The notes below the pieces were generated by a model. The model saw only the letters and a list, made by a program, of their open reading frames with translations. It was not told the origin of the DNA and did not search any database. From Ulvibacter litoralis (GTDB lineage Bacteria; Bacteroidota; Bacteroidia; Flavobacteriales; Flavobacteriaceae): a stretch of 64,000 nucleotides of DNA. This document shows, in pieces, positions 1 through 64,000 of this stretch. Every line of letters begins with the position of its first letter. The stretch's first letter is position 1. Location: the NCBI RefSeq assembly GCF_900102055.1, contig NZ_FNBA01000006.1, positions 1-64,000 on the forward strand. The letters run 5' to 3'. The position numbers were made by a program, and so were the translations under genes.

Positions 1-212
1 GTGTTTTTAAAGCAAATTCCCATATTCGACTGAATTGGAAACCGAAAAATTGGGAAAATATGTCAACAATTCAAATTAGAGTAATTGGAAATCAAAAAAA
101 GACAACAGTTGCAATTCACCACGAGAAATTATTGAATGCTGAACAGAGAGCGGAAATGAAAGAACATTGGAACGAAATAATGAAGAAAATTGGCACTGAA
201 CTATTGAGATAG
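1..212 (+). CDS. SRPBCC/AHSA1-like protein, C-terminal part
   Basis: The reading frame is open from the window edge to a TAG at 210-212 and encodes about 69 residues. They include WKPKNWENMSTIQIRVI, IHHEKLL and AEMKEHWNEIM, which resemble the C-terminal end of SRPBCC (AHSA1/START-like) proteins; the last motif is the typical terminal helix of that fold. The start lies outside the window. An internal ATG at 60 is possible but would cut the domain. The gene converges on the HxlR regulator, and the 3' ends overlap by about 12 bases. SRPBCC proteins paired with HxlR-type regulators are common. Ligand and function are unknown. Confidence 0.6.
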   Translation, partial: VFKANSHIRLNWKPKNWENMSTIQIRVIGNQKKTTVAIHHEKLLNAEQRAEMKEHWNEIMKKIGTELLR

Positions 213-548
213 TGTCATTTGCAAATTATTTATGGCCCAATTCTGAATTTCTTTGATGACCGGCTGTAAAGTCATGCCTTTTTTTGTTAGAGTATATTCC
301 ACAGTTGGAGGAACAGTTGCATAAGCCTTTCTGTTAACAATTTTTCTTGATTCAAGTTCTTTAAGGGTTTTAACCAACATTCTGGTATTAATCCCTTCTA
401 TTGCCCGTTCTAGTTCTTTGAATCTCAATTTACCGGCCATTAAAGTATTTATAACAGTCATCGTCCATTTACCTGAAATCAAATCCATCGCTTCTTGAAA
501 AGGGCATTCAGATAATTTTTCATTATTTTTTTGTTGATTAGCCTTCAT
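201..548 (-). CDS. HxlR-family winged-helix transcriptional regulator
   Basis: This 115-residue protein is a single HxlR-type winged helix, the normal length for the family. The stretch CPFQEAMDLISGKWTMTVI (about residues 15-33) is the N-terminal helix, with the cysteine that redox- or aldehyde-sensing members use. GKLRFKELERAIEGINTRMLVKTLKELE is the recognition helix region, and VEYTLTKKGMTL is the wing. It probably binds DNA as a dimer and controls a neighbouring enzyme gene. Its 3' end overlaps the end of the SRPBCC gene, and its promoter lies in 549-645, facing away from DUF6194. The target and signal cannot be read from the sequence. Confidence 0.88.
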   Translation of the reverse strand: MKANQQKNNEKLSECPFQEAMDLISGKWTMTVINTLMAGKLRFKELERAIEGINTRMLVKTLKELESRKIVNRKAYATVPPTVEYTLTKKGMTLQPVIKEIQNWAINNLQMTLSQ

Positions 549-645
549 ATCACTTCATTACTTTACTTTTGGTCACTACTTTACATATCGATAACTACTT
601 GCAAAAGTAAACTTTAATTTTGAAATTTGTAACAAAATATAAATT

Positions 646-1071
646 ATGACTATAGAAGAAATTCAAGCCTACATACTCGACAATTTTGAAAATATAAAAC
701 TCTCGTCTGCTGATGGCAATTTGTTCTTCATGCATCCTAGTAATGACAAACTTCCCTTTGCTACAATACTTACCAAAGATGATGAGTATGACGCTGTGTC
801 AAACCTTGATAGAGATGGTTTTTATCGTTTAAATTTTTGTATAGACAAAGAAATTTTTAAATCAAAATTTGGACATCTAACTCATAAAAAAGGACTTGAA
901 TCCTATATGGATGTGGGAATTGATTTCACAAAAGAGGACACACTATTACCACATCCAACCTATGGTTCTATGAATTGGGTTTGTGTTGTTAAACCTTCAA
1001 AAGAGTTGTTTGATTCTATAAAGGAATATTTAGAATCATCATTTGAGACTTTAAAAAGAAATAAAAATTAA
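646..1071 (+). CDS. DUF6194 family protein
   Basis: The 141-residue product matches my memory of the DUF6194 family, with conserved-looking blocks PFATILTKDDEYD, SNLDRDGFYRLNFCI and HPTYGSMNWVCVVKPS. It is one soluble domain with no signal peptide or membrane segment. DUF6194 proteins are small, cytoplasmic and without known activity. A 130-bp attC-like repeat begins 18 bases after the stop codon, so the gene may be the cargo of a degenerate cassette. No complementary tag was found upstream. Confidence 0.72.
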   Translation: MTIEEIQAYILDNFENIKLSSADGNLFFMHPSNDKLPFATILTKDDEYDAVSNLDRDGFYRLNFCIDKEIFKSKFGHLTHKKGLESYMDVGIDFTKEDTLLPHPTYGSMNWVCVVKPSKELFDSIKEYLESSFETLKRNKN

Positions 1072-1088
1072 ACGAAAAAGAAAAAAAA

Positions 1089-1221
1089 CCGCTAACATCA
1101 TATATAATAAATAGGCGATTTAGTACTAAAATAAAACTTTTGTTATCGTATCAAAACTTATACTTAGCCGAAAGTTTAGTGCTTTGAAATTGCCTGCTTT
1201 TCATATACCAAACGTTATTCG
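1089..1221 (+). repeat. attC-like site, short class, degenerate
   Basis: CCGCTAAC at 1089-1096 follows the DUF6194 gene, and GTTATTCG at 1214-1221 precedes the sigma factor unit. The 3' part (catataccaaacGTT) resembles the end of the site at 43291-43414 (catatacaaacccGTT). It is the weakest type of member, since neither flanking unit shows a complementary second tag. It is an outlier to the main array, which starts near 15.3 kb. Confidence 0.4.
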
Positions 1222-1269
1222 TCAGCTTTACGAACCTTACAATTATTTAACCAAAGAAATCTAAAGTAA

Positions 1270-2103
1270 ATGAACTTAAATACTAATTATCAAAATATAT
1301 TATTTCCTTATGCCTATAATATTCTAGGTTCTGTTGATGATGCTATGGATGCCATTCAAGACGTGATAACTAAATATATTTCATCCTCCAAACCAAACAT
1401 CGAAAATGAGATTAGCTATCTTATCAAAGGTGTAATCAATCAGTCAATCAATATCAAAAAACGAAATCAAAAAACTACTGGTGATAAAATATGGCTTCCA
1501 GAACCTATTTCAACGGAAAAAGCGGACACAAACATAAACCGTGAGGAAATTATTTCCTATTCTATGTTGGTACTTTTAGAAAAATTGAATCCCAAAGAAA
1601 GGGCTGTTTTTATATTAAAAGAAGCTTTTGATTATTCTCACGAAGAAATTGCTACAGCTATGTCATTTTCTATCGAAAATTCACGAAAAATATTAAGTAG
1701 AGCAAAAAAAGCACTAGAAAAAATGAAAAAGGATTTTGAACCTTCACCAATGGCTTCTCCAACTTTTTTGAAAGAATACATAACCAGTATCAAGACTGGT
1801 AATGTCAGTGCATTAGAAAAATTATTATCAGATGATATCATGGTTAAAACGGATGGCGGCAATGTTTCAATTGTAAGTGAGTTGATGGTCGGAATTAAAG
1901 AAGTTATTAAACTTATGATATACGTATATAATACGTACCAAAAATCTTTTTCTATAGTAGAGAGCACAGTAAACCATCAACCTGCATTAATGTTTTATAA
2001 CGATGGCAAACTTGTTAATTGTCAGGTATTTGAATTGGAAAAAGATAATGAAAAAATAATGACGATTTATTCAATTGTTGACCCTGAAAAGTTAAAAAAA
2101 TAA
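1270..2103 (+). CDS. ECF-type RNA polymerase sigma factor with C-terminal SnoaL-like domain
   Basis: The 277-residue protein has sigma region 2 at about 8-40 (FPYAYNILGSVDDAMDAIQDVITKYI) and region 4 at about 103-150 (LEKLNPKERAVFILKEAFDYSHEEIATAMS). A C-terminal extension of about 115 residues (165-277) has the look of the SnoaL/NTF2-like domain found in ECF41/SigJ-type factors, where it regulates the sigma domain in place of an anti-sigma factor. The linker is asparagine- and lysine-rich. It is followed by a putative antibiotic-biosynthesis monooxygenase and an NADPH-FMN reductase in the same direction, so those redox enzymes are its likely regulon. Oxidoreductase neighbours are typical for this ECF group. 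Confidence 0.85.
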   Translation: MNLNTNYQNILFPYAYNILGSVDDAMDAIQDVITKYISSSKPNIENEISYLIKGVINQSINIKKRNQKTTGDKIWLPEPISTEKADTNINREEIISYSMLVLLEKLNPKERAVFILKEAFDYSHEEIATAMSFSIENSRKILSRAKKALEKMKKDFEPSPMASPTFLKEYITSIKTGNVSALEKLLSDDIMVKTDGGNVSIVSELMVGIKEVIKLMIYVYNTYQKSFSIVESTVNHQPALMFYNDGKLVNCQVFELEKDNEKIMTIYSIVDPEKLKK

Positions 2104-2178
2104 ATCAATTAGTAGCTTTTGTCACGTTTTACATCACTCGTTTGTTTTATAAGTAATAGTAATTTAAAAACAAACAAA

Positions 2179-2493
2179 ATGATAAGCGTAAAAGTAACGT
2201 ACACCGTAAAACCTGATTTCGTTCAGAAGAACCAAAAAAACATAAACTTGTTTATGGTTGATTTTAAAAAAATGAACACCAATGAATTTAGCTACGTTTC
2301 CTATATATGCGGAGACGGCAAAACTTTTGTTCATCTTTCTCATTACAAAAATAAGGACATTCAAAACAGATTGCTTCAGGTACCCTCATTTCTATCTTTC
2401 CAAAAACAAAGGGACGATAGTGGTTTGGAAAATTTACCACAAATTGAAATAATGCAAGTAGTCGCTTCTTCAGGAGATATTTTTAATGGTTAA
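2179..2493 (+). CDS. Putative ABM-type (dimeric ferredoxin-fold) protein
   Basis: The protein from the ATG at 2179 (MISVKVTYTVKPDF) has 104 residues. The frame is open further upstream, but that part is not protein-like. The beginning (VKVTYTVKPDFVQKNQKNINLFMVDF) and the middle (FSYVSYICGDGKTFVHLSHYKN) follow the strand-helix-strand pattern of antibiotic biosynthesis monooxygenase-like domains. No cofactor site is visible, as is normal for the fold. It lies between an ECF41-like sigma factor and an NADPH-FMN reductase, and its 3' end almost touches the reductase start, which supports an operon. The exact substrate is unknown. Confidence 0.6.
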   Translation: MISVKVTYTVKPDFVQKNQKNINLFMVDFKKMNTNEFSYVSYICGDGKTFVHLSHYKNKDIQNRLLQVPSFLSFQKQRDDSGLENLPQIEIMQVVASSGDIFNG

Positions 2494-2503
2494 AACTTGG
2501 AAT

Positions 2504-3052
2504 ATGAAAATTTTAGCATTCTCCGGAAGCAATAGTAGGACTTCCATCAATCAGGAACTCATTAAATATATTACACAATTTCTTAATGTGCCTGTTGATA
2601 TTATTGATTTACGTGATTACGAGCTTCCAATGTTTAGCATCGAAGAAGAACAACAAAACGGACATTCAAATGTATTAATGTCGCTTTATAATACCGTAAT
2701 TGGTTATGACGCTTATATCATTGCCATACCTGAACACAATGGAAATTATCCAGCGTTTTTTAAAAATGTTTTAGATTGGCTTACAAGAGTTGAACGTTCT
2801 TTTTTTAGAGGGAAGCCTATTTTATTGTTCAATGCAGCTCCGGGTCCGAACGGTGGTCAGTCTGTATTAAGTATAGCTGAAAAATCTTTTCCTTTTTTCA
2901 ACGGAAACATTATTGGAACTTTTAAACTTCCGGAATTCAGTTCATTTTTAATGAAGGGTAAGATTTTTATACATGATGAAGGGATTCTTAATATTTTAAA
3001 GGAACAAATATTAAAGATTGAAAACGCTTTAAATTTGAAAACCGTGCCTTAA
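2504..3052 (+). CDS. NADPH-dependent FMN reductase-like flavoprotein
   Basis: From the ATG at 2504 the product is 182 residues with a flavodoxin-like fold. MKILAFSGSNSRTSINQ is the phosphate-binding loop of the FMN site, and IPEHNGNYPAFFKNVLDWLTR is the conserved second flavin-contact segment of the FMN_red family (usually PEYNxxxPGxLKNxxDW). An in-frame start at 2486 would add MVKTWN before the conserved beginning and is less likely. It probably reduces FMN or quinones with NADPH in the cytoplasm. It ends the sigma factor operon and is followed by a strong terminator. Confidence 0.86.
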   Translation: MKILAFSGSNSRTSINQELIKYITQFLNVPVDIIDLRDYELPMFSIEEEQQNGHSNVLMSLYNTVIGYDAYIIAIPEHNGNYPAFFKNVLDWLTRVERSFFRGKPILLFNAAPGPNGGQSVLSIAEKSFPFFNGNIIGTFKLPEFSSFLMKGKIFIHDEGILNILKEQILKIENALNLKTVP

Positions 3053-3071
3053 AATAATGGGACTAGTTATT

Positions 3072-3110
3072 ATAAGAACTCTTATGGATAAACCACATGA
3101 GAGTTCTTAT
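3072..3110 (+). terminator. Rho-independent-like hairpin after the flavin reductase
   Basis: An 11-bp perfect stem (ATAAGAACTCT / AGAGTTCTTAT) is extended by four more pairs, one of them G-T, around a 9-base loop. It starts 19 bases after the reductase stop codon. A run of T is weak on the right side (TATTAAA), so termination efficiency is uncertain. Confidence 0.7.
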
Positions 3111-3247
3111 TAAACTTGATCAAGCTATTGTAGCTTTACAATTCATTAACAATAAAAAATTAATTTTAGCATAACAATTATACTTAAAATGTATATAAGA
3201 ATATCTTAATTTTATAAAATATAAGTACATATATAAATTATCACAAG

Positions 3248-4033
3248 ATGATACAAGAAATCTTTGCAAATCAAGCATCGCGAATTTTAGAAAAAGATAA
3301 TGAAATAATTGGATTGGCAGTCGGAGGATCCTGGTTATCTAATGAAATTGATGAATATTCCGATTTAGATTTAATTCTTGTAACTAAAGAAAAAATCTCA
3401 GATGATAAAGTTAAAATGCTAGATATTGCAAATCGAATAGGAAACCTACTATCAGGGTTTACAGGTGAGCATGTAGGTGAACCAAGGGTTTTAATTTGCC
3501 TTTATGACAATCCGCTCCTTCATGTGGATATTAAATTTTTAACACTTTCAGAGTTAAGCCATCGGGTTGAAACACCTCACATACTGTTTGACAGAGAGAA
3601 TCAAGTAAAAAACATCTTAAAGCAATCAGAAGAACATTTTCCATTACCAGATTACCAATGGATTGAAGATCGATTTTGGATATGGGTACATTATTCTTTA
3701 CTTAAAATCGGTAGGGGCGAATATTTCGAGGCATTTGACTTTTTTGGTTTTTTAAGAATGGTCGTACTTGGACCATTATTGCATATTAAAAATGGTAATC
3801 TTCCGCGGGCAGTCAGAAAGGTAGAATTGGAAATAGATAAAAACGACTTAGCGGAGTTGAAAGGAACAATTCCAAAATACGAAAAACAATCGCTATTAGA
3901 TAGTTTGCATAATTCAGTTGACCTTTATCGAGATTTAAGAAAATCACTTTTTGATGAAAATATAAAGTTACAAAGCGAAACTGAAGAAAAAGTAATGGAA
4001 TATTTTAAATCAATCGAAAAGTTGAAAAAATAG
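3248..4033 (+). CDS. Nucleotidyltransferase-domain protein (aminoglycoside adenylyltransferase-like)
   Basis: The 261-residue protein carries the polymerase-beta-type nucleotidyltransferase signature near the start: GGSWLSNEIDEYSDLDLILV (about 26-45), with the GS motif and the D-x-D metal ligands. A third acidic residue is likely the D in LLHVDIKFL (about 95-103). The C-terminal half is helical, as in AadK/ANT-like enzymes. It may transfer a nucleotide to a small molecule such as an aminoglycoside or to a protein, but the family is broad and resistance cannot be claimed. It stands alone after a terminator. Confidence 0.75.
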   Translation: MIQEIFANQASRILEKDNEIIGLAVGGSWLSNEIDEYSDLDLILVTKEKISDDKVKMLDIANRIGNLLSGFTGEHVGEPRVLICLYDNPLLHVDIKFLTLSELSHRVETPHILFDRENQVKNILKQSEEHFPLPDYQWIEDRFWIWVHYSLLKIGRGEYFEAFDFFGFLRMVVLGPLLHIKNGNLPRAVRKVELEIDKNDLAELKGTIPKYEKQSLLDSLHNSVDLYRDLRKSLFDENIKLQSETEEKVMEYFKSIEKLKK

Positions 4034-4386
4034 GCAAAAAAACCAAAACACGGATTTCAAGAATTGAAAAGTCGATTCCTAAAATACTAAACGGAAGTGG
4101 GTTGAATGATCGGAAGGTTTAAACCATTTAGTTTGGTGAGAAAATATTCTTAAGAAAAATTAATACAAACACAAAAGGTATTGAATCACTAAACATAAAT
4201 GTGAAAAACATTCTTAAATTAGCGGACAGAATCCTGCAGCATAATTTTGATTAAAACCGAAGCACTCAATAGTACTCTAGACTTAATTGATAGGGAGCTA
4301 AATTCTAACTAAAATTGTAGAGGAAATTTTGAAACAATAATTGAAAATGATACAATTAAAACGCTCATAGTAAATATAAATACCTA
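4034..4386. other. Intergenic stretch, no gene recognised
   Basis: All six frames are interrupted by stops. The stretch contains fragments that look coding for short distances (around 4200-4340) but no clear homology, so it may hold a decayed gene. The promoter of the following lipoprotein gene should lie in the last 100 bases; no perfect TAnnTTTG element was identified. Confidence 0.4.
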
Positions 4387-5649
4387 ATGAAAATAAAACT
4401 AATATTCCAATTCACATTAATCGTATTTACAGTTTCTTCCTGTAGTAACACTTCAGAAGAGTATAATGAGATATACCAACATATTTTAGAAAAAGATTTT
4501 TTTCAAGCTGATTCCTTATTTAACTTAAACAAAAAAGATTTAGGTAAAATCAATCAAAAAGTTCTTCAAGCCAAAATTGACAATGCATTCAATCAAAACG
4601 AAAGATCTCAAAGTAATATTAAGTATATATTAGAACAAAGCTCCAATTTACCCGATAGTACAATTATTGATTTGTACAAAACAAAAATAGATAATGAATT
4701 TAAACTTTATGAATATAATTCAGCAAAAGAATCTTTGAAAAAACTTCTAGAAAACTATAAAAGACACTTTAATAAAGAGGAGTTAGAGGATCTCAAGAAT
4801 GATTTAAATATGTATTCGGCTTTGGAAACCATTCCTTTTCAAAAAATAAACAAGACGAAGGAGCTTCATATTCAAATGACAAAAGATATTGCAGGGCTCA
4901 ATAACCTTCCTGTACACACCAAAAAAGATTCTTCCCAATTTATTTTTGATACTGGAGCTAACCTATCGGTGGTTTCAGAAACTACATCTCAAAAATTAGG
5001 CATTGAAATACTACTTAATTCTACCATTAACGTTAATGCATTAACAGGTGGTTCTGTTAAAGCAAGGTTAGGTTGGGCACGTGAAATAAACATTGAAAAT
5101 ATTACATTGAATAATGTGGTTTTTTTAGTGTTTAAAAATGCTGATTTAGCATTTCCCTCTATCAATTATCAAATTAATGGGATTTTAGGTTATCCTGTTA
5201 TTGCAGCTTTGGGTGAAATCCAGATAGGGAAAGAGGGGGTTTTTAAAGTGCCAAAAGTTACTCCTACCAATAGTAAAGATAGAAATCTGGCATTGGATAT
5301 ATTAACCCCTATAACCAAAGTAGATGATTTACTATACACCTTTGATACAGGAGCTGCTTCTACAATGCTTTATCCTGTATATTATCAGCTTAATAAAGCT
5401 TCTATTGAAAAAAAATATATAAAAGAATCCATACAGTTAGGTGGTGCTGGGGGAGTAATAAATTACCAGGGTTTTCATTTTCCTCACACAATAGATGCCT
5501 TTGATAAAAAGATTACTCTAGAAACAATTCTTTTAATTGATATGAAACAAAAGCATCATCGCATAATGGGTAATTTGGGGCAAGATTATCTTGGTCAATT
5601 TGGAACAATGATTCTTAACTTTAGATCGATGCATATCTCCTTGCAATAA
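4387..5649 (+). CDS. Retropepsin-like aspartic protease lipoprotein with two Asp-Thr-Gly motifs
   Basis: The 420-residue protein begins with a lipoprotein signal peptide (LIVFTVSSC, lipid-anchored Cys19). Residues about 30-150 are helical and TPR-like. The catalytic-type motif FDTGAN lies near residue 187 and a second, FDTGAA, near 319. This arrangement matches Bacteroidota proteins with two retropepsin-like halves in one chain, where both aspartates can form one active site. A LNFRSMHISLQ-type C-terminus follows the GNLGQDYLGQF motif, which is typical of clan AA peptidases. It is probably anchored in the periplasm or outer membrane. The substrate is unknown. Confidence 0.8.
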   Translation: MKIKLIFQFTLIVFTVSSCSNTSEEYNEIYQHILEKDFFQADSLFNLNKKDLGKINQKVLQAKIDNAFNQNERSQSNIKYILEQSSNLPDSTIIDLYKTKIDNEFKLYEYNSAKESLKKLLENYKRHFNKEELEDLKNDLNMYSALETIPFQKINKTKELHIQMTKDIAGLNNLPVHTKKDSSQFIFDTGANLSVVSETTSQKLGIEILLNSTINVNALTGGSVKARLGWAREINIENITLNNVVFLVFKNADLAFPSINYQINGILGYPVIAALGEIQIGKEGVFKVPKVTPTNSKDRNLALDILTPITKVDDLLYTFDTGAASTMLYPVYYQLNKASIEKKYIKESIQLGGAGGVINYQGFHFPHTIDAFDKKITLETILLIDMKQKHHRIMGNLGQDYLGQFGTMILNFRSMHISLQ

Positions 5650-5908
5650 AAATTAAGCTCAGTTGCTATTTCTAAGTAATAAAATCGAGATATTAAAAAA
5701 GACTAACAAGCTCTTTGAGAGGGAAGGTGAAAAAAAAATCAAAGTATAGGAATAACCCTATACAAACATGACAAACAGATGAACTGATTTAAGAATCCTT
5801 TTATCTTAGTTCTATATGTAGGAGGGAGTATAAATGATGATATCTAATATTAGTGGACATTATTTTTCAATAAGAATACAAAAATGATTTATTTAAATAA
5901 ATAATAAA

Positions 5909-6031
5909 TTGAATACTAATTTATTACGCTTAACAGGATTAAAGTATATAAAAGTTGATTATAACAAAAATGAATATATTATTATATTAGCTAATGAACA
6001 AGGATTAGAAGAGCTTAAAAGATATAGCTAA
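5909..6031 (+). pseudogene. Frameshifted paralogue of the 54-residue small protein at 11989
   Basis: From a TTG at 5909 the frame reads a 40-residue peptide containing LKYIKVDYNKNEYIIILANEQG and ELKRYS before a stop. The sequence after the stop continues in another frame as AINYLHQNLIKK. The small gene at 11989-12153 reads LKYLKVEYINNQNVVILVDNEG followed by GYGNTITDAMNDLHQNLI in a single frame. The two are therefore diverged paralogues, and this copy appears frameshifted near 6031-6043. The rest of 5650-6135 shows no other gene. Function unknown. Confidence 0.55.
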
Positions 6032-6135
6032 CACTTTTAAAAGCCATTAATTATTTACATCAAAATCTAATTAAAAAAATATGTAAACATCAGTCAGGAT
6101 CTGAATTTGATTTTTTATTATAATTTAAAAACATT

Positions 6136-7686
6136 ATGTGGGTTTTTACAAAACAATTATATAAGATTTATAGTACTTTTTATATTTTACTTTTAAGTCT
6201 TTTACTATCAAGTTGCAATTACTCTCATAATAATATTACAAATAAAAGTTCTTTAGAAAATGTGGGTTCTAGCAATAATACGGTAAGACTTCCTTCAACT
6301 AATAAATTAAGTGAAGCCGATTCATTGAATAAAATAGCGGTAAAACATTGGATAAATGGTGACTATCAAAAATCTTTAAAATTTATAAATGTAGCTTATT
6401 CAAAAGTTGAAAATGAAAATGATAGTAAGGTTTTAGCGAAAATTTTGAACACTCATGGTTTAATTCAATGGAGATTGGGAAATAATGAGGATGCGATGAA
6501 CAGCTATATCCAAGCCAGAAAAATTGCAAAAAAAACAAATTTCTATAGACTTCTAGGTCTTACACATACAAATCAAAGTTTAATTTTAAAGGAACAAAAA
6601 GAGTATGAATCTGCATTTTCCCATAATAATTTAGCAATAAAAATATTTAAATTACACCATGAATACAGAGATCTAGCAATTGCACTAAATAATCAAGGCC
6701 AAATTTTTAAAAATCAAAAAATAAACGATTCTGCAAAATCTTATTACTTAGAAGCATTAAAAAATTATTCTAAAGTTGATTATAAAGATGGGGAAGCGGC
6801 AACTTATTATAATCTTTCAGATATTTACCATAGAGAAGGAAAAAGAAAACTAGCTCTTAAAGCTATTGAACAAAGTTTAAGCATTAGTCGTATGATTGAT
6901 AGAAAACTTTTAATTCGCGATTCCTACAAAAAGCTTTCTGAAATATATGATACCTTTACTTTAAAAGATTCTGCTTTAAAATATTACAAACTTTATGAAA
7001 AAGAACACAGTAATATTCTACTTACACAACAATCTAAAGTTTTAGCAGAATATCAGGCAAAAATGGGTTCAAAAGTAAAAAACCTTCAAATTGAAAATCT
7101 TAAAAAAGAACAAAAACTAGCCAATAATAAATATTGGTTTATTGCATTTACTTCTTTATTTACATTGTTGTTTTTTAGTTTTTTTGTGTATCAACACTTT
7201 AAAAAGTTGCGCGATAATAAAAAAACATTACTAACTCAATTAAACAACTCTAAAAAAATATTGAATATTAAAGAGCAAGAATTGAAAACTTATATTCTAG
7301 ATCTTTCTAAAAAAAATGAGATAATAGATTTGCTTCAAAGGGAAATGTATGCATTAATTCCTGAAAAAGATACTGAAAAAGAGGTGTCACATTTATTAGA
7401 ACAAAAAATATTGACAGACGAAGACTGGAATAAATTTAAAATTAAATTTAAAAATATTTATCCGTGGTTCTTTTCTAGAATTCAACAACATACTATTGCC
7501 TTAACTGAAGGTGAGATAAGGTTTTTAGTGCTACTTCATTTACAACTCAAAAGTAAAGAAATGGCCAAAACTCTTGGTGTTTCCCCCCAAAGTGTTAGAG
7601 TAAGCAAAATGAGATTGAAAAAAAAACTTAGAAATAATGGTTATGAGAATGTTGAATCCTTTTTAAAAAGAATCATAAACCCTTAA
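6136..7686 (+). CDS. TPR-repeat transmembrane LuxR-type regulator
   Basis: The 516-residue protein starts with a hydrophobic segment ending in LLLSSC (Cys27, lipobox-like). Tetratricopeptide repeats run from about 55 to 300 (for example ALNNQGQIFKNQKINDSAKSYYLEALK). A transmembrane helix follows at about 332-352 (YWFIAFTSLFTLLFFSFFVY), then a coiled coil to about 415. The last 60 residues (LTEGEIRFLVLLHLQLKSKEMAKTLGVSPQSVRVSKMRLKKKL) are a LuxR-type helix-turn-helix. This is the standard architecture of Bacteroidota membrane-bound TPR regulators that sense a periplasmic or secreted signal. It may control the large secreted protein gene that follows, but this is only adjacency. Confidence 0.88.
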   Translation: MWVFTKQLYKIYSTFYILLLSLLLSSCNYSHNNITNKSSLENVGSSNNTVRLPSTNKLSEADSLNKIAVKHWINGDYQKSLKFINVAYSKVENENDSKVLAKILNTHGLIQWRLGNNEDAMNSYIQARKIAKKTNFYRLLGLTHTNQSLILKEQKEYESAFSHNNLAIKIFKLHHEYRDLAIALNNQGQIFKNQKINDSAKSYYLEALKNYSKVDYKDGEAATYYNLSDIYHREGKRKLALKAIEQSLSISRMIDRKLLIRDSYKKLSEIYDTFTLKDSALKYYKLYEKEHSNILLTQQSKVLAEYQAKMGSKVKNLQIENLKKEQKLANNKYWFIAFTSLFTLLFFSFFVYQHFKKLRDNKKTLLTQLNNSKKILNIKEQELKTYILDLSKKNEIIDLLQREMYALIPEKDTEKEVSHLLEQKILTDEDWNKFKIKFKNIYPWFFSRIQQHTIALTEGEIRFLVLLHLQLKSKEMAKTLGVSPQSVRVSKMRLKKKLRNNGYENVESFLKRIINP

Positions 7687-8169
7687 ACGTCTAATTTGTA
7701 AAATGTAAGATGTTACATATATTTGGTATGCTTTATAATATACTTGTCAAATATTTAGAACTTTAGAATTTAATAAGGTCATAATAGTACTTCTATTCCA
7801 TTTAGTCATTATCCCCTCATGAAAATCTCCCTAAAAATAATAGTAATCAAGTGCAAATAGTAGAAATATAATATTGACGTTTAATTACCTCATGTTATTA
7901 TAACATATACTTAACTATTTTTTTAAAAAAATCATTCCAATGATATCGAAATTGATAGATATTGTTGATTATTAGTATGTATTTTAAGGAATAATTTATC
8001 TCACCTTTAAAAAGGTAAATAATTTATTTTTAGATATTTATAATGTTTGTTTTATGAATTTGTTATCAATGTCAACAAAATTGTCAACGCAACTGTTGAT
8101 TTAATTTTAGTCTTGCTTAATACTTTTGGTTTAGATCATCAAACTAATAACTATTAAACATCTAAAATT
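7687..8169. other. AT-rich intergenic region upstream of the secreted propeller protein
   Basis: No frame longer than a few dozen codons and no repeat was recognised. It is strongly AT-rich and should contain the promoter of the following gene. The LuxR-type regulator at 6136-7686 might bind here, but no inverted repeat stood out. Confidence 0.4.
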
Positions 8170-11100
8170 ATGATTTCTAATTTCTTCAACAAATACCTGT
8201 TCTTTTTCTTACTTTTTTTGTTGGTAACTGTAAACAGTTTTGCTCAAATTGACTTAAATAAATTTTCTGAATTTAAGGGGTTTGAATATTCAAAAACATA
8301 TACTACTTTATCCAATGTCATACAGAACAATAATTTTACAAATAAAGAGTATGATGGTATTATTACTAAACCTTTGTTGTTTGAAAAAACTGGGATGCAA
8401 GGTGATGTCGCCAATGAAAGTATATGGGCTGTAGGGTATGATTTTCATACAAATAATCATGGCGGAATGAACATACCAAATGCTAGTATTACAGATGCAA
8501 ATGGAAATACTTACATTACGGGGGGAAGTTCTAATGAGACTATAGCCGAAGGAAATTTTATCACTATTAAGGTGAATAGTCAAGGTGATATTGTATGGGA
8601 AACTAGACAGCCAGGCACAACCTATGCGGTTGAATTTGGATTAGATATAGTTCAAGATCATGAGGGAAATCCTATTTCAACAGGTGTTTTTTGGAATGGT
8701 AATGATATGGATATTCAAACAATTAAGTACGATGCTAGTACTGGCGATATTTTATGGGAGAACACATATGATGGTGGGACACTAAGTTTAGATGTACCAA
8801 CAACAATAACAACAGATGTGAACGGTAATACATATGTGGCAGGAATTACTTATGATGAAAATTTAGTAACGTATCTTACCATTAAATATGATGCAAATGG
8901 GAATTTATTGTGGGCAGTTAAGGATGATAATACAGTTACTCAATCTTGGAATGAACCAACTGCTATAGCTGTAGATGAAACCGGTAGTGTAATTGTTACT
9001 GGTTATGGTAATGATGCTAATTATCACGTTGGTTATTATACTTTAAAATATAGTAGTTCAGGAGAAAAACAATGGGGTCAACTATATAATTATGTGAATA
9101 ATAGTAATGAAAATACAGATTCTTTGGCTAGAGATGTAGCAGTAGATACTTTTGGAAATATTTATATAACGGGTACTTTCGATACTTTTTGGGAAAATAT
9201 GGGCACTATTAAATACAATGCCAATGGGTCACAAGAGTGGTTAAAAGACTATAAATATAATACCGACTTTACAAATGGTTATAATATTGAAGTTGTAAAT
9301 GATACAACTATATATGTAGGGGGGAATCATTATGGGGATTATATGGATGATGGAATTGTGTTAATTTCTTATCAAGCAAATGGAACTGAAAATTGGACAA
9401 AGTATACAGATGATTATTTAAATAATAACGGTTCTTTCTTAACCCTAGATTCTAATAACCTTCCTGTTATTGGCAGTTTGGGATTTGATAATTTTTATGA
9501 AGAAAAACAAGTAAAGTTCTATAAATTTAATTCTGATGGCTCTATTCTTCAGGAAAATAGCTTTACAGAACAATATTCAGAATATGGGGGTATTGTCAAT
9601 TTTATGGGATTAGGTTTAGATGTAGCTGACAACTTATATTTTACTTTTTATTCTTTCGATACATTTTTAGGAGGAATTTTTCAATTTGCCAAACTACCTT
9701 TTTCAATACCTAATACTCTGGAGTGGTCTGAGGTTTTTTCTAATGAAGGAGGGAGTTCTTCAATTATGTTAAATACAATTGAAGAGGGAAATAATATTTA
9801 TACCACCTCAGAGGTTTTTGGTACTGTAATAGACGACGTCTATTACTCTACTAAATCTTTAATAAAATATAATGATGAAGGTGATGTAGTATGGACAAAA
9901 GAATTTAATGGAAATATAGATGATTTAGGAACTGATTTTGGTATTGATATTAAAATTGATTCTTCAGGAAATGTCATTGTATATTTAATCCCCAGTATTT
10001 ATAATTTTCAACAAACTCCTTCTCGTCTTATAAAGTATGATGCAGAGGGTAATCTAATCTGGCAAGTGGATAAACTATATAATGCTCCAAATATGTTTGC
10101 TTTTTTTTTAGATGATTTTGATAATATATATATATCTGGAAGTTCATTTGAAAATATATCAGATACAAACCCTAAATTTACAACATCTAAATTTTCAAGG
10201 GATGAAGGGAATGAATTGTGGACAAAATATTTAAACTCTTCTAATGCAAATGATAATTTATTTACCATTAATGATGGGACTATTAACGCTCAAGGTGATA
10301 TACTATTAATTGGAGCTTTAGGTGTTTCTAGCTTTTTTTCTCAGACCACAGATTTAGTTTTATTGAGCTATTCTGAAGACGGTACTTTAATTGATTTTAA
10401 AACGTTCAATATAAATCAAAATAATACAGCGGGATATGGTATATTACTAGATGAAAATGAGAATGTATATATTAATGGGGCACAACAAGATCAAAGTACA
10501 TATAGTGAACAATTATTGCTGGTAAAGTTTAATTCAGATTTACAACATGAATGGACTGTAACACATTCCGAAGCAAATCGGAGAGTACGCTCTTATAAAA
10601 TGTATCAAAATTCTTTGGGTAATATTATTGTATCTGGATTTAGTGTAAATTTAGAAAACAATAAAGTTGTCTTAGGTAATTATGATAGTGAAGGAAACGA
10701 AATTTGGATTTATAATACAGAAATTAATAATTTCTATGTTGATTTCTATATAGATGATGAAGATACCGTGTATCTTTTAAATCAAGTTGCCTCTACTACA
10801 CTTCCTTATAGGCTTAATTATAGTACCGCTCCTTTAATATTAGGTAAGTTATATAAAATAGATGCCTTAGGCATTGTTATAGAAAATCAATATTTTACCG
10901 GCCCAGAATTGTCAAAATTTTATCCCACTACTTTAACACCTCTTCAAAATGGTACACTTTTAGTAGGTGGAACTCTCAATCACGAATTATCATTTTATGA
11001 GGGACTTTACTTTTTTGAATCATCACATATTGTTTTAGGGGTTGAGGATAATGAGGCTATAAATCCTTCTCAAAATTGGTTAGGACAAAATTATCCCAAT

Positions 11101-11328
11101 CCGGTTAAAAATAATACAACGACACTTCCCTTCTTTTTAAAATACGGGGGACACACAAAAATTGTCCTGTATGACATTATGGGAAGAGAAATATATACTC
11201 TTTTGGATACAGAAGTTTCTTCTGGTCTCAATCATATCACAGTAGATACTTCTAACTTAAAAGGGTTTTATATTTATAAGTTAAAATGTGGAAACTATTC
11301 AAATTCAAAAAAAATGATTATCGAATAA
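8170..11328 (+). CDS. Secreted SBBP/beta-propeller protein with T9SS type A sorting domain
   Basis: The 1052-residue protein has a Sec signal peptide (LFFFLLFLLVTVNSFAQ, cleavage near residue 26). It contains many repeats of the pattern D-x-x-G-N-x-Y-x-T/A-G-x-x...T-x-K-Y-x-x-x-G-x-x-x-W, as in DANGNTYITGG and DVNGNTYVAGITYDENLVTYLTIKYDANGNLLW. These are SBBP-type blades forming one or two beta-propellers. The last 85 residues (NYPNPVKNNTTTLPFFL to KGFYIYKLKCGNYSNSKKMIIE) are a type A Por secretion tail domain. The protein should be exported through the type IX secretion system and attached to the cell surface or released. No ligand can be inferred. Confidence 0.92.
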   Translation: MISNFFNKYLFFFLLFLLVTVNSFAQIDLNKFSEFKGFEYSKTYTTLSNVIQNNNFTNKEYDGIITKPLLFEKTGMQGDVANESIWAVGYDFHTNNHGGMNIPNASITDANGNTYITGGSSNETIAEGNFITIKVNSQGDIVWETRQPGTTYAVEFGLDIVQDHEGNPISTGVFWNGNDMDIQTIKYDASTGDILWENTYDGGTLSLDVPTTITTDVNGNTYVAGITYDENLVTYLTIKYDANGNLLWAVKDDNTVTQSWNEPTAIAVDETGSVIVTGYGNDANYHVGYYTLKYSSSGEKQWGQLYNYVNNSNENTDSLARDVAVDTFGNIYITGTFDTFWENMGTIKYNANGSQEWLKDYKYNTDFTNGYNIEVVNDTTIYVGGNHYGDYMDDGIVLISYQANGTENWTKYTDDYLNNNGSFLTLDSNNLPVIGSLGFDNFYEEKQVKFYKFNSDGSILQENSFTEQYSEYGGIVNFMGLGLDVADNLYFTFYSFDTFLGGIFQFAKLPFSIPNTLEWSEVFSNEGGSSSIMLNTIEEGNNIYTTSEVFGTVIDDVYYSTKSLIKYNDEGDVVWTKEFNGNIDDLGTDFGIDIKIDSSGNVIVYLIPSIYNFQQTPSRLIKYDAEGNLIWQVDKLYNAPNMFAFFLDDFDNIYISGSSFENISDTNPKFTTSKFSRDEGNELWTKYLNSSNANDNLFTINDGTINAQGDILLIGALGVSSFFSQTTDLVLLSYSEDGTLIDFKTFNINQNNTAGYGILLDENENVYINGAQQDQSTYSEQLLLVKFNSDLQHEWTVTHSEANRRVRSYKMYQNSLGNIIVSGFSVNLENNKVVLGNYDSEGNEIWIYNTEINNFYVDFYIDDEDTVYLLNQVASTTLPYRLNYSTAPLILGKLYKIDALGIVIENQYFTGPELSKFYPTTLTPLQNGTLLVGGTLNHELSFYEGLYFFESSHIVLGVEDNEAINPSQNWLGQNYPNPVKNNTTTLPFFLKYGGHTKIVLYDIMGREIYTLLDTEVSSGLNHITVDTSNLKGFYIYKLKCGNYSNSKKMIIE

Positions 11329-11434
11329 ACAGTATAGAATAAATAGTTCTTTAAGATTCTTGAGTTTTTCAATTCAATATCAAAACCTAATAGTGAAATT
11401 ATCTTTCAATATTGTTTTTTAATTTAATTTTATA

Positions 11435-11890
11435 ATGCATAATAAAGCGAGCATAATTTTAGGCACCAATAAAAAAAGTGTAAAAACTAAAAATAGTGAG
11501 TATGTTTTTCATATTTCTTCATCCGATACGGGGGGGGAGATTAGTTTATATGAAGCTATTTTTAATAAAATAGGCAAAAATAAAAATTTGCATTACCATA
11601 AAGTTCTAACCGAAACTTTTACTGTTTTAGAAGGAGAGTTTTATTTCAATTTAGATAAGGAGAAACTTATATTAAAAAAAAACGACTCAATCGTAATTCC
11701 TCCTTTAATAATTCATGGATTCAGAGCCAAAGTTCCAAATAGTAAATTACTAATAGGCTTTACCGATAGTCCAAATAGAGATGATTTTTTTATAGGCCTT
11801 TCTCAAATAGTAAATGGAGAGTTAATTTTAAATAAAGCAGAGATAAACCAATTTTATAATAAATATGATCAATATCAAATTAATGAATAA
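11435..11890 (+). CDS. Cupin-domain protein
   Basis: The 151-residue product is a single cupin barrel. The metal-binding region is visible as HYHKVLTETFTVLEGEFYF (about 52-70), which fits the pattern H-x-H-x(4)-E-x(6)-G, and the second motif is PPLIIHGFRA (about 89-98), containing the last histidine. It has no signal peptide. It lies alone between the T9SS protein and a small unknown gene. Single-domain cupins act as dioxygenases, isomerases or sensors of small molecules, and this one cannot be placed more precisely. Confidence 0.82.
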   Translation: MHNKASIILGTNKKSVKTKNSEYVFHISSSDTGGEISLYEAIFNKIGKNKNLHYHKVLTETFTVLEGEFYFNLDKEKLILKKNDSIVIPPLIIHGFRAKVPNSKLLIGFTDSPNRDDFFIGLSQIVNGELILNKAEINQFYNKYDQYQINE

Positions 11891-11988
11891 CAGAATAAAA
11901 CTGTAGGCAGAAATTTATTAACTATCTATTATTCTAATAAAATCATGAGTCAGGTTTCCAGTAAAACTTGTCCTAAAATAAAAAACAA

Positions 11989-12153
11989 TTGGAAAGTTTA
12001 ATTAATGTATTAAATTTAAAGTATTTAAAGGTTGAGTACATCAATAATCAAAATGTAGTTATTTTAGTGGATAATGAAGGTTTTGAAATTCTAAAGGGGT
12101 ATGGCAATACAATTACTGATGCCATGAACGATTTACATCAAAATTTAATTTAA
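11989..12153 (+). CDS. Small protein of unknown function (54 aa), paralogue of the remnant at 5909
   Basis: A TTG-initiated frame encodes 54 residues: LESLINVLNLKYLKVEY followed by INNQNVVILVDNEGFEIL, then GYGNTITDAMNDLHQNLI. No ATG is in frame, so the start is uncertain. The strongest reason to believe it is coding is amino-acid-level similarity, with many synonymous differences, to the frameshifted copy at 5909-6060. The pattern suggests a small alpha/beta domain ending in a helix. It lies just upstream of the decayed IS3 element. Not recognised. Confidence 0.45.
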   Translation: MESLINVLNLKYLKVEYINNQNVVILVDNEGFEILKGYGNTITDAMNDLHQNLI

Positions 12154-12291
12154 ATAAGATATAGTGTTTTTATGTAAAAAAAATCAATACTAAAATAGAA
12201 AACTAAATTAAGGAATGGATTTAAAATTAAACAAATAAAAGCATTAATTAGTGACTTAATCCAAGGAATAGGCTTCGCAATTGCTCAACAA

Positions 12292-13227
12292 TTGGCCAAC
12301 GATTCCTATCTAGAAGTAGCAGCCCAAAAACTAAGGAGCAAGAACATTAACGAACAAAAAAAAACTAAATATCAAGCCTTAATCATAATGACCTCTATGT
12401 CTATAGGTCTTGCATCGATCGCCAAGGTATGTGGTTGTTTTGACTTAAAACGTGATGCTTATTATAAGTATCAACGAAGAGAAACAAAACGAAAACTATT
12501 TGAAGATCAAATTACACATATCGTAAAAAAAATCGACGCAAGCCTTACCTAGAGAAGGTGTTCGGGAAATGATGGTTTCCCTAGACAAGGAGTTTAAACA
12601 ACAAAAGATCAAAGTAGGCCGGGATACACTATTTAAAGTCCTTAGAGGACATAAAATGCTGACCCTTCGGAAAAAATACAGTGTAAAAACCAACAATTCA
12701 CACCATAGGTTTTATAAGTATGACAATATTATAAAGGACATGGAAATCAATAGACCAAATCAAGTTTGGGCATCAGATATAACCTATATCAGAACCTTAA
12801 ATGGTTTTTGTTATCTCACGCTTATTACTAACATGTATTCAAGGAAAAGCGTTGGATACGGCCTCAGTGACAGCTTAGAGCTAAAAGGATGCGTAAGAGC
12901 TCTTAAAAAGGCCATCTATCAAGCTAAAGATGTGAAAGGACTTATTCATCTTTCCGATAGAGGAATACAATATTTTAGTAATGTATACACCTATGTATTT
13001 TAAAAATAAAAATCAGCATGACACAAGAGAACCATTGCTATGAAAATGCGCTGGCTGAACGTGTAAATGAAATCCTAAAGGACGAATTTTATCTCGATCA
13101 CATCTTTATGGACACTAACCACGCCAAGATAGCTGCCAAAAATGCAATTAAATTATACAATGAAGTAAGATTACATTTATCTTTGGATTACAAAACACCA
13201 GGTATGGTATATAAATTAACAGCGTAA
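12292..13227 (+). pseudogene. IS3-family transposase OrfB, frameshifted
   Basis: Three successive frames together cover an IS3 transposase. 12292-12552 carries the helical DNA-binding part. 12569-13003 carries the start of the rve integrase core, with the first catalytic Asp in VWASDITYIRT and the second in HLSDRGIQY. 13018-13227 carries the end, with the catalytic Glu in NALAERVNEILKDEF and the LYNEVRLHLSLDYKTPGMVY terminal motif. Frame changes occur near 12550 and near 12990-13017, where a one-base shift separates GIQYFSN from the MTQENHCYENA motif. No functional transposase can be made without two frameshifts. Confidence 0.85.
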
Positions 13228-13245
13228 ATTCAATTTTAACCTGAA

Positions 13246-13266
13246 GCTATATTTCAGGACTAGACA
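13246..13266 (+). repeat. Right terminal inverted repeat of the IS3 remnant
   Basis: The sequence reads TGTCTAGTCCTGAAATATAGC on the minus strand and ends in TG..., as do many IS3-family ends. It lies just downstream of the transposase stop. The left partner was not found. Confidence 0.55.
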
Positions 13267-13335
13267 GCTTAACAGCCGAATCGTTATGAAATAGGGTGTA
13301 AGAAAATTAACTAAATTTGCAATCAAAAGATAGTA

Positions 13336-14175
13336 ATGGAAGACAAAATAGTTTTACACCTTTCCGATAGTTTCCACACTAATTTTTCAGGAATAAAAAG
13401 ATTGTTTGAATTTTATAAGTTAGCATCCGAATATTACAACGACACCATATATATTGATTTCTACCATTTGATTTGGTTTGATGCAAATTTAAGCGCTTTA
13501 TTTGGCAGCATTTTAGCTAAATTAAATAACGAGAACAACCTTTCGTTCTCAACAGATTTAAACTTTTTGCAAGAACATTTTGACGTTTTATTTAGAAATG
13601 GTTTTCTCCGTTCAAAAAGTGCACTAGATGATGAACAAAAATCTACTGTTTCATTTAGAAGTTTTAAACCTGACGATAAAGATGGGTTTATTGGTTACAT
13701 AGAAAATGATTTATTATCTCATAGAGGAATGCCCAATTTTACAGAGAAAGAAAAAGACGATATCATAGAATCGTTAATCGAAGTTTTTTGCAATATTCAA
13801 ATTCACTCTAAATCTGAAGAACCCTTTTATGTTTGTGGTCAGTATTATCCAAAGCAAGGTTTCTTAACGTTTTCAATGGTTGATTTAGGAGTGGGATTTC
13901 TTCCTGCAATAGAAAATAAAACAAAAGGAAAAATTGATAACAGTTATGACGCAATAAAATGGGCTCTTGAAAAGAAGAATACAACAAAGGGAAAACCTGG
14001 CGGATTAGGTTTATATAATTTAAATTCTTACTTTAACAGAACAAATGGTAATTTTCAAATTATATCTGGAGATACATTTTGGAGTTTAGAGTTAGAGACT
14101 ACAGTCATGAAAAAGTTTCATTTTCCAAATCCATATGTAGGATCTATATTAAATTTGTTTTTCAATTACCAATAA
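13336..14175 (+). CDS. GHKL (HATPase_c-type) ATP-binding protein of a three-gene operon
   Basis: The 279-residue protein has the Bergerat-fold motifs of GHKL ATPases. The N box is IIESLIEVFCNIQIHSK (about 145-161, with E, N and H), the G1 box is DLGVGF (about 183-188), and the G2 box is GGLGLYNLNSYF (about 222-233). The first 130 residues are an unfamiliar domain that could be a STAS-like or dimerisation module (IDFYHLIWFDANLSALFG). It has no histidine kinase phosphoacceptor domain and no membrane segment. The next gene encodes a DUF4325 STAS-like protein, as is common for such ATPases, and a PIN nuclease follows. I infer a small regulatory or defence module, not a two-component system. Confidence 0.78.
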   Translation: MEDKIVLHLSDSFHTNFSGIKRLFEFYKLASEYYNDTIYIDFYHLIWFDANLSALFGSILAKLNNENNLSFSTDLNFLQEHFDVLFRNGFLRSKSALDDEQKSTVSFRSFKPDDKDGFIGYIENDLLSHRGMPNFTEKEKDDIIESLIEVFCNIQIHSKSEEPFYVCGQYYPKQGFLTFSMVDLGVGFLPAIENKTKGKIDNSYDAIKWALEKKNTTKGKPGGLGLYNLNSYFNRTNGNFQIISGDTFWSLELETTVMKKFHFPNPYVGSILNLFFNYQ

Positions 14176-14177
14176 TG

Positions 14178-14208
14178 TATCTTTGCACGCACGTATTTCG
14201 TGTGCAAA
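14178..14208 (+). promoter_or_regulatory. Flavobacterial promoter element with overlapping hairpin
   Basis: TATCTTTG at 14178-14185 matches the Bacteroidota -7 element TAnnTTTG. It overlaps an interrupted inverted repeat: TTTGCAC (14182-14188) and ACG (14191-14193) pair with CGT and GTGCAAA (14199-14208) around a 5-base loop. This sits between the ATPase stop and the DUF4325 start, so the DUF4325-PIN pair may be transcribed separately and be controlled by a protein binding the palindrome. Confidence 0.5.
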
Positions 14209-14223
14209 ATAAATCCATACCCT

Positions 14224-14547
14224 ATGAATATCAGTGTTTTAGATATTATTAAATCAGATTTAGCGACAAATCTTACTGATGGTACGGCTCTTTTTGAAGT
14301 TATCAAAGCATATAGTCCTTCAGAAATTGTAATATCATTTTTGGGTATAAGACGTATTTCATCCTTATTTCTCAATGAAAGTATTGGCCAATATGCATTG
14401 CTTAACTCTTTGAATATTCAAGAATTAAAATTTGAATATCCAGAGGATAAAGAAATGTTTGCATACAAAGTAAAAGACGTAATTGAAAATGCCTTGTTAG
14501 GTGATGAATATGACCACTTTGTAGATAATGCTCTTCATTCAATGTAG
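14224..14547 (+). CDS. DUF4325 STAS-like protein
   Basis: From the ATG at 14224 the product is 107 residues (MNISVLDIIKSDLATNLTDGTALFEVI). It follows the pattern of DUF4325, a STAS-like domain: a strand VISFLGIRRISSLFLNESIGQ in the centre, where STAS domains carry the functional loop, and a final helical part. DUF4325 proteins usually lie beside GHKL ATPases, as here, which recalls SpoIIAA/SpoIIAB-type partner switching. The following PIN gene begins 6 bases after the stop, so the two are translationally linked. The earlier in-frame start at 14200 overlaps the hairpin and is less likely. Confidence 0.72.
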   Translation: MNISVLDIIKSDLATNLTDGTALFEVIKAYSPSEIVISFLGIRRISSLFLNESIGQYALLNSLNIQELKFEYPEDKEMFAYKVKDVIENALLGDEYDHFVDNALHSM

Positions 14548-14553
14548 AAACAT

Positions 14554-15186
14554 ATGTCTTATTCATATTCTAAGGCATCATCCCATTCTGTAAAAGATCA
14601 AGAAAAATATTTTCTAGATGCTAATATTTGGTTAAAAGTATTAGCACCTAAAAATAAATTACTATACAAAGATAAAGCATACTTAGGTTTTTTTGAAAAA
14701 TTAGTCAATAATACAAAGGTGCGTATCATTTTGCCTGCATTAGTAGTTTCTGAGGTAATTAATAGGATTATTAGAGAAGTACATTATCAAAAACACATTA
14801 GAAACGTTCAGAAAGTTACATCAGGATTTGTTCCGTCGAGCGATTACTATAAAAATGTATTTAGAAATACAGAAGATTATAAAAAAGCTTATAATCTTAT
14901 ATGTGATGATATTAAGAGTTACAATACCTCTATTGATTTGATTAATGATGAATTTGGCTCTACCTTCAAGTTCAAGCATGTAATGTCTAATCCGCCAACT
15001 AGTCTCGATTTCAATGATAATTATTACTATAAATTGTGTAAATCTAAAGGATATTTCTTCGTTACTGATGATAAAGATTTTTGGGTAGAGGATGTTGAAG
15101 TAGTCACAATGAGTGATACTCTTCTTAATAAACATATTGCTACGCTAATTCCAAACCCCTCAGGGAAAAAAAAAGCTATAAAATAG
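14554..15186 (+). CDS. PIN-domain protein
   Basis: The 210-residue protein begins with 18 variable residues and then YFLDANIWLKVL, in which Asp22 is the first PIN acidic residue. The second is in VVSEVINR (about 66-73), and the others are likely D in SLDFNDNYYYKL (about 150-160) and TDDKDF (about 170-175). This is a complete set of acidic residues for an Mg-dependent RNase. It is larger than VapC toxins, which have about 130 residues. It is the last gene of the GHKL-DUF4325-PIN operon and is followed by an attC-like site at 15262. The nuclease is probably the effector, with the ATPase and STAS-like protein as control. Confidence 0.75.
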   Translation: MSYSYSKASSHSVKDQEKYFLDANIWLKVLAPKNKLLYKDKAYLGFFEKLVNNTKVRIILPALVVSEVINRIIREVHYQKHIRNVQKVTSGFVPSSDYYKNVFRNTEDYKKAYNLICDDIKSYNTSIDLINDEFGSTFKFKHVMSNPPTSLDFNDNYYYKLCKSKGYFFVTDDKDFWVEDVEVVTMSDTLLNKHIATLIPNPSGKKKAIK

Positions 15187-15261
15187 AGCTATATATAAAT
15201 TTGAAAATTATTTTTTAATAGAACCTCATTTAACGAGAATACGACGATTTCTAAAGAGCCA

Positions 15262-15421
15262 ACTCACAACACCGTATCAATAATTACAGCTTTTCCATAC
15301 TAACAACATATTTAGTACCCAAAAATCACTATTTTAGGTATCGGTATATAACGAATTCCCTAGCGTTTTACGCCGTACACTTCGCCAAACGCACCAATTA
15401 ACATACAAACCCGTTACCCAA
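15262..15421 (+). repeat. attC-like site, class B (after PIN unit, before LRR unit)
   Basis: ACTCACAAC at 15262-15270 is the R''-like end and GTTACCCAAT at 15413 is the R'-like start of the next unit. The interior matches the class B consensus (gtatcaataattacagcttttccat ... tttagtac ... acaaaccc), so it belongs to the same family as the sites near 22 and 51 kb. The 5' tag expected for the upstream unit (GTTGTGAGT) was not found before 13336, where the IS3 remnant lies. Confidence 0.75.
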
Positions 15422-15456
15422 TATACTAAGTGAAAAAAGCGATTAGAACAAATAAA

Positions 15457-16344
15457 ATGAATTCACAAAAGAACATATCAAAAATAGTTGCTTTTACTGT
15501 TCTTTTACTCCTTTACCAAGGTAAACGACAACACAATCTTTTTGCTCAAACTACTGCAATCCCCGACACAAATTTTGAGCAAGCACTTATTGATTTAGGG
15601 TTTGATAGTGATGGTATTATAAATGGGCAAGTGCTTACTAGCGATATTGATACCGTAATAACACTTGATATTTCACTCAATGGAATTGAAGATTTAACTG
15701 GTATTGAAGATTTTGCTGCATTGAATCTTTTAGATGTGTCTAGTAATGAACTTACCTCTCTTGATGTCAGTAATAATATACAATTAAAACAGTTATACGC
15801 CAGCAATACAGGTACTGAAAATCTAATGATTTCCTCTTTGGATTTAAGCAATAATGTAAATTTAGAATTACTCTATGGTGAAAATTTATTTTTTTTAGAA
15901 AGCCTAAACTTAAAAAATGAGAACAACTCTATATTGACAGTAACTTTACCTTGTGAAGAAGAAGGAGTACCTTGCGAACTGACGGATTTAAATTGTGTAA
16001 GAGTAGATGATGAAGTTGCTGCCACAAATAACGAACCACCTTATTCCAATTGGTACATACAAGCAGATTATTTTTATTCTGAAGATTGTAGTTTGAATAT
16101 TTTCGATACTATTTTTGCAGATATAAACATTTACCCAAGTCATGTGAAAAGTCTATTGTTTATAGAAAACAATAAGCATATAAAAATCGAAAAAATTATA
16201 GTTTACGACATTTTGGCTAAAATAGTTTTAATAGAGAAAAATAATTTTAATCAATTAGATTTATCTGAATTAAAAAACGGAATTTTATTTGTAAAAATTG
16301 AAACAGAACACGGAACAATCACCAAAAGAATAATTAAAGTGTAA
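15457..16344 (+). CDS. Secreted leucine-rich-repeat-like protein with C-terminal T9SS-type tail
   Basis: The product from the ATG at 15457 is 295 residues with a signal peptide (IVAFTVLLLLYQ...LFAQ). A GTG at 15430, right after the cassette tag, is an alternative start. Residues about 30-55 resemble the Flavobacteria motif IPDTNFEQALIDLGFDSDG. Short leucine-rich repeats follow (LTGIEDFAALNLLDVSSNELTSLDVSNNIQLKQLYAS). The last 80 residues (INIYPSHVKSLLFIEN ... KIEKIIVYDILAKIV ... KTEHGTITKRIIKV-like) match a type A T9SS tail. It should be surface-exposed. It is the sole gene of a unit with a perfect 10-base tag pair. Confidence 0.8.
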   Translation: MNSQKNISKIVAFTVLLLLYQGKRQHNLFAQTTAIPDTNFEQALIDLGFDSDGIINGQVLTSDIDTVITLDISLNGIEDLTGIEDFAALNLLDVSSNELTSLDVSNNIQLKQLYASNTGTENLMISSLDLSNNVNLELLYGENLFFLESLNLKNENNSILTVTLPCEEEGVPCELTDLNCVRVDDEVAATNNEPPYSNWYIQADYFYSEDCSLNIFDTIFADINIYPSHVKSLLFIENNKHIKIEKIIVYDILAKIVLIEKNNFNQLDLSELKNGILFVKIETEHGTITKRIIKV

Positions 16345-16357
16345 ATCGAGCAAGTAC

Positions 16358-16592
16358 ATTGGGTAACAACGTATAACAATTATGGCTCTTGCGGGAATTA
16401 TTTAATATTCTCTGCAAATATTTAACTATCTTAGTTTCTGAAAAATAATGGTACGCTTGCCCTTCTAACCGGCCTTCCGGCAGGCAGGGTCTCACGCAGC
16501 TCCGAATAATTGGAAGTAAGAAGAGAATTTGATAGATGTCGTTGCTACCGTCAACACACTGCGTCAAGCGCTACAGTTAGTATACAAATTTT
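16358..16592 (+). repeat. attC-like site, class B, with damaged 3' end
   Basis: ATTGGGTAAC at 16358-16367 is the exact reverse complement of GTTACCCAAT at 15413-15422, which closes the LRR unit. The interior has the class B middle (ctcttgcgg...ctaaccggccttccggcagg...). The expected end ACAAACCCGTT is altered to acaaatttTAG near 16583-16592, so no clear tag opens the next unit and the site may be inactive on that side. Confidence 0.8.
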
Positions 16593-16599
16593 AGACATT

Positions 16600-17463
16600 T
16601 TGAAATCAGAATTGAGAATAAAAGTCATTGGAGTATTTGGAATATTTCTAATACTTATAAACGTTATTGGACTCTATTATATACATGGATATTATTCACC
16701 CTCTGGTATTATTGCTAATAATGTCTTGACATTTAATCTGTCTACAAAATGTGATTCTGTTGATAGATTAAATATTCTATATGAATCATCACGTTACAAC
16801 CTAGAAGAAAGTGTTTTTAATATTAAGTTTGATTCAACTAATTGTAAAAGCTTAAAAATGAATGTTATTGATGGCGTGGGGAGTTTAAATGATTATAGTA
16901 ATTCTGACCTAAAATCATTAGAAAGACAATTAAAAAATTTAGAAATGTATGACAATAGCAGATGGGTATATACAGGTCTTAGGTTCAATGTTAATAGTGA
17001 AATTGATAGTTACGGATCTAGTGGAATTGAAAGAATTGGATTTGCAGAATATAAATTTCACGCTAGATTATTTATAGATATACCTCACACGCAATATCCA
17101 CCCACTGTGACCTTTAATTGGGATTCCAAATATAAAGTTAATGATTTCAGTCCTAATATTCAGAAAGAACTTTCATATGGGGGAGGTAATAATTATTATA
17201 AAATAAATTCTGCAAAATTTAAGGAACGTACATTCCAAGATATAGACCCAGGCGATAAGAATAATTTAGAAGGATATTACTTCGGTTTTGAAATAACTGA
17301 CATTGAAAAAGAAAGAAAAAAAACAATGTATACAATAATATTTTCTACACTAATAGGTGTTGGTGTATCGATTTTTCTTGAGGCTATGCTTTCTGTAGAA
17401 ATTCTTCGACGATTTTCAAGCACCTTTAAAAAAACCAAACAAGAAATTGATGAAAACAACTAA
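16600..17463 (+). CDS. Unknown protein with terminal membrane segments
   Basis: The frame is open from 16510, but the first 30 codons are repeat DNA, so I use the TTG at 16600. The protein (288 residues) has an N-terminal membrane helix (VIGVFGIFLILINVIGLYYI) and a second near the C-terminus (TIIFSTLIGVGVSIFLEAML). A soluble region of about 210 residues lies between them (for example WVYTGLRFNVNSE, HARLFIDIPHTQYPPTVTFNW). Both ends would be cytoplasmic with the middle outside. No family was recognised. The unit ends with TACAGCCAAC at 17476, but its matching 5' tag is missing, perhaps through the damage at 16583. Confidence 0.6.
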   Translation: MKSELRIKVIGVFGIFLILINVIGLYYIHGYYSPSGIIANNVLTFNLSTKCDSVDRLNILYESSRYNLEESVFNIKFDSTNCKSLKMNVIDGVGSLNDYSNSDLKSLERQLKNLEMYDNSRWVYTGLRFNVNSEIDSYGSSGIERIGFAEYKFHARLFIDIPHTQYPPTVTFNWDSKYKVNDFSPNIQKELSYGGGNNYYKINSAKFKERTFQDIDPGDKNNLEGYYFGFEITDIEKERKKTMYTIIFSTLIGVGVSIFLEAMLSVEILRRFSSTFKKTKQEIDENN

Positions 17464-17475
17464 AAAGAAAAAAAC

Positions 17476-17624
17476 TACAGCCAACACCGTAAAATAATTA
17501 CAGCTTTTCCATAATTGCAGAATGTTTACTACTTAAAAAGTACTATTTTAGGTATCGGTTTACAACGAATTCCCTAGCGTTTTAAGCCGCACACTACATC
17601 AAACACAACAACTAACAAACATTT
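17476..17624 (+). repeat. attC-like site, class B, short
   Basis: TACAGCCAAC at 17476-17485 opens the site, which then follows the class B start closely (accgtaaaataattacagcttttccataattgcag, ttactacttaaaaagtac). Its 3' end (actaacaaacatttg) lacks the normal CCCGTT. It resembles the site at 15262 more than the others (both contain gaattccctagcgtttta), so these two are a local pair. Confidence 0.65.
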
Positions 17625-18138
17625 GAGAATAACCGCAGCATACCTACAAGAACATTATCTGATCGTATTCATTAAACTATCGATAGTTTGCTTGTTTAGC
17701 TATGCCTTGATTTCTGGAATTTCCAATGTAATAGACCATTTTAATATGGGTATCGATTCTACTGCAAATCCACTAGAGGAATACTTTTACATTGCAACAC
17801 ACTATTATTACTTGAGCGCTGCCTTCATCTTGCTACTTCCAATGGTCGGGATTTGTACGAATACTAAAGTGGGTTGGATTTTAATTCAATCCTATTTCTA
17901 CTTTTTAATTACAAATTTGGTGTTTCCGTTCACTCAGACGGAAGTAACAGATGTGTCTTTAAGTAGTTTACATAGCATCGCGTTCTTTCTCATACTTCTT
18001 AGTATCATACTAATGAATAAAAAAAGCATAAACAATCTCGTCTATGGAATTAAAAAATCGGAATTGATTCCTAAGAATACCATAGCTTCTGTAATCGGAA
18101 TTTCAATAACGATACTATTGGCTATTCTTAAAAGGTAA
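17623..18138 (+). CDS. Multi-pass membrane protein, full-length copy of a duplicated gene
   Basis: The TTG-initiated frame gives 171 residues with four predicted membrane helices (VFIKLSIVCLFSYALISGI; YYYLSAAFILLLPMVGI; WILIQSYFYFLITNLVF; LHSIAFFLILLSIILM) and a last hydrophobic end (IASVIGISITILLAIL). No family was recognised. Its last two thirds recur at 55035-55394 with about 90% base identity by eye, where the N-terminal part is missing. This copy is followed by an attC-like start at 18155, whereas the other is followed directly by a 120-bp repeat. Confidence 0.6.
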   Translation: MRITAAYLQEHYLIVFIKLSIVCLFSYALISGISNVIDHFNMGIDSTANPLEEYFYIATHYYYLSAAFILLLPMVGICTNTKVGWILIQSYFYFLITNLVFPFTQTEVTDVSLSSLHSIAFFLILLSIILMNKKSINNLVYGIKKSELIPKNTIASVIGISITILLAILKR

Positions 18139-18154
18139 GAAGTCTAAAAAACGT

Positions 18155-18330
18155 GTCGTAACAATGTTTACTAATCATAGTTTCTCCATAATTACGTAGG
18201 ATAATTAAGGTTTTAACATCGAAAAAATACGAACTCGTTTACGCTTATAAACTGCATGCTGAACCAGTTCCTTTCACCCAAGTAACGAGCGATACTATTC
18301 AGTTTGTAATTTGTTGCCCTAAAGTGTCAG
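18155..18330 (+). repeat. Degenerate attC-like site, class B left half
   Basis: GTCGTAAC at 18155-18162 is followed by aatgtttactaatcatagtttctccataattacg, a diverged copy of the class B opening. The right half is not recognisable and no CCCGTT end is present. The site lies between the duplicated membrane gene and the outer-membrane pseudogene. Confidence 0.45.
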
Positions 18331-18390
18331 GGGTGTAAATAAATTATGCGAAATTAGATGCTTCAGTTAATCCAAACAAATATAAAAAAT

Positions 18391-18978
18391 ATGAAAACAC
18401 TTTTTATCGCATTCATAGGGCTTCTTATGGTTTCTAACGTAGCACATTCACAATAGAGAGAAAAGGGAGCAATTGAATTAACTCCTAATGTTGGCTACTC
18501 CTTCGCGATGGTATTTGGAGAGGAAGATCCAGGTCGGGAACCCGTTTTTGGAGTACAATATGGACTTCTTGGAGATTTTTATTTAAACGATAGATGGAGT
18601 ATTCGCTCGGGGGTATCGCATTTCACATTAGGGTCTTCAACCCCTTACACTACATTAAAATTAAATTATCTAAACATTCCTGCGAATGCCAATTGGCATT
18701 TTGGAAGTGAGAAACACTGGAATTTGAATTTTGGTGTAACCCCTCAGTTTTTATTGAAAGCGACCGACGATGATAGAGATGTAATGGCATTTTATAAAAA
18801 CTTCCAATTGGCTTTTTCTTACGGCATGGGGTATAAAATTGAAGTCTCGGAGGGATTTGGAATCTTAATTGATTTGCAAGGATTGGTAGGTATCACCAAT
18901 AATTTAGAAGATGAAATAGAAATTAAACGCAGGAATTTGGGAGCGAGTTTAAATATTGGTGGCGTAATTGCATTGTAA
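18391..18978 (+). pseudogene. Outer-membrane beta-barrel protein with amber stop after the signal peptide
   Basis: The ATG at 18391 opens a good signal peptide (MKTLFIAFIGLLMVSNVAHSQ), and the frame stops at TAG 18454-18456 (codon 22). It then continues open for 174 codons in the same frame to 18978 with typical beta-barrel strands (ELTPNVGYSFAM, GVQYGLLGDFYLND, WNLNFGVTPQFLL, SLNIGGVIAL). The break falls exactly at the expected cleavage point, CAA TAG AGA. The most economical reading is a recent nonsense mutation (CAG or TGG to TAG) in a PorT-like/OMP_b-brl gene. A sequencing error is possible. Confidence 0.75.
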
Positions 18979-19031
18979 ATAGGGGTGCAGTAAAAAAGCA
19001 CTAGTACACAGTATTTAACAGGTATCTGAAA

Positions 19032-19152
19032 ACGTTTGGTAAACACTGTAGTACTTCAAAAAAAACCGTCAATGAGTGTGCTAAAACGGGGTGTTTTCAG
19101 AAATAAAAAATCACCTACTAAGGCTATAGTTCGAAATGTTTTGAGAGAAGTG
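19032..19152 (+). repeat. 120-bp intergenic repeat, copy 1 (upstream of Crp-like gene)
   Basis: From tttggtaaac to gaagtgc this stretch repeats at 55403-55523 with few differences (shared blocks: gtgctaaaacggggtgtttt, aaggctatagttcgaaatgt). The last part, tatagttcgaaatgtttt, recurs alone at 57195-57213, upstream of an AraC gene. Each copy ends 50-80 bases before a coding sequence, so a promoter or leader role is possible. Confidence 0.6.
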
Positions 19153-19200
19153 CGTAACTTTAATATGAACAAAACCTGTTATCAAAAATTATAAAATTCT

Positions 19201-19824
19201 ATGAAAGAGAACTTTTCTGATGAAGAAAATATATTATTTGATTTTTTCAATCAAGTATATCCACTTACAGAAACAGATTTTAGGCCTCTAGCAAAGGCTA
19301 TGAAAAAGAAAAAAATTAAACAAGGTGAAATTTTGTTGAATATTGGACAAATAGAAACTAAAACAAGTTTGGTTTTAAAAGGGTTTATACACCAATATTT
19401 AATTATTGATGGGAACTTATATACAATTGATTTTTCACTTGCTGGGATGAGTTTTAATAATTTTACGAGTTATATGGAAAATTCACCTTCAAATCAAATT
19501 CAAGAGGCGATAACAGATTCTGAAATTCTTTATTTTGAGAAAAAAGATATTGATAAATTTCTATTAGAAAGTCATCCGTTTTCATATATCTACACAAGAT
19601 TATTTGAACAAGTTCATTTGGAGCGCGAAAAAAGGTCTTTGATATTACAGCATAAAAATGCGAATAAGAGGTATGAACTTTTTTTGAATACAATTTCTAA
19701 GTCCAAAGTGTTTTTAGAGCAGGTGCCTCAAAAATTAATAGCCAACTATTTGGGGATGACACCCGAAACCTATAGTCGCGTAAAAAAGAAATACTTAAAA
19801 AAAAAGGATAAAGTGATTTCTTGA
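19201..19824 (+). CDS. Crp/Fnr-family transcriptional regulator
   Basis: The 207-residue protein has a cyclic-nucleotide-binding-like beta roll at about 20-125 (KKIKQGEILLNIGQIETKTSLVLKGFIHQYLI; SFNNFTSYMENSPSNQIQEAI), a dimerisation helix (SYIYTRLFEQVHLEREKRSLILQH), and a C-terminal helix-turn-helix (QVPQKLIANYLGMTPETYSRVKKKYLKK, about 172-199). As in most Bacteroidota members, the cAMP-contact residues of E. coli Crp are not evident, so the ligand is unknown. It may control the esterase gene that starts 58 bases downstream. Confidence 0.85.
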   Translation: MKENFSDEENILFDFFNQVYPLTETDFRPLAKAMKKKKIKQGEILLNIGQIETKTSLVLKGFIHQYLIIDGNLYTIDFSLAGMSFNNFTSYMENSPSNQIQEAITDSEILYFEKKDIDKFLLESHPFSYIYTRLFEQVHLEREKRSLILQHKNANKRYELFLNTISKSKVFLEQVPQKLIANYLGMTPETYSRVKKKYLKKKDKVIS

Positions 19825-19881
19825 TTTAGAATAAGTTTTAAATTTTAAAAATTTTGGATTTTTGATGTAAAATCTGAAATT

Positions 19882-20676
19882 ATGAAATATGTACAACTTC
19901 TTTTATTCTCGATTGTATTATTTAGCTGCTCTGATGATGATACTCTTGAAGTCCTAGGAACCACAGAAGAATTTATTGTCCAATCTTTAATTATAAATGA
20001 TAGTTACCCGATTTACGTTTTTATACCAGAAAATTATAATAGTAATTCGTCAAATCAATTAATCATTGCTTTAGATGGCGATACTCGGTTTAATTCTATC
20101 GCGAAAATCGTATCAGATAAAGTCCAAAATGGTCGTATCCCTCCTTCTATTTTTATTGCTATTGGTAATAATAAGCAAAGAAATAGAGATTATACACCTA
20201 CTGCATATGAACACGGTTCTGGTGGAGCTGAAAATTTTTACCACTTCATAAAAGATCAATTAATTCCTCTATTAGAAACAAAATATAATATTGACCCATC
20301 CAATAATAAAACATTAATTGGTCATTCTTTTGGAGGATTGTTTACTCAATACGTGATGGCTCAAGAAAGAGCTTTAAATCCATTTAACAAGTTTGTAGCA
20401 AGTGGCACATCATATTGGTATGACTCAGGAGTTATATTTAATTATGAGCAAATGTATGCAGACACACACCCAGATTTAGATGTGACCTTTTACAACGGAA
20501 TGGGAACGTTAGAAGGTGGGGTTATGTTGGCTTCCTTTGAAGAAATGAATCAACGAATGGATAATCGAGATTATCCAAATTTCAAACATAAAGGTGAATT
20601 AATAGAAAAAAGAGGACATAGTGGTTCTGCAAACAAAATATTTAAAAAAGGGTTAGATTATGTGTTTAACAATTAG
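19882..20676 (+). CDS. Alpha/beta-hydrolase lipoprotein, esterase family
   Basis: The protein (264 residues) begins with a lipoprotein signal peptide ending LFSC (Cys16). It shows the nucleophile elbow GHSFGGLF with Ser149, an oxyanion-region block ALDGDTRFN near the N-terminus and a C-terminal catalytic-type histidine in RGHSGSANK. The overall layout matches the putative-esterase family (PF00756), which includes enterochelin and Fes-type siderophore hydrolases and S-formylglutathione hydrolases. It is probably periplasmic or on the cell surface. The following outer-membrane gene starts 17 bases before its stop, so the two are co-translated. Confidence 0.83.
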   Translation: MKYVQLLLFSIVLFSCSDDDTLEVLGTTEEFIVQSLIINDSYPIYVFIPENYNSNSSNQLIIALDGDTRFNSIAKIVSDKVQNGRIPPSIFIAIGNNKQRNRDYTPTAYEHGSGGAENFYHFIKDQLIPLLETKYNIDPSNNKTLIGHSFGGLFTQYVMAQERALNPFNKFVASGTSYWYDSGVIFNYEQMYADTHPDLDVTFYNGMGTLEGGVMLASFEEMNQRMDNRDYPNFKHKGELIEKRGHSGSANKIFKKGLDYVFNN

Positions 20677-21241
20677 AAGTATTATAGTTATATGTTTTTT
20701 GTCCGCTAGTTCAATGCTATGGTCTCAAAAGGTAAATAACAATTCATTGGAGTTAGGGGTATTAGGAGCGGGCGATGAAGCATTATATTATGGAGGCTAC
20801 GGAAAGTATAATATTCCACTATCCCAAAACAAGCATTATTTTACACTTGGATTAGCTATTAGTTCATACTTTGACTTTAAAGGAGAGTCAGAACCAGAAG
20901 CCTATTTAAAAAATGATATTGATATGCGAATACTGCCAACAATAAATATTGGATATTCACTTAACTTTAAAAAGATACAGTTAAATTTTGAAGTTCCTTT
21001 AGGTCTCAGTTTTGCTGTTACAAAAGGAACCTTAGTTAATGAAAAGATTGGCTTTGAAAGAGACTTTTCTAATAATGAAACATTTTTTAATTATGGTTTT
21101 TCTTTTTCACCAAAATATAAATTTAACAATTCAAACAGTATTGGATTGTACAGCTTTTTACCATTAATTAATGACAAGGCGCAATCGGGGTATCAAATTG
21201 GAATAGGGTGGACAAAAACTTTTGTCAACAACGCACACTAG
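20660..21241 (+). CDS. Putative outer-membrane beta-barrel protein
   Basis: The 193-residue product starts with a signal peptide (IIVICFLSASSMLWSQ) and continues with alternating hydrophobic strands ending in aromatic residues (HYFTLGLAISSYFDF, INIGYSLNFKKIQLNFEVPLGLSFAV, FFNYGFSFSPKYKF, SGYQIGIGWTKTF), as in eight-stranded barrels. It overlaps the esterase gene by 17 bases in another frame. No specific family was recognised. Together they may be a surface esterase and its barrel partner. Confidence 0.65.
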   Translation: MCLTIRSIIVICFLSASSMLWSQKVNNNSLELGVLGAGDEALYYGGYGKYNIPLSQNKHYFTLGLAISSYFDFKGESEPEAYLKNDIDMRILPTINIGYSLNFKKIQLNFEVPLGLSFAVTKGTLVNEKIGFERDFSNNETFFNYGFSFSPKYKFNNSNSIGLYSFLPLINDKAQSGYQIGIGWTKTFVNNAH

Positions 21242-21435
21242 TTAGGCTTCTTGGGTTAGCTAGAAGTGTATCATAGTAAATAATTAACTATATTAGTTTT
21301 TGATAAAACGCTAAAGTTTACCTTCTTGCGTCTCACACAGCTCTGAATAATTGGAACTAAACAAAGAACTAAAAAGGTGTCGCTGCTTCAAGCCCTGCCT
21401 GCCGTAGGGAGGCGCACATTTCGCCAGCGCCTTTC
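21242..21435 (+). repeat. Degenerate attC-like site, class B right half
   Basis: After GTTAGGCTTC at 21242 the sequence joins class B in its middle (tctcacacagctctgaataattggaactaaa, aaggtgtcgctgcttcaagccctgcctgccgtagggaggcgcac). The first part and the ACAAACCCGTT end are missing, so no tag pair can be assigned to the lipoprotein unit that follows. Confidence 0.55.
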
Positions 21436-21546
21436 ACCAAAGTGCCAGCTATGTAAGGTGACAGTAAAACAAGCGATTTGCTTAACTGTGAGTAATTTAG
21501 ACGCAACCAAACGGCATAAAACACATCTAATTAAAAAATAAGAATT

Positions 21547-22098
21547 ATGAAAAAACTATTAATTTTTTTCGCGCTGATTGGATTCTTAACTTCTTGCTCA
21601 AATGATGATCCTGAAACTGATCCTCAAGAATTTGTTCCTGGAGAAGTATCTGTTGGAATTAAAAGTGGAACTGATATTAACAATCTATTCGATTTTATTA
21701 ATCAATTCGACCTCGAAGTTGATAATGTAAACTCATTAACTTTTACATCTGATTTACCTTCTGATAACCTACAATTTGTTTTGGATAATTTGAACGAAAA
21801 AAATTATACCAACGATGGCGTAAGTTGGTTCGTTACAGGTTATTTGCAGTATCAAACGAACCAAATATGGATATTTCCAAGGCTTTTTGATATAAATAAT
21901 ATAGATTATCAGCAAGATTGGCTATCATCTATGATCGAATTAGAATTGCACGACAATCACAATGTTGATTTGAATAGTGGTATTATTCATTTTAAAGTTC
22001 CTGTGGGTGAAGAAGTAGAATGGAAAAATAAATTCGAAATTTACGATATTGTTGAGTGGTCAGAATTAATTTACTTTTCTGATATTCAGACTAATTAA
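21547..22098 (+). CDS. Lipoprotein of unknown function
   Basis: The 183-residue protein has a clear lipoprotein signal (LIFFALIGFLTSC, Cys17) followed by an acidic spacer (SNDDPETDPQEF), which often marks surface-exposed lipoproteins in Flavobacteriia. The rest is a single domain with blocks PGEVSVGIKSGTDINNLFDFINQF and LNSGIIHFKVPVGEEVEWKNKFE. This recalls the beta-alpha-beta arrangement of peptidase propeptide/inhibitor-like domains, but no family is certain. It is the only gene between a degenerate and a good class B site. Confidence 0.65.
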   Translation: MKKLLIFFALIGFLTSCSNDDPETDPQEFVPGEVSVGIKSGTDINNLFDFINQFDLEVDNVNSLTFTSDLPSDNLQFVLDNLNEKNYTNDGVSWFVTGYLQYQTNQIWIFPRLFDINNIDYQQDWLSSMIELELHDNHNVDLNSGIIHFKVPVGEEVEWKNKFEIYDIVEWSELIYFSDIQTN

Positions 22099-22110
22099 AA
22101 GTAATAAAAC

Positions 22111-22365
22111 TACTTACAACAACCTATCAATACTCATAGCTTTTCCATAATTACAGCTTATTTAGTACTCAAAAAGTACTATTTTAGTCTTCCAAACAGT
22201 ATGAACTAGCTTGCCTGTCTGACCGGCCTTCCGGCAGGAAGGGTCTCACACAGCTCCGAATAATTGGAACTAAACAAAGAACTCAAAAGGTGTCGCTGCT
22301 TCAAACCCTGCTTGCCGTAGGAAGGCGCCAAGCGCTATAAGTAGCATACAAACCCGTTAAGCTAC
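22111..22365 (+). repeat. attC-like site, class B, full length (before higBA)
   Basis: TACTTACAAC at 22111-22120 is followed by a complete class B interior, including ctgaccggccttccggcagg and the terminal agcgctataagtagcatacaaaccc, and then GTTAAGCTAC at 22356-22365. ATAGCTTTT near the left end can pair with AAGCGCTAT near the right end (7 of 9), and GTAT-type bases near R'' can pair with ATAC near R'. Confidence 0.82.
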
Positions 22366-22402
22366 ATTTTCAGAAAAATTTTCAAAAGAAGAAAAATATA
22401 CC

Positions 22403-22422
22403 TACCTTTGGCGTTAGTAACG
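22403..22422 (+). promoter_or_regulatory. Promoter and small operator of higBA
   Basis: TACCTTTG at 22403-22410 fits the Bacteroidota -7 element. Directly after it lies the palindrome CGTTAGTAACG at 22412-22422, 8 bases before the higB start. The position over the transcription start is where a HigA-type antitoxin would bind, so the module can be expressed and autoregulated independently of its cassette position. Confidence 0.55.
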
Positions 22423-22430
22423 TCAAAGAT

Positions 22431-22712
22431 ATGATATTAACCTTTGCCTCAAAAGAGACTGAACAGATTTGGAACGGAATCCGAGTTAAGAAAATGCCGA
22501 TTGAAATTCAGAATGTCGGACGTCGAAAATTGAGAATGTTGAATAATTCACAGGACATTTCTGATTTGCGAATTCCTCCTTCAAACCGACTTGAAAAACT
22601 GACTGGAAAATTGAACGAGTATTACAGCATTCGAATTAACAAACAGTGGCGGGTTATCTTTGTTTGGGAAAAAGGAAATGCAAGTGAAGTGCAAATAATT
22701 GATTATCATTAA
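22431..22712 (+). CDS. higB: HigB-family (RelE/ParE superfamily) toxin
   Basis: The 93-residue protein is of typical HigB length. It has FASKETEQIWNG near the N-terminus, the KLRMLNNSQDISDLRIPPSNRLEKLTG centre, and the C-terminal YYSIRINKQWRVIFVWEKG...VQIIDYH motif that marks the HigB/GraT type of ribosome-dependent mRNA interferase. The toxin precedes the antitoxin, as is characteristic for hig loci. HigA begins 11 bases after its stop. Its unit has complementary ends GTTAAGCTAC/GTCGCCTAAC (8 of 10). Toxin-antitoxin modules of this type are frequent cargo in superintegrons. Confidence 0.92.
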   Translation: MILTFASKETEQIWNGIRVKKMPIEIQNVGRRKLRMLNNSQDISDLRIPPSNRLEKLTGKLNEYYSIRINKQWRVIFVWEKGNASEVQIIDYH

Positions 22713-22723
22713 ACAACAATAAA

Positions 22724-23026
22724 ATGGAAAAGTTAGCAAATGTACACCCAGGAGAAATTTTATTTTATGAATTTCTTGAGCCATTGGAAATAACGGCCTA
22801 CCGACTTTCTAAAGATTTGAAAATCCCTCAAACTCGGATTTCTGAAATCATAAAAGGAAATCGCCGAATAACGGCTGACACTGCTTTACGATTAAGTAAA
22901 TATTTTGGAAACTCTGCTAAATTCTGGCTTGGAATTCAAGATGACTATGATATTGAGGAAGAAAAGGAAAATAAAGAAGCTGTATTGAACGAAATAATAA
23001 TGTACAAAGACAAAAACGTCGCCTAA
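22724..23026 (+). CDS. higA: HigA-family antitoxin
   Basis: This 100-residue XRE-type protein starts with the HigA signature VHPGEILFYEFLEPLEITAYRLSKDL, then a helix-turn-helix (IPQTRISEIIKGNRRITADTALRLSKYF) and the NSAKFWLGIQDDYDIEEEKE tail. It should neutralise HigB and repress the promoter at 22403. Its TAA stop codon (23024-23026) lies inside the R''-like tag GTCGCCTAAC at 23018-23027, so gene and cassette end coincide. Confidence 0.93.
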   Translation: MEKLANVHPGEILFYEFLEPLEITAYRLSKDLKIPQTRISEIIKGNRRITADTALRLSKYFGNSAKFWLGIQDDYDIEEEKENKEAVLNEIIMYKDKNVA

Positions 23027-23243
23027 CAACACATCAATAATCTTAACCTTTCCTATAATTACAGCTTATTTAGTACTCAAAAAGTATTACTTTAGGTGTC
23101 GGTATACTACAAACTAGCTTACCCTTCTGAGCTGCACATAGTTCTGAATATTTGGAACTAAACAAACAGCTCAAAAGGGTAACTGCTTTAAGCCCTGCCT
23201 GCCGTAGGGAGGCGCACGTTGCGCTACAAAAACGTTTAATTTA
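23018..23243 (+). repeat. attC-like site, class B
   Basis: GTCGCCTAAC at 23018-23027 pairs with GTTAAGCTAC at 22356 (8 of 10). The interior is class B (ttagtactcaaaaagta, ctgcctgccgtagggaggcgcac). The right end reads acaaaaacGTTTAATTTAA, a slight departure from ACAAACCCGTT, at 23234. Confidence 0.78.
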
Positions 23244-23271
23244 ATAACCCATTAGAGGTCATATTCGAAAA

Positions 23272-23808
23272 ATGAACTTGAAAGTAGACGTGTTTATAGA
23301 ATTACGAGAACTGAAAGTATCAGACTCAACTGAAATTTACAGAACGATTGACAGTCAAAGAAAATATCTAGGAGAATGGCTGCCGTTTGTGGAAAAAACG
23401 AAAAGCAGTAGTGATACGGAGGCGTTTGTGAAATCTGTAATAGACACACCAAGCCAAAACAAAGAGTTTACATTCACTATAAGAAAACAAAATGAATTTG
23501 TGGGCTTAATCGGACTTAGACCTACCGATAGGTTAAACAAAAAAACAGAAATTGGATACTGGTTATCTGAAAAGCATCAAAAACAAGGAATCGTAATAAA
23601 GTCTGTTCAAAGATTATGCGATTTTGCCTTTAATGAACTGGATTTAAATAGGGTGTCAATTAAATGCGCGGTTAATAACGAACCGAGCAAAAGTATTCCT
23701 AAAAATCTCGGATTCAAGTTTGAGGGAATTGAACGAGAGGCAGAATTAGTTTCTGAAAATGTGTTTAGAGATTTAGAAGTTTATAGTAAATTGAAAAAAG
23801 ATTACTAA
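23272..23808 (+). CDS. GNAT acetyltransferase, RimL/RimJ-like
   Basis: The 178-residue protein follows the GNAT_3 pattern: IELRELKVSDSTEIYRTID, NEFVGLIGLRPTD, KKTEIGYWLSEKHQKQGIVIKSVQRLCDFAFNELDLNRVSIKCAVNNEPSKSIPKNLGFKFEGIEREAE. The acetyl-CoA loop is HQKQGI, where Q/R-x-x-G-x-A is usual. The N-P-S-K-S-I-P-K-N-LGF motif is typical of ribosomal-protein serine acetyltransferases (RimL-like, YdaF-like). The true start may be the ATG at 23272. The substrate may be a ribosomal protein, an antibiotic or a toxin. Confidence 0.85.
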   Translation: MNLKVDVFIELRELKVSDSTEIYRTIDSQRKYLGEWLPFVEKTKSSSDTEAFVKSVIDTPSQNKEFTFTIRKQNEFVGLIGLRPTDRLNKKTEIGYWLSEKHQKQGIVIKSVQRLCDFAFNELDLNRVSIKCAVNNEPSKSIPKNLGFKFEGIEREAELVSENVFRDLEVYSKLKKDY

Positions 23809-23815
23809 AAAGTAC

Positions 23816-23929
23816 TACTGCCAATAGTGTGAAAATAGGATTCAATGAAGGTAAAATATTGTGTTTTCTAATCCTTAATCAAACCACAACAATTTAGAGG
23901 CGTTATTATACGGAAGTTACCAGTAATTT
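23816..23929 (+). repeat. attC-like site, short class C
   Basis: TACTGCCAAT at 23816-23825 follows the acetyltransferase stop, and GTTACCAGTAATTT at 23916-23929 opens the next unit. The 114-bp length is within the known range for attC sites. The segment ttttctaatccttaatcaaaccacaa at 23864-23889 recurs at 25171-25195, just after the next site. Confidence 0.68.
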
Positions 23930-23979
23930 AAACTGTAACAATTTTAAAAAAAAGTAATCTTTAAATGAAAACAAAGTAA

Positions 23980-25023
23980 ATGAAAAAAACTATTTTCCTT
24001 ATTCTACTTTTAGCTTCATTAAAAAGTATCGGACAAAAATCGGAATTAAACATTACAATTGACGAAAGGATAGAGACCATCTATTCTATAGCATTTTTAG
24101 ATAATTACTTTCTAGTCAATAATCACGACAATCTTTACAAGTCAAAGTTAAAAAATAATTTTAAAGCTCTGAAAAACCATAAGGCAGTTGCTTTGTTTGA
24201 TACATTATCTAAAAAACACGGTTTTAATTTTAATAACGTGACAGATTGGGTTCTACAGTTCGGGGAATTTCCTGAATTGAATAAAGTAAGAGAAGTCATA
24301 AATCCTGAAGCTTTTGATGAAAGCAAAGGGGATTATCTAATTAAAAAATTTAAAAAAGAATTTATTTCCTTTAATCAAGATTCTTTATTTCAAGCCTATT
24401 TATTCGAAGTAAAAGAATTGAATGAGAAAGTAATTAATCAAGTGAAACAATCTAAATCTATTCAACATCTTCCAGCTTATCTAGAAAAATACTACGGAAG
24501 TGAATTGGGCTCCTATAATTTAATTCTCTCACCATTAGTTCATTCAGGAGGTTTTAATTCAAAATTCATAGCAGATGGGGAAAAAGAAGTTTATGCTATA
24601 ATTGGACCAAATGGAGAAATTGAACATATCCCATATTTTGAAAAAGAATACCTTGAAATGGATATGATTTTACACGAATTTGGTCATTCCTTCGTAAATC
24701 CTTTAACAGAAAAATTTCAAAATGAAATAGAAACTATTAAAGAAAAATATTACACTGAAAGTTTAAAAAAAGATGGAGAAAGTCAAGCTTATAGCGAATG
24801 GAAATATGTTTTTAACGAGCTTATAATAAGAGCAGTAACAATAAGAATAGCAAATAATAATTTTGGAACAGAAAAAGCGAAAGAACTTTTAGACTACGAA
24901 AAATCTATTGGATTTTCATTAGTAGATAATATTGTAGAAATTTTAAAAGAATATGAAAATAACAGAGAAAAATATTCGAAATTTAATGAGTTTTATCCAA
25001 TTTTAATTGAACGAATGAAATAA
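23980..25023 (+). CDS. DUF4932 secreted metallopeptidase-like protein
   Basis: The 347-residue protein has a signal peptide (KKTIFLILLLASLKSIGQ). The zinc-binding motif HEFGH is at residues 232-236 in MDMILHEFGHSFVNPL, and the likely third zinc ligand is a Glu in the helix WKYVFNELIIRAVTIRI downstream, as in gluzincin-like DUF4932 proteins. Residues 20-200 form the helical N-terminal part. It should be periplasmic or extracellular. It is the only gene of a unit whose ends GTTACCAGTAATTT and AAATTACTGGCAAC are complementary at 13 of 14 bases. Confidence 0.82.
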   Translation: MKKTIFLILLLASLKSIGQKSELNITIDERIETIYSIAFLDNYFLVNNHDNLYKSKLKNNFKALKNHKAVALFDTLSKKHGFNFNNVTDWVLQFGEFPELNKVREVINPEAFDESKGDYLIKKFKKEFISFNQDSLFQAYLFEVKELNEKVINQVKQSKSIQHLPAYLEKYYGSELGSYNLILSPLVHSGGFNSKFIADGEKEVYAIIGPNGEIEHIPYFEKEYLEMDMILHEFGHSFVNPLTEKFQNEIETIKEKYYTESLKKDGESQAYSEWKYVFNELIIRAVTIRIANNNFGTEKAKELLDYEKSIGFSLVDNIVEILKEYENNREKYSKFNEFYPILIERMK

Positions 25024-25024
25024 A

Positions 25025-25165
25025 AAATTACTGGCAACACCGTGTGTAATGAATGGCTAGTTCTGGCTTACTTACGAAAATCCTCGCAGATTTTCTATTC
25101 GTTTTTTATTTGCTAAATTAGGCGCTTAAACACGCCACTACTCTTATACAAACACGTTACAATAT
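25025..25165 (+). repeat. attC-like site, short class C, joined to a second partial copy
   Basis: AAATTACTGGCAAC at 25025-25038 closes the DUF4932 unit. The end is atacaaacacGTTACAATATCG at 25156. Immediately after it, 25161-25200 repeats the interior of the site at 23855-23896 (aatat.gt.ttttctaatc..taatcaaaccacaa), so the start of the next unit contains part of another site. This suggests a past fusion or deletion. Confidence 0.65.
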
Positions 25166-25254
25166 CGTATTTTCTAATCTCTAATCAAACCACAATAAAG
25201 CGATTTTAAATGCCAAATCATTACCTAAAGAACAACAATATAGATCTTTCCCCC

Positions 25255-26481
25255 TCATTTCGTTGCCTCCCTACCCAATAAAAGAGATTCCAATGCATCA
25301 TAGCTATCCAATTGTTGATCCGGTTGCAAACTGTCCGCAAGCTCTAATACCGTTGCAATCGTAAGTCGATCAGAACAATGAGACAATCGAGGCGAACCAA
25401 ACCCTTGCGTATTTTCCAATGCCAACATACACACCCGTAACAAACAAGAGATAAGATACCGCAACTCCCCATGATTCGCGACCTCAAAAGTAACCTCCTG
25501 AAGGTGGATGGGAGAGTCGCCAGGGTATTCATGGCGAACACGTGGTCGTAACAATCGAACCGCAGCTTGCAACGTTTCGTTAGCAACATTCGCAACAGGC
25601 TCCTCAGCTGCTACCGCAGTGTCCAAACCCTTGGGGGCAGTAGGTACAGAAGAGAAATCCCCTCCCAGCAATTTTTCGCACTTCAACAACTCCGTTTCAA
25701 CAGCTGCTGCAACCAAAGCCATCAGTTCATCCGCTTTTTTAATAAGGGTCAACACCTGCGTTTTCTTAATGTGATAATGTAGTGAATACCTAGAGTGAAT
25801 ATACGCCTTGTTAAGCGTATTCATAAGGTGCGTATCCTCTTTGTGTTCCCTCGGAAAAAAGTGTTTAAATGCACTGTACAGCTTTCCAAGATAGGATTGA
25901 TGGTCACTAATTAAATGCCCCGAAAATGTGTCCCCTACAAGAAAATATTCAGCCGCCAAAAAACATTGCTCTAAAGTCTGATGCAACATAAATGCAGCCT
26001 GTGCATAATTTTCATGCTCCAAATAAAAAGCTGCCCCTTGCCGAAAAGCAGTGATTCTAGAATATTGTATGTCAAAATTTTCCCGTGCCTTTGCCATAAA
26101 CTGAGAAAGATCTAAGGGCTTAAACAACCACCCTTCCTCATACCGATGGTGATAATACACCAAATTTTCCTTCCTACAATAATTCAGAAAAAAAGGATTC
26201 CCCTCTTTCGTAAGTTGCTGTAGGGTGTGCAAACTATAAAACGAAATACTACAATGAGGATAGGTTTCCCGTAAGCGTGCCAAAACCGCTTTAATTCGCG
26301 ACTTAAAACGTTTGGCAGCATCCTCTATAATAAGGATAAAATAATACGAATCAGCCCCCTGCTCTTCAGGAGGAAATAGGTAGATGCGGTTTACATTCAC
26401 CTGTTGTACAAGTTGAGATACCAAAGCAGCAACGGTATCATTTTCGTTCAAAGCGGGGAGAGAGAGTAATGAAGGTTCCAT
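25255..26481 (-). CDS. HEPN-domain protein with degenerate nucleotidyltransferase-like N-terminus
   Basis: The 408-residue protein starts with a domain (VNRIYLFPPEEQGADSYYFILIIEDAAKRFKSRIKAVLARL) that resembles a nucleotidyltransferase fold without clear catalytic acids. It continues with a helical HEPN-like domain at about 130-270 (FDIQYSRITAFRQGAAFYLEHENYAQAAFMLHQTLEQCFLAAEYFLVG ... KAYIHSRYSLHYHIKK). The last 120 residues are unfamiliar. Related MNT-HEPN fusions are common in Bacteroidota, often on mobile DNA. It reads against the array, and its base composition looks clearly richer in G+C than neighbouring cargo, which suggests a separate source. A 68-residue coiled-coil gene lies just upstream in the same direction. 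Confidence 0.7.
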   Translation of the reverse strand: MEPSLLSLPALNENDTVAALVSQLVQQVNVNRIYLFPPEEQGADSYYFILIIEDAAKRFKSRIKAVLARLRETYPHCSISFYSLHTLQQLTKEGNPFFLNYCRKENLVYYHHRYEEGWLFKPLDLSQFMAKARENFDIQYSRITAFRQGAAFYLEHENYAQAAFMLHQTLEQCFLAAEYFLVGDTFSGHLISDHQSYLGKLYSAFKHFFPREHKEDTHLMNTLNKAYIHSRYSLHYHIKKTQVLTLIKKADELMALVAAAVETELLKCEKLLGGDFSSVPTAPKGLDTAVAAEEPVANVANETLQAAVRLLRPRVRHEYPGDSPIHLQEVTFEVANHGELRYLISCLLRVCMLALENTQGFGSPRLSHCSDRLTIATVLELADSLQPDQQLDSYDALESLLLGREATK

Positions 26482-26609
26482 AATAAATGGGTGTTAAAAA
26501 AAGAGGTATTAAGGAGGGGAGTTTGATAAAGTATGTCAAATTAAAAAGGAAAAGAGAGACAAAAAGGGCAAAATATTCGGTAAAAATCCAAAGAAATCAC
26601 CTCCCAAAA

Positions 26610-26816
26610 TCACAACCTTTTAGCCGATATCCGCCTCTTATAGGGAGGTTTAGGAGCGGTTTGCATCCCAACCTGTTCCTGCAGCCGTTTGCTAAGCTGC
26701 TCAATAAGCTCATTTTGAGTCTTCATAATACGCAACAAATCATGCATGGCATCTAAGTTGGTTAGTTGTTCGTAAACAATGGCTTCTAAATCGGCTTTGG
26801 TGTATCTTTTGCTCAT
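26610..26816 (-). CDS. Small coiled-coil protein of unknown function
   Basis: The 68-residue product (SKRYTKADLEAIVYEQLTNLDAMHDLLRIMKTQNELIEQLSKRLQEQVG) is mostly helical, with a heptad-like pattern and a basic C-terminus (KPPYKRRISAKRL). It lies 128 bases upstream of the HEPN gene on the same strand and probably belongs to its operon. Divergently, an XRE regulator begins at 27005. Not recognised as a known family. The opposite-strand open frame at 26487-26756 is lower quality. Confidence 0.5.
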   Translation of the reverse strand: MSKRYTKADLEAIVYEQLTNLDAMHDLLRIMKTQNELIEQLSKRLQEQVGMQTAPKPPYKRRISAKRL

Positions 26817-26839
26817 AGGGTAAATATATTTGCGAATAA

Positions 26840-26885
26840 CATCATTTTAATGATGATGTAAATGTATAATATAAAATTATATTAT
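26840..26885. promoter_or_regulatory. Two palindromes in the divergent region upstream of the XRE gene
   Basis: CATCATT-TT-AATGATG at 26840-26855 and ATAATATAA-AA-TTATATTAT at 26866-26885 are perfect inverted repeats. They lie between the minus-strand small gene (ends 26816) and the plus-strand XRE gene (starts 27005). They are candidate operators for that XRE protein or simple AT-rich promoter features. Confidence 0.4.
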
Positions 26886-27004
26886 GCAAATAAAATGATT
26901 TAATATGCGTATTAGTTTAAGTGATAAGTTGTTTATGTGTTAAATTTCATTATACTATATTTGAATAGTATGCAAATAGATAATAATATATTCACATTTT
27001 AATA

Positions 27005-27214
27005 ATGAGTAAAAAGGCAATTAATAGATTGAAAGTTGTTCTAGCAGAAGAAGGTAGAACAAATAAATGGTTAGCTGAAAAACTAAAGAAAAATACAGCT
27101 ACGGTTTCAAGATGGTGTACTAATGAAATGCAACCTTCATTAGATACACTTGTGGAAATAGCAAACGCTTTAAATGTTGATGTAAGAGAATTATTAATCT
27201 CAACAAAACAATAG
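27005..27214 (+). CDS. XRE-family helix-turn-helix protein
   Basis: The 69-residue protein is almost entirely a Cro/C1-type helix-turn-helix: INRLKVVLAEEGRTNKWLAEKLKKNTATVSRWCTNEMQPSLDTLVEIANALNVDVRELL. It has no fused sensor or toxin domain. It is likely a repressor of its own promoter and perhaps of the divergent small gene/HEPN operon. It is followed by a class A attC-like site. Confidence 0.85.
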   Translation: MSKKAINRLKVVLAEEGRTNKWLAEKLKKNTATVSRWCTNEMQPSLDTLVEIANALNVDVRELLISTKQ

Positions 27215-27246
27215 TAGGGTAGAAAAAGTATAAACCTACTTAAATA

Positions 27247-27433
27247 GGGATAACAACATAGCATTGCCCTAAAAAGACTACAAAATAGGGCACACCCTCT
27301 AAATACGGAAACCCGTAACAGAGTGTGCTAAAAACTACCTACATTTAGAAATAATTTAGAATTACTAAGACAGCTCTCATGAAGATTTTGAGGAATAGGA
27401 GTACTTTTAGTTGTGATATAATACGTTAGCCAC
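27247..27433 (+). repeat. attC-like site, class A, with short left arm
   Basis: GGGATAAC at 27247-27254 opens the site and GTTAGCCAC at 27425-27433 closes it. From 27290 it matches class A closely: cacaccctctaaatacggaaacccgtaacagagtgtgc, tacctacatttagaa, and the end ttttagttgtgatataatacGTT. The left arm before 27290 is shorter than in the other class A copies. The tag GTTAGCCAC is the exact complement of GTGGCTAAC at 29552. Confidence 0.72.
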
Positions 27434-27447
27434 AATAAATACAGACT

Positions 27448-29550
27448 ATGGAGAATAAATTAAAATTCCTTGAGTTTTCAGAATCTTTAAAACTTGTAAG
27501 GAAAACAAGAATTGAAGATTTTATTGAGGATAAAAATATTGATGACATTTATACTGATTTACTTCCCAATAATGGAATTATTAACAAATTAAACCTTCCA
27601 AGAACTACAATTTTAGTTGGTCGAAAAGGAACAGGTAAGTCAACAATTTTTCAAAAATCACAAAAAGATTTAGTTTCAAATAATAAGTGTATTTCTATTT
27701 ATATAGATGTCAAATCTTTATATGACAATTCTACACCTACAATTCCCTTAGAAGTTGAAAGCGTTAGTAAAGAACTACAAAAGTATCTTCTTTTTAGTAA
27801 TTTAATAAAAGAAATCGTTCTTGAAACAAAGAATAGATTAGACGAATTTGTTCAAGTTTCAATAATAAAAAGGTTACTGGGCTTTGATAAAGAGCAAATT
27901 GATAAAATAAATTTGGAATTAGATGAAATAGAAAAATCAATATCAAATGTAATCAAACAAGTTGACGCTTCATTAATTACAAATTACAAATTATCAAGTC
28001 AAGAAGAAAATGAAAAATCAGTTAAGGGAGATATAAGTATCTCAAAAACACCAAAATTAGATATTGGAGCCTCAGCAACTAAAGGAAGTACTATAAAATC
28101 TGAATTTGAGACAAGTCTTGTTACATATTTAGATATTAAAAAAAGCTTAATAACCAAATTAACCTCTATTAAAAACATTCTAGAGATTGACCATTTATAT
28201 ATTTTCTTAGATGATTATTCAGAAATAGACGAAGAATCTCAAAAGGTATTTATGGATTGGTTTATTACACCTTTAAATAATCTTTCAGATGATTTCGTTA
28301 AATTTAAGATTGCAATTTATCCACATAGATTTTATTATGGAAAATTAGACAATTCAAAGATTGACGAAATTTCATTAGACTTTTTTGATGCTTTTTATAC
28401 ATTTGAAAAAGAGGCTGATATATCCAAAATGGAGACATTAGCTCTTGATTATACAAAAAGACTGATTCAAAAAAGATTGCATCTCTTTTTTCCAAATAAT
28501 AATTGGGAAAAATTCTTTTCGATAGATGAATCTGAAATTTATGATATACTATTTAGTACATCATTTAATATACCAAGGAAAATAGGTTTTTTACTTTCCT
28601 ATTGTTATGAATCTTGTTTGATTCACGATGTAAAAATATCCAAAGAAGCAATTGAAAATGCTTCTAAAAGATACTATTCTGATATTATACATAAATATTT
28701 TATAGCAAATCAATTTGTAACGAAACCTTTTCAAGATAAAATATCAAACGAACATCAATATCAACTATTAAATTTTATAATTAATCGTCAAAAAATAAAT
28801 TCATCATCTTCTAATAGAACAAGAATAAAAGGAAAGCCTACTAATCATTTTATCGTGAATAAAGAGATTTCAAATCTTTTAGATAATTTAGAACTGAATG
28901 GGTTTTTAACTACTTATAATAATGTTAATGACAATAATGATAATTTATCTATTATTTATTCTCTTGACTATGGACTCTGTAAAACACATAACCTTAATTT
29001 TTCAAGAGCATATAATTCAAAATTGATTACCTATTTTACTCAAGCTAGGTTTAATATGAATATTTTGATTTCAGATTATTTTAATAAAACTCAATTAATC
29101 AAATGTCCAAATAATCACGAATTTCCATATGAAATGCTTAAAACTTTAAAAGCATTTAAGATGCGTTGTCCGACTTGTTTAGATGATGGAAACTCTGTTT
29201 TATGTGAAGTCACACTATCTAGTCAAGAAGTTCGAGAAAGATTACAAACAATTGAAAATAAGAGAATTCAAAAGTTAACTTTTTCAGAGTTTCAAGTTCT
29301 AGACTACTTAAATGGTTATCAAAAAATAGTAAGTATTCATAAAATATCGAGTACACTTGACAATAGCATATCTACAACTCACTCAATTATAAACAAACTA
29401 ATTGAAAAGGGATTAATTTTACAAGATAATGAAGCTAGTAGAACATTGAAAAAAGAAATGTTTAACCTTTCTGAAAAAGGAAGTAAATTAATCAAGACCA
29501 TTCTAAAACTGATAGAGGATATTAAGACAAAAGAGAGAAAAGAAAATTAA
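27448..29550 (+). CDS. P-loop ATPase with C-terminal zinc ribbon and winged helix (Sll1717-like)
   Basis: The 700-residue protein has a Walker A motif GRKGTGKST at residues 58-66 and a Walker B-like LYIFLDDYSEIDE at about 250-262. A long helical insert lies between them. The C-terminal part carries two Cys pairs for a zinc ribbon (CPNNHEF at about 553, CPTC at about 574) and then a winged-helix-like region (about 605-690, with FSEFQVLDYLNGYQKIVSIHKISSTL). The family of the ATPase part resembles Sll1717-type P-loop proteins, which are often found in defence contexts. It is alone in a unit with perfect tags GTTAGCCAC/GTGGCTAAC. DNA- or RNA-responsive regulation of an effector is an inference. 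Confidence 0.7.
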   Translation: MENKLKFLEFSESLKLVRKTRIEDFIEDKNIDDIYTDLLPNNGIINKLNLPRTTILVGRKGTGKSTIFQKSQKDLVSNNKCISIYIDVKSLYDNSTPTIPLEVESVSKELQKYLLFSNLIKEIVLETKNRLDEFVQVSIIKRLLGFDKEQIDKINLELDEIEKSISNVIKQVDASLITNYKLSSQEENEKSVKGDISISKTPKLDIGASATKGSTIKSEFETSLVTYLDIKKSLITKLTSIKNILEIDHLYIFLDDYSEIDEESQKVFMDWFITPLNNLSDDFVKFKIAIYPHRFYYGKLDNSKIDEISLDFFDAFYTFEKEADISKMETLALDYTKRLIQKRLHLFFPNNNWEKFFSIDESEIYDILFSTSFNIPRKIGFLLSYCYESCLIHDVKISKEAIENASKRYYSDIIHKYFIANQFVTKPFQDKISNEHQYQLLNFIINRQKINSSSSNRTRIKGKPTNHFIVNKEISNLLDNLELNGFLTTYNNVNDNNDNLSIIYSLDYGLCKTHNLNFSRAYNSKLITYFTQARFNMNILISDYFNKTQLIKCPNNHEFPYEMLKTLKAFKMRCPTCLDDGNSVLCEVTLSSQEVRERLQTIENKRIQKLTFSEFQVLDYLNGYQKIVSIHKISSTLDNSISTTHSIINKLIEKGLILQDNEASRTLKKEMFNLSEKGSKLIKTILKLIEDIKTKERKEN

Positions 29551-29551
29551 A

Positions 29552-29827
29552 GTGGCTAACATCGATAAGATATATCCTAGAGTATTGCTTTTACAATAAC
29601 AATAAACCCAGAAAGTAATAGCGTAGGTTAAAATATAGATGAAAGAGCTAGGGGGGAATAAATAGCATAAAAAATAGAACACCCCCTCTAAATACGGAAA
29701 CCCGTAACAGAGTGTGCTAAAAACTACCTACATTTAGAACTACTAAAACAGTTCTCATAGAGATTTTGAGGAATAGGAGTACCTTTAGTTGTGATATAAT
29801 ACGTTGTAACCAGTACCAGAAAAAACC
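29552..29827 (+). repeat. attC-like site, class A, full length
   Basis: GTGGCTAAC (29552-29560) to GTTGTAACCAGTACC (29813-29827), 276 bp. The internal structure is nested: TACGG (29693-29697) pairs with CCGTA (29702-29706) around AAAC, with CACCCTC-like and GAGTGTG-like arms outside. Further out, GTAGGTT near 29624 pairs with AACTACCTAC near 29723. The other class A copies keep the same pairs with different loops. Confidence 0.8.
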
Positions 29828-29836
29828 GAACTAAAA

Positions 29837-31261
29837 ATGACATTAGGACTAATAATTATAATTTTAGCTTTAGGAATCGCATTATTTATAGTGCTAAACC
29901 AAAGTAAGAAAACAAAAACAAAGCTTAATGTTGAAATTCAAAATAAAGATTCAGAACTATCAACTAAAACCGAACAAAACAGCAAACTTAATTCTGATTT
30001 AGTAAGGTTTAGTGGAATCATATCAATCGAAAATGAAATTGAATCGAAGAATAAGGAATTTTCCGAAATTCAAGCAAATGCCACAGAATTGAATGACAGA
30101 TATATTAATGCAAAATCAATCTTTAAAGAATTAGAAAAGGACATTAAACTCTACCAAAATGATTTGGAGTTTGTAGAACTTGGAATTTACGAACCGATTT
30201 TTGATTTAGATACCTCAGAAAAATACAAAGAACGAATTACACAAATAGTTGCAAGGCAAAAACAACTAATAAAGGGAGGAAATGCTTGTGTTTGCAATAC
30301 AGAATGGGTTGTCGGAAATAGCCGAAAACAAGGCGAAATAATGACAAGGAGATATATTAATTTGACTTTGAGAGCATTTAATGGAGAATGTGATGCATTA
30401 ATTTCAAAAGTCCGTTGGAATAATATTAGGCGTTTTGAAGAACGAATAACAAAAGCTTTTAATGCAATTAATAAACTAGGTCAATCTAATAATACTTCTA
30501 TAACAGATAAGTATTTAAAGTTAAAATTAGACGAACTTCATTTAGTTTATGAATTAGCACATAAAAAATATCAAGAAAAAGAAGAAGCAAGAGCAATAAG
30601 AGAAGAACAACGAGAAGAAGAAAGAGCACAGCGAGAATTTGAAAAAGCAAGAAAAGATGCGGAAATGGAAGAAAAACGTTTCCAAAAAGCTTTAGAACGT
30701 GCGAGAAAGGATTTAGGATTAGTCAGCGGAGAAAAATTAGAAGAACTAAACTCTCAAATCGCTCAATTAGAACAGAATTTAAAAGAAGCTCACGAAGCAA
30801 AAGAAAGGGCTATTTCAAGAGCTCAAGAAACTAAATCTGGACACGTTTATATAATATCTAACCTTGGTTCATTTGGAGAGAACGTTTATAAAATTGGAAT
30901 GACAAGAAGACTTGAACCAATGGACAGAGTTAAGGAATTAGGAGATGCTTCTGTACCTTTTACGTTCGATTTACACGCAATGATTTTCTCAGAGAACGCG
31001 CCCGAGCTTGAAAACCTATTACATAGAGAATTTGATGATAGGCGAATAAATAAAGTAAATTACAGAAAAGAGTATTTTAGGGTTACATTAGATGAAATTG
31101 AGCAAGTGATCATAAACAAATATGAGAAGGAAGTTGATTTTATAAAAGACATCGAAGCGCAACAATTTAGAGAAACAAAATCAATAATTAAACAATTACA
31201 GCAGGCTAAAGAAGAACAAGGCGAAAATGAGATTGAAAAATATCCGGAAAGTTTGTTCTGA
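29837..31261 (+). CDS. DUF4041 protein with GIY-YIG-related (T5orf172/MUG113-type) domain
   Basis: The 474-residue protein begins with one membrane helix (LGLIIIILALGIALFIVL). A first coiled coil (30-95) is followed by the DUF4041 region (about 95-215: LEFVELGIYEPIFDLDTSEKYKERI ... NACVCNTEWVVG), a strongly charged second coiled coil (225-330: EEQREEERAQREFEKARKDAE), and a C-terminal T5orf172-type domain (SGHVYIISNLGSFGENVYKIGMTRR ... ENLLHREFDDRRINKVNYRKEYFRV, about 333-430). This domain is related to GIY-YIG nucleases and common in phage and defence genes. The membrane anchor suggests a surveillance role. Tags GTTGTAACCAGTAC/GTACTTGAAACAAC match 11 of 14. Confidence 0.82.
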   Translation: MTLGLIIIILALGIALFIVLNQSKKTKTKLNVEIQNKDSELSTKTEQNSKLNSDLVRFSGIISIENEIESKNKEFSEIQANATELNDRYINAKSIFKELEKDIKLYQNDLEFVELGIYEPIFDLDTSEKYKERITQIVARQKQLIKGGNACVCNTEWVVGNSRKQGEIMTRRYINLTLRAFNGECDALISKVRWNNIRRFEERITKAFNAINKLGQSNNTSITDKYLKLKLDELHLVYELAHKKYQEKEEARAIREEQREEERAQREFEKARKDAEMEEKRFQKALERARKDLGLVSGEKLEELNSQIAQLEQNLKEAHEAKERAISRAQETKSGHVYIISNLGSFGENVYKIGMTRRLEPMDRVKELGDASVPFTFDLHAMIFSENAPELENLLHREFDDRRINKVNYRKEYFRVTLDEIEQVIINKYEKEVDFIKDIEAQQFRETKSIIKQLQQAKEEQGENEIEKYPESLF

Positions 31262-31266
31262 AAAAA

Positions 31267-31541
31267 GTACTTGAAACAACATCGATAAGATAAATCCTAG
31301 AGTATTGCTTTGGCAATAACAATAAACTTAGAAAGTAGTAGCGTAGGTTAAAATATAGATGAAAGAGGTAGGGGGTAATAAATAGCATAAATAATAGAAC
31401 ACCCCCTCAAATACGGTTACCCGTAACAGAGTGTGCTAAAAACTACCTACATTTAGAAATAAATAAAACGACTAAGACATTTCTCATGGAGCTTTTGAGG
31501 TATAGGAGTACTTTTAGTTGTGATATAATACGTTGTGCCTC
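31267..31541 (+). repeat. attC-like site, class A, full length
   Basis: GTACTTGAAACAAC (31267-31280) to GTTGTGCCTC (31532-31541), 275 bp. It is nearly identical to the copy at 29552 over its whole interior. The apical hairpin here is TACGG-ttac-CCGTA, so the stem is kept while the loop changes. Confidence 0.82.
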
Positions 31542-31561
31542 ATTAAAAAAACGAATAATTT

Positions 31562-34500
31562 ATGAATGAAATATGTTGTTTAATAAAAAATGAAACAACC
31601 GTAGATGATAAGAGTTTTTACATCATTCAGGAAAGTGAGTCTAAAAAAGAACATTTAATTCCTATAAATCAAATACATACTTTTAAAAATATAAAACCGT
31701 TTAAAAAGTATAATTTTTTAAAAGAATATAATCCAAATCAGAATAAAACTTATCTCTCAATTATTCATCCCGATTTTAAAATCGGACACGAAAGAGAATT
31801 AAATATAATTGGCTCATTTGAAATTGATGAGAAAACATATTTTGAGTTAGAAAGCGACTACGAAAAACCACTTACAGTTAGAGCATTAAATTGGCAGGAT
31901 AATCTTCAAAAGGTAAAATGTAAAGTTGTTGGATACAAAAGAGGTAGACCTAGATTAAAAAATATAGAAACTGGTAATAGCGAATGGAACATTGGAGACA
32001 TAATTCCTTTTACAATTAAAGAATTTAGCCAATTTACAGACAAAAGTGATAATATTATTGATTGTGTTGTTTTAGAAATACCTAATTCAAATGAAACAAT
32101 TGATATAAGAACCCAAAATTGGCAAAATCAAAAAGATTGGTCTTTTAAAAATATTAATTGTAAAGTTATAGGTGTTTTGGGTAATGGCTTGCCTAAATTA
32201 ATTACTTATGATACTAGACATCCTCATTTTGTTGTTGGTAAAACTTATGATTTTATCGTAACTGGTTTCACAGATAAAACATCTTACAAAGGGTTTAATT
32301 ATAAAGTGATTAACCTAATTGATAAATTTAATAATTCGTTCGAGGTTTTAGCAATTCCTAATCAAGAAAACAAAATCAAAATAGACGAAACAATTGAATG
32401 TAAAATTGATAATATAAATACTAGAATTCACCTAAAACAAGTAAATAGTAAAGACCCATTTTTTTATGAATTTGATGAAATAGTAGAAGACGAATCTCTT
32501 AAAAAGAAATATTTCTTAAAACACCTCGAAAAAGATGATGAATATAATTTAAAATTAAAATCACAATATGAGCAAGAAAGTGGCTTTTGGGTTTTTACAT
32601 ATTGTAATTATATTTTAACAAAGATAAAATATGAAGAATCTATTAGAAGAAACTTGTCGGAGGTTTTAAAAATTATAGACTTACATACGTTTTTCGAAAA
32701 TTGGATACTTACAAGTGGTATTTTAAGAGCTATACAAGATGATGATGAAAGAAAATTAACTAAATTAAAAGTTCTTCAAATAATAGAAAATAACAGTTTA
32801 GAAAAAAAAGCTATAAAGGCAATTCTTGACTTCAAAATCCCAGACTTATATCAAAGACAAGTAAATGATACAAATTTCAAAGAAATATATTATTTAATTA
32901 AATATTCAGATTTTGAAAACATAAATGAAATAGAATTTTTAAAGTTTTTATCTTCTATAAAATCAACTAAAAACGAGAATAGATATATAATAAAGAGACT
33001 TATCTATTATATAAATAGGTCATTAGAAATATATAAGAACTCTTTAAAACAAGAATATTTTATTTTATCTCAAAATTTGAAATCAGAACAAAAAGGGGAG
33101 ATAATAAAATATGTAAATTGGATTTACATTCAAATCTATCTTTCCGGTCTTGCCGATTTAGTTGTTGAATCAAATATTCTAATATCAAAATTTTATCGAT
33201 TTAATACCTTATTACTGATTAATAAAGCTGATAGCGAGAAATTACTTTTAAATGCTTTTTATATAATTTCTAATTCAACTAAAAAACACAACATACCTGT
33301 AGTATTAAAAAATAACAATATTGAAATAACACTTTCTCAATTAGAAGACAATCCCAATAAATTTATTGCTCTAAATTTAGATGAAGAATATTTTAAAACC
33401 ATAATAGTTCAAAAACACTACAATGGTTTCAAAGCTACGATTGGAGAAACAGAAGGGTTTTTACCTTTTCAGAACATAACAGATATAAACTTAAAACAAA
33501 ATAAACAAGAAAGTTTAGAATGGGAAACCAACATTGATATAACATTATATTGTTCAAAATTTCAATATTTTATTTGCAAACAATTAGATAAAGAATCTCA
33601 AAATTATTATTCAAAAAACCTTAAAAGGGATAAAAAACTAAATCGAGGTAAAATAATCTATGGTATAGTAAAAAATGTTACAACATTTGATTCAGATAAT
33701 ATTGGTGTTTTCATCTCTACCGAATTTGGAGATGGTTTAATACATCAAAATGAAATAACTTACAACAAATATGGTTATTACGATTTAAATAATATTTTCA
33801 CGAAAGGAGATAAAATACCATTATATGTATTAGGTTATAATAATGAAAATCTAGTTTTAGGCTTTAAACAATTAATAGGCACTAGATTTGAAAATGAATA
33901 TTATGATATCCTAAATAATTACGATATCGATATAACTGAAAACTTAACAGATGAAGAAATTAATTCTGACTTTAGAATTGAACTTGAAAAAGGCTTCATC
34001 TTCGAACAGTTCGCTTTCTTTAAAGACTCAATTGATGAAAAAATAAAATATATAAAATTTGCCAAGGCATTTTTTTCAAACACAAAAAATGCTAGGTCAT
34101 ATCTTCTAAATATTTACATAGAATATTTTAATAGTATTAAAAATTTAGATAGTTTAACTCAAGATTATACAATTGAAAAATATAACGATTTTAGAAATTT
34201 TATAATTAAGATAAAAGACAAAGTTCAGACTAAAACTTTAGAAAACTTTCCTGAATCAAAAAACCTCTTATTTTTTATTGACATCCTACATATATTTAAT
34301 AGTAAAGATGAAAATGACCTTGAAATAGTTTTTAATTTAGTTCAAAAATCAATTCAAGAAAATGATATTTTATTAAAAGCGGTTGCAAAAACAGTTCTAT
34401 CTAATAATTTAATTTTAACTGAAATTGATAAAGATAATGACGATAGCTTAAATGAATTTACTCTCAAGAACCTAAAAAGAATTCGAGAATATATTAACCA

Positions 34501-35215
34501 AGGCGTATTGTCTGTTGAAGAATCAATTGAAGATAAACTTGAGAAAGAACTTAAAGAGAAGAAAGTTTATTGGCAAAAAAGAATTAATGAAGATGAAGGG
34601 GAGAAATTAGAATTCAAGGCAACTTTTATAACACCTATTCCAACAAATGACCAAAACAGAATTATTGAAGGTTTAGAGAAACAATTGAAAAAAGCTCAAT
34701 CAGAAGAAAATATCAGTAAAATAAAATCCAAAATAGAAGAAGTTAAAGACTTAAGTAAAAATGTAAGAGGAATTGATAAAATCATTATTCATAGTGCTTT
34801 AAAAACAATATGTGCTTTTGCAAATACAAAGGGAGGTGTTTTATTGTTAGGGGTGAGTGATGATAAAAAAATATTTGGTCTTGAACAAGACTATAAATCA
34901 TTTAAAAAAGACAAAGATCGAGATGGTTTTGGTAAATTTTTCGATTCAATGATTAAAGATTATTTCGGTGATAGCTTCTCTTCTACTTTGCTAGAATACG
35001 AATTTTTAAAATTCCCAAAAGGAGATATCCTTATTGTGAAAGTTAAAAAAAGTACTGAAGAAGTCTTTTTATTAAAAAATGAAAAAGGTATTACAGAAGA
35101 AAGTATATATGTTAGAAATTTAAGTTCTTCAAACAAATTAAAAGGTGTAGAACTTTCCAAATTTATTAAAAGTAAGTACAGAGAACAAATAATGAATAAC
35201 ACTGAAATAAAATAA
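31562..35215 (+). CDS. 1217-residue protein with S1-like and C-terminal AlbA_2 (Schlafen-type) domains
   Basis: The N-terminal 320 residues hold two or three beta-rich modules of similar pattern (RALNWQDNLQKVKCKVVGYKRG and RTQNWQNQKDWSFKNINCKVIGV are internal repeats). A helical middle follows. At about 690-770 there is an S1-type RNA-binding domain (RGKIIYGIVKNVTTFDSDNIGVFISTEFGDGLIHQNEI). The C-terminus (about 1010-1200) is an AlbA_2/Schlafen domain, with LEFKATF, the motif KTICAFANTKGGVLLLGVSDDKKIFGLE, and EESIYVRNLSSSNKL. AlbA_2 domains occur in regulators and in nucleases of defence systems. A single-gene unit with perfect 10-base tags (GTTGTGCCTC/GAGGCACAAC). A role in RNA-level immunity is an inference. 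Confidence 0.78.
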   Translation: MNEICCLIKNETTVDDKSFYIIQESESKKEHLIPINQIHTFKNIKPFKKYNFLKEYNPNQNKTYLSIIHPDFKIGHERELNIIGSFEIDEKTYFELESDYEKPLTVRALNWQDNLQKVKCKVVGYKRGRPRLKNIETGNSEWNIGDIIPFTIKEFSQFTDKSDNIIDCVVLEIPNSNETIDIRTQNWQNQKDWSFKNINCKVIGVLGNGLPKLITYDTRHPHFVVGKTYDFIVTGFTDKTSYKGFNYKVINLIDKFNNSFEVLAIPNQENKIKIDETIECKIDNINTRIHLKQVNSKDPFFYEFDEIVEDESLKKKYFLKHLEKDDEYNLKLKSQYEQESGFWVFTYCNYILTKIKYEESIRRNLSEVLKIIDLHTFFENWILTSGILRAIQDDDERKLTKLKVLQIIENNSLEKKAIKAILDFKIPDLYQRQVNDTNFKEIYYLIKYSDFENINEIEFLKFLSSIKSTKNENRYIIKRLIYYINRSLEIYKNSLKQEYFILSQNLKSEQKGEIIKYVNWIYIQIYLSGLADLVVESNILISKFYRFNTLLLINKADSEKLLLNAFYIISNSTKKHNIPVVLKNNNIEITLSQLEDNPNKFIALNLDEEYFKTIIVQKHYNGFKATIGETEGFLPFQNITDINLKQNKQESLEWETNIDITLYCSKFQYFICKQLDKESQNYYSKNLKRDKKLNRGKIIYGIVKNVTTFDSDNIGVFISTEFGDGLIHQNEITYNKYGYYDLNNIFTKGDKIPLYVLGYNNENLVLGFKQLIGTRFENEYYDILNNYDIDITENLTDEEINSDFRIELEKGFIFEQFAFFKDSIDEKIKYIKFAKAFFSNTKNARSYLLNIYIEYFNSIKNLDSLTQDYTIEKYNDFRNFIIKIKDKVQTKTLENFPESKNLLFFIDILHIFNSKDENDLEIVFNLVQKSIQENDILLKAVAKTVLSNNLILTEIDKDNDDSLNEFTLKNLKRIREYINQGVLSVEESIEDKLEKELKEKKVYWQKRINEDEGEKLEFKATFITPIPTNDQNRIIEGLEKQLKKAQSEENISKIKSKIEEVKDLSKNVRGIDKIIIHSALKTICAFANTKGGVLLLGVSDDKKIFGLEQDYKSFKKDKDRDGFGKFFDSMIKDYFGDSFSSTLLEYEFLKFPKGDILIVKVKKSTEEVFLLKNEKGITEESIYVRNLSSSNKLKGVELSKFIKSKYREQIMNNTEIK

Positions 35216-35216
35216 C

Positions 35217-35478
35217 GAGGCACAACAACGCAAAATAATCATAGCTTTTCCATAACAACAGCTTACTTAGTATTTAAATTTCATTATTTTAGTCTTCTAA
35301 ACAATACGTATCGCTTGCCTTTCTAACCGGCATTCCGGCAGGTAGGGTCTCACGCAGCTCCGAATAATTGGAACTAAATAAGAAACTGAAAGGGTGTCGC
35401 CGCTTCAAACCCTGCCTACCGTAGGTAGGCGTACAAGGCGCCAAGCGCCACGATTGTTATACTTAACCGTTTCTAGTA
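35217..35478 (+). repeat. attC-like site, class B
   Basis: GAGGCACAAC at 35217-35226 starts two bases after the stop of the AlbA_2 gene. The class B interior contains a perfect 7-bp hairpin GCCTACC-gta-GGTAGGC at 35414-35430. The 3' end is atypical (cttaaccGTTTCTAG at 35469) and does not complement the end of the ParDE unit. Confidence 0.78.
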
Positions 35479-35571
35479 ATTAGATGAAACACGTCTAAAT
35501 CTGATAAGAAAGATTCAATACACTTGTAAAAAAACACATATTCGGTGTACTTTTACACCAAAATTTAGATT

Positions 35572-35811
35572 ATGGCAAGGCAAAGTATTTCATTTACACA
35601 ACCAAATGATGAATGGTTAAGAGCTCAAGTTGACAACAAAGAATATTCCAGCAAAAGTGAACTTGTCAATGATTTAGTCAGACAAGCTCGAAAACAACAA
35701 AGACAAATTGATTGGATACAAACGAAATTAGATAAAGCTGAGAATTCTGGTTTTACTAATGATGGAAAAGCGAATATACTAGCGCAATCAAAGTCTCTTT
35801 TAAATGGTTAA
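35572..35811 (+). CDS. parD: ParD-family antitoxin
   Basis: The 79-residue protein has a ribbon-helix-helix N-terminus (MARQSISFTQPNDEWLRAQVDNKEYSSKSELVNDLVRQARKQ) of the ParD/CC2985 type and a C-terminal part that wraps the toxin (IQTKLDKAENSGFT). It should repress its own promoter and neutralise ParE. The toxin start overlaps its end by 8 bases. Confidence 0.88.
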   Translation: MARQSISFTQPNDEWLRAQVDNKEYSSKSELVNDLVRQARKQQRQIDWIQTKLDKAENSGFTNDGKANILAQSKSLLNG

Positions 35812-36091
35812 ATTCAAATTAAGTAATGACGCAAAAGATGACTTAATTAGAATTCATCATTTTGGAGTCAAAAAATTTGTAATGATTCAAGCTGACATAT
35901 ACTTTGAGACATTTTTTGAATATTTTGACATAATTGCTCAGCAACCCTATTCATTTGAATCAGTTGATTATATTAAAACGGGTTATAGACGATGCGTCTG
36001 TGGTTCTGATAGTATCTATTATAAAGTAAATAATGACATTGTGGAAATAATGTCGATAATTGGTAGACAAGATCTGAACAATATACTTTAG
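35804..36091 (+). CDS. parE: ParE-family toxin
   Basis: The 95-residue protein has the RelE/ParE fold pattern, with FKLSNDAKDDLIRIHHFGVKKFVMIQADIYFETFFEYFDIIAQQPYSF and the C-terminal block GYRRCVCGSDSIYYKVNNDIVEIMSIIGRQD. ParE toxins act on DNA gyrase. It is translated from an overlapping start. With ParD it forms the only genes of its unit, which is closed by GGTTGGTAAC at 36105. The 5' tag is not complementary. Confidence 0.88.
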   Translation: MVKFKLSNDAKDDLIRIHHFGVKKFVMIQADIYFETFFEYFDIIAQQPYSFESVDYIKTGYRRCVCGSDSIYYKVNNDIVEIMSIIGRQDLNNIL

Positions 36092-36104
36092 TGGGTAAAA
36101 TTAC

Positions 36105-36327
36105 GGTTGGTAACAACGCAAAATAATCAAAGCTTTTCCATAATTTCTGGATGATTAGTACTCAAAAAGTACTACTTTAGGTATCGGTATAATACGAATT
36201 AGCTTCCCTTTTTGTATCTCAAGTGGCTCCGAATAATTCGGGGCCAAAGCGAAAGCTGAAGTAGAAGCTGATGCCAACTGCGCGCTGCGCCAGGCGAAAC
36301 AAGCGTTATACAAAACCGTTGTAAAAC
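36105..36327 (+). repeat. attC-like site, class B
   Basis: GGTTGGTAAC at 36105-36114 to GTTGTAAAAC at 36318-36327. It has the class B left half (ataatcaaagcttttccataatttc, gtactcaaaaagtactactttaggtatcggtat) and a diverged right half (gaagctgaagtagaagctgatgcc). GTTGTAAAAC is the exact complement of GTTTTACAAC at 37645. Confidence 0.75.
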
Positions 36328-36374
36328 ATATTGAATCCACCCCAACAAACTGATAAACCATATTAAAATAATTG

Positions 36375-36382
36375 TATCTTTG
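36375..36382 (+). promoter_or_regulatory. Promoter -7 element TATCTTTG
   Basis: It matches TAnnTTTG and lies only 4 bases before the GTG start at 36387, so the transcript would have almost no leader. The same short spacing is seen upstream of the Fic gene at 52003. Confidence 0.5.
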
Positions 36383-36386
36383 AATT

Positions 36387-37166
36387 GTGGAAAAAATTGG
36401 AGACATAGAAATCCGAGTTGTAGGTAAATCAGGCAATCAAAGTTTAAGTCCCGACAACTACGACATTAAGCATATTGCAACGATTTTGCAGAATGTTGAG
36501 GACTTGTTATATCCTAATAACAAGAAGGATAGACCAATCATTACTTATGATATTCAAGAAGGTTCTGTCAGACATTTGTTTAAAACAACAATTCAAACAG
36601 TAATAGGTTTTAGTGCTGTATTAGGACAAGTTCAAGCCAATGAATCCATAGATTTTTTGGAATTAAAAACTGCGAGAGCAATTGAAAATATTCAAAATTT
36701 ATCACGTCAGAAAAATTATGAATTTCAAATAAAAACCTCTCTAAAAGAAGACTATGAATTAACTATAAATCCTTCAACTAAATATTTTAGAACAGAAAAT
36801 ATTTGGGTAGAAGCAGAATTCTATTTTTATGGTATCCTAAAAGATGCTGGTGGAAAAAGTAAAGCAAATATCCATTTAGATACTCAAGATTATGGATACT
36901 TATCAATTGAAACTGGAGAGGAATTTTTAAAGGAGAGAGAAGAAAATTTACTTTATAAAAAATTTGGTGTTAGAGCGAGTGGAAAACAAAATATTGAGAC
37001 TGGTGAAATTGACACAAAATCACTTTCGTTAATAGAACTAATTGATTACCAACCAAAATTTGACAGCGACTATCTGAATTTACTAATTAAAAAAGCCAAA
37101 AAAAGCTGGAAAAACATTAATCCTGATGAATGGTTGTTAAATTTAAGAGGTGGATATGAAGCATAG
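36387..37166 (+). CDS. Unknown protein paired with a PIN toxin-like gene
   Basis: The 259-residue protein (MEKIGDIEIRVVGKSGNQSLSPDNYDIKHIATILQNVEDLLYPNN) has no signal peptide or membrane helix. The first 130 residues look like a folded alpha/beta domain (RPIITYDIQEGSVRHLF). The remainder is beta-rich, with a terminal basic helix (LLIKKAKKSWKNINPDEW). I do not recognise a family. The PIN gene starts inside its last codons in another frame, and both share a promoter and a unit with perfect 10-base tags, so it is a candidate antitoxin or partner. It is larger than known VapB antitoxins. Confidence 0.6.
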   Translation: MEKIGDIEIRVVGKSGNQSLSPDNYDIKHIATILQNVEDLLYPNNKKDRPIITYDIQEGSVRHLFKTTIQTVIGFSAVLGQVQANESIDFLELKTARAIENIQNLSRQKNYEFQIKTSLKEDYELTINPSTKYFRTENIWVEAEFYFYGILKDAGGKSKANIHLDTQDYGYLSIETGEEFLKEREENLLYKKFGVRASGKQNIETGEIDTKSLSLIELIDYQPKFDSDYLNLLIKKAKKSWKNINPDEWLLNLRGGYEA

Positions 37167-37638
37167 TGTTTTATTAGATACAAGTTTTTTTATTCGACTT
37201 CTTAATGACGAAGACCCTCTTCACTCAAATGCTGTTGGTTATTTTAAATATTTCTTGGAAAATGAAATAGCTCTAAAAATTTCTACAATCAGTATTGCTG
37301 AATATTGTGTTCTCGGAAAACTTGAAGATTTACCTCTAAAAAATGTCCAAATTGTTCCGTTCAACTTAAAAGACGCTGAAAAAACCGGAGAATTTGCCGA
37401 AATTATTTTTAAACAAAATAAAATCAATGTGGCAAAACTATCACCTCGAGCAATAATACCTAATGATTCAAAACTTTTTGCTCAAGCTGATTTAAATAAA
37501 ACTGTCAGCCATTTCGTAACTTCTGACGTTCGTTCAAAAAACACTTTGGCTTTATTAAAGAAAGGAACTAACCCAAAATTCGATATAATTAGTATTGATG
37601 TTCCTTTTACAGAAACTTTCGGAATTTTAGATTTATAA
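37156..37638 (+). CDS. PIN-domain protein, putative toxin
   Basis: The 160-residue protein opens with LLDTSFFIRLLNDEDPLHSNAV, with the first PIN Asp near residue 8. It has a second acidic position in ISIAEYCVLG (about 47-56), and SHFVTSDVRSKNTLALL (about 121-137) fits the third acidic region. The frame allows a GTG start at 37150, and the ATG at 37156 is equally placed; both lie inside the end of the 259-residue gene. The overlap and shared unit suggest a toxin-antitoxin-type pair, with this as an RNase. Confidence 0.72.
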   Translation: MKHSVLLDTSFFIRLLNDEDPLHSNAVGYFKYFLENEIALKISTISIAEYCVLGKLEDLPLKNVQIVPFNLKDAEKTGEFAEIIFKQNKINVAKLSPRAIIPNDSKLFAQADLNKTVSHFVTSDVRSKNTLALLKKGTNPKFDIISIDVPFTETFGILDL

Positions 37639-37644
37639 AAATAC

Positions 37645-37689
37645 GTTTTACAACAACAAATAAACGTTCCGAAAAACACTGGTTACAAC
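37645..37689 (+). repeat. Two R''-like tags in tandem
   Basis: GTTTTACAAC at 37645-37654 closes the PIN unit (its partner is GTTGTAAAAC at 36318). After 23 bases comes ACTGGTTACAAC at 37678-37689, which opens the class A site. The second tag is the exact complement of GTTGTAACCAGT at 29813-29824, the start of the DUF4041 unit, and matches it better than that unit's own closing tag. This looks like the 3' end of another, deleted copy of that type of unit. Confidence 0.6.
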
Positions 37690-37949
37690 ATCGATAAGAT
37701 AAATCCTAGAGTACTGCTTTAGCAATAACAATAAACCCAGAAAGTAGTAGCGTAGGATAAAATATAGATGAAAGGGGTAGGGGTAATGAAAAGCATAAAA
37801 AATAGAACACCCTCTCAAATACGGAACCCCGTTACACAGTGTGCTAAAAACTTCCTACATTTAGAAATAAATAGAACGACTAAGACAGCTCTCCTGGAGA
37901 TTTTTGAGGAATAGGAGTACTTTTAGTTGTGATATAATACGTTACAAGC
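37678..37949 (+). repeat. attC-like site, class A, full length
   Basis: ACTGGTTACAAC (37678-37689) to GTTACAAGC (37941-37949), 272 bp. The interior is nearly identical to the copies at 29552 and 31267, with the apical hairpin TACGG-aacc-CCGTT. GTTACAAGC is the exact complement of GCTTGTAAC at 38937. Confidence 0.8.
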
Positions 37950-38255
37950 AAGTTTGACTCGCTCGAATATAGACTACATAATTCTATGTATTATTCATAA
38001 AATGATAAAATAATCAGACATTTTATTGAAATTCCATTTCCCAAGATTAATAGTTGTACCTTACAAACAGCTATTAATCAACTGTTTAAATGCATTTAAA
38101 AAACCGACTGAAAAATATTTGCAACTGTAGAATTTAGCAGACTCGAAAAAGCGTCAGAAACAACGTTTTTTTTGGAAGCGAATCTTTAAGAAAAATGTGC
38201 TACAACACATTGTAGAAACAAGTAAAAATAGTACTAACCAATTAACACCAAAATT

Positions 38256-38924
38256 ATGATTTACAAAAAAAAGTATTTAAAATCAAGTAAAAGAATATTA
38301 CTAGTAGCTTGTTTAGGCTTATCAATTGTATTGCAAAGTTGTGAAAACAATAAAGCCAAAACTGAAAATGTTGCAGAACTACAAACAGAAAAAACAATTT
38401 CAACAACTCAAAAATCTGTTGGTTCAATTATGGAACCACATTCAGGAGAACACGTGTGGGTTTTTCCTAAAAATAAAGATACACTTGGTTCAGGTGGAAA
38501 GCTTCAAGTATTTATGGATGCAGAAAGTCATCCTCACGCATCTGCAAGTTTTGCGAAATATGAATTAGGAGTTGGTGGAGCATTACCTGAACATAAACAC
38601 AATAAAACCGAAGAAATTGCATACTTTTTATCAGGAGAAGGTGTTGTTATAACTTATAAGAACGGGAAACGTATTGAAACTCAAGTGAGAGAAGGATATG
38701 TATGGTATACTGCACCAGGTGAATATCACTCATTTAAAAATACAGGGAACGAACCCTTGAAATTAATTTTCACAGTTATACCGAATGATAAAGATGGTTT
38801 GATCTCTTTCTTCAAAAAGGTTGGAGCTGAACCTGGAAAAAAAGCTACAACTTTTAGTCCTGAAGAATTTGGAAAAATAGCGTCTGAACACGACTTAATT
38901 CTTAAACCTGTAAAAGTGGAATAA
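38256..38924 (+). CDS. Cupin-domain lipoprotein
   Basis: The 222-residue protein has a lipoprotein signal (ILLVACLGLSIVLQSC, Cys at about 29) and a low-complexity linker (NNKAKTENVAELQTEKTISTTQK). A cupin barrel spans about 80-185, with metal ligands visible in GALPEHKHNKTEEIAYFLSGEGVV (H-x-H, E) and YHSFKNTG (the last His). It should act in the periplasm or on the surface. It is alone in a unit with perfect tags GTTACAAGC/GCTTGTAAC. The 306-base leader (37950-38255) has no gene and probably holds the promoter. Confidence 0.82.
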   Translation: MIYKKKYLKSSKRILLVACLGLSIVLQSCENNKAKTENVAELQTEKTISTTQKSVGSIMEPHSGEHVWVFPKNKDTLGSGGKLQVFMDAESHPHASASFAKYELGVGGALPEHKHNKTEEIAYFLSGEGVVITYKNGKRIETQVREGYVWYTAPGEYHSFKNTGNEPLKLIFTVIPNDKDGLISFFKKVGAEPGKKATTFSPEEFGKIASEHDLILKPVKVE

Positions 38925-38936
38925 TAAATAAAACCA

Positions 38937-39178
38937 GCTTGTAACACCGTATACTAATCATAGCTCTTGAGGTAATTTCACAATAATTTCTACAAATAGT
39001 TAACGATATTGGTTACTGAAAAATAATGGTACGCTTGCCTTTCTGTGTCTCAAACAACTCCGAACAATTGGAACTAAATAAAGAATTGAATAGGTGTCGC
39101 CGCTTCGAGCCTTGCTTGCCGAAGAAAGACGAACAAGGCGCCAAGCGCTATAAGTAGCATACAAACCCGTTGGGCTTC
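38937..39178 (+). repeat. attC-like site, class B
   Basis: GCTTGTAAC at 38937-38945 to GTTGGGCTTC at 39169-39178. The interior is the ctcttgagg variant of class B, shared with the sites at 40771 and 42036. It has GCCTTG and CAAGGC arms around the apical region. Confidence 0.82.
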
Positions 39179-39283
39179 ATTTAATAGAACATTCGATTGT
39201 CAGATTAACTGATTTTATTTCCGAAAACCTACCTATTAGTTCAATAATGTAATAATAGATGGTTTTAAAACTTCTTATTTCCA

Positions 39284-39291
39284 TATATTTG
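39284..39291 (+). promoter_or_regulatory. Promoter -7 element TATATTTG upstream of the AAA_14/DUF4143 gene
   Basis: The element matches TAnnTTTG and lies 20 bases before the ATG at 39312, a usual leader length. It shows that this unit has its own promoter. Confidence 0.45.
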
Positions 39292-39311
39292 TAGTATTAA
39301 GATACATATGT

Positions 39312-40760
39312 ATGGCAATGCTAAACCCTATTCCGACAGAAAAGATTATCGAACGTCTTCGATACGAAAATCCGTGGTGGATTACCAAAGAGATTCCAAA
39401 TGCTTACAGTTCAATGTCCAAAAGATTATATTTTGATCTCTTTTATCCATTCGTACTTGAAAGAACTATAAAAAGGGCATTAGTCCTAATGGGACCAAGA
39501 AGAGTAGGTAAAACAGTAATGCTATTTCATTGCATTGGAAACTTACTAAAAGAAGGAACAAATCCTCATAAACTATTCTTTATTGGAATTGACAACCCAA
39601 TTTATGTCAACTTAAGCTTAGAAGACGTTTTAACCCTTTGTAAAGAATCTTTAAACCTTGACAATCTTAATGGATGCTATGTCTTTTTTGACGAAATACA
39701 ATACTTGAAAGATTGGGAAAGACACTTAAAAGTTTTGGTTGACTCATATCCAGAAACTAAATTCATTGTTTCAGGTTCAGCAGCTGCAGCATTGAAATGG
39801 CATAGCACAGAAAGTGGAGCGGGTAGATTTACTGATTTCTTATTACCTCCGTTGACATTTCAGGAGTATATTCATTTAAAAAATTTAGACCATTTAATTT
39901 TTGAAGGCGATATTCAATATGGAGACAAGGATATAGAGTATTGCTTAGCTCATGATTCAAAAGCATTAAATAAAGAATTCATTCATTATTTAAATTTTGG
40001 TGGCTATCCAGAGGTTGTGTTATCTGAAAAAATACAAGGCGATATGGGTAGATATGTGAAAAATGACATTGTTGACAAAGTTCTTCTTAGAGATTTACCA
40101 AGTTTGTATGGCATCAAAGACGTCCAAGAATTAAACAGATTTTTTACATATATAGCTTATAATACGGGAAATGAATTTTCGTATGAGACAATGTCTAGGG
40201 AGAGTGGAATTCAAAAGGATACATTAAAAAAATATCTAGAATATTTAGAAGCAGCATTCTTAATTAAAGTATTAAACAAGGTCGGAGTCAATGCAAAAAG
40301 ATTAAAAAGGATTACAAGCTTCAAAGTATATCTAACTAATCCATCGCTTCGTACTGCTTTATTTTCACCGATAAGTGAAACAGATCAAGAAATGGGAAAC
40401 ATGGTTGAAACTGCAATTCTTTCACAATGGATGCATCGTGAACAACTAGATTTAACCTATGCTAGATGGAAAGAGGGCAGAAATGAAGGAGAAGTAGACC
40501 TTGTTTTAGTAGATGATAAAAATTACAAACCTGTTTGGGGAGTAGAAATTAAGTGGAGTAATCGATATTTTGACAAACCACAAGAATTGAAAAGTTTAAT
40601 TAAATTTTGTGAAACAAATAAACTTAAAGCTGCGGTTGTCACTTCAATTGATCAAATAGGAATGAAAGAAACACATGACTTGAGATTTACTTTTCTACCA
40701 GCTTCTATTTATGCATATAATATTGGAGAAATCACACTTAGAATGAAAACTAATAATTAA
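39312..40760 (+). CDS. AAA_14 ATPase with DUF4143 domain
   Basis: The 482-residue protein has Walker A GPRRVGKT at residues 61-68 and Walker B in CYVFFDEIQYLKDWE at about 130-144. The sensor-like motif FIVSGSAAAALKW is at about 155, and the winged-helix/DUF4143 nuclease-like C-terminal part runs from about 290 (YETMSRESGIQKDTLKKYLEYLEAAFLIKVL ... EVDLVLVDDKNYKPVWGVEIKWSNR). The last motif resembles a PD-(D/E)xK active site (E-x-D ... E-x-K). These proteins are widespread in bacteria and often behave like mobile, stress-linked genes of unclear function. Single-gene unit; tags match 7 of 10. Confidence 0.88.
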   Translation: MAMLNPIPTEKIIERLRYENPWWITKEIPNAYSSMSKRLYFDLFYPFVLERTIKRALVLMGPRRVGKTVMLFHCIGNLLKEGTNPHKLFFIGIDNPIYVNLSLEDVLTLCKESLNLDNLNGCYVFFDEIQYLKDWERHLKVLVDSYPETKFIVSGSAAAALKWHSTESGAGRFTDFLLPPLTFQEYIHLKNLDHLIFEGDIQYGDKDIEYCLAHDSKALNKEFIHYLNFGGYPEVVLSEKIQGDMGRYVKNDIVDKVLLRDLPSLYGIKDVQELNRFFTYIAYNTGNEFSYETMSRESGIQKDTLKKYLEYLEAAFLIKVLNKVGVNAKRLKRITSFKVYLTNPSLRTALFSPISETDQEMGNMVETAILSQWMHREQLDLTYARWKEGRNEGEVDLVLVDDKNYKPVWGVEIKWSNRYFDKPQELKSLIKFCETNKLKAAVVTSIDQIGMKETHDLRFTFLPASIYAYNIGEITLRMKTNN

Positions 40761-40770
40761 AGAAAAAAAC

Positions 40771-41016
40771 GAAAACACAACAATGTATCAATAATCATAG
40801 CTCTTGAGGTAACTAAAAGCAAATTGATTGCAAATAGTTAACGATATTGGTTTCTGAAAAATAACGGTATGCTTGCCTTTCTGTGTCTCAAACAACTCCG
40901 AACAATTGGAACTAAATAAAGAATTAAAAAGATGTCCCCGCTTCGAGCCTTGCCTGCCGAAGAAAGACGAACAAGGCGCCAAGCGCTATAAGTAGCATAC
41001 AAACCCGTTGGCAGTA
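40771..41016 (+). repeat. attC-like site, class B
   Basis: GAAAACACAAC at 40771-40781 to GTTGGCAGTA at 41007-41016. GTTGGCAGTA is the exact complement of TACTGCCAAC at 42036. The interior is almost identical to the copies at 38937 and 42036. Confidence 0.82.
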
Positions 41017-41017
41017 A

Positions 41018-41467
41018 TTAAAAACCGAACTTCTTCTTCATAAAACGTTCTATTGTTGAAGCTGTAGATATTGTAATATGGATTGATTTAAGAACACTTG
41101 AACTGACATTTCCGACAGCCCTTTCTGGGTTTTTAATTAAAAAATCAACAACAGATTGAATTGGAAATTCTCTTAATTTTGAACAATCAACAAAACTATC
41201 CTTTTCTAAAAATGGATTATTCTTTTTGTCAATCTTTAAATGGAGTGATTTTAAGTATGAATTATAAGCTTTATTAGGATTCGCTTCAGAATTAATTACA
41301 ACGTACGCAAGAGAAACCTCTTTGTCGTCTTTTGCTACTACAATTATATATTTATCATAAACTATTGTGAAATCAGGAATCTTAATTAAAATAGCATTTC
41401 CTAAATCTATATTTCTTTTAGCAAAATCATCTTTTAAATTATCTGGAAAGAAATCCCCTAAACTCAT
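41018..41467 (-). CDS. Toxin-like partner of SocA/Panacea protein
   Basis: The 149-residue protein (MSLGDFFPDNLKDDFAKRNIDLGNAILIKIPDFTIVYDKYIIVVA) is one alpha/beta domain with no signal. Its start overlaps the end of the Panacea gene by four bases (ATGA), which makes it the second gene of a two-gene operon, read on the minus strand. Proteins in this position next to Panacea antitoxins are toxins of varied families. I do not recognise this one. The unit it belongs to has perfect 10-base tags. Confidence 0.6.
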   Translation of the reverse strand: MSLGDFFPDNLKDDFAKRNIDLGNAILIKIPDFTIVYDKYIIVVAKDDKEVSLAYVVINSEANPNKAYNSYLKSLHLKIDKKNNPFLEKDSFVDCSKLREFPIQSVVDFLIKNPERAVGNVSSSVLKSIHITISTASTIERFMKKKFGF

Positions 41468-41976
41468 ATCAACTCTAAATTGTCATTGACTTTTTGTTGA
41501 CTTATAAAGTTTAATAAATTTTCATCAGCACCAACTGCTTTAGCCATATCCAAATAATCAATATTCCAACTAGCTTTATTGTATGCGTAATCGTGTGATT
41601 TATCAGTTAAAACAAGAAACTCTAAATCTTTATTTTCTATCAACGATTCATTAAGACATTCCAAATCACTTTCTGATAAAAAATCTAAATCTGGTTCTAC
41701 TAAAGATTTAACAAAATATCTATGATATTTAGCAACAACCTCTTCTAAACCCTCAATATTTTCGTCTACTACATTTTTGACAAAAGAAGGTACTGGACCA
41801 TACTTCATTTTAACGTATGTATCACCAAAAATTGGTCTACCATACTTTAAAAGATGTTTTTGGTCTGCAAAATATAAAATTTTGTAGGTCTTGTGCGTGT
41901 CAGCCTTTTCAAGATTATTTATTACAAACAAAAGACTGTTGACAGCTTTTTCTTTATGTAAATTAAAGTCTCTCAT
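41464..41976 (-). CDS. Panacea-domain (SocA-like) antitoxin
   Basis: The 170-residue protein has the Panacea-domain pattern near its start: NSLLFVINNLEKADTHKTYKILYFADQKHLLKYGRPIFGDTYVKMKYGPVPSFVKNVVDE. This corresponds to the GepA/SocA region that contacts ClpXP in Caulobacter SocA. The C-terminal half is helical (WNIDYLDMAKAVGADENLLNFI). As first gene of the operon it is probably the antitoxin. It reads against the array, which avoids read-through from upstream units. Ends GTTGGCAGTA/TACTGCCAAC. Confidence 0.8.
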   Translation of the reverse strand: MRDFNLHKEKAVNSLLFVINNLEKADTHKTYKILYFADQKHLLKYGRPIFGDTYVKMKYGPVPSFVKNVVDENIEGLEEVVAKYHRYFVKSLVEPDLDFLSESDLECLNESLIENKDLEFLVLTDKSHDYAYNKASWNIDYLDMAKAVGADENLLNFISQQKVNDNLELI

Positions 41977-42035
41977 AATATTTAGTGGTATTCATTTTAA
42001 GCCAAATGAACGTGGCAAAGTTACAAAAAAATAAC

Positions 42036-42279
42036 TACTGCCAACAATGTATCAATAATCATAGCTCTTGAGGTAACTAAAAGCAAATTGATTGCAAATA
42101 GTTAACGATATTGGTTTCTGAAAAATAATGGTACGCTTGCCTTTCTGTGTCTCAAACAAGTCCGAACAATTGGAACTAAATAAAGAATTAAAAAGGTGTC
42201 GCCGCTTCGAGCCTTGCCTGCCGAAGAAAGACGAACAAGGCGCCAAGCGCTATAAGTAGCATACAAACCTGTTGTGCGT
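42036..42279 (+). repeat. attC-like site, class B, best example
   Basis: TACTGCCAAC (42036-42045) to GTTGTGCGT (42271-42279), 244 bp. The arms pair as follows: GTATC near R'' with GCATAC near R' (four bases), ATAGCTCTT (42060-42068) with AAGCGCTAT (42244-42252, 8 of 9), and GCCTTG (42211-42216) with CAAGGC (42236-42241). The right core ends atacaaacctGTT, the class B form of the end of the site. Confidence 0.84.
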
Positions 42280-42296
42280 CATACTGAAAATGAGAC

Positions 42297-42827
42297 TTAG
42301 AAAGCAGTAATAAAAAAGAAATATTTATGAGCACTTTCTTCAATAACTTCACTCGGAGTATCTAAATCAGATCCGTAATTCACAAAATATGGCTGATAAT
42401 TAGCTTTTACATATTTAAACGTAAGTTCAAACGGAGCTAATATTTCTTTTAAAGTATGCTTGTAATGACCTTTTACCGAATAATTATCCTCAGTTGCTCC
42501 TGCACTAATAGCCAAACCTATTTTTTTATGTTCTAATTTATAACCACTTTTACTGCCAAAAGCCCACCCATAAATTAAAACTTCATCAAACCATTTTTTT
42601 AAAAGTGGTGGTGAGCTAAACCAATATAAAGGAAACTGAAAAATAACTTTATTATATTTTTCCATTAATTTTTGCTCTGCTAATACATTAATTTTTTCAT
42701 CTGGATAAACTTTGTATAATTGATGTATATCAAATTTATTTGGATATTTTTCTAATTCCTCAATCCATCTTTTATTTGTTATTGAATTTTCTATATCTGG
42801 ATGAATCAGAATTACCAAGGTCTTCAT
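42297..42827 (-). CDS. Flavodoxin-fold NAD(P)H-quinone oxidoreductase
   Basis: The 176-residue protein matches the Flavodoxin_2 family: KTLVILIHPDIENSITNKRWIEEL is the first strand and loop, NKVIFQFPLYWFSSPPLLKKWFDEVLIYGWAFG is the conserved flavin and dimer region, and LGLAISAGATEDNYSVKGHYKHTLKEILAPFELTFKYV the C-terminal part. It should reduce quinones or electrophiles with NAD(P)H in the cytoplasm (YwrO/MdaB/KefF-like). It is divergent from an HxlR regulator 98 bases away, within the same unit (tags GTTGTGCGT/ACGCACAAC, perfect), so enzyme and regulator move as one. Confidence 0.87.
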   Translation of the reverse strand: MKTLVILIHPDIENSITNKRWIEELEKYPNKFDIHQLYKVYPDEKINVLAEQKLMEKYNKVIFQFPLYWFSSPPLLKKWFDEVLIYGWAFGSKSGYKLEHKKIGLAISAGATEDNYSVKGHYKHTLKEILAPFELTFKYVKANYQPYFVNYGSDLDTPSEVIEESAHKYFFFITAF

Positions 42828-42925
42828 ATCTTATAATCTTTAAATTTTCGGATACAAAAATAAACTCCTATATTTAATTGTTTGAGATAACAACCAATTG
42901 TACGGTACTAACAAAAATGTAAGTA

Positions 42926-43282
42926 ATGTCTAAAATCAAAGAAACATCCACAAACTTTGCCAATAAACAAGCTTTAGCTAATGAATGCCTAGAAGTTTAT
43001 TCTACAAATATTATTGGAGGGCAATGGTCACTGCCGATTTGCTATGCGTTGCTAAGTGGTAAATTACGTTTTGGAGAGATAAAAAAGGTTTTACCAAACA
43101 TAACGGAAAGAATGCTTACGTTACAACTGAAAAAATTAGAAAAAAATAATGTTTTAACCCGAAAAATTTATGCAGAAGTTCCACCCCGTGTTGAATATGA
43201 ATTAACGACCATTGGTTATGAGTTAAAGCCAATAATTAAAGAACTTGAAAATTGGGCTATAAAACATAAAAAAATAGTGTAA
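42926..43282 (+). CDS. HxlR-family winged-helix regulator
   Basis: The 118-residue protein has the HxlR pattern CLEVYSTNIIGGQWSLPICYALLSGKLRFGEIKKVLPNITERMLTLQLKKLEKNNVLTRK, with the usual Cys before the first helix. The wing is VPPRVEYELTTIGYELKPII. It is probably a redox- or quinone-responsive repressor of the divergent oxidoreductase gene; the 98-base gap should contain its operator. It is a different paralogue from the one at 201-548. Confidence 0.9.
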   Translation: MSKIKETSTNFANKQALANECLEVYSTNIIGGQWSLPICYALLSGKLRFGEIKKVLPNITERMLTLQLKKLEKNNVLTRKIYAEVPPRVEYELTTIGYELKPIIKELENWAIKHKKIV

Positions 43283-43290
43283 AAGTACGA

Positions 43291-43414
43291 ACGCACAACA
43301 CCACATTAATAAAATAGCTGGGCCTTTTCTAAACCGAAAATTTTGGCTTGTGGCGAGATTGAAAATTAACTCATAATTTCACGCTACTTGTCATATACAA
43401 ACCCGTTACCAACC
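43291..43414 (+). repeat. attC-like site, short class C
   Basis: ACGCACAAC (43291-43299) is the exact complement of GTTGTGCGT at 42271. The site is only 124 bp (ccacattaataaaatagctgggccttttct...cttgtcatatacaaaccc), so the ends follow class B (acaaacccGTT) while the middle is different. GTTACCAACC at 43405 opens the ABC unit. Confidence 0.78.
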
Positions 43415-43426
43415 ATTAGAAAAAAA

Positions 43427-44353
43427 ATGCGAATGAAAGAATATTTCCAACTTCAATTTAGAATGTTAAACAGAAAAATGATTGATTTTGGACTTCCTCT
43501 TTTGGTTGGATATACACTTGTGCCGTTTCTATTTATTTTACTGTCTAACCATCTATTCGAAAATACAGAATTTGCTATGTATGTTTATGGTCTAATTGCA
43601 ATAAGTTTTGTTTTAAAGTTAAGTGAACCCAAAAGAAATGATTTTTTAAAATCAATATTTAATAAAGACAATTACAAAAAAATAAGAGCAATTGAAAATG
43701 TTATTTACTGTCTTCCTTTTACTTTTTTTTTAGTGTTTAAAAATCAATTTGTAGTTTCTACAGTTTTAAATGTATTTATAATTTTTAGCACTCTTTTAAA
43801 TTTTAGCACAAATATTAATATACCTATTCCAACACCTTTTAGCAAAAAGCCATTTGAATTTACTATGGGCTTCAGAAAGACATATTATATTTTTCCAATC
43901 GCTTATTTCTTAACTTATATTTCAGTATCAATCGGAAACTTTAACATTGGTGTATTCTCTATCCTATTAATTGGAATAACTTGTTTTTCTTATTATTCAA
44001 AAATTGAAAACGAATATTTTGTTTGGAATTACAATTTATCTTCAAAAGAATTTTTGTTAGAAAAAACAAAAATGTGCTTAATCAACTTTTCACTTTTAAT
44101 TTTACCAATTATAATTACGATAAGCATTGTATTTTTCAATCAAATAGATATTATAATTATCTGTATTCTTTTATGTTATGCTTATCTCACAACTATAATT
44201 TTTGCTAAATATTCATCTTTTCCAAACGAAATGAATATGTCACAAGGAATTTTAATTGCAACAAGTTTTATGTTTCCACCAATACTTTTAATAGTTATTC
44301 CTCTTTTTTATTCCCAATCTATTAAAAAATTAAATACTGTTTTAAATGATTAA
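43427..44353 (+). CDS. ABC transporter membrane protein (permease-like)
   Basis: From the ATG at 43427 the product is 308 residues with about nine hydrophobic helices (LLVGYTLVPFLFILLS, FAMYVYGLIAISFVLKL, NQFVVSTVLNVFIIFSTLL and others). The earlier 13 codons are repeat DNA. It contains no recognised permease signature. Because the ATPase gene overlaps its end by 8 bases, it is the membrane half of a two-gene ABC exporter. The substrate is unknown; self-protection or lipid/peptide export is possible. Confidence 0.72.
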   Translation: MRMKEYFQLQFRMLNRKMIDFGLPLLVGYTLVPFLFILLSNHLFENTEFAMYVYGLIAISFVLKLSEPKRNDFLKSIFNKDNYKKIRAIENVIYCLPFTFFLVFKNQFVVSTVLNVFIIFSTLLNFSTNINIPIPTPFSKKPFEFTMGFRKTYYIFPIAYFLTYISVSIGNFNIGVFSILLIGITCFSYYSKIENEYFVWNYNLSSKEFLLEKTKMCLINFSLLILPIIITISIVFFNQIDIIIICILLCYAYLTTIIFAKYSSFPNEMNMSQGILIATSFMFPPILLIVIPLFYSQSIKKLNTVLND

Positions 44354-45026
44354 AATTGAAAATTTATCAAAATCTTATGGGGATAAACAAGTTCTTAATA
44401 CAATAGATCTAAAATTTAAGAAAGGAAAAGTATATGGAATTGTTGGAGAAAATGGAGCAGGAAAAACAACACTATTTAGATGCATTTCTGGACTTGAAAA
44501 TTATAAAGGAAATATATCATATGACTCTAACAATCTAAAAGACCATTTAGGTCTTTTACTAACAGAACCATTCTTTTTTTCTAAAATTACTGGAAAAGAA
44601 TACATACAATTACTCGCCAACTCAAGACAAATAAAACTATCAAATATTGAGGACAAGAACATATTTGATTTACCACTAAAGCAATATGCTTCGACATATT
44701 CTACGGGAATGAAAAAGAAATTGGCTTTAACAGCCATACTTTTACAGAAAAATGATGTTTTCATTCTAGATGAACCTTTTAATGGCGTTGACATACAAAG
44801 TAATTTAATAATAACTGATATTATAAAAAAGCTTAAGGAGTTACAGAAAACTGTAATTATTTCTTCTCACATATTTTCAACTTTAGCGGACACTTGTGAT
44901 GAAATTTTTTTAATGAAAAATGGAGAAATTGTAAAAAAAGTAGAACAAATAGATTTTAATAAACTTGAATCTGAAATGAAAGAATTTTCAATTGAAAATC
45001 GAATAGACAAACTTGAATTGAAATAA
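44346..45026 (+). CDS. ABC transporter ATP-binding protein
   Basis: The 226-residue protein has Walker A GENGAGKTT at 34-42, a signature-like YSTGMKKKLALTAILLQ at about 118-134, and Walker B DVFILDEPFNGVD at about 137-149. The H-loop is in VIISSHIFSTLADTCDEIFLM. It is a typical single-domain ABC ATPase for a drug- or bacteriocin-type exporter. It is co-translated with the upstream membrane protein in a unit whose tags GTTACCAACC/GGTTGGCAAC match 9 of 10 (the odd pair is G-T). Confidence 0.92.
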   Translation: MIKIENLSKSYGDKQVLNTIDLKFKKGKVYGIVGENGAGKTTLFRCISGLENYKGNISYDSNNLKDHLGLLLTEPFFFSKITGKEYIQLLANSRQIKLSNIEDKNIFDLPLKQYASTYSTGMKKKLALTAILLQKNDVFILDEPFNGVDIQSNLIITDIIKKLKELQKTVIISSHIFSTLADTCDEIFLMKNGEIVKKVEQIDFNKLESEMKEFSIENRIDKLELK

Positions 45027-45031
45027 ATAAC

Positions 45032-45277
45032 GGTTGGCAACAACGTATCAATAATCATAGCTCTTACGAAACTAGAAGCGAATTGATTGCAAATAGTTAA
45101 CGATATTGGTTTCTGAAAAATAACGCTACGCTTGCCTTTCTGTGTCTCAAACAAGTCCGAAAAATTGGAGCTAAATAAAGAATTAAAAAGATGTCCCCGC
45201 TTCAAGGTCTGCCTGTCGTAGGTAGACGCACAGGACGCTAAGCGCTACAACTATTATACAAACCCGGTGTAAGTGGT
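45032..45277 (+). repeat. attC-like site, class B, with altered core
   Basis: GGTTGGCAAC (45032-45041) to GGTGTAAGTGGT (45266-45277). The right core reads cccGGTGT instead of cccGTTGT, a single-base change in the conserved GTT, which predicts loss of recombination at this joint. The interior is class B (ctgtgtctcaaacaagtccgaaaaattgg, gtctgcctgtcgtaggtagacgc). Confidence 0.75.
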
Positions 45278-45285
45278 CAATAAAA

Positions 45286-46146
45286 TTATTCGGAATCAGA
45301 AATCTTATCAAAGAAAGGGGTAACACTTTTTGATCTAATATAATCTTGAATAATCTCAGTTTCACTTAAATCAACATATTCTACTAAGTGACTTTCAATA
45401 ACTTGTTTCCAAGTTCTATGATTCTTAGGATGTTCTTTTTTACTAGGTTCTTCACCAACCAAGAAATATTTTCCTTTATCATTTCTAGAATAGTCAACAG
45501 CTTTAGAGAAAGAAACAAAACTTGTTAAATCATGTTCAAGATTATAATGACGTTTAACAAAGTCTATTGTCTGTCCTGCAACTACAATCCCATTCTTTCC
45601 TATAAAATTGACATCAACAGGTGTTATTAACTCTCTAAAATCTGATGATCTAACTGTGACATTCAAGTTTACATTATCTTCAATTTTTGAATATAAACGT
45701 CTTTTAACTTGAGAATAAATGGAATCTAAGTTCTTTTGAGCAGTCTCATCTTCGAAGTAAAATACAAATTTTTCAAAAAGAGATTTGAAATTATTAATAT
45801 CAATATTCATATCAACATTTCGAGGCTCTGAAAACATAACTAAATTATTAGAATATCTATTTAAATAAGAAAAATATTCTTCATTAATCCAGTTATTAGA
45901 TGAATTTAAATTTAAATTAAACTGTCCTAGTTTATTGTTTTCTATAGTTTCATCTGCTAAATTCTTTAAGTAATTTTTAAGAATTGAATATTTATCAGAA
46001 GAAATTATATTTTTTACAGCAGACAATTTTGGGTTAGAAAATCTAATTAGCGAATCGGCTCCATTAGACATAACCATTCCTATACTAATTTTCTCTTGAA
46101 AATCAGAACCTAAAGGCAAATAGATTATACTAAAAAAAGTCTTCAT
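45286..46146 (-). CDS. DUF3037-like partner of HipA-like kinase
   Basis: The 286-residue protein (FFSIIYLPLGSDFQEKISIGMVMSNGADSLIRFSNPKL) has the beginning expected of DUF3037-type proteins: an N-terminal strand followed by a statement of phenotype IGMVM, and a helical middle. It overlaps the end of the HipA-like gene by 4 bases. DUF3037 genes are known neighbours of HipA-like kinases, and the two are thought to work together. It lies on the minus strand, opposite to most units. Confidence 0.58.
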   Translation of the reverse strand: MKTFFSIIYLPLGSDFQEKISIGMVMSNGADSLIRFSNPKLSAVKNIISSDKYSILKNYLKNLADETIENNKLGQFNLNLNSSNNWINEEYFSYLNRYSNNLVMFSEPRNVDMNIDINNFKSLFEKFVFYFEDETAQKNLDSIYSQVKRRLYSKIEDNVNLNVTVRSSDFRELITPVDVNFIGKNGIVVAGQTIDFVKRHYNLEHDLTSFVSFSKAVDYSRNDKGKYFLVGEEPSKKEHPKNHRTWKQVIESHLVEYVDLSETEIIQDYIRSKSVTPFFDKISDSE

Positions 46147-46970
46147 TTATTATATAGATTTGTTTGAATAAGTTCTCTAAAATGTTGTTCACATTGGCTG
46201 TACCAATCATCATTGAATATATTATCTCTCAATAAATCTTCAAATTGAATTAAATTAAAGTCCCATTCTAACGGAATTTTGAGCAAAATAGTGTTTAAGT
46301 CTTGTTCACAAGACTGCGTGCAAAGGTAAAAATCTTGTACTATGTTATCAACAATTTCCGTTAAATTATTGACACTACCAAATAATATTTTCACTAACTC
46401 AGAAGATATAAGCGACTCATTGTCAGTAATTAAATCGATTCCATGCCGTAAACCACTAGTATTGAAGATTGCACCATGATCAAATACATTAAAATAATAC
46501 TCCCCTTTCTGAGTTTGATCTAAAATCAAATTACTATTACCATGATGTCGATCTTCATTTCCTATCCAAATATCAAAAAGTGCTATTTTGAGTAAATCAT
46601 TCTTATTGAGAATCTTTCGTTTAAATGATGATTTAATAAATGATGGTAGCATAGTTTTATCAATAACTTGCCCCCCTTTGAGTAGGGAAGAACCAAAGCA
46701 TGGTTTATTAAAAAAAAATGGTTGTAGTCGTGGTGCATATTGTGTTGGTATGTGGTCAGCTTTAACATCAATCAAACAAATTGGAGGCGTTCGCAAATTC
46801 CAATTTTGTGCAAACGAAGATCCCATTATTTCATTGACCAAAGGAGAAACAGAATCTCGACCATGCTTACATATCCAGTCAGATAAATCGGTACAAGTTA
46901 TCAGTATCGGTATGTCACCGGTAGTAAACATATAATCTGATTTAAATAAACTAACTTTTCGTTCTATCAT
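46143..46970 (-). CDS. HipA-like serine/threonine kinase
   Basis: The 275-residue protein has the catalytic region of the HipA/PI3K-like fold: FDIWIGNEDRHHGNSNLIL (about 132-150, with catalytic Asp140, His143 and Asn145) and VFDHGAIFNTSGLRHGIDL (about 162-180, with the metal Asp164). It is shorter than E. coli HipA (440 residues) and lacks its N-terminal subdomain, as do the HipA-like proteins that pair with DUF3037. With no HipB-type XRE antitoxin nearby, it differs from classical hipBA. The toxin nature is an inference. Confidence 0.76.
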   Translation of the reverse strand: MIERKVSLFKSDYMFTTGDIPILITCTDLSDWICKHGRDSVSPLVNEIMGSSFAQNWNLRTPPICLIDVKADHIPTQYAPRLQPFFFNKPCFGSSLLKGGQVIDKTMLPSFIKSSFKRKILNKNDLLKIALFDIWIGNEDRHHGNSNLILDQTQKGEYYFNVFDHGAIFNTSGLRHGIDLITDNESLISSELVKILFGSVNNLTEIVDNIVQDFYLCTQSCEQDLNTILLKIPLEWDFNLIQFEDLLRDNIFNDDWYSQCEQHFRELIQTNLYNK

Positions 46971-47033
46971 TTACATAATACTGATATGTAAAGATATACT
47001 AAATTGTACTTTAAATTTATGAAAGTGTAAAAC

Positions 47034-47296
47034 CACCAATACCTAACAACGCAAAATAATCATAGCTTTTCCATAACAACAGCTTACTTAGTATTTAAAT
47101 TTCATTATTTTAGTCTTCGAAACAATACGTATCGCTTGCCTTTCTAACCGGCATTCCGGCAGAAAGGGTCGCACGTAACTCCAAATAACCGGGCCTAAAT
47201 ATAAAAAATGTAGCCATTTCAAACCCTGCCTCCCGAAGGTAGGCACCAAGGGCATCAAGCGCTATAGGTAACATACAAACCTGTTGCCAGTAATCT
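47034..47296 (+). repeat. attC-like site, class B
   Basis: ACCACCAATACCTAAC before 47048 to GTTGCCAGTAATCT at 47283-47296. The interior is class B (ctaaccggcattccggcag, aaaccctgcctcccgaaggtaggcac). The closing arm ACCAC pairs with GTGGT at the start of the HipA-like unit, but the rest does not, in line with the altered core there. Confidence 0.7.
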
Positions 47297-47322
47297 AACA
47301 AAACCAGAAATACTCAAATAAA

Positions 47323-48387
47323 ATGAACATTACTTCAATAAAAGCAATCTTACTGGTGTTCGTTTCGAGTACTTTTTTATCCTGTAACGGACAAGTAAAA
47401 AACGAACAGATAAGTACTGAAAATAAAGGAACTGAACTTGGCGAATCAGTAGTGCAACTGGATAATAAAATTTGGGTCATATTCCAAGATTCAAAAAAAA
47501 ATTATTGGTTTGGAAGTAATGGAGAGGGCATTTTTTACCTAAAGGGAAAAGATTTAAAACAAATTACAACAAAGAACGGATTAGCAGACAATACAATTAG
47601 AGGTGTTCAAGAAGACAAACAGGGAAATATATTTATTGAAACAGCCAATGGAATTAGTAAATATGATGGGAAATCAGTAACAACGTTACATCCAATCGTT
47701 TCAGCAAAAAACAATTGGAAATTAGAACGGAACGATTTATGGTTTGGGTACAATGCAAACGATGTATATCGCTATGATGGAGAATCTCTGTATGAATTAA
47801 AGTTACCCCGACAAAATTTAAAAAAGACGTTTGGAATTGACACGCTCGTAAGTCCATTCAATAACAATAACCCTTATTCGGTCTATAAAGTAAATAAAGA
47901 CAAAGATGGGAATATTTGGTTTGGGACATTTGTTGCAGGAGCTTTTCGATATGACGGACAATCATTTATATGGTTTGGAGAAAATGAACTGTCTATGCTT
48001 CCAAATGGTGTAGCTCCTGGAGTTCGTTCAATCATTCAAGATAAAGATGGATTTTTTTGGTTGAGTAATTTCATAAGTAAATACAAAATCGAACCAAACA
48101 CATTAGAATATGAAAAAATAAAGGGAATTGAAAAAGGTGAACCTAAGTATTTCAATTCTGGAGTATCAGATAAAAATGACGATCTATGGATGACAAATTA
48201 CAGGGGGAGGGTTTGGAAATATGACGGAAAAACTTTATCAGAATTTGAAATCAATAATGAGGTAAAAGATGTTTTGCTAATTACTATATATCAAGATAAT
48301 AATGGAATAATGTGGCTTGGAACAGCTAATGATGGAGTTTATAAAAGCAATGGAAAATCTTTTGAAAAATTTAAACCATTCGACTGA
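47323..48387 (+). CDS. Two-component-regulator-propeller-type lipoprotein
   Basis: The 354-residue protein has a lipoprotein signal (ILLVFVSSTFLSC, Cys20). It has four or more propeller blades of the Reg_prop kind: IWVIFQDSKKNYWFGSNGEGIFYLKGKDLKQITTKNGL, IRGVQEDKQGNIFIETANGISKYDGKSV, VYKVNKDKDGNIWFGTFVAGAFRYDGQSF, VLLITIYQDNNGIMWLGTANDGVYKSNGKSF. It lacks the membrane kinase part of hybrid two-component systems, so it is a free periplasmic sensor domain or an unrelated binding protein. Tags match 8 of 12. Confidence 0.85.
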   Translation: MNITSIKAILLVFVSSTFLSCNGQVKNEQISTENKGTELGESVVQLDNKIWVIFQDSKKNYWFGSNGEGIFYLKGKDLKQITTKNGLADNTIRGVQEDKQGNIFIETANGISKYDGKSVTTLHPIVSAKNNWKLERNDLWFGYNANDVYRYDGESLYELKLPRQNLKKTFGIDTLVSPFNNNNPYSVYKVNKDKDGNIWFGTFVAGAFRYDGQSFIWFGENELSMLPNGVAPGVRSIIQDKDGFFWLSNFISKYKIEPNTLEYEKIKGIEKGEPKYFNSGVSDKNDDLWMTNYRGRVWKYDGKTLSEFEINNEVKDVLLITIYQDNNGIMWLGTANDGVYKSNGKSFEKFKPFD

Positions 48388-48391
48388 AAAA

Positions 48392-48649
48392 ACTATTGCC
48401 AATACGGGATCAATATTCATAACTTTTCCATAATCACAGTATGTTTAGTACTTAAATTTCATTATTTTAGTCTTCGAAAAAATACGTATCGCTTGCCTTT
48501 CTAAGCAGCATTCCGGCAGGAAGGGCCTCACATAGTTTTTAATAAATGGAACTAAACAAAAAAAATGTAGCAATTTCAAACCCTGCCTTCCCTAGCTAGG
48601 CACACAGGGCACAAAGCACAATAAGTAGCATACAAACCCGTTGTGTGCA
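48392..48649 (+). repeat. attC-like site, class B
   Basis: ACTATTGCCAAT (48392-48403) to GTTGTGTGCA (48640-48649). The interior is class B. The apical part reads ccctg...cacaggg, pairing CCCTG with CAGGG. The next coding frame starts with the TTG that forms the second to fourth bases of the R' core. Confidence 0.78.
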
Positions 48650-49474
48650 ATTAAAACTAACATCCTGCTGAAAGAATATTCCATATCAGATATTATTACA
48701 TCCAATCCAAAAGAAAATTTTTTCTACGTTGGAACTTTTGAGGATACTGAAGACCCAAATGTTGAATGGCCACATAGACACGATTTTTATTCACTTGTAT
48801 GGTTCACAAAAAGTACAGGAATTAATGTAATTGACTTTGAAGAATATGAAATCAAACATAATAGGCTTTTTTCGATGCGACCGAAACAGGTTCACAATTG
48901 GTCATATTCAAAAAACTCGAAGGGTTATATTATCGTTTTTGACAAATATCTTTTAAAAGAAATAACAGATTTTGTAGATAAACCTTTTTTTGATTTATCG
49001 AACAAAAAGACACAACTTCTAAAACCTCTATTTGAAAACCTTATCGAAGAATCCAAGAAAAATGACCAATTAAGCGAAAAAACTATCGTTCAGGGAATTT
49101 CATATTTGTTACTTCAACTAAAAAGAGTATCAAATAAAAATCCCAAAAACAAGGAAAGGAAATCAAAAACCATTTTAAAATTTTCAAAATTGGTATCGGA
49201 TACTATTGGCGATAATCTTTCCGTAAACGAATATGCATCAAAATTAAATTTGACCGTGGATAAACTCAACCAAATCTGCAAAGAAAATTACGGACAAAGC
49301 CCTAAAACAATAATCTTGGAAAAGAAAATAACGGAAGCCAAACGATTGCTCTATTTTACGGATTTATCTGTAAAAGAAATCGCTTTTCAATTAGGATTCG
49401 AGGATAGTTCTTATTTTTCAAGAATATTTAAACAGAAAACAAACCTTTCGCCTACCGAATTTAAAAGTGTCTGA
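48641..49474 (+). CDS. AraC-family transcriptional regulator, start at the cassette boundary
   Basis: The 277-residue protein has a cupin-like ligand-binding part (PHRHDFYSLVWFTKSTGINVIDFEEYEI, RLFSMRPKQVHNW) and two C-terminal helix-turn-helix motifs (LSVNEYASKLNLTVDKLNQICKENYGQSPKTIILEKKITEAKRLL; DLSVKEIAFQLGFEDSSYFSRIFKQKTNLSPTEFKS). No ATG is in frame before the conserved part, so the TTG at 48641, immediately after the recombination point of the tag, is the best start, although others are possible. It precedes a secreted CMD-like protein in the same unit and probably regulates it. Confidence 0.83.
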   Translation: MCAIKTNILLKEYSISDIITSNPKENFFYVGTFEDTEDPNVEWPHRHDFYSLVWFTKSTGINVIDFEEYEIKHNRLFSMRPKQVHNWSYSKNSKGYIIVFDKYLLKEITDFVDKPFFDLSNKKTQLLKPLFENLIEESKKNDQLSEKTIVQGISYLLLQLKRVSNKNPKNKERKSKTILKFSKLVSDTIGDNLSVNEYASKLNLTVDKLNQICKENYGQSPKTIILEKKITEAKRLLYFTDLSVKEIAFQLGFEDSSYFSRIFKQKTNLSPTEFKSV

Positions 49475-49535
49475 AATTCAAGAAAAAGTCCTGCATACGA
49501 AGTTCTTTCAACCGTTAGTTTTGCCTAAAAACAAA

Positions 49536-50009
49536 ATGAAACATTTAACAATTTCAATATTCACTTTATTTATAGCTATAAGTGGATATGGGCAGACAGA
49601 AAATCAAATAAAAATGGATAGTATAAAAACGGAACGATTTGAAAGAGGTTGGAAAAAACTAAAAGAGATTGACGGAGAGGCAGGAGAAAAAGTAATTGAA
49701 AGCTTAAAAGATGTTTCACCAGATTTGGCAAAATACACAATCGAATATCCTTTTGGAGATGTTTACAGCCGAGAAACCACCTTGGACAACCGGACAAAGG
49801 AAATTGCAGTTGTTTCGGCTTTAGCTGCAATGGGAAATGCAAGACCACAATTAAAAGTCCATATCAACGCTGCTTTGAATGTCGGAGTGTCCGAAGAAGA
49901 GCTGTCCGAAATTATGATTTTAATGTCCGTTTATGCAGGATTTCCTTCTGCTCTGAATGGAACTTTAGCATTGAAAGAAGTCATAGAGGAAAGAAAAATG
50001 GAAAAATAA
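49536..50009 (+). CDS. Carboxymuconolactone decarboxylase-like secreted protein
   Basis: The ATG at 49536 gives 157 residues with a signal peptide (HLTISIFTLFIAISGYGQ). A CMD-like domain follows (IEYPFGDVYSRETTLDNRTKEIAVVSALAAMGNARPQLKVHINAALNVGVSEEELSEIMILMSVYAGFPSALNGTLALKEV). The CxxC of AhpD-type CMD proteins is absent, so it is likely a lactone-decarboxylase/hydroperoxidase-unlike or non-redox member. Export is unusual but not rare in Bacteroidota. It is the second gene of the AraC unit (tags match 8 of 10). Confidence 0.82.
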   Translation: MKHLTISIFTLFIAISGYGQTENQIKMDSIKTERFERGWKKLKEIDGEAGEKVIESLKDVSPDLAKYTIEYPFGDVYSRETTLDNRTKEIAVVSALAAMGNARPQLKVHINAALNVGVSEEELSEIMILMSVYAGFPSALNGTLALKEVIEERKMEK

Positions 50010-50010
50010 C

Positions 50011-50281
50011 TGCCTACAACATCGATATATAATATCCTAGAGTATTGCTTTTACAATAGCAATAAAGCTAGAAAGTAGTATCGTAGCTTAATATGTAGAT
50101 GAAAGAGGTAGGGGGTAATAAATAGCATTAAAAATAGAGCAACCCACCAAATACGGAACCCTGTAACACAGTGTGCTAAAAACTACCTACATTTAGAAAT
50201 AATTTAGAACTACTAAGACAGTTCTCATGGAGATTTTGAAGGATATGAGTACCTTTAGAAGTAATATAGTATGTTGTGCGT
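50011..50281 (+). repeat. attC-like site, class A
   Basis: TGCCTACAAC (50011-50020) to GTTGTGCGT (50273-50281), 271 bp. It is a more diverged class A copy (apical hairpin TACGG-aacc-CTGTA, one G-T pair; ending taatatagtatGTT). GTTGTGCGT is the exact complement of ACGCACAAC at 51708. Confidence 0.78.
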
Positions 50282-50302
50282 CACTAAAAAAACGAACTAT
50301 AA

Positions 50303-51118
50303 ATGAACTACCAAACATTTCAACCAAATCCTGATTTGGAATCTCTAATCAGTTGTTATTGGACTTTAGAAGTTCCTGCTGAAGCAAATTCACAAAGACA
50401 ACGGATAATTCCAGACGGAACAATTGAAATGGCTTTTATACTTGGAGACGACATTAAACGATACACTTCAGAAAACGATTTTATAATACAACCTCGTGCA
50501 ATGGTTCTCGGACAGACAATTGAACCCTTTTATATTGAACCGACAGGCTACGTGAATACATTTGCAATCCGTTTTTTTCCATACGGTTTTGCAAATTTCG
50601 TAGCAGTACCATTAAAGAACTTAGCAAATAAGGAAACACCAATAGAACTGGTGTTTGGAGAAGTAACTGCTAAAGAGTTAGAACAAAAAATAATAAAGGC
50701 AGCAGACAGTAATGAGCGAATAGAAATTATAGAAGCTTTACTTTTGGATATGCTAAATAAAAAAACTACAATCGACAATATTGTAAAAATTACTATTGAT
50801 AGCCTTTTAGCAACAAATGGAAGTGCTTCCATAAGCGAAATTCTTAAAGAAGATTTATCAAAGCGGAGACAACTTGAACGGAATTTCAAAAAACAAATTG
50901 GTGTTAGCCCAAAACAGTTAGGGAAAGTAATCCGATTGCAAACCGCCATAAAAAGGATACTCAACAGAAAGACTGAAAACCTGACTGAAATTGCGTACGA
51001 AAGTGAATATTTTGACCAAGCACATTTTATAAAGGACTTTAAAGAATTTACAGGAATAAATCCGAAAGAATTTTTAGGTAATGAAAATATGGCACTTTCT
51101 GCCCTTTTCTACAAATAG
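50303..51118 (+). CDS. AraC-family regulator with DUF6597-type N-terminus
   Basis: The 271-residue protein starts YQTFQPNPDLESLISCYWTLEVPAE, RQRIIPDGTIEMAFILGDD, the conserved beginning of the DUF6597 domain. The C-terminal HTH_18 region is at about 170-260 (ASISEILKEDLSKRRQLERNFKKQIGVSPKQLGKVIRLQTAIKRIL; TEIAYESEYFDQAHFIKDFKEFTGINPKEFL). It begins a two-gene unit with a VOC protein, with 79 bases between the genes, and probably regulates it. Confidence 0.88.
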   Translation: MNYQTFQPNPDLESLISCYWTLEVPAEANSQRQRIIPDGTIEMAFILGDDIKRYTSENDFIIQPRAMVLGQTIEPFYIEPTGYVNTFAIRFFPYGFANFVAVPLKNLANKETPIELVFGEVTAKELEQKIIKAADSNERIEIIEALLLDMLNKKTTIDNIVKITIDSLLATNGSASISEILKEDLSKRRQLERNFKKQIGVSPKQLGKVIRLQTAIKRILNRKTENLTEIAYESEYFDQAHFIKDFKEFTGINPKEFLGNENMALSALFYK

Positions 51119-51197
51119 ACTGCGTGTCGCATTTTTACAATTTTGGTGCTTGAACGTAATCTAAATTTGTCTTGTCAAATGAAGAAAGCAGGACGAT

Positions 51198-51692
51198 ATG
51201 AAAAAAAACATTCTTTATACAGCCATAATTCTATCCTTTAGTATTACTGCCTGTTATAACCAAAACAAATCAAAAATCGAAACTACAACGGTTAGATCTA
51301 ACCTAAATCAAAAAACAAACGAAATGAAAAGTCATATTTCACTTTTTGAAATTCCAGCAACAGATATTTCACGAGCAGTAACTTTTTACCAAGCAATTTT
51401 AAGTATTAACATTGAGAAAATGGAAATGCCAGGAATGGAGATGGGAATATTCCCATACGAAGAACAAATGGTTACAGGAGTTTTAATGAAAGGCGAAGGA
51501 TACAAACCTTCTGCAGACGGAGTAACAATATATCTCAATGGAGGAGATAATTTACAACCCATTCTTGATAAGGTCGAGAAAAATGGCGGAAAAATTCTTA
51601 TGCCTAAAACAGCACACGCAGACGAAAGCGGTTTTTTTGCTTTGTTTTTGGACACAGAAGGAAATAAACTTGGCCTAAATTCCCCAAACTAA
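51198..51692 (+). CDS. VOC (glyoxalase/bleomycin-resistance-type) lipoprotein
   Basis: The 164-residue protein has an N-terminal lipoprotein-like signal (IILSFSITAC, Cys19) and a VOC module (HISLFEIPATDISRAVTFYQAILSINIEKMEMPGMEMGIFPYEEQMVTGVL ... GVTIYLNGGDNLQPILDKVEKNGGKILMPKTAHADESGFFALFLDTEGNKLGLNSPN). An ATG at residue 43 (in NEMKSHISLFEIP) would give a cytoplasmic version. It is typical for enzymes or binding proteins of the YdhR/PhnB type. The unit closes with ACGCACAAC, exactly complementary to its start. Confidence 0.85.
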   Translation: MKKNILYTAIILSFSITACYNQNKSKIETTTVRSNLNQKTNEMKSHISLFEIPATDISRAVTFYQAILSINIEKMEMPGMEMGIFPYEEQMVTGVLMKGEGYKPSADGVTIYLNGGDNLQPILDKVEKNGGKILMPKTAHADESGFFALFLDTEGNKLGLNSPN

Positions 51693-51707
51693 ACGGTGAT
51701 AAAGCGA

Positions 51708-51950
51708 ACGCACAACACTCTATACGAACCATAGCTTTACCATAAGTACTTCGTGTTTAGTATTCATAAAGTACTATTTTAGGTATCGGTATAATCCGAA
51801 TTAGCTTGCCTTTTTGTGTCTCACGTGGCTCTGAATAATCGGAACTAAATAAAGAACTCAAAAAGATGTTGCCGCTTCAAGCCCTGCTTGCCGTAGGAAG
51901 GCGCACAGGGCACCAAGCGCTATAAGTAGCATACAAACCCGTTGGGAGTA
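51708..51950 (+). repeat. attC-like site, class B
   Basis: ACGCACAAC (51708-51716) to GTTGGGAGTA (51941-51950). Apical arms GCCCTG (51881-51886) and CAGGGC (51906-51911) pair completely. At the same positions the copy at 42036 has GCCTTG and CAAGGC, which is a compensated change. GTTGGGAGTA is the exact complement of TACTCCCAAC at 53321. Confidence 0.84.
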
Positions 51951-51963
51951 ATTTACTGAAAAA

Positions 51964-52010
51964 TAAAAATAGCGAGATTATCTAATAATCTCGCTATTTT
52001 TATATATTTG
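51964..52010 (+). promoter_or_regulatory. 18-bp palindrome and promoter of the Fic gene
   Basis: A perfect inverted repeat with 18-base arms (51964-51981 and 51985-52002) and a 3-base centre is directly followed by TATATTTG at 52003-52010, a match to TAnnTTTG. The ATG is 4 bases later, so transcripts would be leaderless or nearly so. The palindrome occupies the region between -33 and -7, where a repressor would act. Confidence 0.65.
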
Positions 52011-52014
52011 TAGG

Positions 52015-53316
52015 ATGTTCGAACAAGCACCAAAATATAACAAAGAAGATAAAAATACAATTCCATTAATGGTTGAACTTCAAACAAATGGAATGTTGAA
52101 AAATATTCAAGATGATTATCTTTATTGGGATAAGATAAAATACAAAACAAAAGAACATAATCCTAAAGAACTTTGGAATGCGATTAAGCTTCATAGAATA
52201 TTAAAAGCGAAACGAATTAATTTTGGTAATTACAATTTTATGTTTGTTGTTACTGACTTTATGCAAAGAGCTTTGCATCTATTTGATATGCATATTGGTG
52301 GGACATTAGGCAGTAATATTGGTATAGCTGAAACCGATAAGACAAAATATATAATAAGTTCATTAATAGAAGAATCAATTTCTAGTAGTCAAATTGAAGG
52401 AGCAAATACAACTAGAAAAAGGGCTAAAGAAATGATTCAACTTGAGAAAAAACCAAAAAACAAGTCTGAATTAATGATAATGAACAATTTCATAACTATG
52501 AAATATATAGTTCAAAACAAAGAAAAAGAATTAACAATTGAAAATATATTATATATACATAAATTAATTTCTAATGGTACTTTAGAATCAAATGATGAAG
52601 AAGGTTGTTTTAGAGAAAGTGACGATGTACATGTGGTAGATTACACAAAAGGCGAAATAGTTCATACACCACCTTTAAAAAAAGATGTTGAAAAATTAAT
52701 GGATGATCTTTGCTTATTTTTTAACAATGACACAAAAGACTTTATCCATCCTATTGTAAAAGGCTGTATAATTCATTTTATGATTGGTTGGATTCATCCT
52801 TTTACTGATGGAAATGGACGAACAGCAAGAGCATTGTTTTATTGGTATATGCTAAAGAAAGGGTATTGGCTTACTGAATACTTATCAATTTCTAGAATAA
52901 TTCAAGACACAAAAAATCAATATGAAAAAGCATATTTATATACTGAATCAGACGATAACGATTTAAGTTACTTTATTACATATCATATTAAAACAATGGA
53001 AAAAGCTTATGAAGCTTTAAAAGTATATATCAATCGAAAACAAAAAGAAGTAGTCCAAGCTGCTAAATTCATGAAAATTCCTCAAATTAATGAAAGAACT
53101 GCTCAGATACTAAAATTATTAAATGAGGATAGTGACAGAGTGTTAAATAATAAAGAAGTAGAAACAAGATTTAATATTTCAAATTTCACAGCTAGATCTG
53201 ATTTAAAATCTTTAGTAGAACTTGGTTTTTTAGACACGATACAGGTCAATAAGAAAAAAAGAAATTTTATTAAATCTGAAAACTTTGATAAAATCATTAA
53301 GAAATATAAATTATAA
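52015..53316 (+). CDS. Fic-domain protein with N-terminal inhibitory motif and C-terminal winged helix
   Basis: The 433-residue protein has a canonical Fic core HPFTDGNGRTAR with catalytic His261 and an upstream motif SSSQIEGANT, whose Glu128 matches the S/T-x-x-x-E-G/N inhibitory helix. Because this helix is in the same chain, it is a class II, self-inhibited enzyme. The C-terminal domain (about 350-433: INERTAQILKLLNEDSDRVLNNKEVETRFNISNFTARSDLKSLVELGFLD) is a winged helix, so it may bind its own promoter palindrome. The reaction is probably AMPylation of a protein. Unit tags GTTGGGAGTA/TACTCCCAAC are perfect. Confidence 0.9.
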   Translation: MFEQAPKYNKEDKNTIPLMVELQTNGMLKNIQDDYLYWDKIKYKTKEHNPKELWNAIKLHRILKAKRINFGNYNFMFVVTDFMQRALHLFDMHIGGTLGSNIGIAETDKTKYIISSLIEESISSSQIEGANTTRKRAKEMIQLEKKPKNKSELMIMNNFITMKYIVQNKEKELTIENILYIHKLISNGTLESNDEEGCFRESDDVHVVDYTKGEIVHTPPLKKDVEKLMDDLCLFFNNDTKDFIHPIVKGCIIHFMIGWIHPFTDGNGRTARALFYWYMLKKGYWLTEYLSISRIIQDTKNQYEKAYLYTESDDNDLSYFITYHIKTMEKAYEALKVYINRKQKEVVQAAKFMKIPQINERTAQILKLLNEDSDRVLNNKEVETRFNISNFTARSDLKSLVELGFLDTIQVNKKKRNFIKSENFDKIIKKYKL

Positions 53317-53320
53317 AAAC

Positions 53321-53501
53321 TACTCCCAACAATATATCAACAATCATAGCTTTTCCATAAATACAGCATGTTTAGTGCTTAAAATTCACTTTTCTAGGTG
53401 TTGGTATTATAGCCATCGCTTGCCTTTCTGACCATTCTTCCGAAGATAGGCACACAAAGCTCCAAGCGCTATAAGTAGTTATAAACCCGTTAGGCACTAT
53501 T
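53321..53501 (+). repeat. attC-like site, class B, shorter
   Basis: TACTCCCAAC (53321-53330) to GTTAGGCACTATT (53489-53501), 181 bp. The left half is class B, the middle is deleted (ctttctgaccattcttccgaagataggc), and the right end is tataaacccGTT. It shows that the site tolerates internal deletion. Confidence 0.78.
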
Positions 53502-53571
53502 TAAAGCCAAAACTGTAACAAAAGCAGAAATTTCCCGTCTTTTTAAGTAATTCATCAATCAAAAAATCAAA

Positions 53572-54996
53572 ATGAAATATTTAAAAACTCTAATGCTGTT
53601 TGCAGTTATCAGCTTCAATTTAAACGCACAAAACAATTCAAAATCTAGCAAGAAAAATAATATAACTTATGCCATAAAGAATGTTAATGTAATTCCAATG
53701 ACCAAAGAAAATAAAGTCATTGAAAATGCCACAGTAGTAATAAAAGAAAACAAAATTTACGCTATCAATAAGTCAATACCTGAAAACTCTACAATCATTG
53801 ACGGGAAAGAAAAATGGTTGATCCCAGGCTTAATTGATATGCACGTTCATAATCTAGCAGATGGACCTTATAAATCGTATCCTACAAAAGGTCCAGCAAT
53901 ACAATTTAACACTCAAAATTTCATGACGCTTTATGTAGCAAATGGAGTGACGACTGTATTTGAATTAAGTGCAAGAGCGGAACATATCGGGCAACGAAAC
54001 GAAATAATAAGAGGCGATGTGATGGGGCCAAGAATTGCGTTAGCAGCATTAATTGATGGAAACAATGCAAATCTAACTGCAACAACACCATCTGATGGAA
54101 GACAAGCCGTTAGAATAGCAAAAGGGGAAGGCTATGAGTTTATAAAAGTGTATGCTCAATTAAACATCGAAACCTATAAAGCTATCATTGATGAAGCAAA
54201 CAAACACGGAATGAAAGTGGTTGGACATATTCCTAATGCATTTGAGGGAAAACCTGCTACCGATTTTTTTGTTCCCCACTTTGGGTTAATTGCACATGCA
54301 GAAGAATTATCAAAACAAACAGAAGACTTCAGCTTACAAAAAGCTCAAGAGTTTGCGCGTTTAGCAAAAGAAAATGGTACTTGGTTAATTCCTAATTTAT
54401 CTAATCTTGTGTACATAGCAAAACAAGCACGTTCTCTTGATAGTGTTCGAAATCTCAAAAGTTTTAAATTTGTCCATCCGTTGATGCAAAGCAAATGGAT
54501 TGTATCCAATCAATACAACCAAGGTACAAATCCTAAGCGGATTGCTTACTTCGACAAACTCGTTGACTTTCATCGTAAGATTGTCAAAGCTTTTAAAAAA
54601 GAAGGCGTTCCTATGGTTGCAGGAACCGATGCGGGGACTTCAGGGATTGTATGGGGATTTTCACTTCACGACGAATTGAAGTTGTTAGTTGAATCTGGCT
54701 TAACTAATGAAGAAGCCTTAGCTTCCGCAACTCGATTAGGTGCAGAATGGCTTGAGATTGGCGACAAAATAGGAACAATCGAAACAGGAAAGTTTGCAGA
54801 TTTAATTTTATTAGATAAAAACCCATTAGATAATATTAACAATACTAGTGAAATTTCAGGTGTCTTTGTAAATGGTAAATGGTTAGATAAAAACAAAATT
54901 GACGAGATGCTGTCCGATGTTGAGGAGTGGAATAATACCAATAAAGAAAAATACAACTGGAAAGAAGTGATAAGTAAAATAAGAGGGAATAAATAA
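53572..54996 (+). CDS. Secreted amidohydrolase (imidazolonepropionase-like)
   Basis: The 474-residue protein has a signal peptide (LMLFAVISFNLNAQ). The amidohydrolase motifs are KNVNVIPMTKENKVIENATVVIKENKI (N-terminal beta domain), LIPGLIDMHVHNLADGP (HxH metal motif at about 89-95), a later histidine in KVVGHIPNAFEG and VPHFGLIAHAEEL, and GTDAGTSGIVWGFSLHDELKLLVESGLTNEEALASATRLGAEWL...IGTIETGKFADLILLDKNPL (catalytic Asp in GTDAG). It is a metal-dependent hydrolase of the Xaa-Pro-dipeptidase/imidazolonepropionase-like group, acting outside the cytoplasm. Tags match 12 of 13. Confidence 0.9.
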   Translation: MKYLKTLMLFAVISFNLNAQNNSKSSKKNNITYAIKNVNVIPMTKENKVIENATVVIKENKIYAINKSIPENSTIIDGKEKWLIPGLIDMHVHNLADGPYKSYPTKGPAIQFNTQNFMTLYVANGVTTVFELSARAEHIGQRNEIIRGDVMGPRIALAALIDGNNANLTATTPSDGRQAVRIAKGEGYEFIKVYAQLNIETYKAIIDEANKHGMKVVGHIPNAFEGKPATDFFVPHFGLIAHAEELSKQTEDFSLQKAQEFARLAKENGTWLIPNLSNLVYIAKQARSLDSVRNLKSFKFVHPLMQSKWIVSNQYNQGTNPKRIAYFDKLVDFHRKIVKAFKKEGVPMVAGTDAGTSGIVWGFSLHDELKLLVESGLTNEEALASATRLGAEWLEIGDKIGTIETGKFADLILLDKNPLDNINNTSEISGVFVNGKWLDKNKIDEMLSDVEEWNNTNKEKYNWKEVISKIRGNK

Positions 54997-54998
54997 AA

Positions 54999-55032
54999 AA
55001 TTGTGCCTAACATGGCATCAATAACAATAGCT
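54999..55032 (+). repeat. Truncated attC-like site, class B start only
   Basis: AATTGTGCCTAAC (54999-55011) closes the amidohydrolase unit. It is followed by only the first bases of class B (atggcatcaataacaatagctttca) and then joins, near 55032, the middle of the duplicated membrane gene. The array thus ends in a break, not in a complete site. Confidence 0.75.
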
Positions 55033-55034
55033 TT

Positions 55035-55394
55035 CACATTGCAACACATCATTATTACTTGAGCGCTGCTTTCATCTTATTACTTCCAATTACCGGGATT
55101 TGTACGAATACTAAAGTGGGTTGGATTTTAATTCAATCCTATTTCTGCTTTTTAATCACAAATTTGGTGTTTCCGTTCACTCAGACGGAAGTAACAGATG
55201 CGTGTTTAAGTAGTTTACATAGCATCGCGTTCTTCCTCATACTTCTATTTATCATATTAATGAATAAAAAGAGCATAAGCAATCTCGTGTATGGAATTAA
55301 AAAATCGGAATTAATTCCTAAGAACACCATAGCTTCTGTAATCGGAATTTCAATAACGATCCTTTTGGCTATTCTTAAAAGGGAAGGAATCTAA
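55035..55394 (+). pseudogene. Truncated copy of the membrane protein gene at 17623
   Basis: From ttgcaacacatcattattactt on, the sequence follows 17799-18138 with few changes (TNTKVGWILIQSYF, FLITNLVFPFTQTEVTD, SELIPKNTIASVIGISITILLAIL are kept). The first 59 codons and the promoter of the full copy are missing, so this is a 5'-truncated remnant. An internal TTG could start a 111-residue frame, but it would lack the first helix. Confidence 0.8.
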
Positions 55395-55402
55395 AAAAAA
55401 AC

Positions 55403-55523
55403 CTTTGGTAAACAGCGGAGTACTTCAGAAAAAACCGTCAATGAATGTGCTAAAACGGGGTGTTTTCAGAAATAAAAAAAGCTCCTAGTAAGGCTATAGT
55501 TCGAAATGTTTTAAAGGAAGTGC
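55403..55523 (+). repeat. 120-bp intergenic repeat, copy 2
   Basis: It corresponds to 19032-19152. Here it directly follows the truncated membrane gene, whereas in copy 1 the membrane gene and the repeat are separated by about 890 bases containing an attC-like half-site and the outer-membrane pseudogene. It lies about 77 bases before the CrtA-like gene. Confidence 0.65.
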
Positions 55524-55599
55524 CTATTTTTAGGATTCATAGCGCACATTTTGTGTAATTTGAGGAAAATTTAAAACTGCTAATTCAATTAAAATCAAA

Positions 55600-56304
55600 G
55601 TGAGTATATTCTCTTATCATTTAGTCAAACTGCCCTTTTTTGTTGCGACAAAAAAAATATTCTCAAATCCAATTTCCAAAAACACGAAAGGATTGATTTA
55701 CTCAGAATATATGACAGCGATGACGCTGGGCGCTCCAGTTGTATCTGCATCTAGAGTTTTAATAGGGCAAGTCGCAATTTTTATGCAATGGGAAAATGAA
55801 ACTGCACTTGAAAATTATTTGGAACAAGACCCTTTTGGAAAAACGCTAGCAAAGGGTTGGCATGTACGTTTGTCTTTTATTAGAGAATGGGGAACGTTTA
55901 GTGGCTTCAAAATACCAGCCCATAGAGATAAGTTAGAAAGTCCAAAGTCTCCAGTAGTTGCTGTAACAATAGCAAGAATGAAGCCTTTCGCAGTTCCAAG
56001 ATTTATCCATTGGGGAAGGCCTGTAGAAAAACTAGTCAGAGACCATCCAGGAACGACACTCTCATTGGCATCTGTGAAGTTTCCGAATACAGTTTCAACT
56101 TTTTCAATTTGGAAAACGGAAAAAGAAATGACCGATATGGCTCATGGACATAGTACTGTTCCTAATCCTAAAAGACATTCGGCAGCAATGAAAGAAAGAG
56201 AACGAAAAAACTTTCACTTTGAGTTCACGACTTTAAGGTTTAAACCTATCGCAGAATTTGGCAGTTGGAAAGGGCAAACCAATTTTATTCCCAACATAGC
56301 GTAA
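55600..56304 (+). CDS. Spheroidene-monooxygenase (CrtA)-like protein
   Basis: The 234-residue protein contains blocks typical of the CrtA-like family: IGQVAIFMQWENETALENYLEQDPFGKTLAKGWHVRLSFIREWGTFSGF, VVAVTIARMKPFAVPRFIHWGRPVEKLVRDHPGTTLSLASVKFPNTVSTFSIWKTEKEM. In carotenoid producers CrtA is a haem-dependent monooxygenase, but most relatives in non-phototrophs have no known substrate. No carotenoid genes lie nearby. The start may be a GTG or TTG near 55600, because the ATG at 55711 (YMTAMTLGAP) would lose the conserved beginning. Next to it is an unknown 289-residue gene, 11 bases away, likely co-transcribed. Confidence 0.68.
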   Translation: MSIFSYHLVKLPFFVATKKIFSNPISKNTKGLIYSEYMTAMTLGAPVVSASRVLIGQVAIFMQWENETALENYLEQDPFGKTLAKGWHVRLSFIREWGTFSGFKIPAHRDKLESPKSPVVAVTIARMKPFAVPRFIHWGRPVEKLVRDHPGTTLSLASVKFPNTVSTFSIWKTEKEMTDMAHGHSTVPNPKRHSAAMKERERKNFHFEFTTLRFKPIAEFGSWKGQTNFIPNIA

Positions 56305-56315
56305 ATGAGTAAAAA

Positions 56316-57185
56316 ATGGGAATAGCATCTAAAAAACAAAGCGTTCAAGATTGGATTACGCAGCAATGGGTCATTCTTTTCGGAAAAAGAATTGATAAAA
56401 CAAATCAAAAATGGCTTTTGGGGCCTTTTGGAGAACTACATGGGATTGGTTTAAAATTTATCCAACAATTAGCCGCTAAAGAAAACCTAACGATAGACAA
56501 TCAAACAAAACGCAAAGGGTTACTTCAATCCATAGATCAGCTAAATCTATCTGAAAAAGAAGTAGAAACATTGTCTCAAGATGTAATCGATTTTTATGAA
56601 AATACGGCGAACTATGAACTTCAATTAAACGTAAAATGGAATCCATTCTTTAAAGTATTTGGTGTTTTGCTTCGGGTTATTTTTAGCAAAAGAATAGAAC
56701 AACTAAATATCCCCATTCAAAGTAAAGAGAGTTCTGAGGCGTTGACAAGTGAAATAATCTACCTAGTAGATCCAACAACAAATGAAGTTAAAAGAACTAT
56801 TTGGCTTAGAACTTTTCAAACAACAGGACAAGTTGTTTATTCAGGTGTATATGAAACTTGTACTATTCCGTCGGGCAGAACTTGCATTAAAGCAATTTTT
56901 CCACTGCCGAATGGAAGTGCAACGGTTATTTTAAGTCCTAAGGTTGGAAATAATGGGGAACTTATCTTAGAATCAGAAGGGAATCAAATTGGTGATAGTG
57001 GTTTCTACTTTTTGCTGAAGGACTCAAAAGGACACTTATGGACTAAGTACCTCAAATCGTTTACAGACACCTTAGTGGTAAGAAGTGAAAATGAACGAAT
57101 TTCTGCGACACAAACCTTAACGTTATGGAATTTGAGAGTACTACAATTTGAATATACGATAAAGAAGCGGGACACAATAGGGTAA
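56316..57185 (+). CDS. Unknown cytoplasmic protein (289 aa)
   Basis: The protein (MGIASKKQSVQDWITQQWVILFGKRIDKTNQKWLLGPFGELHGIGLKFIQQLAAKENLTIDN) has a helical N-terminal half and a beta-rich C-terminal half (FPLPNGSATVILSPKVGNNGELILESEGNQIGDSGFYFLLKDSKGHLWTKYLKSFTDTLVV). No signal peptide or membrane segment is present. I have no family for it. It probably forms an operon with the CrtA-like gene and may be regulated by the AraC protein that follows. Confidence 0.6.
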   Translation: MGIASKKQSVQDWITQQWVILFGKRIDKTNQKWLLGPFGELHGIGLKFIQQLAAKENLTIDNQTKRKGLLQSIDQLNLSEKEVETLSQDVIDFYENTANYELQLNVKWNPFFKVFGVLLRVIFSKRIEQLNIPIQSKESSEALTSEIIYLVDPTTNEVKRTIWLRTFQTTGQVVYSGVYETCTIPSGRTCIKAIFPLPNGSATVILSPKVGNNGELILESEGNQIGDSGFYFLLKDSKGHLWTKYLKSFTDTLVVRSENERISATQTLTLWNLRVLQFEYTIKKRDTIG

Positions 57186-57191
57186 CTGCTT

Positions 57192-57222
57192 TATATAGTT
57201 CGAAATGTTTTGAAGGATATGT
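57192..57222 (+). repeat. Partial copy of the 120-bp repeat
   Basis: tatagttcgaaatgttttga at 57195-57214 matches the 3' part of the repeats at 19032 and 55403. It lies 64 bases upstream of the AraC gene. As at the other two places, a coding sequence follows closely. Confidence 0.5.
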
Positions 57223-57285
57223 GTATTTTTAGGAATTGTAGAACAACGCCCCACAAGGTTAAAGATAGCTCGTTAGATCGAAAAG

Positions 57286-58200
57286 ATGCACGCTGAAATA
57301 AAAACATACAATTCTGAGGATTTCCGAAAACAATTTTTCAATGAAAGTCCAAAATTAAATAAGCTTTTCGAAAAGAGTGTAGAGGATTTCTTTTGTTTAA
57401 GAATCGAAGATTTGATAAAAAAAGTGCTTAAGCCAATTCTGCCTTCAAGAGAAGAGAGTCATACGCTTATTTACGTTACAGAAGGCTCTTATAAAACGAA
57501 AATCGGATTTAAGGACTATACTATTACACCAGGAAAAATTGTAATACTTCAAGCGGGCGCTGTGTTTTCAACCGGAAAAATAGCTGCAAACGTAAAAGGT
57601 TTTACATGTCATTTTCACCCAAACATACTTGTTGGGAAATTTGGAAATCGCTCCTTAATTTTAGACTTCGATTTTTTAAATACTGGAAATCACCCCATCA
57701 TAGACGTAACACCACATTCAAAATTAGCCATTCAAAACATCTTTGAAAGGTTGTTAATTGAGTTTAAATCTGATTCCGTACCCAATCCCAATATTGTTCA
57801 CTCGTATCTCTACACCTTACTTACTGAATTGCAAATATTGTTTGGACAAAATAAGGTTGGAAGTCAAAGCGCTTCTTATCAAATAACGTCTCAATTTAAA
57901 TTATTGGTACATGAAAAGGTAAAAGAGAATTTTAAAGTAGCTGACTTCGCCAAAATAATGAATATGAGTCCGAATCATTTAAACAAATCGGTGAAATCTA
58001 TCACCTCTAAATCCGCATCAAAAATTATAGAAGAAACGAAACTTATTGAAATTAAATTTTTGCTATACCAATCGAGCTTATCGATTAGTGAAATAGCTTA
58101 TAAAATGGGGTATTTGGATCCATCTTATTTTACAAGGTTTTTCAGGAAATGTGAAAACATGTCACCTACGAAGTTTAGAGCTTTGATTGAAAAGTCCTAA
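57286..58200 (+). CDS. AraC-family transcriptional regulator
   Basis: The 304-residue protein has a cupin-like N-terminal domain (YVTEGSYKTKIGFKDYTITPGKIVILQAGAVFSTGKIAANVKGFTCHFHPNIL) and two C-terminal helix-turn-helix motifs (FKVADFAKIMNMSPNHLNKSVKSITSKSASKIIEETKLIEIKFLLYQSSLSISEIAYKMGYLDPSYFTRFFRKCENMSPTKFRAL). It lies downstream of the CrtA-like/unknown pair and upstream of small membrane proteins in the same direction. The local partial repeat suggests shared regulation. Confidence 0.88.
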   Translation: MHAEIKTYNSEDFRKQFFNESPKLNKLFEKSVEDFFCLRIEDLIKKVLKPILPSREESHTLIYVTEGSYKTKIGFKDYTITPGKIVILQAGAVFSTGKIAANVKGFTCHFHPNILVGKFGNRSLILDFDFLNTGNHPIIDVTPHSKLAIQNIFERLLIEFKSDSVPNPNIVHSYLYTLLTELQILFGQNKVGSQSASYQITSQFKLLVHEKVKENFKVADFAKIMNMSPNHLNKSVKSITSKSASKIIEETKLIEIKFLLYQSSLSISEIAYKMGYLDPSYFTRFFRKCENMSPTKFRALIEKS

Positions 58201-58269
58201 TTATAGCATAATACTTTCTATTCAAGCTTTATGGAAACATAGACATTTGCATTTGAAAATTCAAAGCAA

Positions 58270-58734
58270 ATGTATTCAACCGTTTTAATTCTTCATTCTA
58301 TATTCAGATGGCTTGTGCTTATAACATTGCTCTACGCTATTTTTCGCGCGTATAAAGGATATACGACTAAAGCTAAATTTTCACAATTAGATAATAAAGT
58401 TAGACATTGGACAGCCACCATCGCTCATATTCAATTAATATTAGGCATTCTTGTTTATATAAAAAGTCCAATCATTAAATATTTTTTTTCTGATTTTAAA
58501 AATTTGATTTCCGATTGGGATTTAACGTTTTTCAGCTTATTTCATGTTGTTCTAATGATTACAGCAATTGTTGTTATTACCATCGGTTCAGCGAAGGCTA
58601 AAAGGAACATAACGGATATTGGAAAATTTAAAATTATGCTTGTATATTTTTCTATTGCAATTGCGATCATAATAATAGCCATTCCTTGGCCATTTTCACC
58701 TTTGGTCAGTAGGCCATACCTAAGAACATTCTAA
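58270..58734 (+). CDS. Four-helix membrane protein of unknown function
   Basis: The 154-residue protein has four membrane helices, the first being HSIFRWLVLITLLYAIFRAY, and a conserved-looking middle (FSQLDNKVRHWTATIAHIQLILGILVYI). Two histidines in the second helix (RHWTATIAHIQ) and one in the third (LFHVVLMITAIVVIT) recall membrane haem proteins, but no haem site can be claimed. Similar proteins are common in Flavobacteriia. Its stop codon overlaps the next start region (DUF3817), showing an operon. Confidence 0.62.
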   Translation: MYSTVLILHSIFRWLVLITLLYAIFRAYKGYTTKAKFSQLDNKVRHWTATIAHIQLILGILVYIKSPIIKYFFSDFKNLISDWDLTFFSLFHVVLMITAIVVITIGSAKAKRNITDIGKFKIMLVYFSIAIAIIIIAIPWPFSPLVSRPYLRTF

Positions 58735-59055
58735 ATGAACACGTATTTCAATTCAAATGTCGGCAGATTACGATTAGTGGCATTATTAGAGGGCCTTTCG
58801 TTACTCGTATTAATTTTTGTGTCAGTTCCTCTAAAATATTTATACGGAGTAACGGAGTTGTCTTCAATTTTGGGACCTATTCACGGAATCCTTTTTTTAC
58901 TATTTGTTGTAACAACAATTAGCGTTGGAACTGAATATAATTGGAAATTTAAAAAAACAACTTGGAAAGTTCTAATTGCTTGCATCATTCCATTGGGCAC
59001 ATTTTACATTGACCAGACCATACTTAAACCGCTACATAAAACATTGAATGAATGA
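58735..59055 (+). CDS. DUF3817 membrane protein
   Basis: The 106-residue protein has the DUF3817 pattern: GRLRLVALLEGLSLLVLIFVSVPLKYLYGVTELSSILGPIHGILFLLFVVTTISVG and KTTWKVLIACIIPLGTFYIDQTILK. It has three membrane helices. DUF3817 proteins occur widely, often beside transport or redox genes, with unknown function. It starts right after the stop of the preceding membrane protein and overlaps the next small gene by four bases (ATGA). Confidence 0.85.
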   Translation: MNTYFNSNVGRLRLVALLEGLSLLVLIFVSVPLKYLYGVTELSSILGPIHGILFLLFVVTTISVGTEYNWKFKKTTWKVLIACIIPLGTFYIDQTILKPLHKTLNE

Positions 59056-59261
59056 ATGTCTATATTTTTAAAACCTCTATAAGCCCACAAGATATTAGTT
59101 TTGTTAATTCAATACTTCGGTCAGTAATTCCTAAAAGTTCTTGGAATTTTGATTTAGAAGATTGTGACCATATTTTAAGAGTAGAAAGCAAAAAAAATAT
59201 AACAAAATTAGTTCAGTTAAACCTTCAAAGAGACGGGTTTGAATGCGAAGAATTGCTATAA
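59052..59261 (+). CDS. Small ferredoxin-fold-like protein
   Basis: The 69-residue protein (NVYIFKTSISPQDISFVNSILRSVIPKSSWNFDLEDCDHILRVESKKNITKLVQLNLQRDGFECEELL) follows a beta-alpha-beta-beta-alpha-beta pattern like small heavy-metal-associated or ACT-like domains, but without CxxC. It is translationally coupled (ATGA overlap) to DUF3817. The two and the four-helix membrane protein form an operon. Function unknown. Confidence 0.68.
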   Translation: MNVYIFKTSISPQDISFVNSILRSVIPKSSWNFDLEDCDHILRVESKKNITKLVQLNLQRDGFECEELL

Positions 59262-59311
59262 TGCTAGGGGAATAACACATATTTCCATCGGGCCCTTTTA
59301 AATTCATAGAA

Positions 59312-59487
59312 AACGCACAACAATTAACTATCTTAGTCACACGAAAAATAGGTTGTGTCTGACCTGCAGCGTCATGCGTAGTTCTGTATGTTGAAACTAA
59401 AAATGAAATGTAAAAGGCATCGTTGCTGTCTTCGTTTCGCTATGCCAAACCTAACAATAGTCATACAAAACCCGTTGACAACAATTT
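59312..59487 (+). repeat. attC-like site, diverged
   Basis: AACGCACAAC (59312-59321) to GTTGACAACAATTT (59474-59487), 176 bp. The right end catacaaaacccGTT is class B-like, and the middle shows only weak similarity (ctgtatgttgaaactaaa, atgtaaaaggcatcg). It opens the last unit in the window. The upstream block has no matching opening tag. Confidence 0.65.
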
Positions 59488-59492
59488 AAAAA

Positions 59493-60311
59493 ATGAGTAA
59501 AACCCTACTAATACTTCTGACTTTAATAGCCATTATATCTTGTAAAACAGAAAAGCCCACTGAAATAATTGTTATTGGAACGGTACATAAACCAGCGCCT
59601 AATTTTAATGCAGAGATTCTTTTTGGCATATTAGAAGACATCCAACCTGATTTTATAGTACAGGAACTGGATTCTTCATTTTTCACTCCCGATTTTAGAC
59701 ATAAAAATGTTCCAAAGAGTAATGAAGGTATGGCGTCAAAAAAGTATGTTGAAAAATATCCCACGACTCAGATAAGACCTTATGAATTTGAAGGTCGAAA
59801 TGAATACAGAATAAACACGGGTTCACGACCTACAGATGGATTAACAACAAAGCTCCTAGATAGCCTATATAACGCCGATGTATTGTCTGCTTCTGAAGCT
59901 GAAATTTACAAAAAGTACAAAGCTCTTTTAGAACCATTACTAATACTAGCTTCTAAAGATCCTAAAAATTTCAACAATCCTACTACCGATAGTATTTGTG
60001 CCGAACGACAGTACTATCAATATAAAATGCTCACAAAAATAACGAATGAAAGAGACGAATTTAACACCCATTTTCACACCAAACCCAATGGAGAGAAAAT
60101 AAGCTATAAGGATGGGTTTCAATTGGCGGGAGATTTTTGGGATCTAAGAAATCAAACTATGGCAAAAAATATACTGCGAATTTCTGAACAGCATCAAGGT
60201 AAAAAAATTGTCGTACTCTGCGGGTTTATGCACAGATATTATATTGTAAGTGAGTTGAAAAAAAGGATAAAAGATAAAAATTACAGCATTAAAGAATATT
60301 ACGATAATTAA
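59493..60311 (+). CDS. Lipoprotein with ChaN/TraB-like features, unknown function
   Basis: The 272-residue protein has a lipoprotein signal (ILLTLIAIISC, Cys17). It begins with EIIVIGTVHKPAPNFNAEILFGILEDIQPDFIVQELDSSF, where the motif GTxH near the start and E later, with the terminal GKKIVVLCGFMHRYYIVSELKKR, recalls the TraB/ChaN/Tiki family of putative metal-dependent hydrolases. The unit has complementary ends GTTGACAACAATTT/AAACGGTTGCCAAC (11 of 14). It is periplasmic or surface-bound. Confidence 0.68.
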   Translation: MSKTLLILLTLIAIISCKTEKPTEIIVIGTVHKPAPNFNAEILFGILEDIQPDFIVQELDSSFFTPDFRHKNVPKSNEGMASKKYVEKYPTTQIRPYEFEGRNEYRINTGSRPTDGLTTKLLDSLYNADVLSASEAEIYKKYKALLEPLLILASKDPKNFNNPTTDSICAERQYYQYKMLTKITNERDEFNTHFHTKPNGEKISYKDGFQLAGDFWDLRNQTMAKNILRISEQHQGKKIVVLCGFMHRYYIVSELKKRIKDKNYSIKEYYDN

Positions 60312-60325
60312 AAACGGTTGCCAAC
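60312..60325 (+). repeat. R''-like tag without a following site
   Basis: AAACGGTTGCCAAC complements the opening of the last unit, but no class A, B or C interior follows. This is the last detectable sign of the array in the window. Confidence 0.55.
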
Positions 60326-61171
60326 AACACCATAAGCACCGTTCCTAATACTCATTGCCAGAAAATTCAGTTGTTTAAATCCTTATTTGTAAAACAAGTT
60401 CCCTATATCAGACAACACTAAATAGTGAAGCTACATACCATCAATAATCCGAATCGCTAACATGTAAAAAAGGGGTAAAAGGAGGTGTTAAAAGAGGGAG
60501 AGGCTAATGCAAGGGGGTATTAGATTTCGTTTACTAATGCCAAAAGTATAACAAAGTAGTGGTTCGCCAATATACCCCCTAGATACCCCCTAGATAAGCC
60601 ATGGATAAGCCATGGATAAGCCCATAAAACCTCATAGACCTAAAAGGAGCCTTAGTCTAGGCACATAAGGAATAATTTTTTACGCCTCAAAATATATCGA
60701 AATGCCTTTAAATATGGGGGTTTTAGGTATTCTTCCCCAAATAATGCTCCCCCAATAGAAACCCAACTTGTGAAGTATATCCAAAAAAAAGTGATAAACG
60801 AATTACCATCCCTACAATTTTATACGTATCACATATTCTGAAGGCATACCCAATCCAAATTTTAAATAACATTCAAAATCATAGGCTTTTTGTTCTGTTA
60901 TAAATAAAAAGAAGGGTGCCAGTGGTTCAGCTAGTCTGACTTTCGTAAAAGAGACCTCTCATCATTGATGCGATAGTAAGTATTTATTGATGTTTCGTGT
61001 AGACACCTTCCAGCACATTCCCATTCTTTTGTATATCAGGAACTATGCTTGCCTTTATGATTTAGAGATGTGCTTCAACTGTTACCGCAAACACTCAAAT
61101 AAACATTTCATAATGTATAGGTAACAATCCTAGAGGGGAGAAGTTTTAAGTTTGGAGAAATTTACTTCACT
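60326..61171. other. 846-bp intergenic region with G/C-rich short repeats
   Basis: No gene is visible. It contains a 9-bp inverted repeat AGGGGGTAT/ATACCCCCT (60512-60520 and 60572-60580) and a tandem array of 11-bp units described separately. The rest is ordinary AT-rich sequence and must contain the promoter of the peroxidase gene. Confidence 0.5.
60573..60623 (+). repeat. Tandem array of 11-bp units
   Basis: Two copies of TACCCCCTAGA (60573-60594), then two copies of TAAGCCATGGA (60595-60616) and a partial third TAAGCCC. The two unit types agree in 6 of 11 positions, so they probably derive from one ancestral unit. The 11-base spacing is close to one DNA turn. Confidence 0.75.
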
Positions 61172-63046
61172 GTGCATAAAAATTACCCTTCTTCTATTTT
61201 TATTTTTGGTTTTATTGTGAGTATGATACTTGGCGGTTGTACTTCCGGAGAGAAATATACTGTGAACCCTGATACATTAATTACTTATTTAAATACGACC
61301 AGCCTTCAACTAGAAAAGTTAGATAAAACGGCCACCGCTTTTAAACGAGGTCAAGTGTCGGCAGACTCGCTTCAGGCAGTGTTAACCAAGGCACGACTCT
61401 CCTACAAAAGAATTGAATTTTACGTAGCTTACTACAATCCAGAATTTACGGGGAAACATTTAAACGGAGCTCCATTGCTGAAAATTTCAAAATCTGGGAA
61501 TCAGCCAACAGTGGTTCCTCCTGAAGGATTACAAGTGTTGGACGAATTAATTTATGCTGAAAATCCTTCCGAAGAAAAAGTACAGATCGCAGCACTCTCC
61601 AAAAAAGTAAAAGCTGAATATAACCTACTAGCAAATGCGCTAACCCAAACGAAACCGACTCCAGAAGATTTAATTTTGGCGGCACGATTGCAATTGGTGC
61701 GTATTTTTACCTTAGGAGTAACTGGTTTCGATACGCCTGGTTCTGCCAATGGACTGCAGGAAGCTTTGGTGTCGTTGGTTGCAATGAAAACACTTATTGA
61801 AGACGAACCCCTTAGTCAAAAATATGCAAAAAGTAAACAGATACTTGCTTTGTTTGAAGGTGCCATCGCTCAGTTGAAAGCAAATACATCTTTTGAAACC
61901 TTTGATAGACTATCATTCCTTATAAAGTATATTGATCCATTATACGCAGCATTGGGCGAGTTACCTATTGAAATTGACACTGAAAATTTAAAAAATCATA
62001 CCGCTTGGAACCCTAAAAGCACCAGTATTTTTGCGCCAAACTTTTTAGATCCTTATTTCTATACACAACTGAAGGAAGGGGAAGATTCTCAAAAACTGAA
62101 AAAATTAGGGGAAGCTCTTTTTTACGATACATTGATAAGTGGGAATAATACAATGAGTTGCGCAAGTTGCCACAATCCTGATCTCGCTTTTACCGACGGA
62201 GAAACCAAATCTCTTAGTAGTATTGAAGGCGTCACCGTACTTCGGAATTCGCCAACATTACTAAATGCCGTTTATGCAAAACGATTTTTTTACGATTCGA
62301 GAGCCTTCACCTTAGAGCAGCAAGTAGAGCACGTGATTTTCAATCCAAAAGAATTCAATACCGCTTATTCTGAAATTCTAGAAAAACTAAAAAAGTCAAC
62401 AACCTATCGTACACAGTTTGGTGAGGTTTTCGGAAAAGAAAACATCAATCGTCAAAACTTAGCAAAAGCGTTGGCTTCATTTGTGCTTTCGTTACAATCT
62501 TTCAATAGCGAATTTGATCAATATACACGAGGAGAAATCAATTCCATAAGTAACGAAGTAAAAGAAGGTTTTAATGTTTTTATGGGAAAAGGAGCCTGTG
62601 CTACCTGCCATTTTGCACCCACATTCTCTGGCTTGGTTCCTCCGTTATTCATAGAAACCGAAACTGAAATTCTAGGGGTTCTAAAAAGTCCGACTTCCGA
62701 AGAAAAAGAACTAGATACCGATGAAGGGCGTTGGAAAAACGGAATTGCTAGTGAAGCTGCTTGGATTTATGAAAAATCTTTTAAAACTCCCACCGTTCGA
62801 AATATTGAAAAAACAGCTCCTTATTTTCATAACGGAGCTTACGAAACCTTACCCCAAGTGTTAGATTTTTACAACCAAGGCGGCGGCGCTGGAATGGGAG
62901 TGAAGGTAACCAACCAAACGCTTGCAGACACACCTCTTGAGTTGTCGCAAAGGGAAATAGATGCCTTAATTGTTTTTATGAATGCGCTTACAGATACCTC
63001 GGCAGGGGCGCAATCGATTTCTTCTAACAATCCTGATTTTAAATAA
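61172..63046 (+). CDS. Di-haem cytochrome c peroxidase with imelysin-like N-terminal domain
   Basis: The 624-residue protein starts at a GTG and has a lipoprotein signal (IVSMILGGC, Cys23). Residues about 30-270 are an imelysin-like helical region, the usual N-terminal fusion partner in Bacteroidota. A cytochrome c peroxidase-like unit follows, with two haem-binding motifs: CASCH at 330-334 and CATCH at 476-480. Typical surrounding sequences are FYDTLISGNNTMSCASCHNPDLAFTDG, RNSPTLLNAVYAKRFFYDSRAFTLEQQ and KTPTVRNIEKTAPYFHNGAYETLPQVLDFYNQGG. It reduces hydrogen peroxide or oxidises a substrate in the periplasm. Confidence 0.92.
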   Translation: MHKNYPSSIFIFGFIVSMILGGCTSGEKYTVNPDTLITYLNTTSLQLEKLDKTATAFKRGQVSADSLQAVLTKARLSYKRIEFYVAYYNPEFTGKHLNGAPLLKISKSGNQPTVVPPEGLQVLDELIYAENPSEEKVQIAALSKKVKAEYNLLANALTQTKPTPEDLILAARLQLVRIFTLGVTGFDTPGSANGLQEALVSLVAMKTLIEDEPLSQKYAKSKQILALFEGAIAQLKANTSFETFDRLSFLIKYIDPLYAALGELPIEIDTENLKNHTAWNPKSTSIFAPNFLDPYFYTQLKEGEDSQKLKKLGEALFYDTLISGNNTMSCASCHNPDLAFTDGETKSLSSIEGVTVLRNSPTLLNAVYAKRFFYDSRAFTLEQQVEHVIFNPKEFNTAYSEILEKLKKSTTYRTQFGEVFGKENINRQNLAKALASFVLSLQSFNSEFDQYTRGEINSISNEVKEGFNVFMGKGACATCHFAPTFSGLVPPLFIETETEILGVLKSPTSEEKELDTDEGRWKNGIASEAAWIYEKSFKTPTVRNIEKTAPYFHNGAYETLPQVLDFYNQGGGAGMGVKVTNQTLADTPLELSQREIDALIVFMNALTDTSAGAQSISSNNPDFK

Positions 63047-63391
63047 TGTCCCTTATTTTAATCGAATTACCTTCTTAAAGAAATTTAAGAGCCTTCTTTC
63101 TTGAAGCGAATTTCATTTTGCTAATTAAAAAACAGAACCTTCTACTTGAAATCATACGACTAAAAGTATCACTTTCAGGGGACTAAAATATCGGCTAACA
63201 TTCAAGTAAAGTTGTCTTAATAGTGAGCGTGTTTTTCAAGCGGGCACGTAATGTTTAGTTAAGATAAAGAGGCCATTCGTAACAGTTCTATGACGTAGGC
63301 ATAAAGTTGAATTCTCCACAAAGAAAAACGGTCTTAGTAGTTTTGAGTAATTCTTAAAAGAAGAAATAAATCACCAAAAAAACTATTGATT
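63047..63391. other. Intergenic region, nothing recognised
   Basis: No open frame or repeat was recognised in these 345 bases. The promoter of the following secreted protein should lie here. Confidence 0.4.
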
Positions 63392-64000
63392 ATGAAAACA
63401 AATTTACCCTTAGCACTACTGCTTATGTTTGTAAGCTTTACGGGCTTAGCAAACACAGGAAACGTAACAAAGAGTTGCGAAACAAATATGAATGCGCCTG
63501 GCGATTTTCCATTTGAAGCTGGAAGTATATGGAGTTACAATGATACTGGAATGGATCTTGGCACTGCATGGAGAGAAGTTAATTACGACGATAGTGCTTG
63601 GGCTACTGGGGCTGCGCAATTAGGATATGGAGACGGAGATGAGATAACGACTCTTTCTTATGGATCAGATGCGAATAATAAATATCCTACGTATTATTTT
63701 AGATATGAATTTAATATAGTAGATGCCTCTATTTATGGTGATCTTATCTTTAATGTGTTAAGAGACGATGGAGCAGTTGTGTACCTTAATGGTACCGAAA
63801 TTATCCGCGACAATATGCCAGCGGGTACCATTACTTATAACACTTTTGCAGATAGTACTGTTGGTGGTGGTGATGAGGATACGTTCTTTAATTTTACCAT
63901 TGCAAATTTATTGCAAAATGGTGATAATGTCATCGCTGTAGAATTGCATCAACGTTCTGGGAGTAGTTCAGATTTAGGATTTGATATGGCTACAGCTTTC
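63392..64000 (+). CDS. Secreted protein, N-terminal part (runs off the window)
   Basis: The ATG at 63392 opens a frame of 203 codons that is still open at the window end. It has a signal peptide (LPLALLLMFVSFTGLA) and a beta-sandwich-like domain with the pattern WREVNYDDSAWATGAAQLGYGDGDE, YYFRYEFNIVDAS, FNVLRDDGAVVYLNGTEIIRDNMPAG and NVIAVELHQ. These blocks are typical of the galactose-binding-like domain at the start of large secreted T9SS proteins (often fused to metallophosphoesterase or CotH domains). The full product cannot be named from this part. Confidence 0.75.
   Translation, partial: MKTNLPLALLLMFVSFTGLANTGNVTKSCETNMNAPGDFPFEAGSIWSYNDTGMDLGTAWREVNYDDSAWATGAAQLGYGDGDEITTLSYGSDANNKYPTYYFRYEFNIVDASIYGDLIFNVLRDDGAVVYLNGTEIIRDNMPAGTITYNTFADSTVGGGDEDTFFNFTIANLLQNGDNVIAVELHQRSGSSSDLGFDMATAF

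What the first reader, a model, noticed from the sequence alone, without database searches (positions are those of the whole stretch)
13336..15186. GHKL ATPase - DUF4325 (STAS-like) - PIN nuclease operon
The ATPase motifs, the STAS-like partner and a complete PIN active site occur in one tight operon. Known: GHKL proteins and STAS proteins form partner-switching pairs (SpoIIAB/SpoIIAA type), and DUF4325 lies next to GHKL ATPases. Inference: a ribonuclease is here placed under partner-switch control, which would be a different toxin-control logic from classical toxin-antitoxin pairs. An internal promoter with a palindrome (14178-14208) precedes DUF4325-PIN.
Basis: partly seen in the sequence, partly recalled or inferred. 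Interest (0 to 1): 0.65.

Follow-up and report, generated by a model that had tools for sequence, protein, structure and literature searches.

The report
VapKSC kinase-controlled toxin-antitoxin operon
Three neighbouring bacterial genes form a VapKSC-type antiviral switch, in which a kinase is thought to release an RNA-cutting toxin from its guard protein when DNA is damaged; this type of system was described in 2026, so the copy here is a new member of a known kind.

Summary
At 13336-15186 (+) lie a GHKL ATPase, a DUF4325 STAS-like protein and a PIN nuclease, with all motifs intact. The trio is a conserved unit: 73 of 80 ATPase loci from named genomes carry all three genes in this order, across several phyla; it also occurs on a plasmid and a prophage-like contig. 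[quoted passage not shown]), in which kinase VapK phosphorylates antitoxin VapS, which lets go of RNase VapC. The crystallised Escherichia VapS and VapC (PDB 9Z7O) are the best PDB matches of the family profiles. The window copy keeps the phospho-acceptor serine (S47) and all PIN catalytic residues, and its three genes show purifying selection. The palindrome is real but not conserved. By-product: in three flavobacteria VapK-VapS sits behind an anti-phage dCTP deaminase instead of VapC, and VapS there lacks the C-terminal tail that inhibits VapC. This apparent effector swap was not found in the papers searched.

The parts
13336..14175 (+). vapK: predicted STAS-GHKL kinase, 279 aa; N box E149/N153/H157, G1 D183/G185, G2 GG222-223 and G225; aromatic W47 at the presumed ssDNA-contact position
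   Evidence: models
14224..14547 (+). vapS: DUF4325 STAS-like antitoxin, 107 aa; phospho-acceptor S47 (= Escherichia VapS S48); C-terminal tail residues 92-107
   Evidence: PF14213; Escherichia VapS 9z7o_A
14554..15186 (+). vapC: PIN-domain ribonuclease toxin, 210 aa; D22 = Escherichia VapC D28
   Evidence: PF01850/PF16289; 9z7o_C through the family profile; catalytic residues
13312..13319 (+). TAnnTTTG promoter-like element upstream of vapK (weak evidence: motif at chance frequency in the window)
   Evidence: that TAnnTTTG is a Bacteroidota -7 element is recalled
14178..14185 (+). TAnnTTTG promoter-like element between vapK and vapS (weak evidence)
   Evidence: TAtaTTTA in L103 and TAaaTTTG in L104 near the same place
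14182..14208 (+). imperfect palindrome/hairpin, 9-bp stem, not conserved in relatives
13153..13266 (+). 3' end of an IS3-family element, shared with L103 upstream of vapK (second copy elsewhere in L103)

Best explanation
The locus is a vapKSC operon, a phosphorylation-controlled toxin-antitoxin system with a probable anti-phage role. In resting cells VapS (DUF4325) binds VapC (PIN RNase) through its STAS face and C-terminal tail and keeps it inactive. When single-stranded DNA builds up after DNA damage or phage infection, VapK (STAS-GHKL kinase) is activated and phosphorylates VapS at S47. VapS then releases VapC, which cleaves RNA and arrests growth. Shown here: gene content, order, conserved catalytic and phospho-acceptor residues, homology to the crystallised VapS and VapC, purifying selection, co-inheritance. 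Shown by others on the Escherichia homologue: VapC toxicity, VapS antitoxin activity and its loss with S48E or without the C-terminus, phage protection, and the VapS-VapC structure. Inferred for this copy: kinase activity, ssDNA as trigger, RNA target, phage defence.
For: Trio in 73 of 80 ATPase loci found without using VapS or VapC. Profiles made without the window recover its three genes. 9z7o VapS (E 5e-22) and VapC (E 1e-11) are the best PDB hits of the VapS and VapC profiles, and the window VapS alone finds 9z7o_A first at E 0.0025. The 9z7o VapS fragment matches DUF4325 at E 1.5e-17. Ser/Thr at the S48 column in 78 of 78. dN/dS against L103 is 0.03, 0.11 and 0.08 for K, S and C. The three distance matrices correlate at r 0.88-0.92 over 73 trios. 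The L064 model matches VapC (Z 12.6) and SpoIIAB (Z 11.3). Published function: PMC13373217 section 13.
Against: Nothing found contradicts it. Weak points: the window belongs to a divergent branch (18-32% identity to the other trios aligned), its VapK lacks the C-terminal tail of most family members and its VapS has a deletion. The window VapC alone gives no PDB hit to 9z7o_C. The aromatic W47 is equated with VapK F54 only by position, since no Escherichia VapK sequence was obtained. The published work did not show VapK kinase activity directly, because VapK was insoluble.
Confidence: 0.88

Rival explanations
1. True partner switching as in SpoIIAB-SpoIIAA-sigma: the ATPase itself binds and holds the PIN protein, and dephosphorylated DUF4325 frees it by taking its place.
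For: The GHKL domain is closest to SpoIIAB in fold, and the genes sit together.
Against: In the Escherichia homologue VapS itself binds and inhibits VapC in a 2:2 crystal complex, and VapS alone neutralises VapC. VapS has a C-terminal tail in 78 of 78 trios that is shortened in the three loci without VapC.
Confidence: 0.05
2. The trio is a transcriptional regulator of neighbouring genes, as CapK-CapS is, with the palindrome at 14182-14208 as operator and the PIN gene incidental.
For: Palindrome and promoter-like motif between vapK and vapS. CapK-CapS regulates operons.
Against: VapS lacks the wHTH domain of CapS (107 aa, DUF4325 only). The palindrome is absent in L103 and L104. PIN is conserved with the pair.
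Confidence: 0.03
3. A decayed or chance cluster behind an IS3 remnant, not a functional unit.
For: IS3 pieces directly upstream, divergent VapS, and patchy distribution (VapC in 4 of 397 family genomes, none in the two other genomes of the genus).
Against: All three genes are open, keep the catalytic residues and have dN/dS well below 1 against L103. The same trio is found in many phyla.
Confidence: 0.02

Closest known systems
VapKSC of Escherichia sp. E4736 (PMC13373217; PDB 9Z7O)
   Same: Gene order K-S-C, STAS-GHKL kinase without HTH, DUF4325/STAS antitoxin with Ser/Thr phospho-acceptor and C-terminal tail, PIN toxin with the same catalytic residues
   Different: The window is a distant branch: VapK lacks the family's C-terminal tail, VapS has an internal deletion, VapC is 210 aa with a C-terminal extension, and there is a 48-nt gap with a hairpin between vapK and vapS
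CapK-CapS (PMC13373217)
   Same: STAS-GHKL kinase acting on a STAS partner
   Different: CapK has an N-terminal HTH and CapS a C-terminal winged HTH; output is transcription, not a toxin
SpoIIAB-SpoIIAA / RsbW-RsbV partner switch
   Same: GHKL serine kinase fold (Z 11.3 to SpoIIAB) and STAS partner with the phospho-acceptor at the matching place
   Different: No sigma factor; the released partner is a PIN RNase; the kinase carries its own STAS-like N-terminal domain
Classical VapBC
   Same: VapC-type PIN toxin fold (Z 12.6 to VapC)
   Different: Antitoxin is a DUF4325 protein rather than a DNA-binding VapB, and a third gene, a kinase, is added
Anti-phage dCTP deaminase (NCBIfam NF041025, PADLOC dCTPase)
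   Same: Effector next to VapK-VapS in L021-L023 only
   Different: Not present at the window locus; a homologue elsewhere in the window's genome has no VapK-VapS beside it

Membership tests
VapKSC | Three genes in order vapK-vapS-vapC on one strand, tightly spaced | tested here: met
   13336-14175, 14224-14547, 14554-15186, gaps 48 and 6 nt
VapKSC | VapK GHKL kinase domain with intact catalytic motifs, no N-terminal HTH | tested here: met
   E149, N153, H157, D183, G185, GG-G conserved in 76-78 of 78; SpoIIAB fold match of the L064 model; the 279-aa protein starts directly in the first predicted domain, with no room for an HTH
VapKSC | VapK N-terminal STAS domain | tested here: inconclusive
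   The models show alternating strands and helices of a STAS-like order at residues 2-77 (L064) and 5-81 (window), but the fold search barely tested that part
VapKSC | VapS homologous to crystallised Escherichia VapS | tested here: met
   9z7o_A: profile E 5.4e-22, window protein alone E 0.0025; both are DUF4325
VapKSC | Ser/Thr phospho-acceptor of VapS (S48) | tested here: met
   Window S47; column has T 59, S 19 of 78; register set by the 9z7o_A alignment, with the 18-residue construct offset inferred
VapKSC | VapS C-terminal inhibitory region | tested here: met
   16 residues after position 91 in the window and 16-23 in the 78 trios; helix 391-402 in the window model, low confidence. Inhibition itself not tested
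VapKSC | VapC PIN active site (D28 and partners) | tested here: met
   D22 aligns with D28 of 9z7o_C (counted on the printed alignment); D22, N24, E67, D152, D155, D173, D175 conserved
VapKSC | Aromatic ssDNA-contact residue of VapK (F54) | tested here: inconclusive
   W47 column is W 45, F 30 of 78, but no Escherichia VapK sequence was obtained to prove it is the same position
VapKSC | VapC toxic, VapS neutralises, VapK phosphorylates VapS, phage protection | not testable with these tools
   Needs bench work; published for the Escherichia operon except direct VapK kinase activity
CapK-CapS | C-terminal winged HTH on the STAS partner | tested here: not met
   VapS is 107 aa with DUF4325 only and a short tail
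Classical VapBC | Antitoxin is a VapB-type DNA-binding protein | tested here: not met
   The gene before the PIN gene is DUF4325 and matches Escherichia VapS
SpoIIAB-SpoIIAA-sigma partner switch | Sigma factor as third partner in the operon | tested here: not met
   Third gene is a PIN nuclease; no sigma factor among the listed neighbours (by reading)

The most novel reading that the evidence does not exclude
VapK-VapS is a portable phospho-switch cassette that can be wired to different immune effectors. Besides the PIN RNase VapC it is coupled in some flavobacteria (L021-L023) to an anti-phage dCTP deaminase, with VapS having lost the VapC-inhibiting tail, so that ssDNA-activated phosphorylation would turn on nucleotide depletion instead of RNA cleavage. 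More distant kinase-DUF4325 pairs directly behind a type I restriction HsdR gene (L155) may be a further wiring.
Probability: 0.45. Interest if true: 0.62.

Novelty: new member of a known kind. Interest (0 to 1): 0.38.

Why it matters
It places a flavobacterial copy in the newly described VapKSC family and shows that Pfam DUF4325, a domain of unknown function, contains the VapS antitoxin. The side result, the same kinase-STAS pair joined to a dCTP deaminase in place of VapC, would make the modularity claimed for these regulators directly testable: one damage sensor, exchangeable killing or depletion outputs.

Tried and rejected
Internal promoter/palindrome as a conserved operator: the hairpin is unusual in the window (0 of 200 shuffles fold as well) but absent in L103 and L104, and TAnnTTTG is at chance frequency. 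An earlier L103 fold used the wrong stretch and was replaced. The gap-free repeat finder did not report the palindrome.

Defence-library hits of the window proteins are weak and were not used: DrmA E 0.00057 for VapK, HEC-01B E 0.026 for VapS, none for VapC. NCBIfam gave nothing useful for the trio. No phage record matched VapC.

More deaminase-linked copies were sought in viral contigs with VapK and deaminase alignments: none. Plasmid deaminases (7 records) were not examined for a VapK neighbour. A class-wide genome search gave 245 of 395 genomes, but nearly all listed matches are short deaminase-domain matches; of the two matches over most of the query (L122, L123), neither showed VapK-VapS in the flanks read.

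An Escherichia VapK sequence to anchor F54 was sought through VapS in plasmids and phages: only Deinococcus and one unannotated phage record.

The fold models gave domain folds only. No coordinates or inter-domain error were available, so the modelled VapS-VapC contact could not be compared with 9Z7O, and 9Z7O did not appear among the 50 rows listed for either model. Rows left out of counts: 4 duplicate trios and 5 broken or truncated trios left out of the distance correlation; the permutations there do not control for shared ancestry. dN/dS is NG86, and dS for vapK is saturated (3.1).

Papers: of PMC13373217 I read the abstract, found passages and sections 11-14 and 17, not the whole text, figures or datasets. 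All other papers were seen only as search listings. That the deaminase link is not in print rests only.

Full report
Three + strand ORFs lie at 13336-14175, 14224-14547 and 14554-15186, separated by 48 and 6 nt. Pfam gives DUF4325 for the second (26.8 bits, cut-off 23) and PIN for the third (24.3 bits, cut-off 23.6); the first is below every cut-off (HATPase_c_2, E 0.12). DUF4325 occurs once in the window's genome.

Conservation was tested with the ATPase only, so that the presence of the other two genes was not built in. In 395 genomes of the order, 11 had a match at E <= 0.001. The window and five others (L003-L007) carry all three genes; L009, L010 and L011 carry an ATPase and DUF4325 but no PIN hit in the stretch held; L008/L013 (one genome) hold broken pieces; L012 gave no hit to any of the three profiles. 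A plasmid search found one record, Deinococcus gobiensis plasmid P5, annotated ATP-binding, STAS-like and PIN protein in a row. A scan of named genomes found 107 relatives, of which the best 80 were kept. Of these 80, 73 have the three genes in order; seven do not: L021, L022, L023 (ATPase and DUF4325 complete, no PIN), L054, L059 and L085 (contig ends) and L055 (truncated ATPase). Some of the 73 have a truncated or split gene (for example L067, L080, L086). Record titles include Bacteroidota, Spirochaetota, Chlorobiota, Pseudomonadota, Campylobacterota, Fibrobacterota, Candidatus Brocadia and Cryosericum, and a Methanosarcinales MAG (phylum names partly recalled). In viral contigs 4 loci matched: L018 has the trio between a primosomal-type gene and terminase genes, L016 has it near a ParA gene and a phage-type repressor, and L015 and L017 run off the stretch held.

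Residues were counted on 78 unique trios (82 less 4 duplicates). The GHKL N box E149, N153, H157, the G1 box D183, G185 and the G2 glycines are kept in 76-78 of 78, and PIN D22, N24, E67, D152, D155, D173, D175 in 75-77 of 78. A position in VapS is Ser or Thr in 78 of 78, and an aromatic column in the ATPase is W or F in 75 of 78. Profiles built without the window find exactly these three ORFs among 397 window ORFs (E 8e-65, 1.2e-11, 2.4e-31).

Identity: a literature search led to PMC13373217 (Chambers, Rani, Min, Villa, Corbett, EMBO J, June 2026), of which I read the abstract, found passages and sections 11-14 and 17. It names a three-gene operon vapKSC: VapK, a STAS-GHKL kinase; VapS, a STAS protein with a short C-terminal region; VapC, a PIN toxin. 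It reports 289 instances, a VapS2-VapC2 crystal structure, VapC toxicity, neutralisation by VapS, loss of neutralisation with S48E or without residues 94-116, and about 2-log protection against phage Bas42. Their VapS and VapC (PDB 9z7o) are the top PDB hits of my DUF4325 and PIN alignments (E 5.4e-22 and 1.1e-11), and the window DUF4325 protein alone finds 9z7o_A first (E 0.0025). The printed 9z7o VapS fragment matches DUF4325 at E 1.5e-17. Counting along the alignment, the Ser/Thr column (window S47) is VapS S48 if the construct carries 18 extra residues, which fits its 134 residues against a native end at 116 (inference). Counting along, window D22 is VapC D28.

The window copy is a divergent but maintained member. 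Its closest relative is L103 (another genus of the family; VapK 85%, VapS 75%, VapC 82% identical), with dN/dS 0.027, 0.114 and 0.076 (NG86; vapK dS saturated). L104 also has the trio; L105 has only a VapC remnant. VapC occurs in 4 of 397 genomes of the family and in neither of the two other genomes of the genus, so the operon is patchy. Homology between window and L103 runs from 13153 to 15155, that is from the end of an IS3-family element through most of vapC, and that IS end has a second copy in L103, which suggests transfer together with the insertion element (inference). The three distance matrices correlate at 0.92, 0.88 and 0.90 over 73 trios, above all of 1000 permutations, which do not remove shared ancestry.

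Models: the L064 trio read through its stops folds at mean pLDDT 90.9, pTM 0.68, with VIA-align matches to VapC (3zvk_C, Z 12.6, rmsd 3.0, 125 aligned) and SpoIIAB (1thn_A, Z 11.3, rmsd 2.4, 129 aligned). The window trio folds at 83.0, pTM 0.55; its Foldseek list is headed by SpoIIAB (1th8_A, E 2.1e-3), with no match at E <= 0.001. pTM values below 0.7 and the lack of coordinates mean that the arrangement of the three proteins is not established by these models.

It may be a local feature and is not part of the family.

Side result: the three complete VapK-VapS pairs that lack VapC without being cut by a contig end (Dokdonia, Mesoflavibacter, Tenacibaculum) all lie directly behind a 678-684 aa protein that matches PADLOC dCTPase (E 1.3e-114 to 9.3e-120) and NCBIfam anti-phage dCTP deaminase (293-308 bits, under the 400-bit cut-off), with gaps of 27 and 18 nt and one overlap (coordinates). 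Their VapS proteins are 102-104 aa and end about 10 residues before the tails of the 78 trios, the region whose deletion abolishes inhibition of VapC in the published system. VapK and VapS among the three show dN/dS of roughly 0.08-0.19 where dS could be computed. This looks like an effector swap. It is three loci only; the deaminase homologue in the window's own genome (44% identical) has no VapK-VapS next to it. PMC13373217 does not contain 'deaminase' or 'dCTP' in its main text, and searches for dCTP deaminase with STAS or GHKL gave no paper on such a link as judged from the listings. A more distant kinase-DUF4325 pair directly follows an HsdR gene in L155; L114 and L116 look alike by eye but were not tested.

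The novelty is not in the window but in the related loci, where the same switch appears joined to another effector.

Noticed in passing
L021 3907-7186, L022 3922-7193, L023 3969-7195: VapK-VapS directly downstream of an anti-phage dCTP deaminase, no VapC; VapS lacks the C-terminal tail present in the 78 VapC-linked trios. Possible effector swap.
   Followed up: partly
L155 4655-9173 (also L114, L116): A distant GHKL-DUF4325 pair directly follows a type I restriction HsdR gene (Pfam confirmed in L155 only).
   Followed up: partly
window 13336-14172: Window VapK matches PHROG 3364 (unknown function, E 2.3e-35), so VapK-like proteins are carried by phages.
   Followed up: no
L018 4911-6720: Complete vapKSC lies between a primosomal-type gene and terminase genes on a viral contig, probably prophage cargo.
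   Followed up: partly
window 12292-13266: IS3-family transposase pieces and IS end directly upstream of vapK; the same IS end lies upstream of vapK in L103, with another copy nearby.
   Followed up: partly
L122 1501-3483 (window's genome, contig 38): A full-length dCTP deaminase homologue next to a helicase-type (restriction-like) gene and another gene in the window's own genome, without VapK-VapS.
   Followed up: no
L123 1468-3773: A dCTP deaminase homologue with a small neighbour downstream and a larger gene upstream whose families were not tested.
   Followed up: no

Follow-up and report, generated by a model that had tools for sequence, protein, structure and literature searches.

The window, a stretch of 64,000 nt from Ulvibacter litoralis, holds an array of cassettes and attC-like repeats (Table 1). 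Most of the repeats belong to a long size class, class B, and a second, shorter class is called class A. The class B site studied here closes a cassette that contains a Panacea (SocA-like) antitoxin gene at 41467–41976. Other cargo includes a HigB-like toxin gene with an HTH antitoxin gene, in the cassette at 22431–23023, and a Fic gene at 52015–53313. A roughly 19-nt apical hairpin insert is present in several class B sites of the window; it was considered as a dispersed repeat and rejected, as all six exact matches in the genome lie inside the array of the window. Two pairs of stretches, 17784–18083 with 55031–55330 and 19029–19110 with 55398–55479, are 92–93% identical at a distance of 37 kb, which suggests that they may be duplicated cassette segments within the array. 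A scan of the window against Rfam and for tRNAs found nothing, with no Rfam family at gathering score.

Table 1. Sites, tags and arms of the attC-like array in the window
Feature	Position	Strand	Remark
Shorter site, same array	15261–15421	+	
Class B-like site	16358–16600	+	R'' intact (10-nt tag match to 15413), R' box decayed
Class B-like site	22116–22364	+	
Class A site	25036–25158	+	about 123 bp; E 1.3e-16
Class B-like site, the longest	35205–35477	+	contains perfect hairpin 35414–35430
Class B site	38936–39177	+	R'' matches cassette start at 37941
Class B site	40772–41015	+	near-identical to copy 42036–42279
Cassette ending in class B site 42036–42279	41007–42270	+	10-nt match, cassette start to R''
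Start tag of that cassette, GTTGGCAGTA	41007–41016	+	pairs with R''
Class B attC-like site studied here, R'' to R'	42036–42279	+	
R'', TACTGCCAAC	42036–42045	+	
L'' arm, GTAT...ATAGCTCTT	42049–42069	+	
Apical arm, GCCTTG...CAAGGC	42211–42241	+	no significant support for pairing
L' arm, AAGCGCTAT...ATAC	42245–42264	+	
R', GTTGTGCGTC	42271–42280	+	start tag of next cassette
Class B site	45032–45274	+	R' box GGT in place of GTT
Class B-like site	47040–47291	+	
Class B-like site	48400–48648	+	
Class B site with GCCCTG/CAGGGC	51705–51949	+	tag match to 50273
Class B site, shortened	53321–53497	+	10-nt tag match to 51941

The paired segments that the earlier note had described within the site at 42036–42279 are present. 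GTAT near R'' (42049–42052) pairs with ATAC near R' (42261–42264), and ATAGCTCTT at 42061–42069 pairs with AAGCGCTAT at 42245–42253 with one mismatch. The apical arm reads GCCTTG (42211–42216) and CAAGGC (42236–42241) in this copy and GCCCTG/CAGGGC at 51881/51906, and the perfect GCCTACC-GTA-GGTAGGC hairpin is found at 35414–35430. The apical difference had been read as a compensated base change. The change on both sides is real, but alone it represents one event and is not significant. It is the only apical pair changed on both sides in an alignment of 12 window sites, and the GCCTTG/CAAGGC form counts as one event because the three copies that carry it are near-identical. The number of two-sided apical pairs in these 12 sites was matched by 70 of 500 shuffles. 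The apical arm is broken in several copies, and others have ACCCTG or GGTCTG with imperfect partners. Covariation of the proposed nested apical hairpins is not significant.

The earlier note had also named folding energy against shuffled sequence as a check, and here its own test fails for the linear chromosomal copy: positions 42033–42282, folded as DNA, give z values of −0.03 for the bottom strand and −0.60 for the top strand. The linear copy folds poorly because the partner of R'' is the start of its own cassette and not the adjacent R', a relationship that the note had missed. R'' at 42036–42045 (TACTGCCAAC) is perfectly complementary to 41007–41016 (GTTGGCAGTA), where its own cassette starts, and is not the complement of the neighbouring R' at 42271 (GTTGTGCGTC). 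With the cassette start and R'' brought together as they would be in an excised circle, the same copy gives z values of −2.63 for the bottom strand and −2.91 for the top strand, and the bottom strand is not the more stable of the two in this form. The rule was tested on 59 cassettes of the window's genome, with sites picked by motif only. Over seven free positions, the identity of R'' was 6.20 with its own cassette start, 2.49 with the adjacent R' and 2.50 with a random cassette (n = 59). Excision and insertion of cassettes as circles via a G^TT crossover would lead to such a tag rule. For the cassette at 41007–42270, the crossover points would be expected at the G^TT of 41007 and 42271.

At least 40 class B-like matches occur in the window's genome, on approximately 15 contigs. 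The distance from AAC to GTT is 206–208 bp in approximately 40 tag-matched class B sites outside the window and 205–208 bp in those of the congener G064; the class B members of the window are longer and more variable than the very uniform ones elsewhere in the genome. Class A sites measure 118–126 bp and are common in relatives (93 sites, 17 loci), and other lineages have long types of their own (L053, 208–229 bp). The published length of attC sites is 57–142 nt (PMC2727003). At about 228 nt with tags, class B lies beyond this range, as the note had pointed out, and class A, at about 140 nt, falls inside it. Some 91 R'-like motifs are spread over 161 kb of examined contigs, and the contigs that carry them, including contig C16 and the window, presumably form one array. 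The window begins at a contig edge, and several contigs of the window's genome are small and full of array sites (C9, C10, C11, C14, C17, C26 and C28, and likewise C31, C36, C37, C39, C40, C41 and C47); the array seems to have broken the genome assembly.

Covariation was assessed over approximately 150 sites from the genome and its relatives. The test was our own construction, modelled on R-scape but not R-scape itself: along a tree, changes were re-simulated independently for each column, and pairs were scored by a G statistic with average-product correction. Class A gave 11 significant pairs, and the consensus hairpin contains all of them: five belong to the L stem, where the site finder demanded no pairing, and the other six are tag pairs, a condition of the site finder itself. 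For class B alone the tag pairs were the only significant ones, as the small number of independent changes would lead one to expect, and none lay in the apical part; tag covariation is in part ascertained, since the site finder selects on tags. When the tags were excluded, the arms of 138 unique sites gave four significant cross-arm pairs in one register (E from 9e-6 to 0.03), and two further weak pairs each lie within one arm. Pairing of the basal arms is beyond chance in this wider set, under a tree-aware null, and the claim that the repeats are selected for hairpin structure is supported by it.

Without tags, bottom-strand pairing of the arms is the more stable in each of 40 class B sites and in 39 of 40 class A sites (79 of 80 in all). 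In arm alignments that scored Watson-Crick matches only, the ratio of bottom to top G.T wobbles is 152:17 for class B and 251:59 for class A. A wobble count from fold-derived pairs leans toward the folded strand, and the fold-independent count agrees with it; the bias is kept even with pairs from the top-strand fold (31:1 for class B, 49:9 for class A). One position carries a conserved G.T wobble, seen in 47 of the 48 class B sites and in 73 of the 93 class A sites. The R and L stems are separated by an asymmetric spacer without pairing, which measures about 6 nt on its R' side and 3 on its R'' side. As computed, the sites fold like attC sites, from the bottom strand and with a central spacer left unpaired. 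A search of the R''-L'' arm for the extrahelical bases characteristic of attC, which the note had suggested, found no conserved one: bulges there occur in 9 of 48 class B sites at scattered positions, and class A bulges are likewise scattered.

A search of the window for an array-linked recombinase found none, and the other tyrosine recombinases of the genome are located elsewhere. A gene for a 408-residue tyrosine recombinase is situated close to the end of contig C16. Its stop codon is followed after 33 bp by TATAACAA directly joined to GTTGTACCC, and then by two cassettes that share the orientation of the gene. An attI-like TATAAC-N-A immediately before GTT, together with a tag match of the first cassette, lies behind the recombinase gene in about ten loci, mostly at 27–42 bp, and the stretches behind the gene carry arrays in many cases. 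A candidate attI site appears to adjoin the recombinase gene, as in integrons. Orthologues of the C16 recombinase occur across the family at about 45–68% identity, including Mesonia, Zunongwangia and Lutibacter (Flavobacteriaceae), with invariant catalytic residues.

The linked recombinase, which had escaped the earlier note, is not an IntI. It scores 201 bits against TIGR02249 (IntI), below the cut-off of 265. The best profile is XerA NF040815 (208 bits, cut-off 220), and the XerC and XerD scores are 180 and 176, with cut-offs of 335 and 330. The distance from the catalytic K to HxLR is 65 residues, compared with 107–109 in 13 IntI and about 72 in Xer, and the aligned I2 region comprises 65 residues in IntI4 and 22 in the C16 recombinase. 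The AlphaFold model contains an extra N-terminal domain (residues 1–77, mostly of high confidence); in the I2 region it shows no additional helix. Among solved structures, XerA (5hxy) and IntI4 have the most similar folds, and a C-terminal SPLD motif is common to the recombinase family and IntI. In a tree rooted by midpoint, the recombinase family, IntI and some Bacteroidota enzymes group apart from most Xer (100/99); IntI and the recombinase family are each monophyletic (100/100), and the C16 enzyme falls outside the IntI clade. Since the enzyme lacks the I2 helix and the sites lack a conserved extrahelical base, use of single strands by the known mechanism is not expected.

At the sequence level the tag rule, the covarying arms and the bias toward the bottom strand are apparent, as is the linkage of the recombinase with an attI-like site and the array, and the description of the repeats as attC-like is upheld. 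We consider it highly probable that the class B repeats serve as attC-like recombination sites in an integron-like array of the chromosome, in which the C16-type recombinase would join the folded bottom strand. A cassette would be excised by crossover at the G^TT of two R' boxes, so that in the circle its 5' tag (TTNNNNNNN) would meet its own R''. The bottom strand would fold into an R stem of about 10 bp, the asymmetric spacer, a long L stem, in which G.T wobbles are conserved, and a variable apex. The tyrosine recombinase encoded just ahead of the first cassette would act on this folded strand and join it either to another attC-like site or to the attI-like TATAAC-N-A, followed by GTTG, that lies behind the recombinase gene. 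Recombination of the cassettes presumably does take place, and the enzyme encoded on C16 probably performs it, on single strands.

An integron-like array could also be served by an Xer-like recombinase acting on double-stranded sites, with the arms as inverted binding sites. L and R boxes in inverted orientation would also be suitable for a dimer bound to duplex DNA, and the enzyme has no I2 helix and is closest to XerA by profile and fold, but we regard this reading as improbable: wobbles and energies are both biased toward one folded strand, covariation that preserves pairing is not needed for duplex binding sites, and a spacer with unequal sides does not resemble a symmetric core site. Simple divergence of the integrase and attC sites of a standard IntI chromosomal integron is largely refuted and appears very improbable. 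The recombinase's score of 201 bits lies below 265, I2 is absent (65 residues from K to HxLR, against 107–109), IntI forms a separate clade with 100/100 support, no extrahelical base is conserved and the recombinase gene is colinear with the array, even though the TIGR02249 match, the shared SPLD motif and the joining of IntI with the recombinase family apart from most Xer would all fit such an origin. A MITE-like or REP-like hairpin element, or RNA hairpins or terminators, without site-specific recombination is scarcely credible despite the high copy number, palindromic arms and modular internal segments, because the tag rule already contradicts it (such elements would not match the distant start of their own cassette in place of the neighbour, and an artefact of site choice is unlikely given the motif-only test), and the directional array behind a recombinase, the lack of an Rfam family at gathering score and wobbles that fit the strand opposite to the array direction also speak against it.

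Read as an integron-like array with attC-like sites, the system shares with sedentary chromosomal integrons, such as the Vibrio cholerae superintegron, a recombinase gene, an attI-like site and a directional cassette array. The R''/R' tag rule with a GTT core, the unpaired R/L spacer, the bottom-strand fold and the variable apical part are likewise shared, as are toxin-antitoxin cassettes, here with HigBA-like and Panacea-antitoxin cargo. In contrast to these integrons, the enzyme is not IntI (no I2, scores below cut-off, a separate clade and an extra N-terminal domain), the R stem is longer (about 10 nt) with no conserved extrahelical base, class B sites exceed 57–142 nt and the recombinase gene is oriented the same way as the cassettes. 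With XerA, XerC and XerD the enzyme has in common that XerA is its best profile and closest structure (5hxy) and that there is no I2 insertion; it is set apart from them by the extra N-terminal domain of about 77 residues, an SPLD-type C terminus, the grouping with IntI and Bacteroidota relatives in the tree and the linkage to a cassette array. As far as can be judged from sequence, the system behaves as an integron, yet it departs from IntI integrons in profile score, I2, clade, extrahelical bases and, for class B, site length.

In the IntegronFinder 2.0 survey, one complete integron is reported for Bacteroidetes proper, in Salinibacter ruber (PMC9024848). We found no described Bacteroidota integron-like system with a non-IntI enzyme in the literature searched; a recent report is possible, with preprints and most subscription papers outside the search. 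There is about an even chance that the array represents a second kind of integron, widespread in Flavobacteriaceae, which would use folded single strands through a recombinase that lacked I2 from the start or can do without it, with the strand chosen by the asymmetric spacer and the G.T wobbles. If so, it would be a lineage that split from IntI before the gain of I2, or an independent invention. The use of folded single strands by integron integrases is credited to one innovation, the I2 helix (PMC7790495), and the tag rule together with bottom-strand hairpins, in a system that has neither I2 nor a conserved extrahelical base, makes this idea testable. A common bacterial family would also carry large cassette arrays that current surveys have missed.

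Among the matches listed, 133 of 151 genomes of the family, which we call Flavobacteriaceae from its named relatives, have sites by the class A model, and, again among the matches listed, so do 54 of 198 genomes across the phylum. Six genomes (G019, G060, G067, G072, G037 and G098) have at least 12 sites each and recombinase matches that are Xer-like only; such site-rich genomes without the family recombinase may hold relic arrays, or another enzyme may be active in them. In two Bacteroidota outside the family (G434, contig C33; G442, contig C44), shorter recombinases of a second group share a contig with class A-like sites that lie no more than about 20 kb away on the other strand. Apparent in-frame stops in these array-linked second-tier genes were rejected: in both, the profile match runs past the terminal stop. 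Whole class B sites are restricted to the genus. Three class A sites of the window's genome (L193:7538–7661, L196:1685–1808 and L200:2327–2449) closely resemble sites in other genera (e.g. L061, L066 and L076), and class A sites of this kind could possibly be incoming cassettes.
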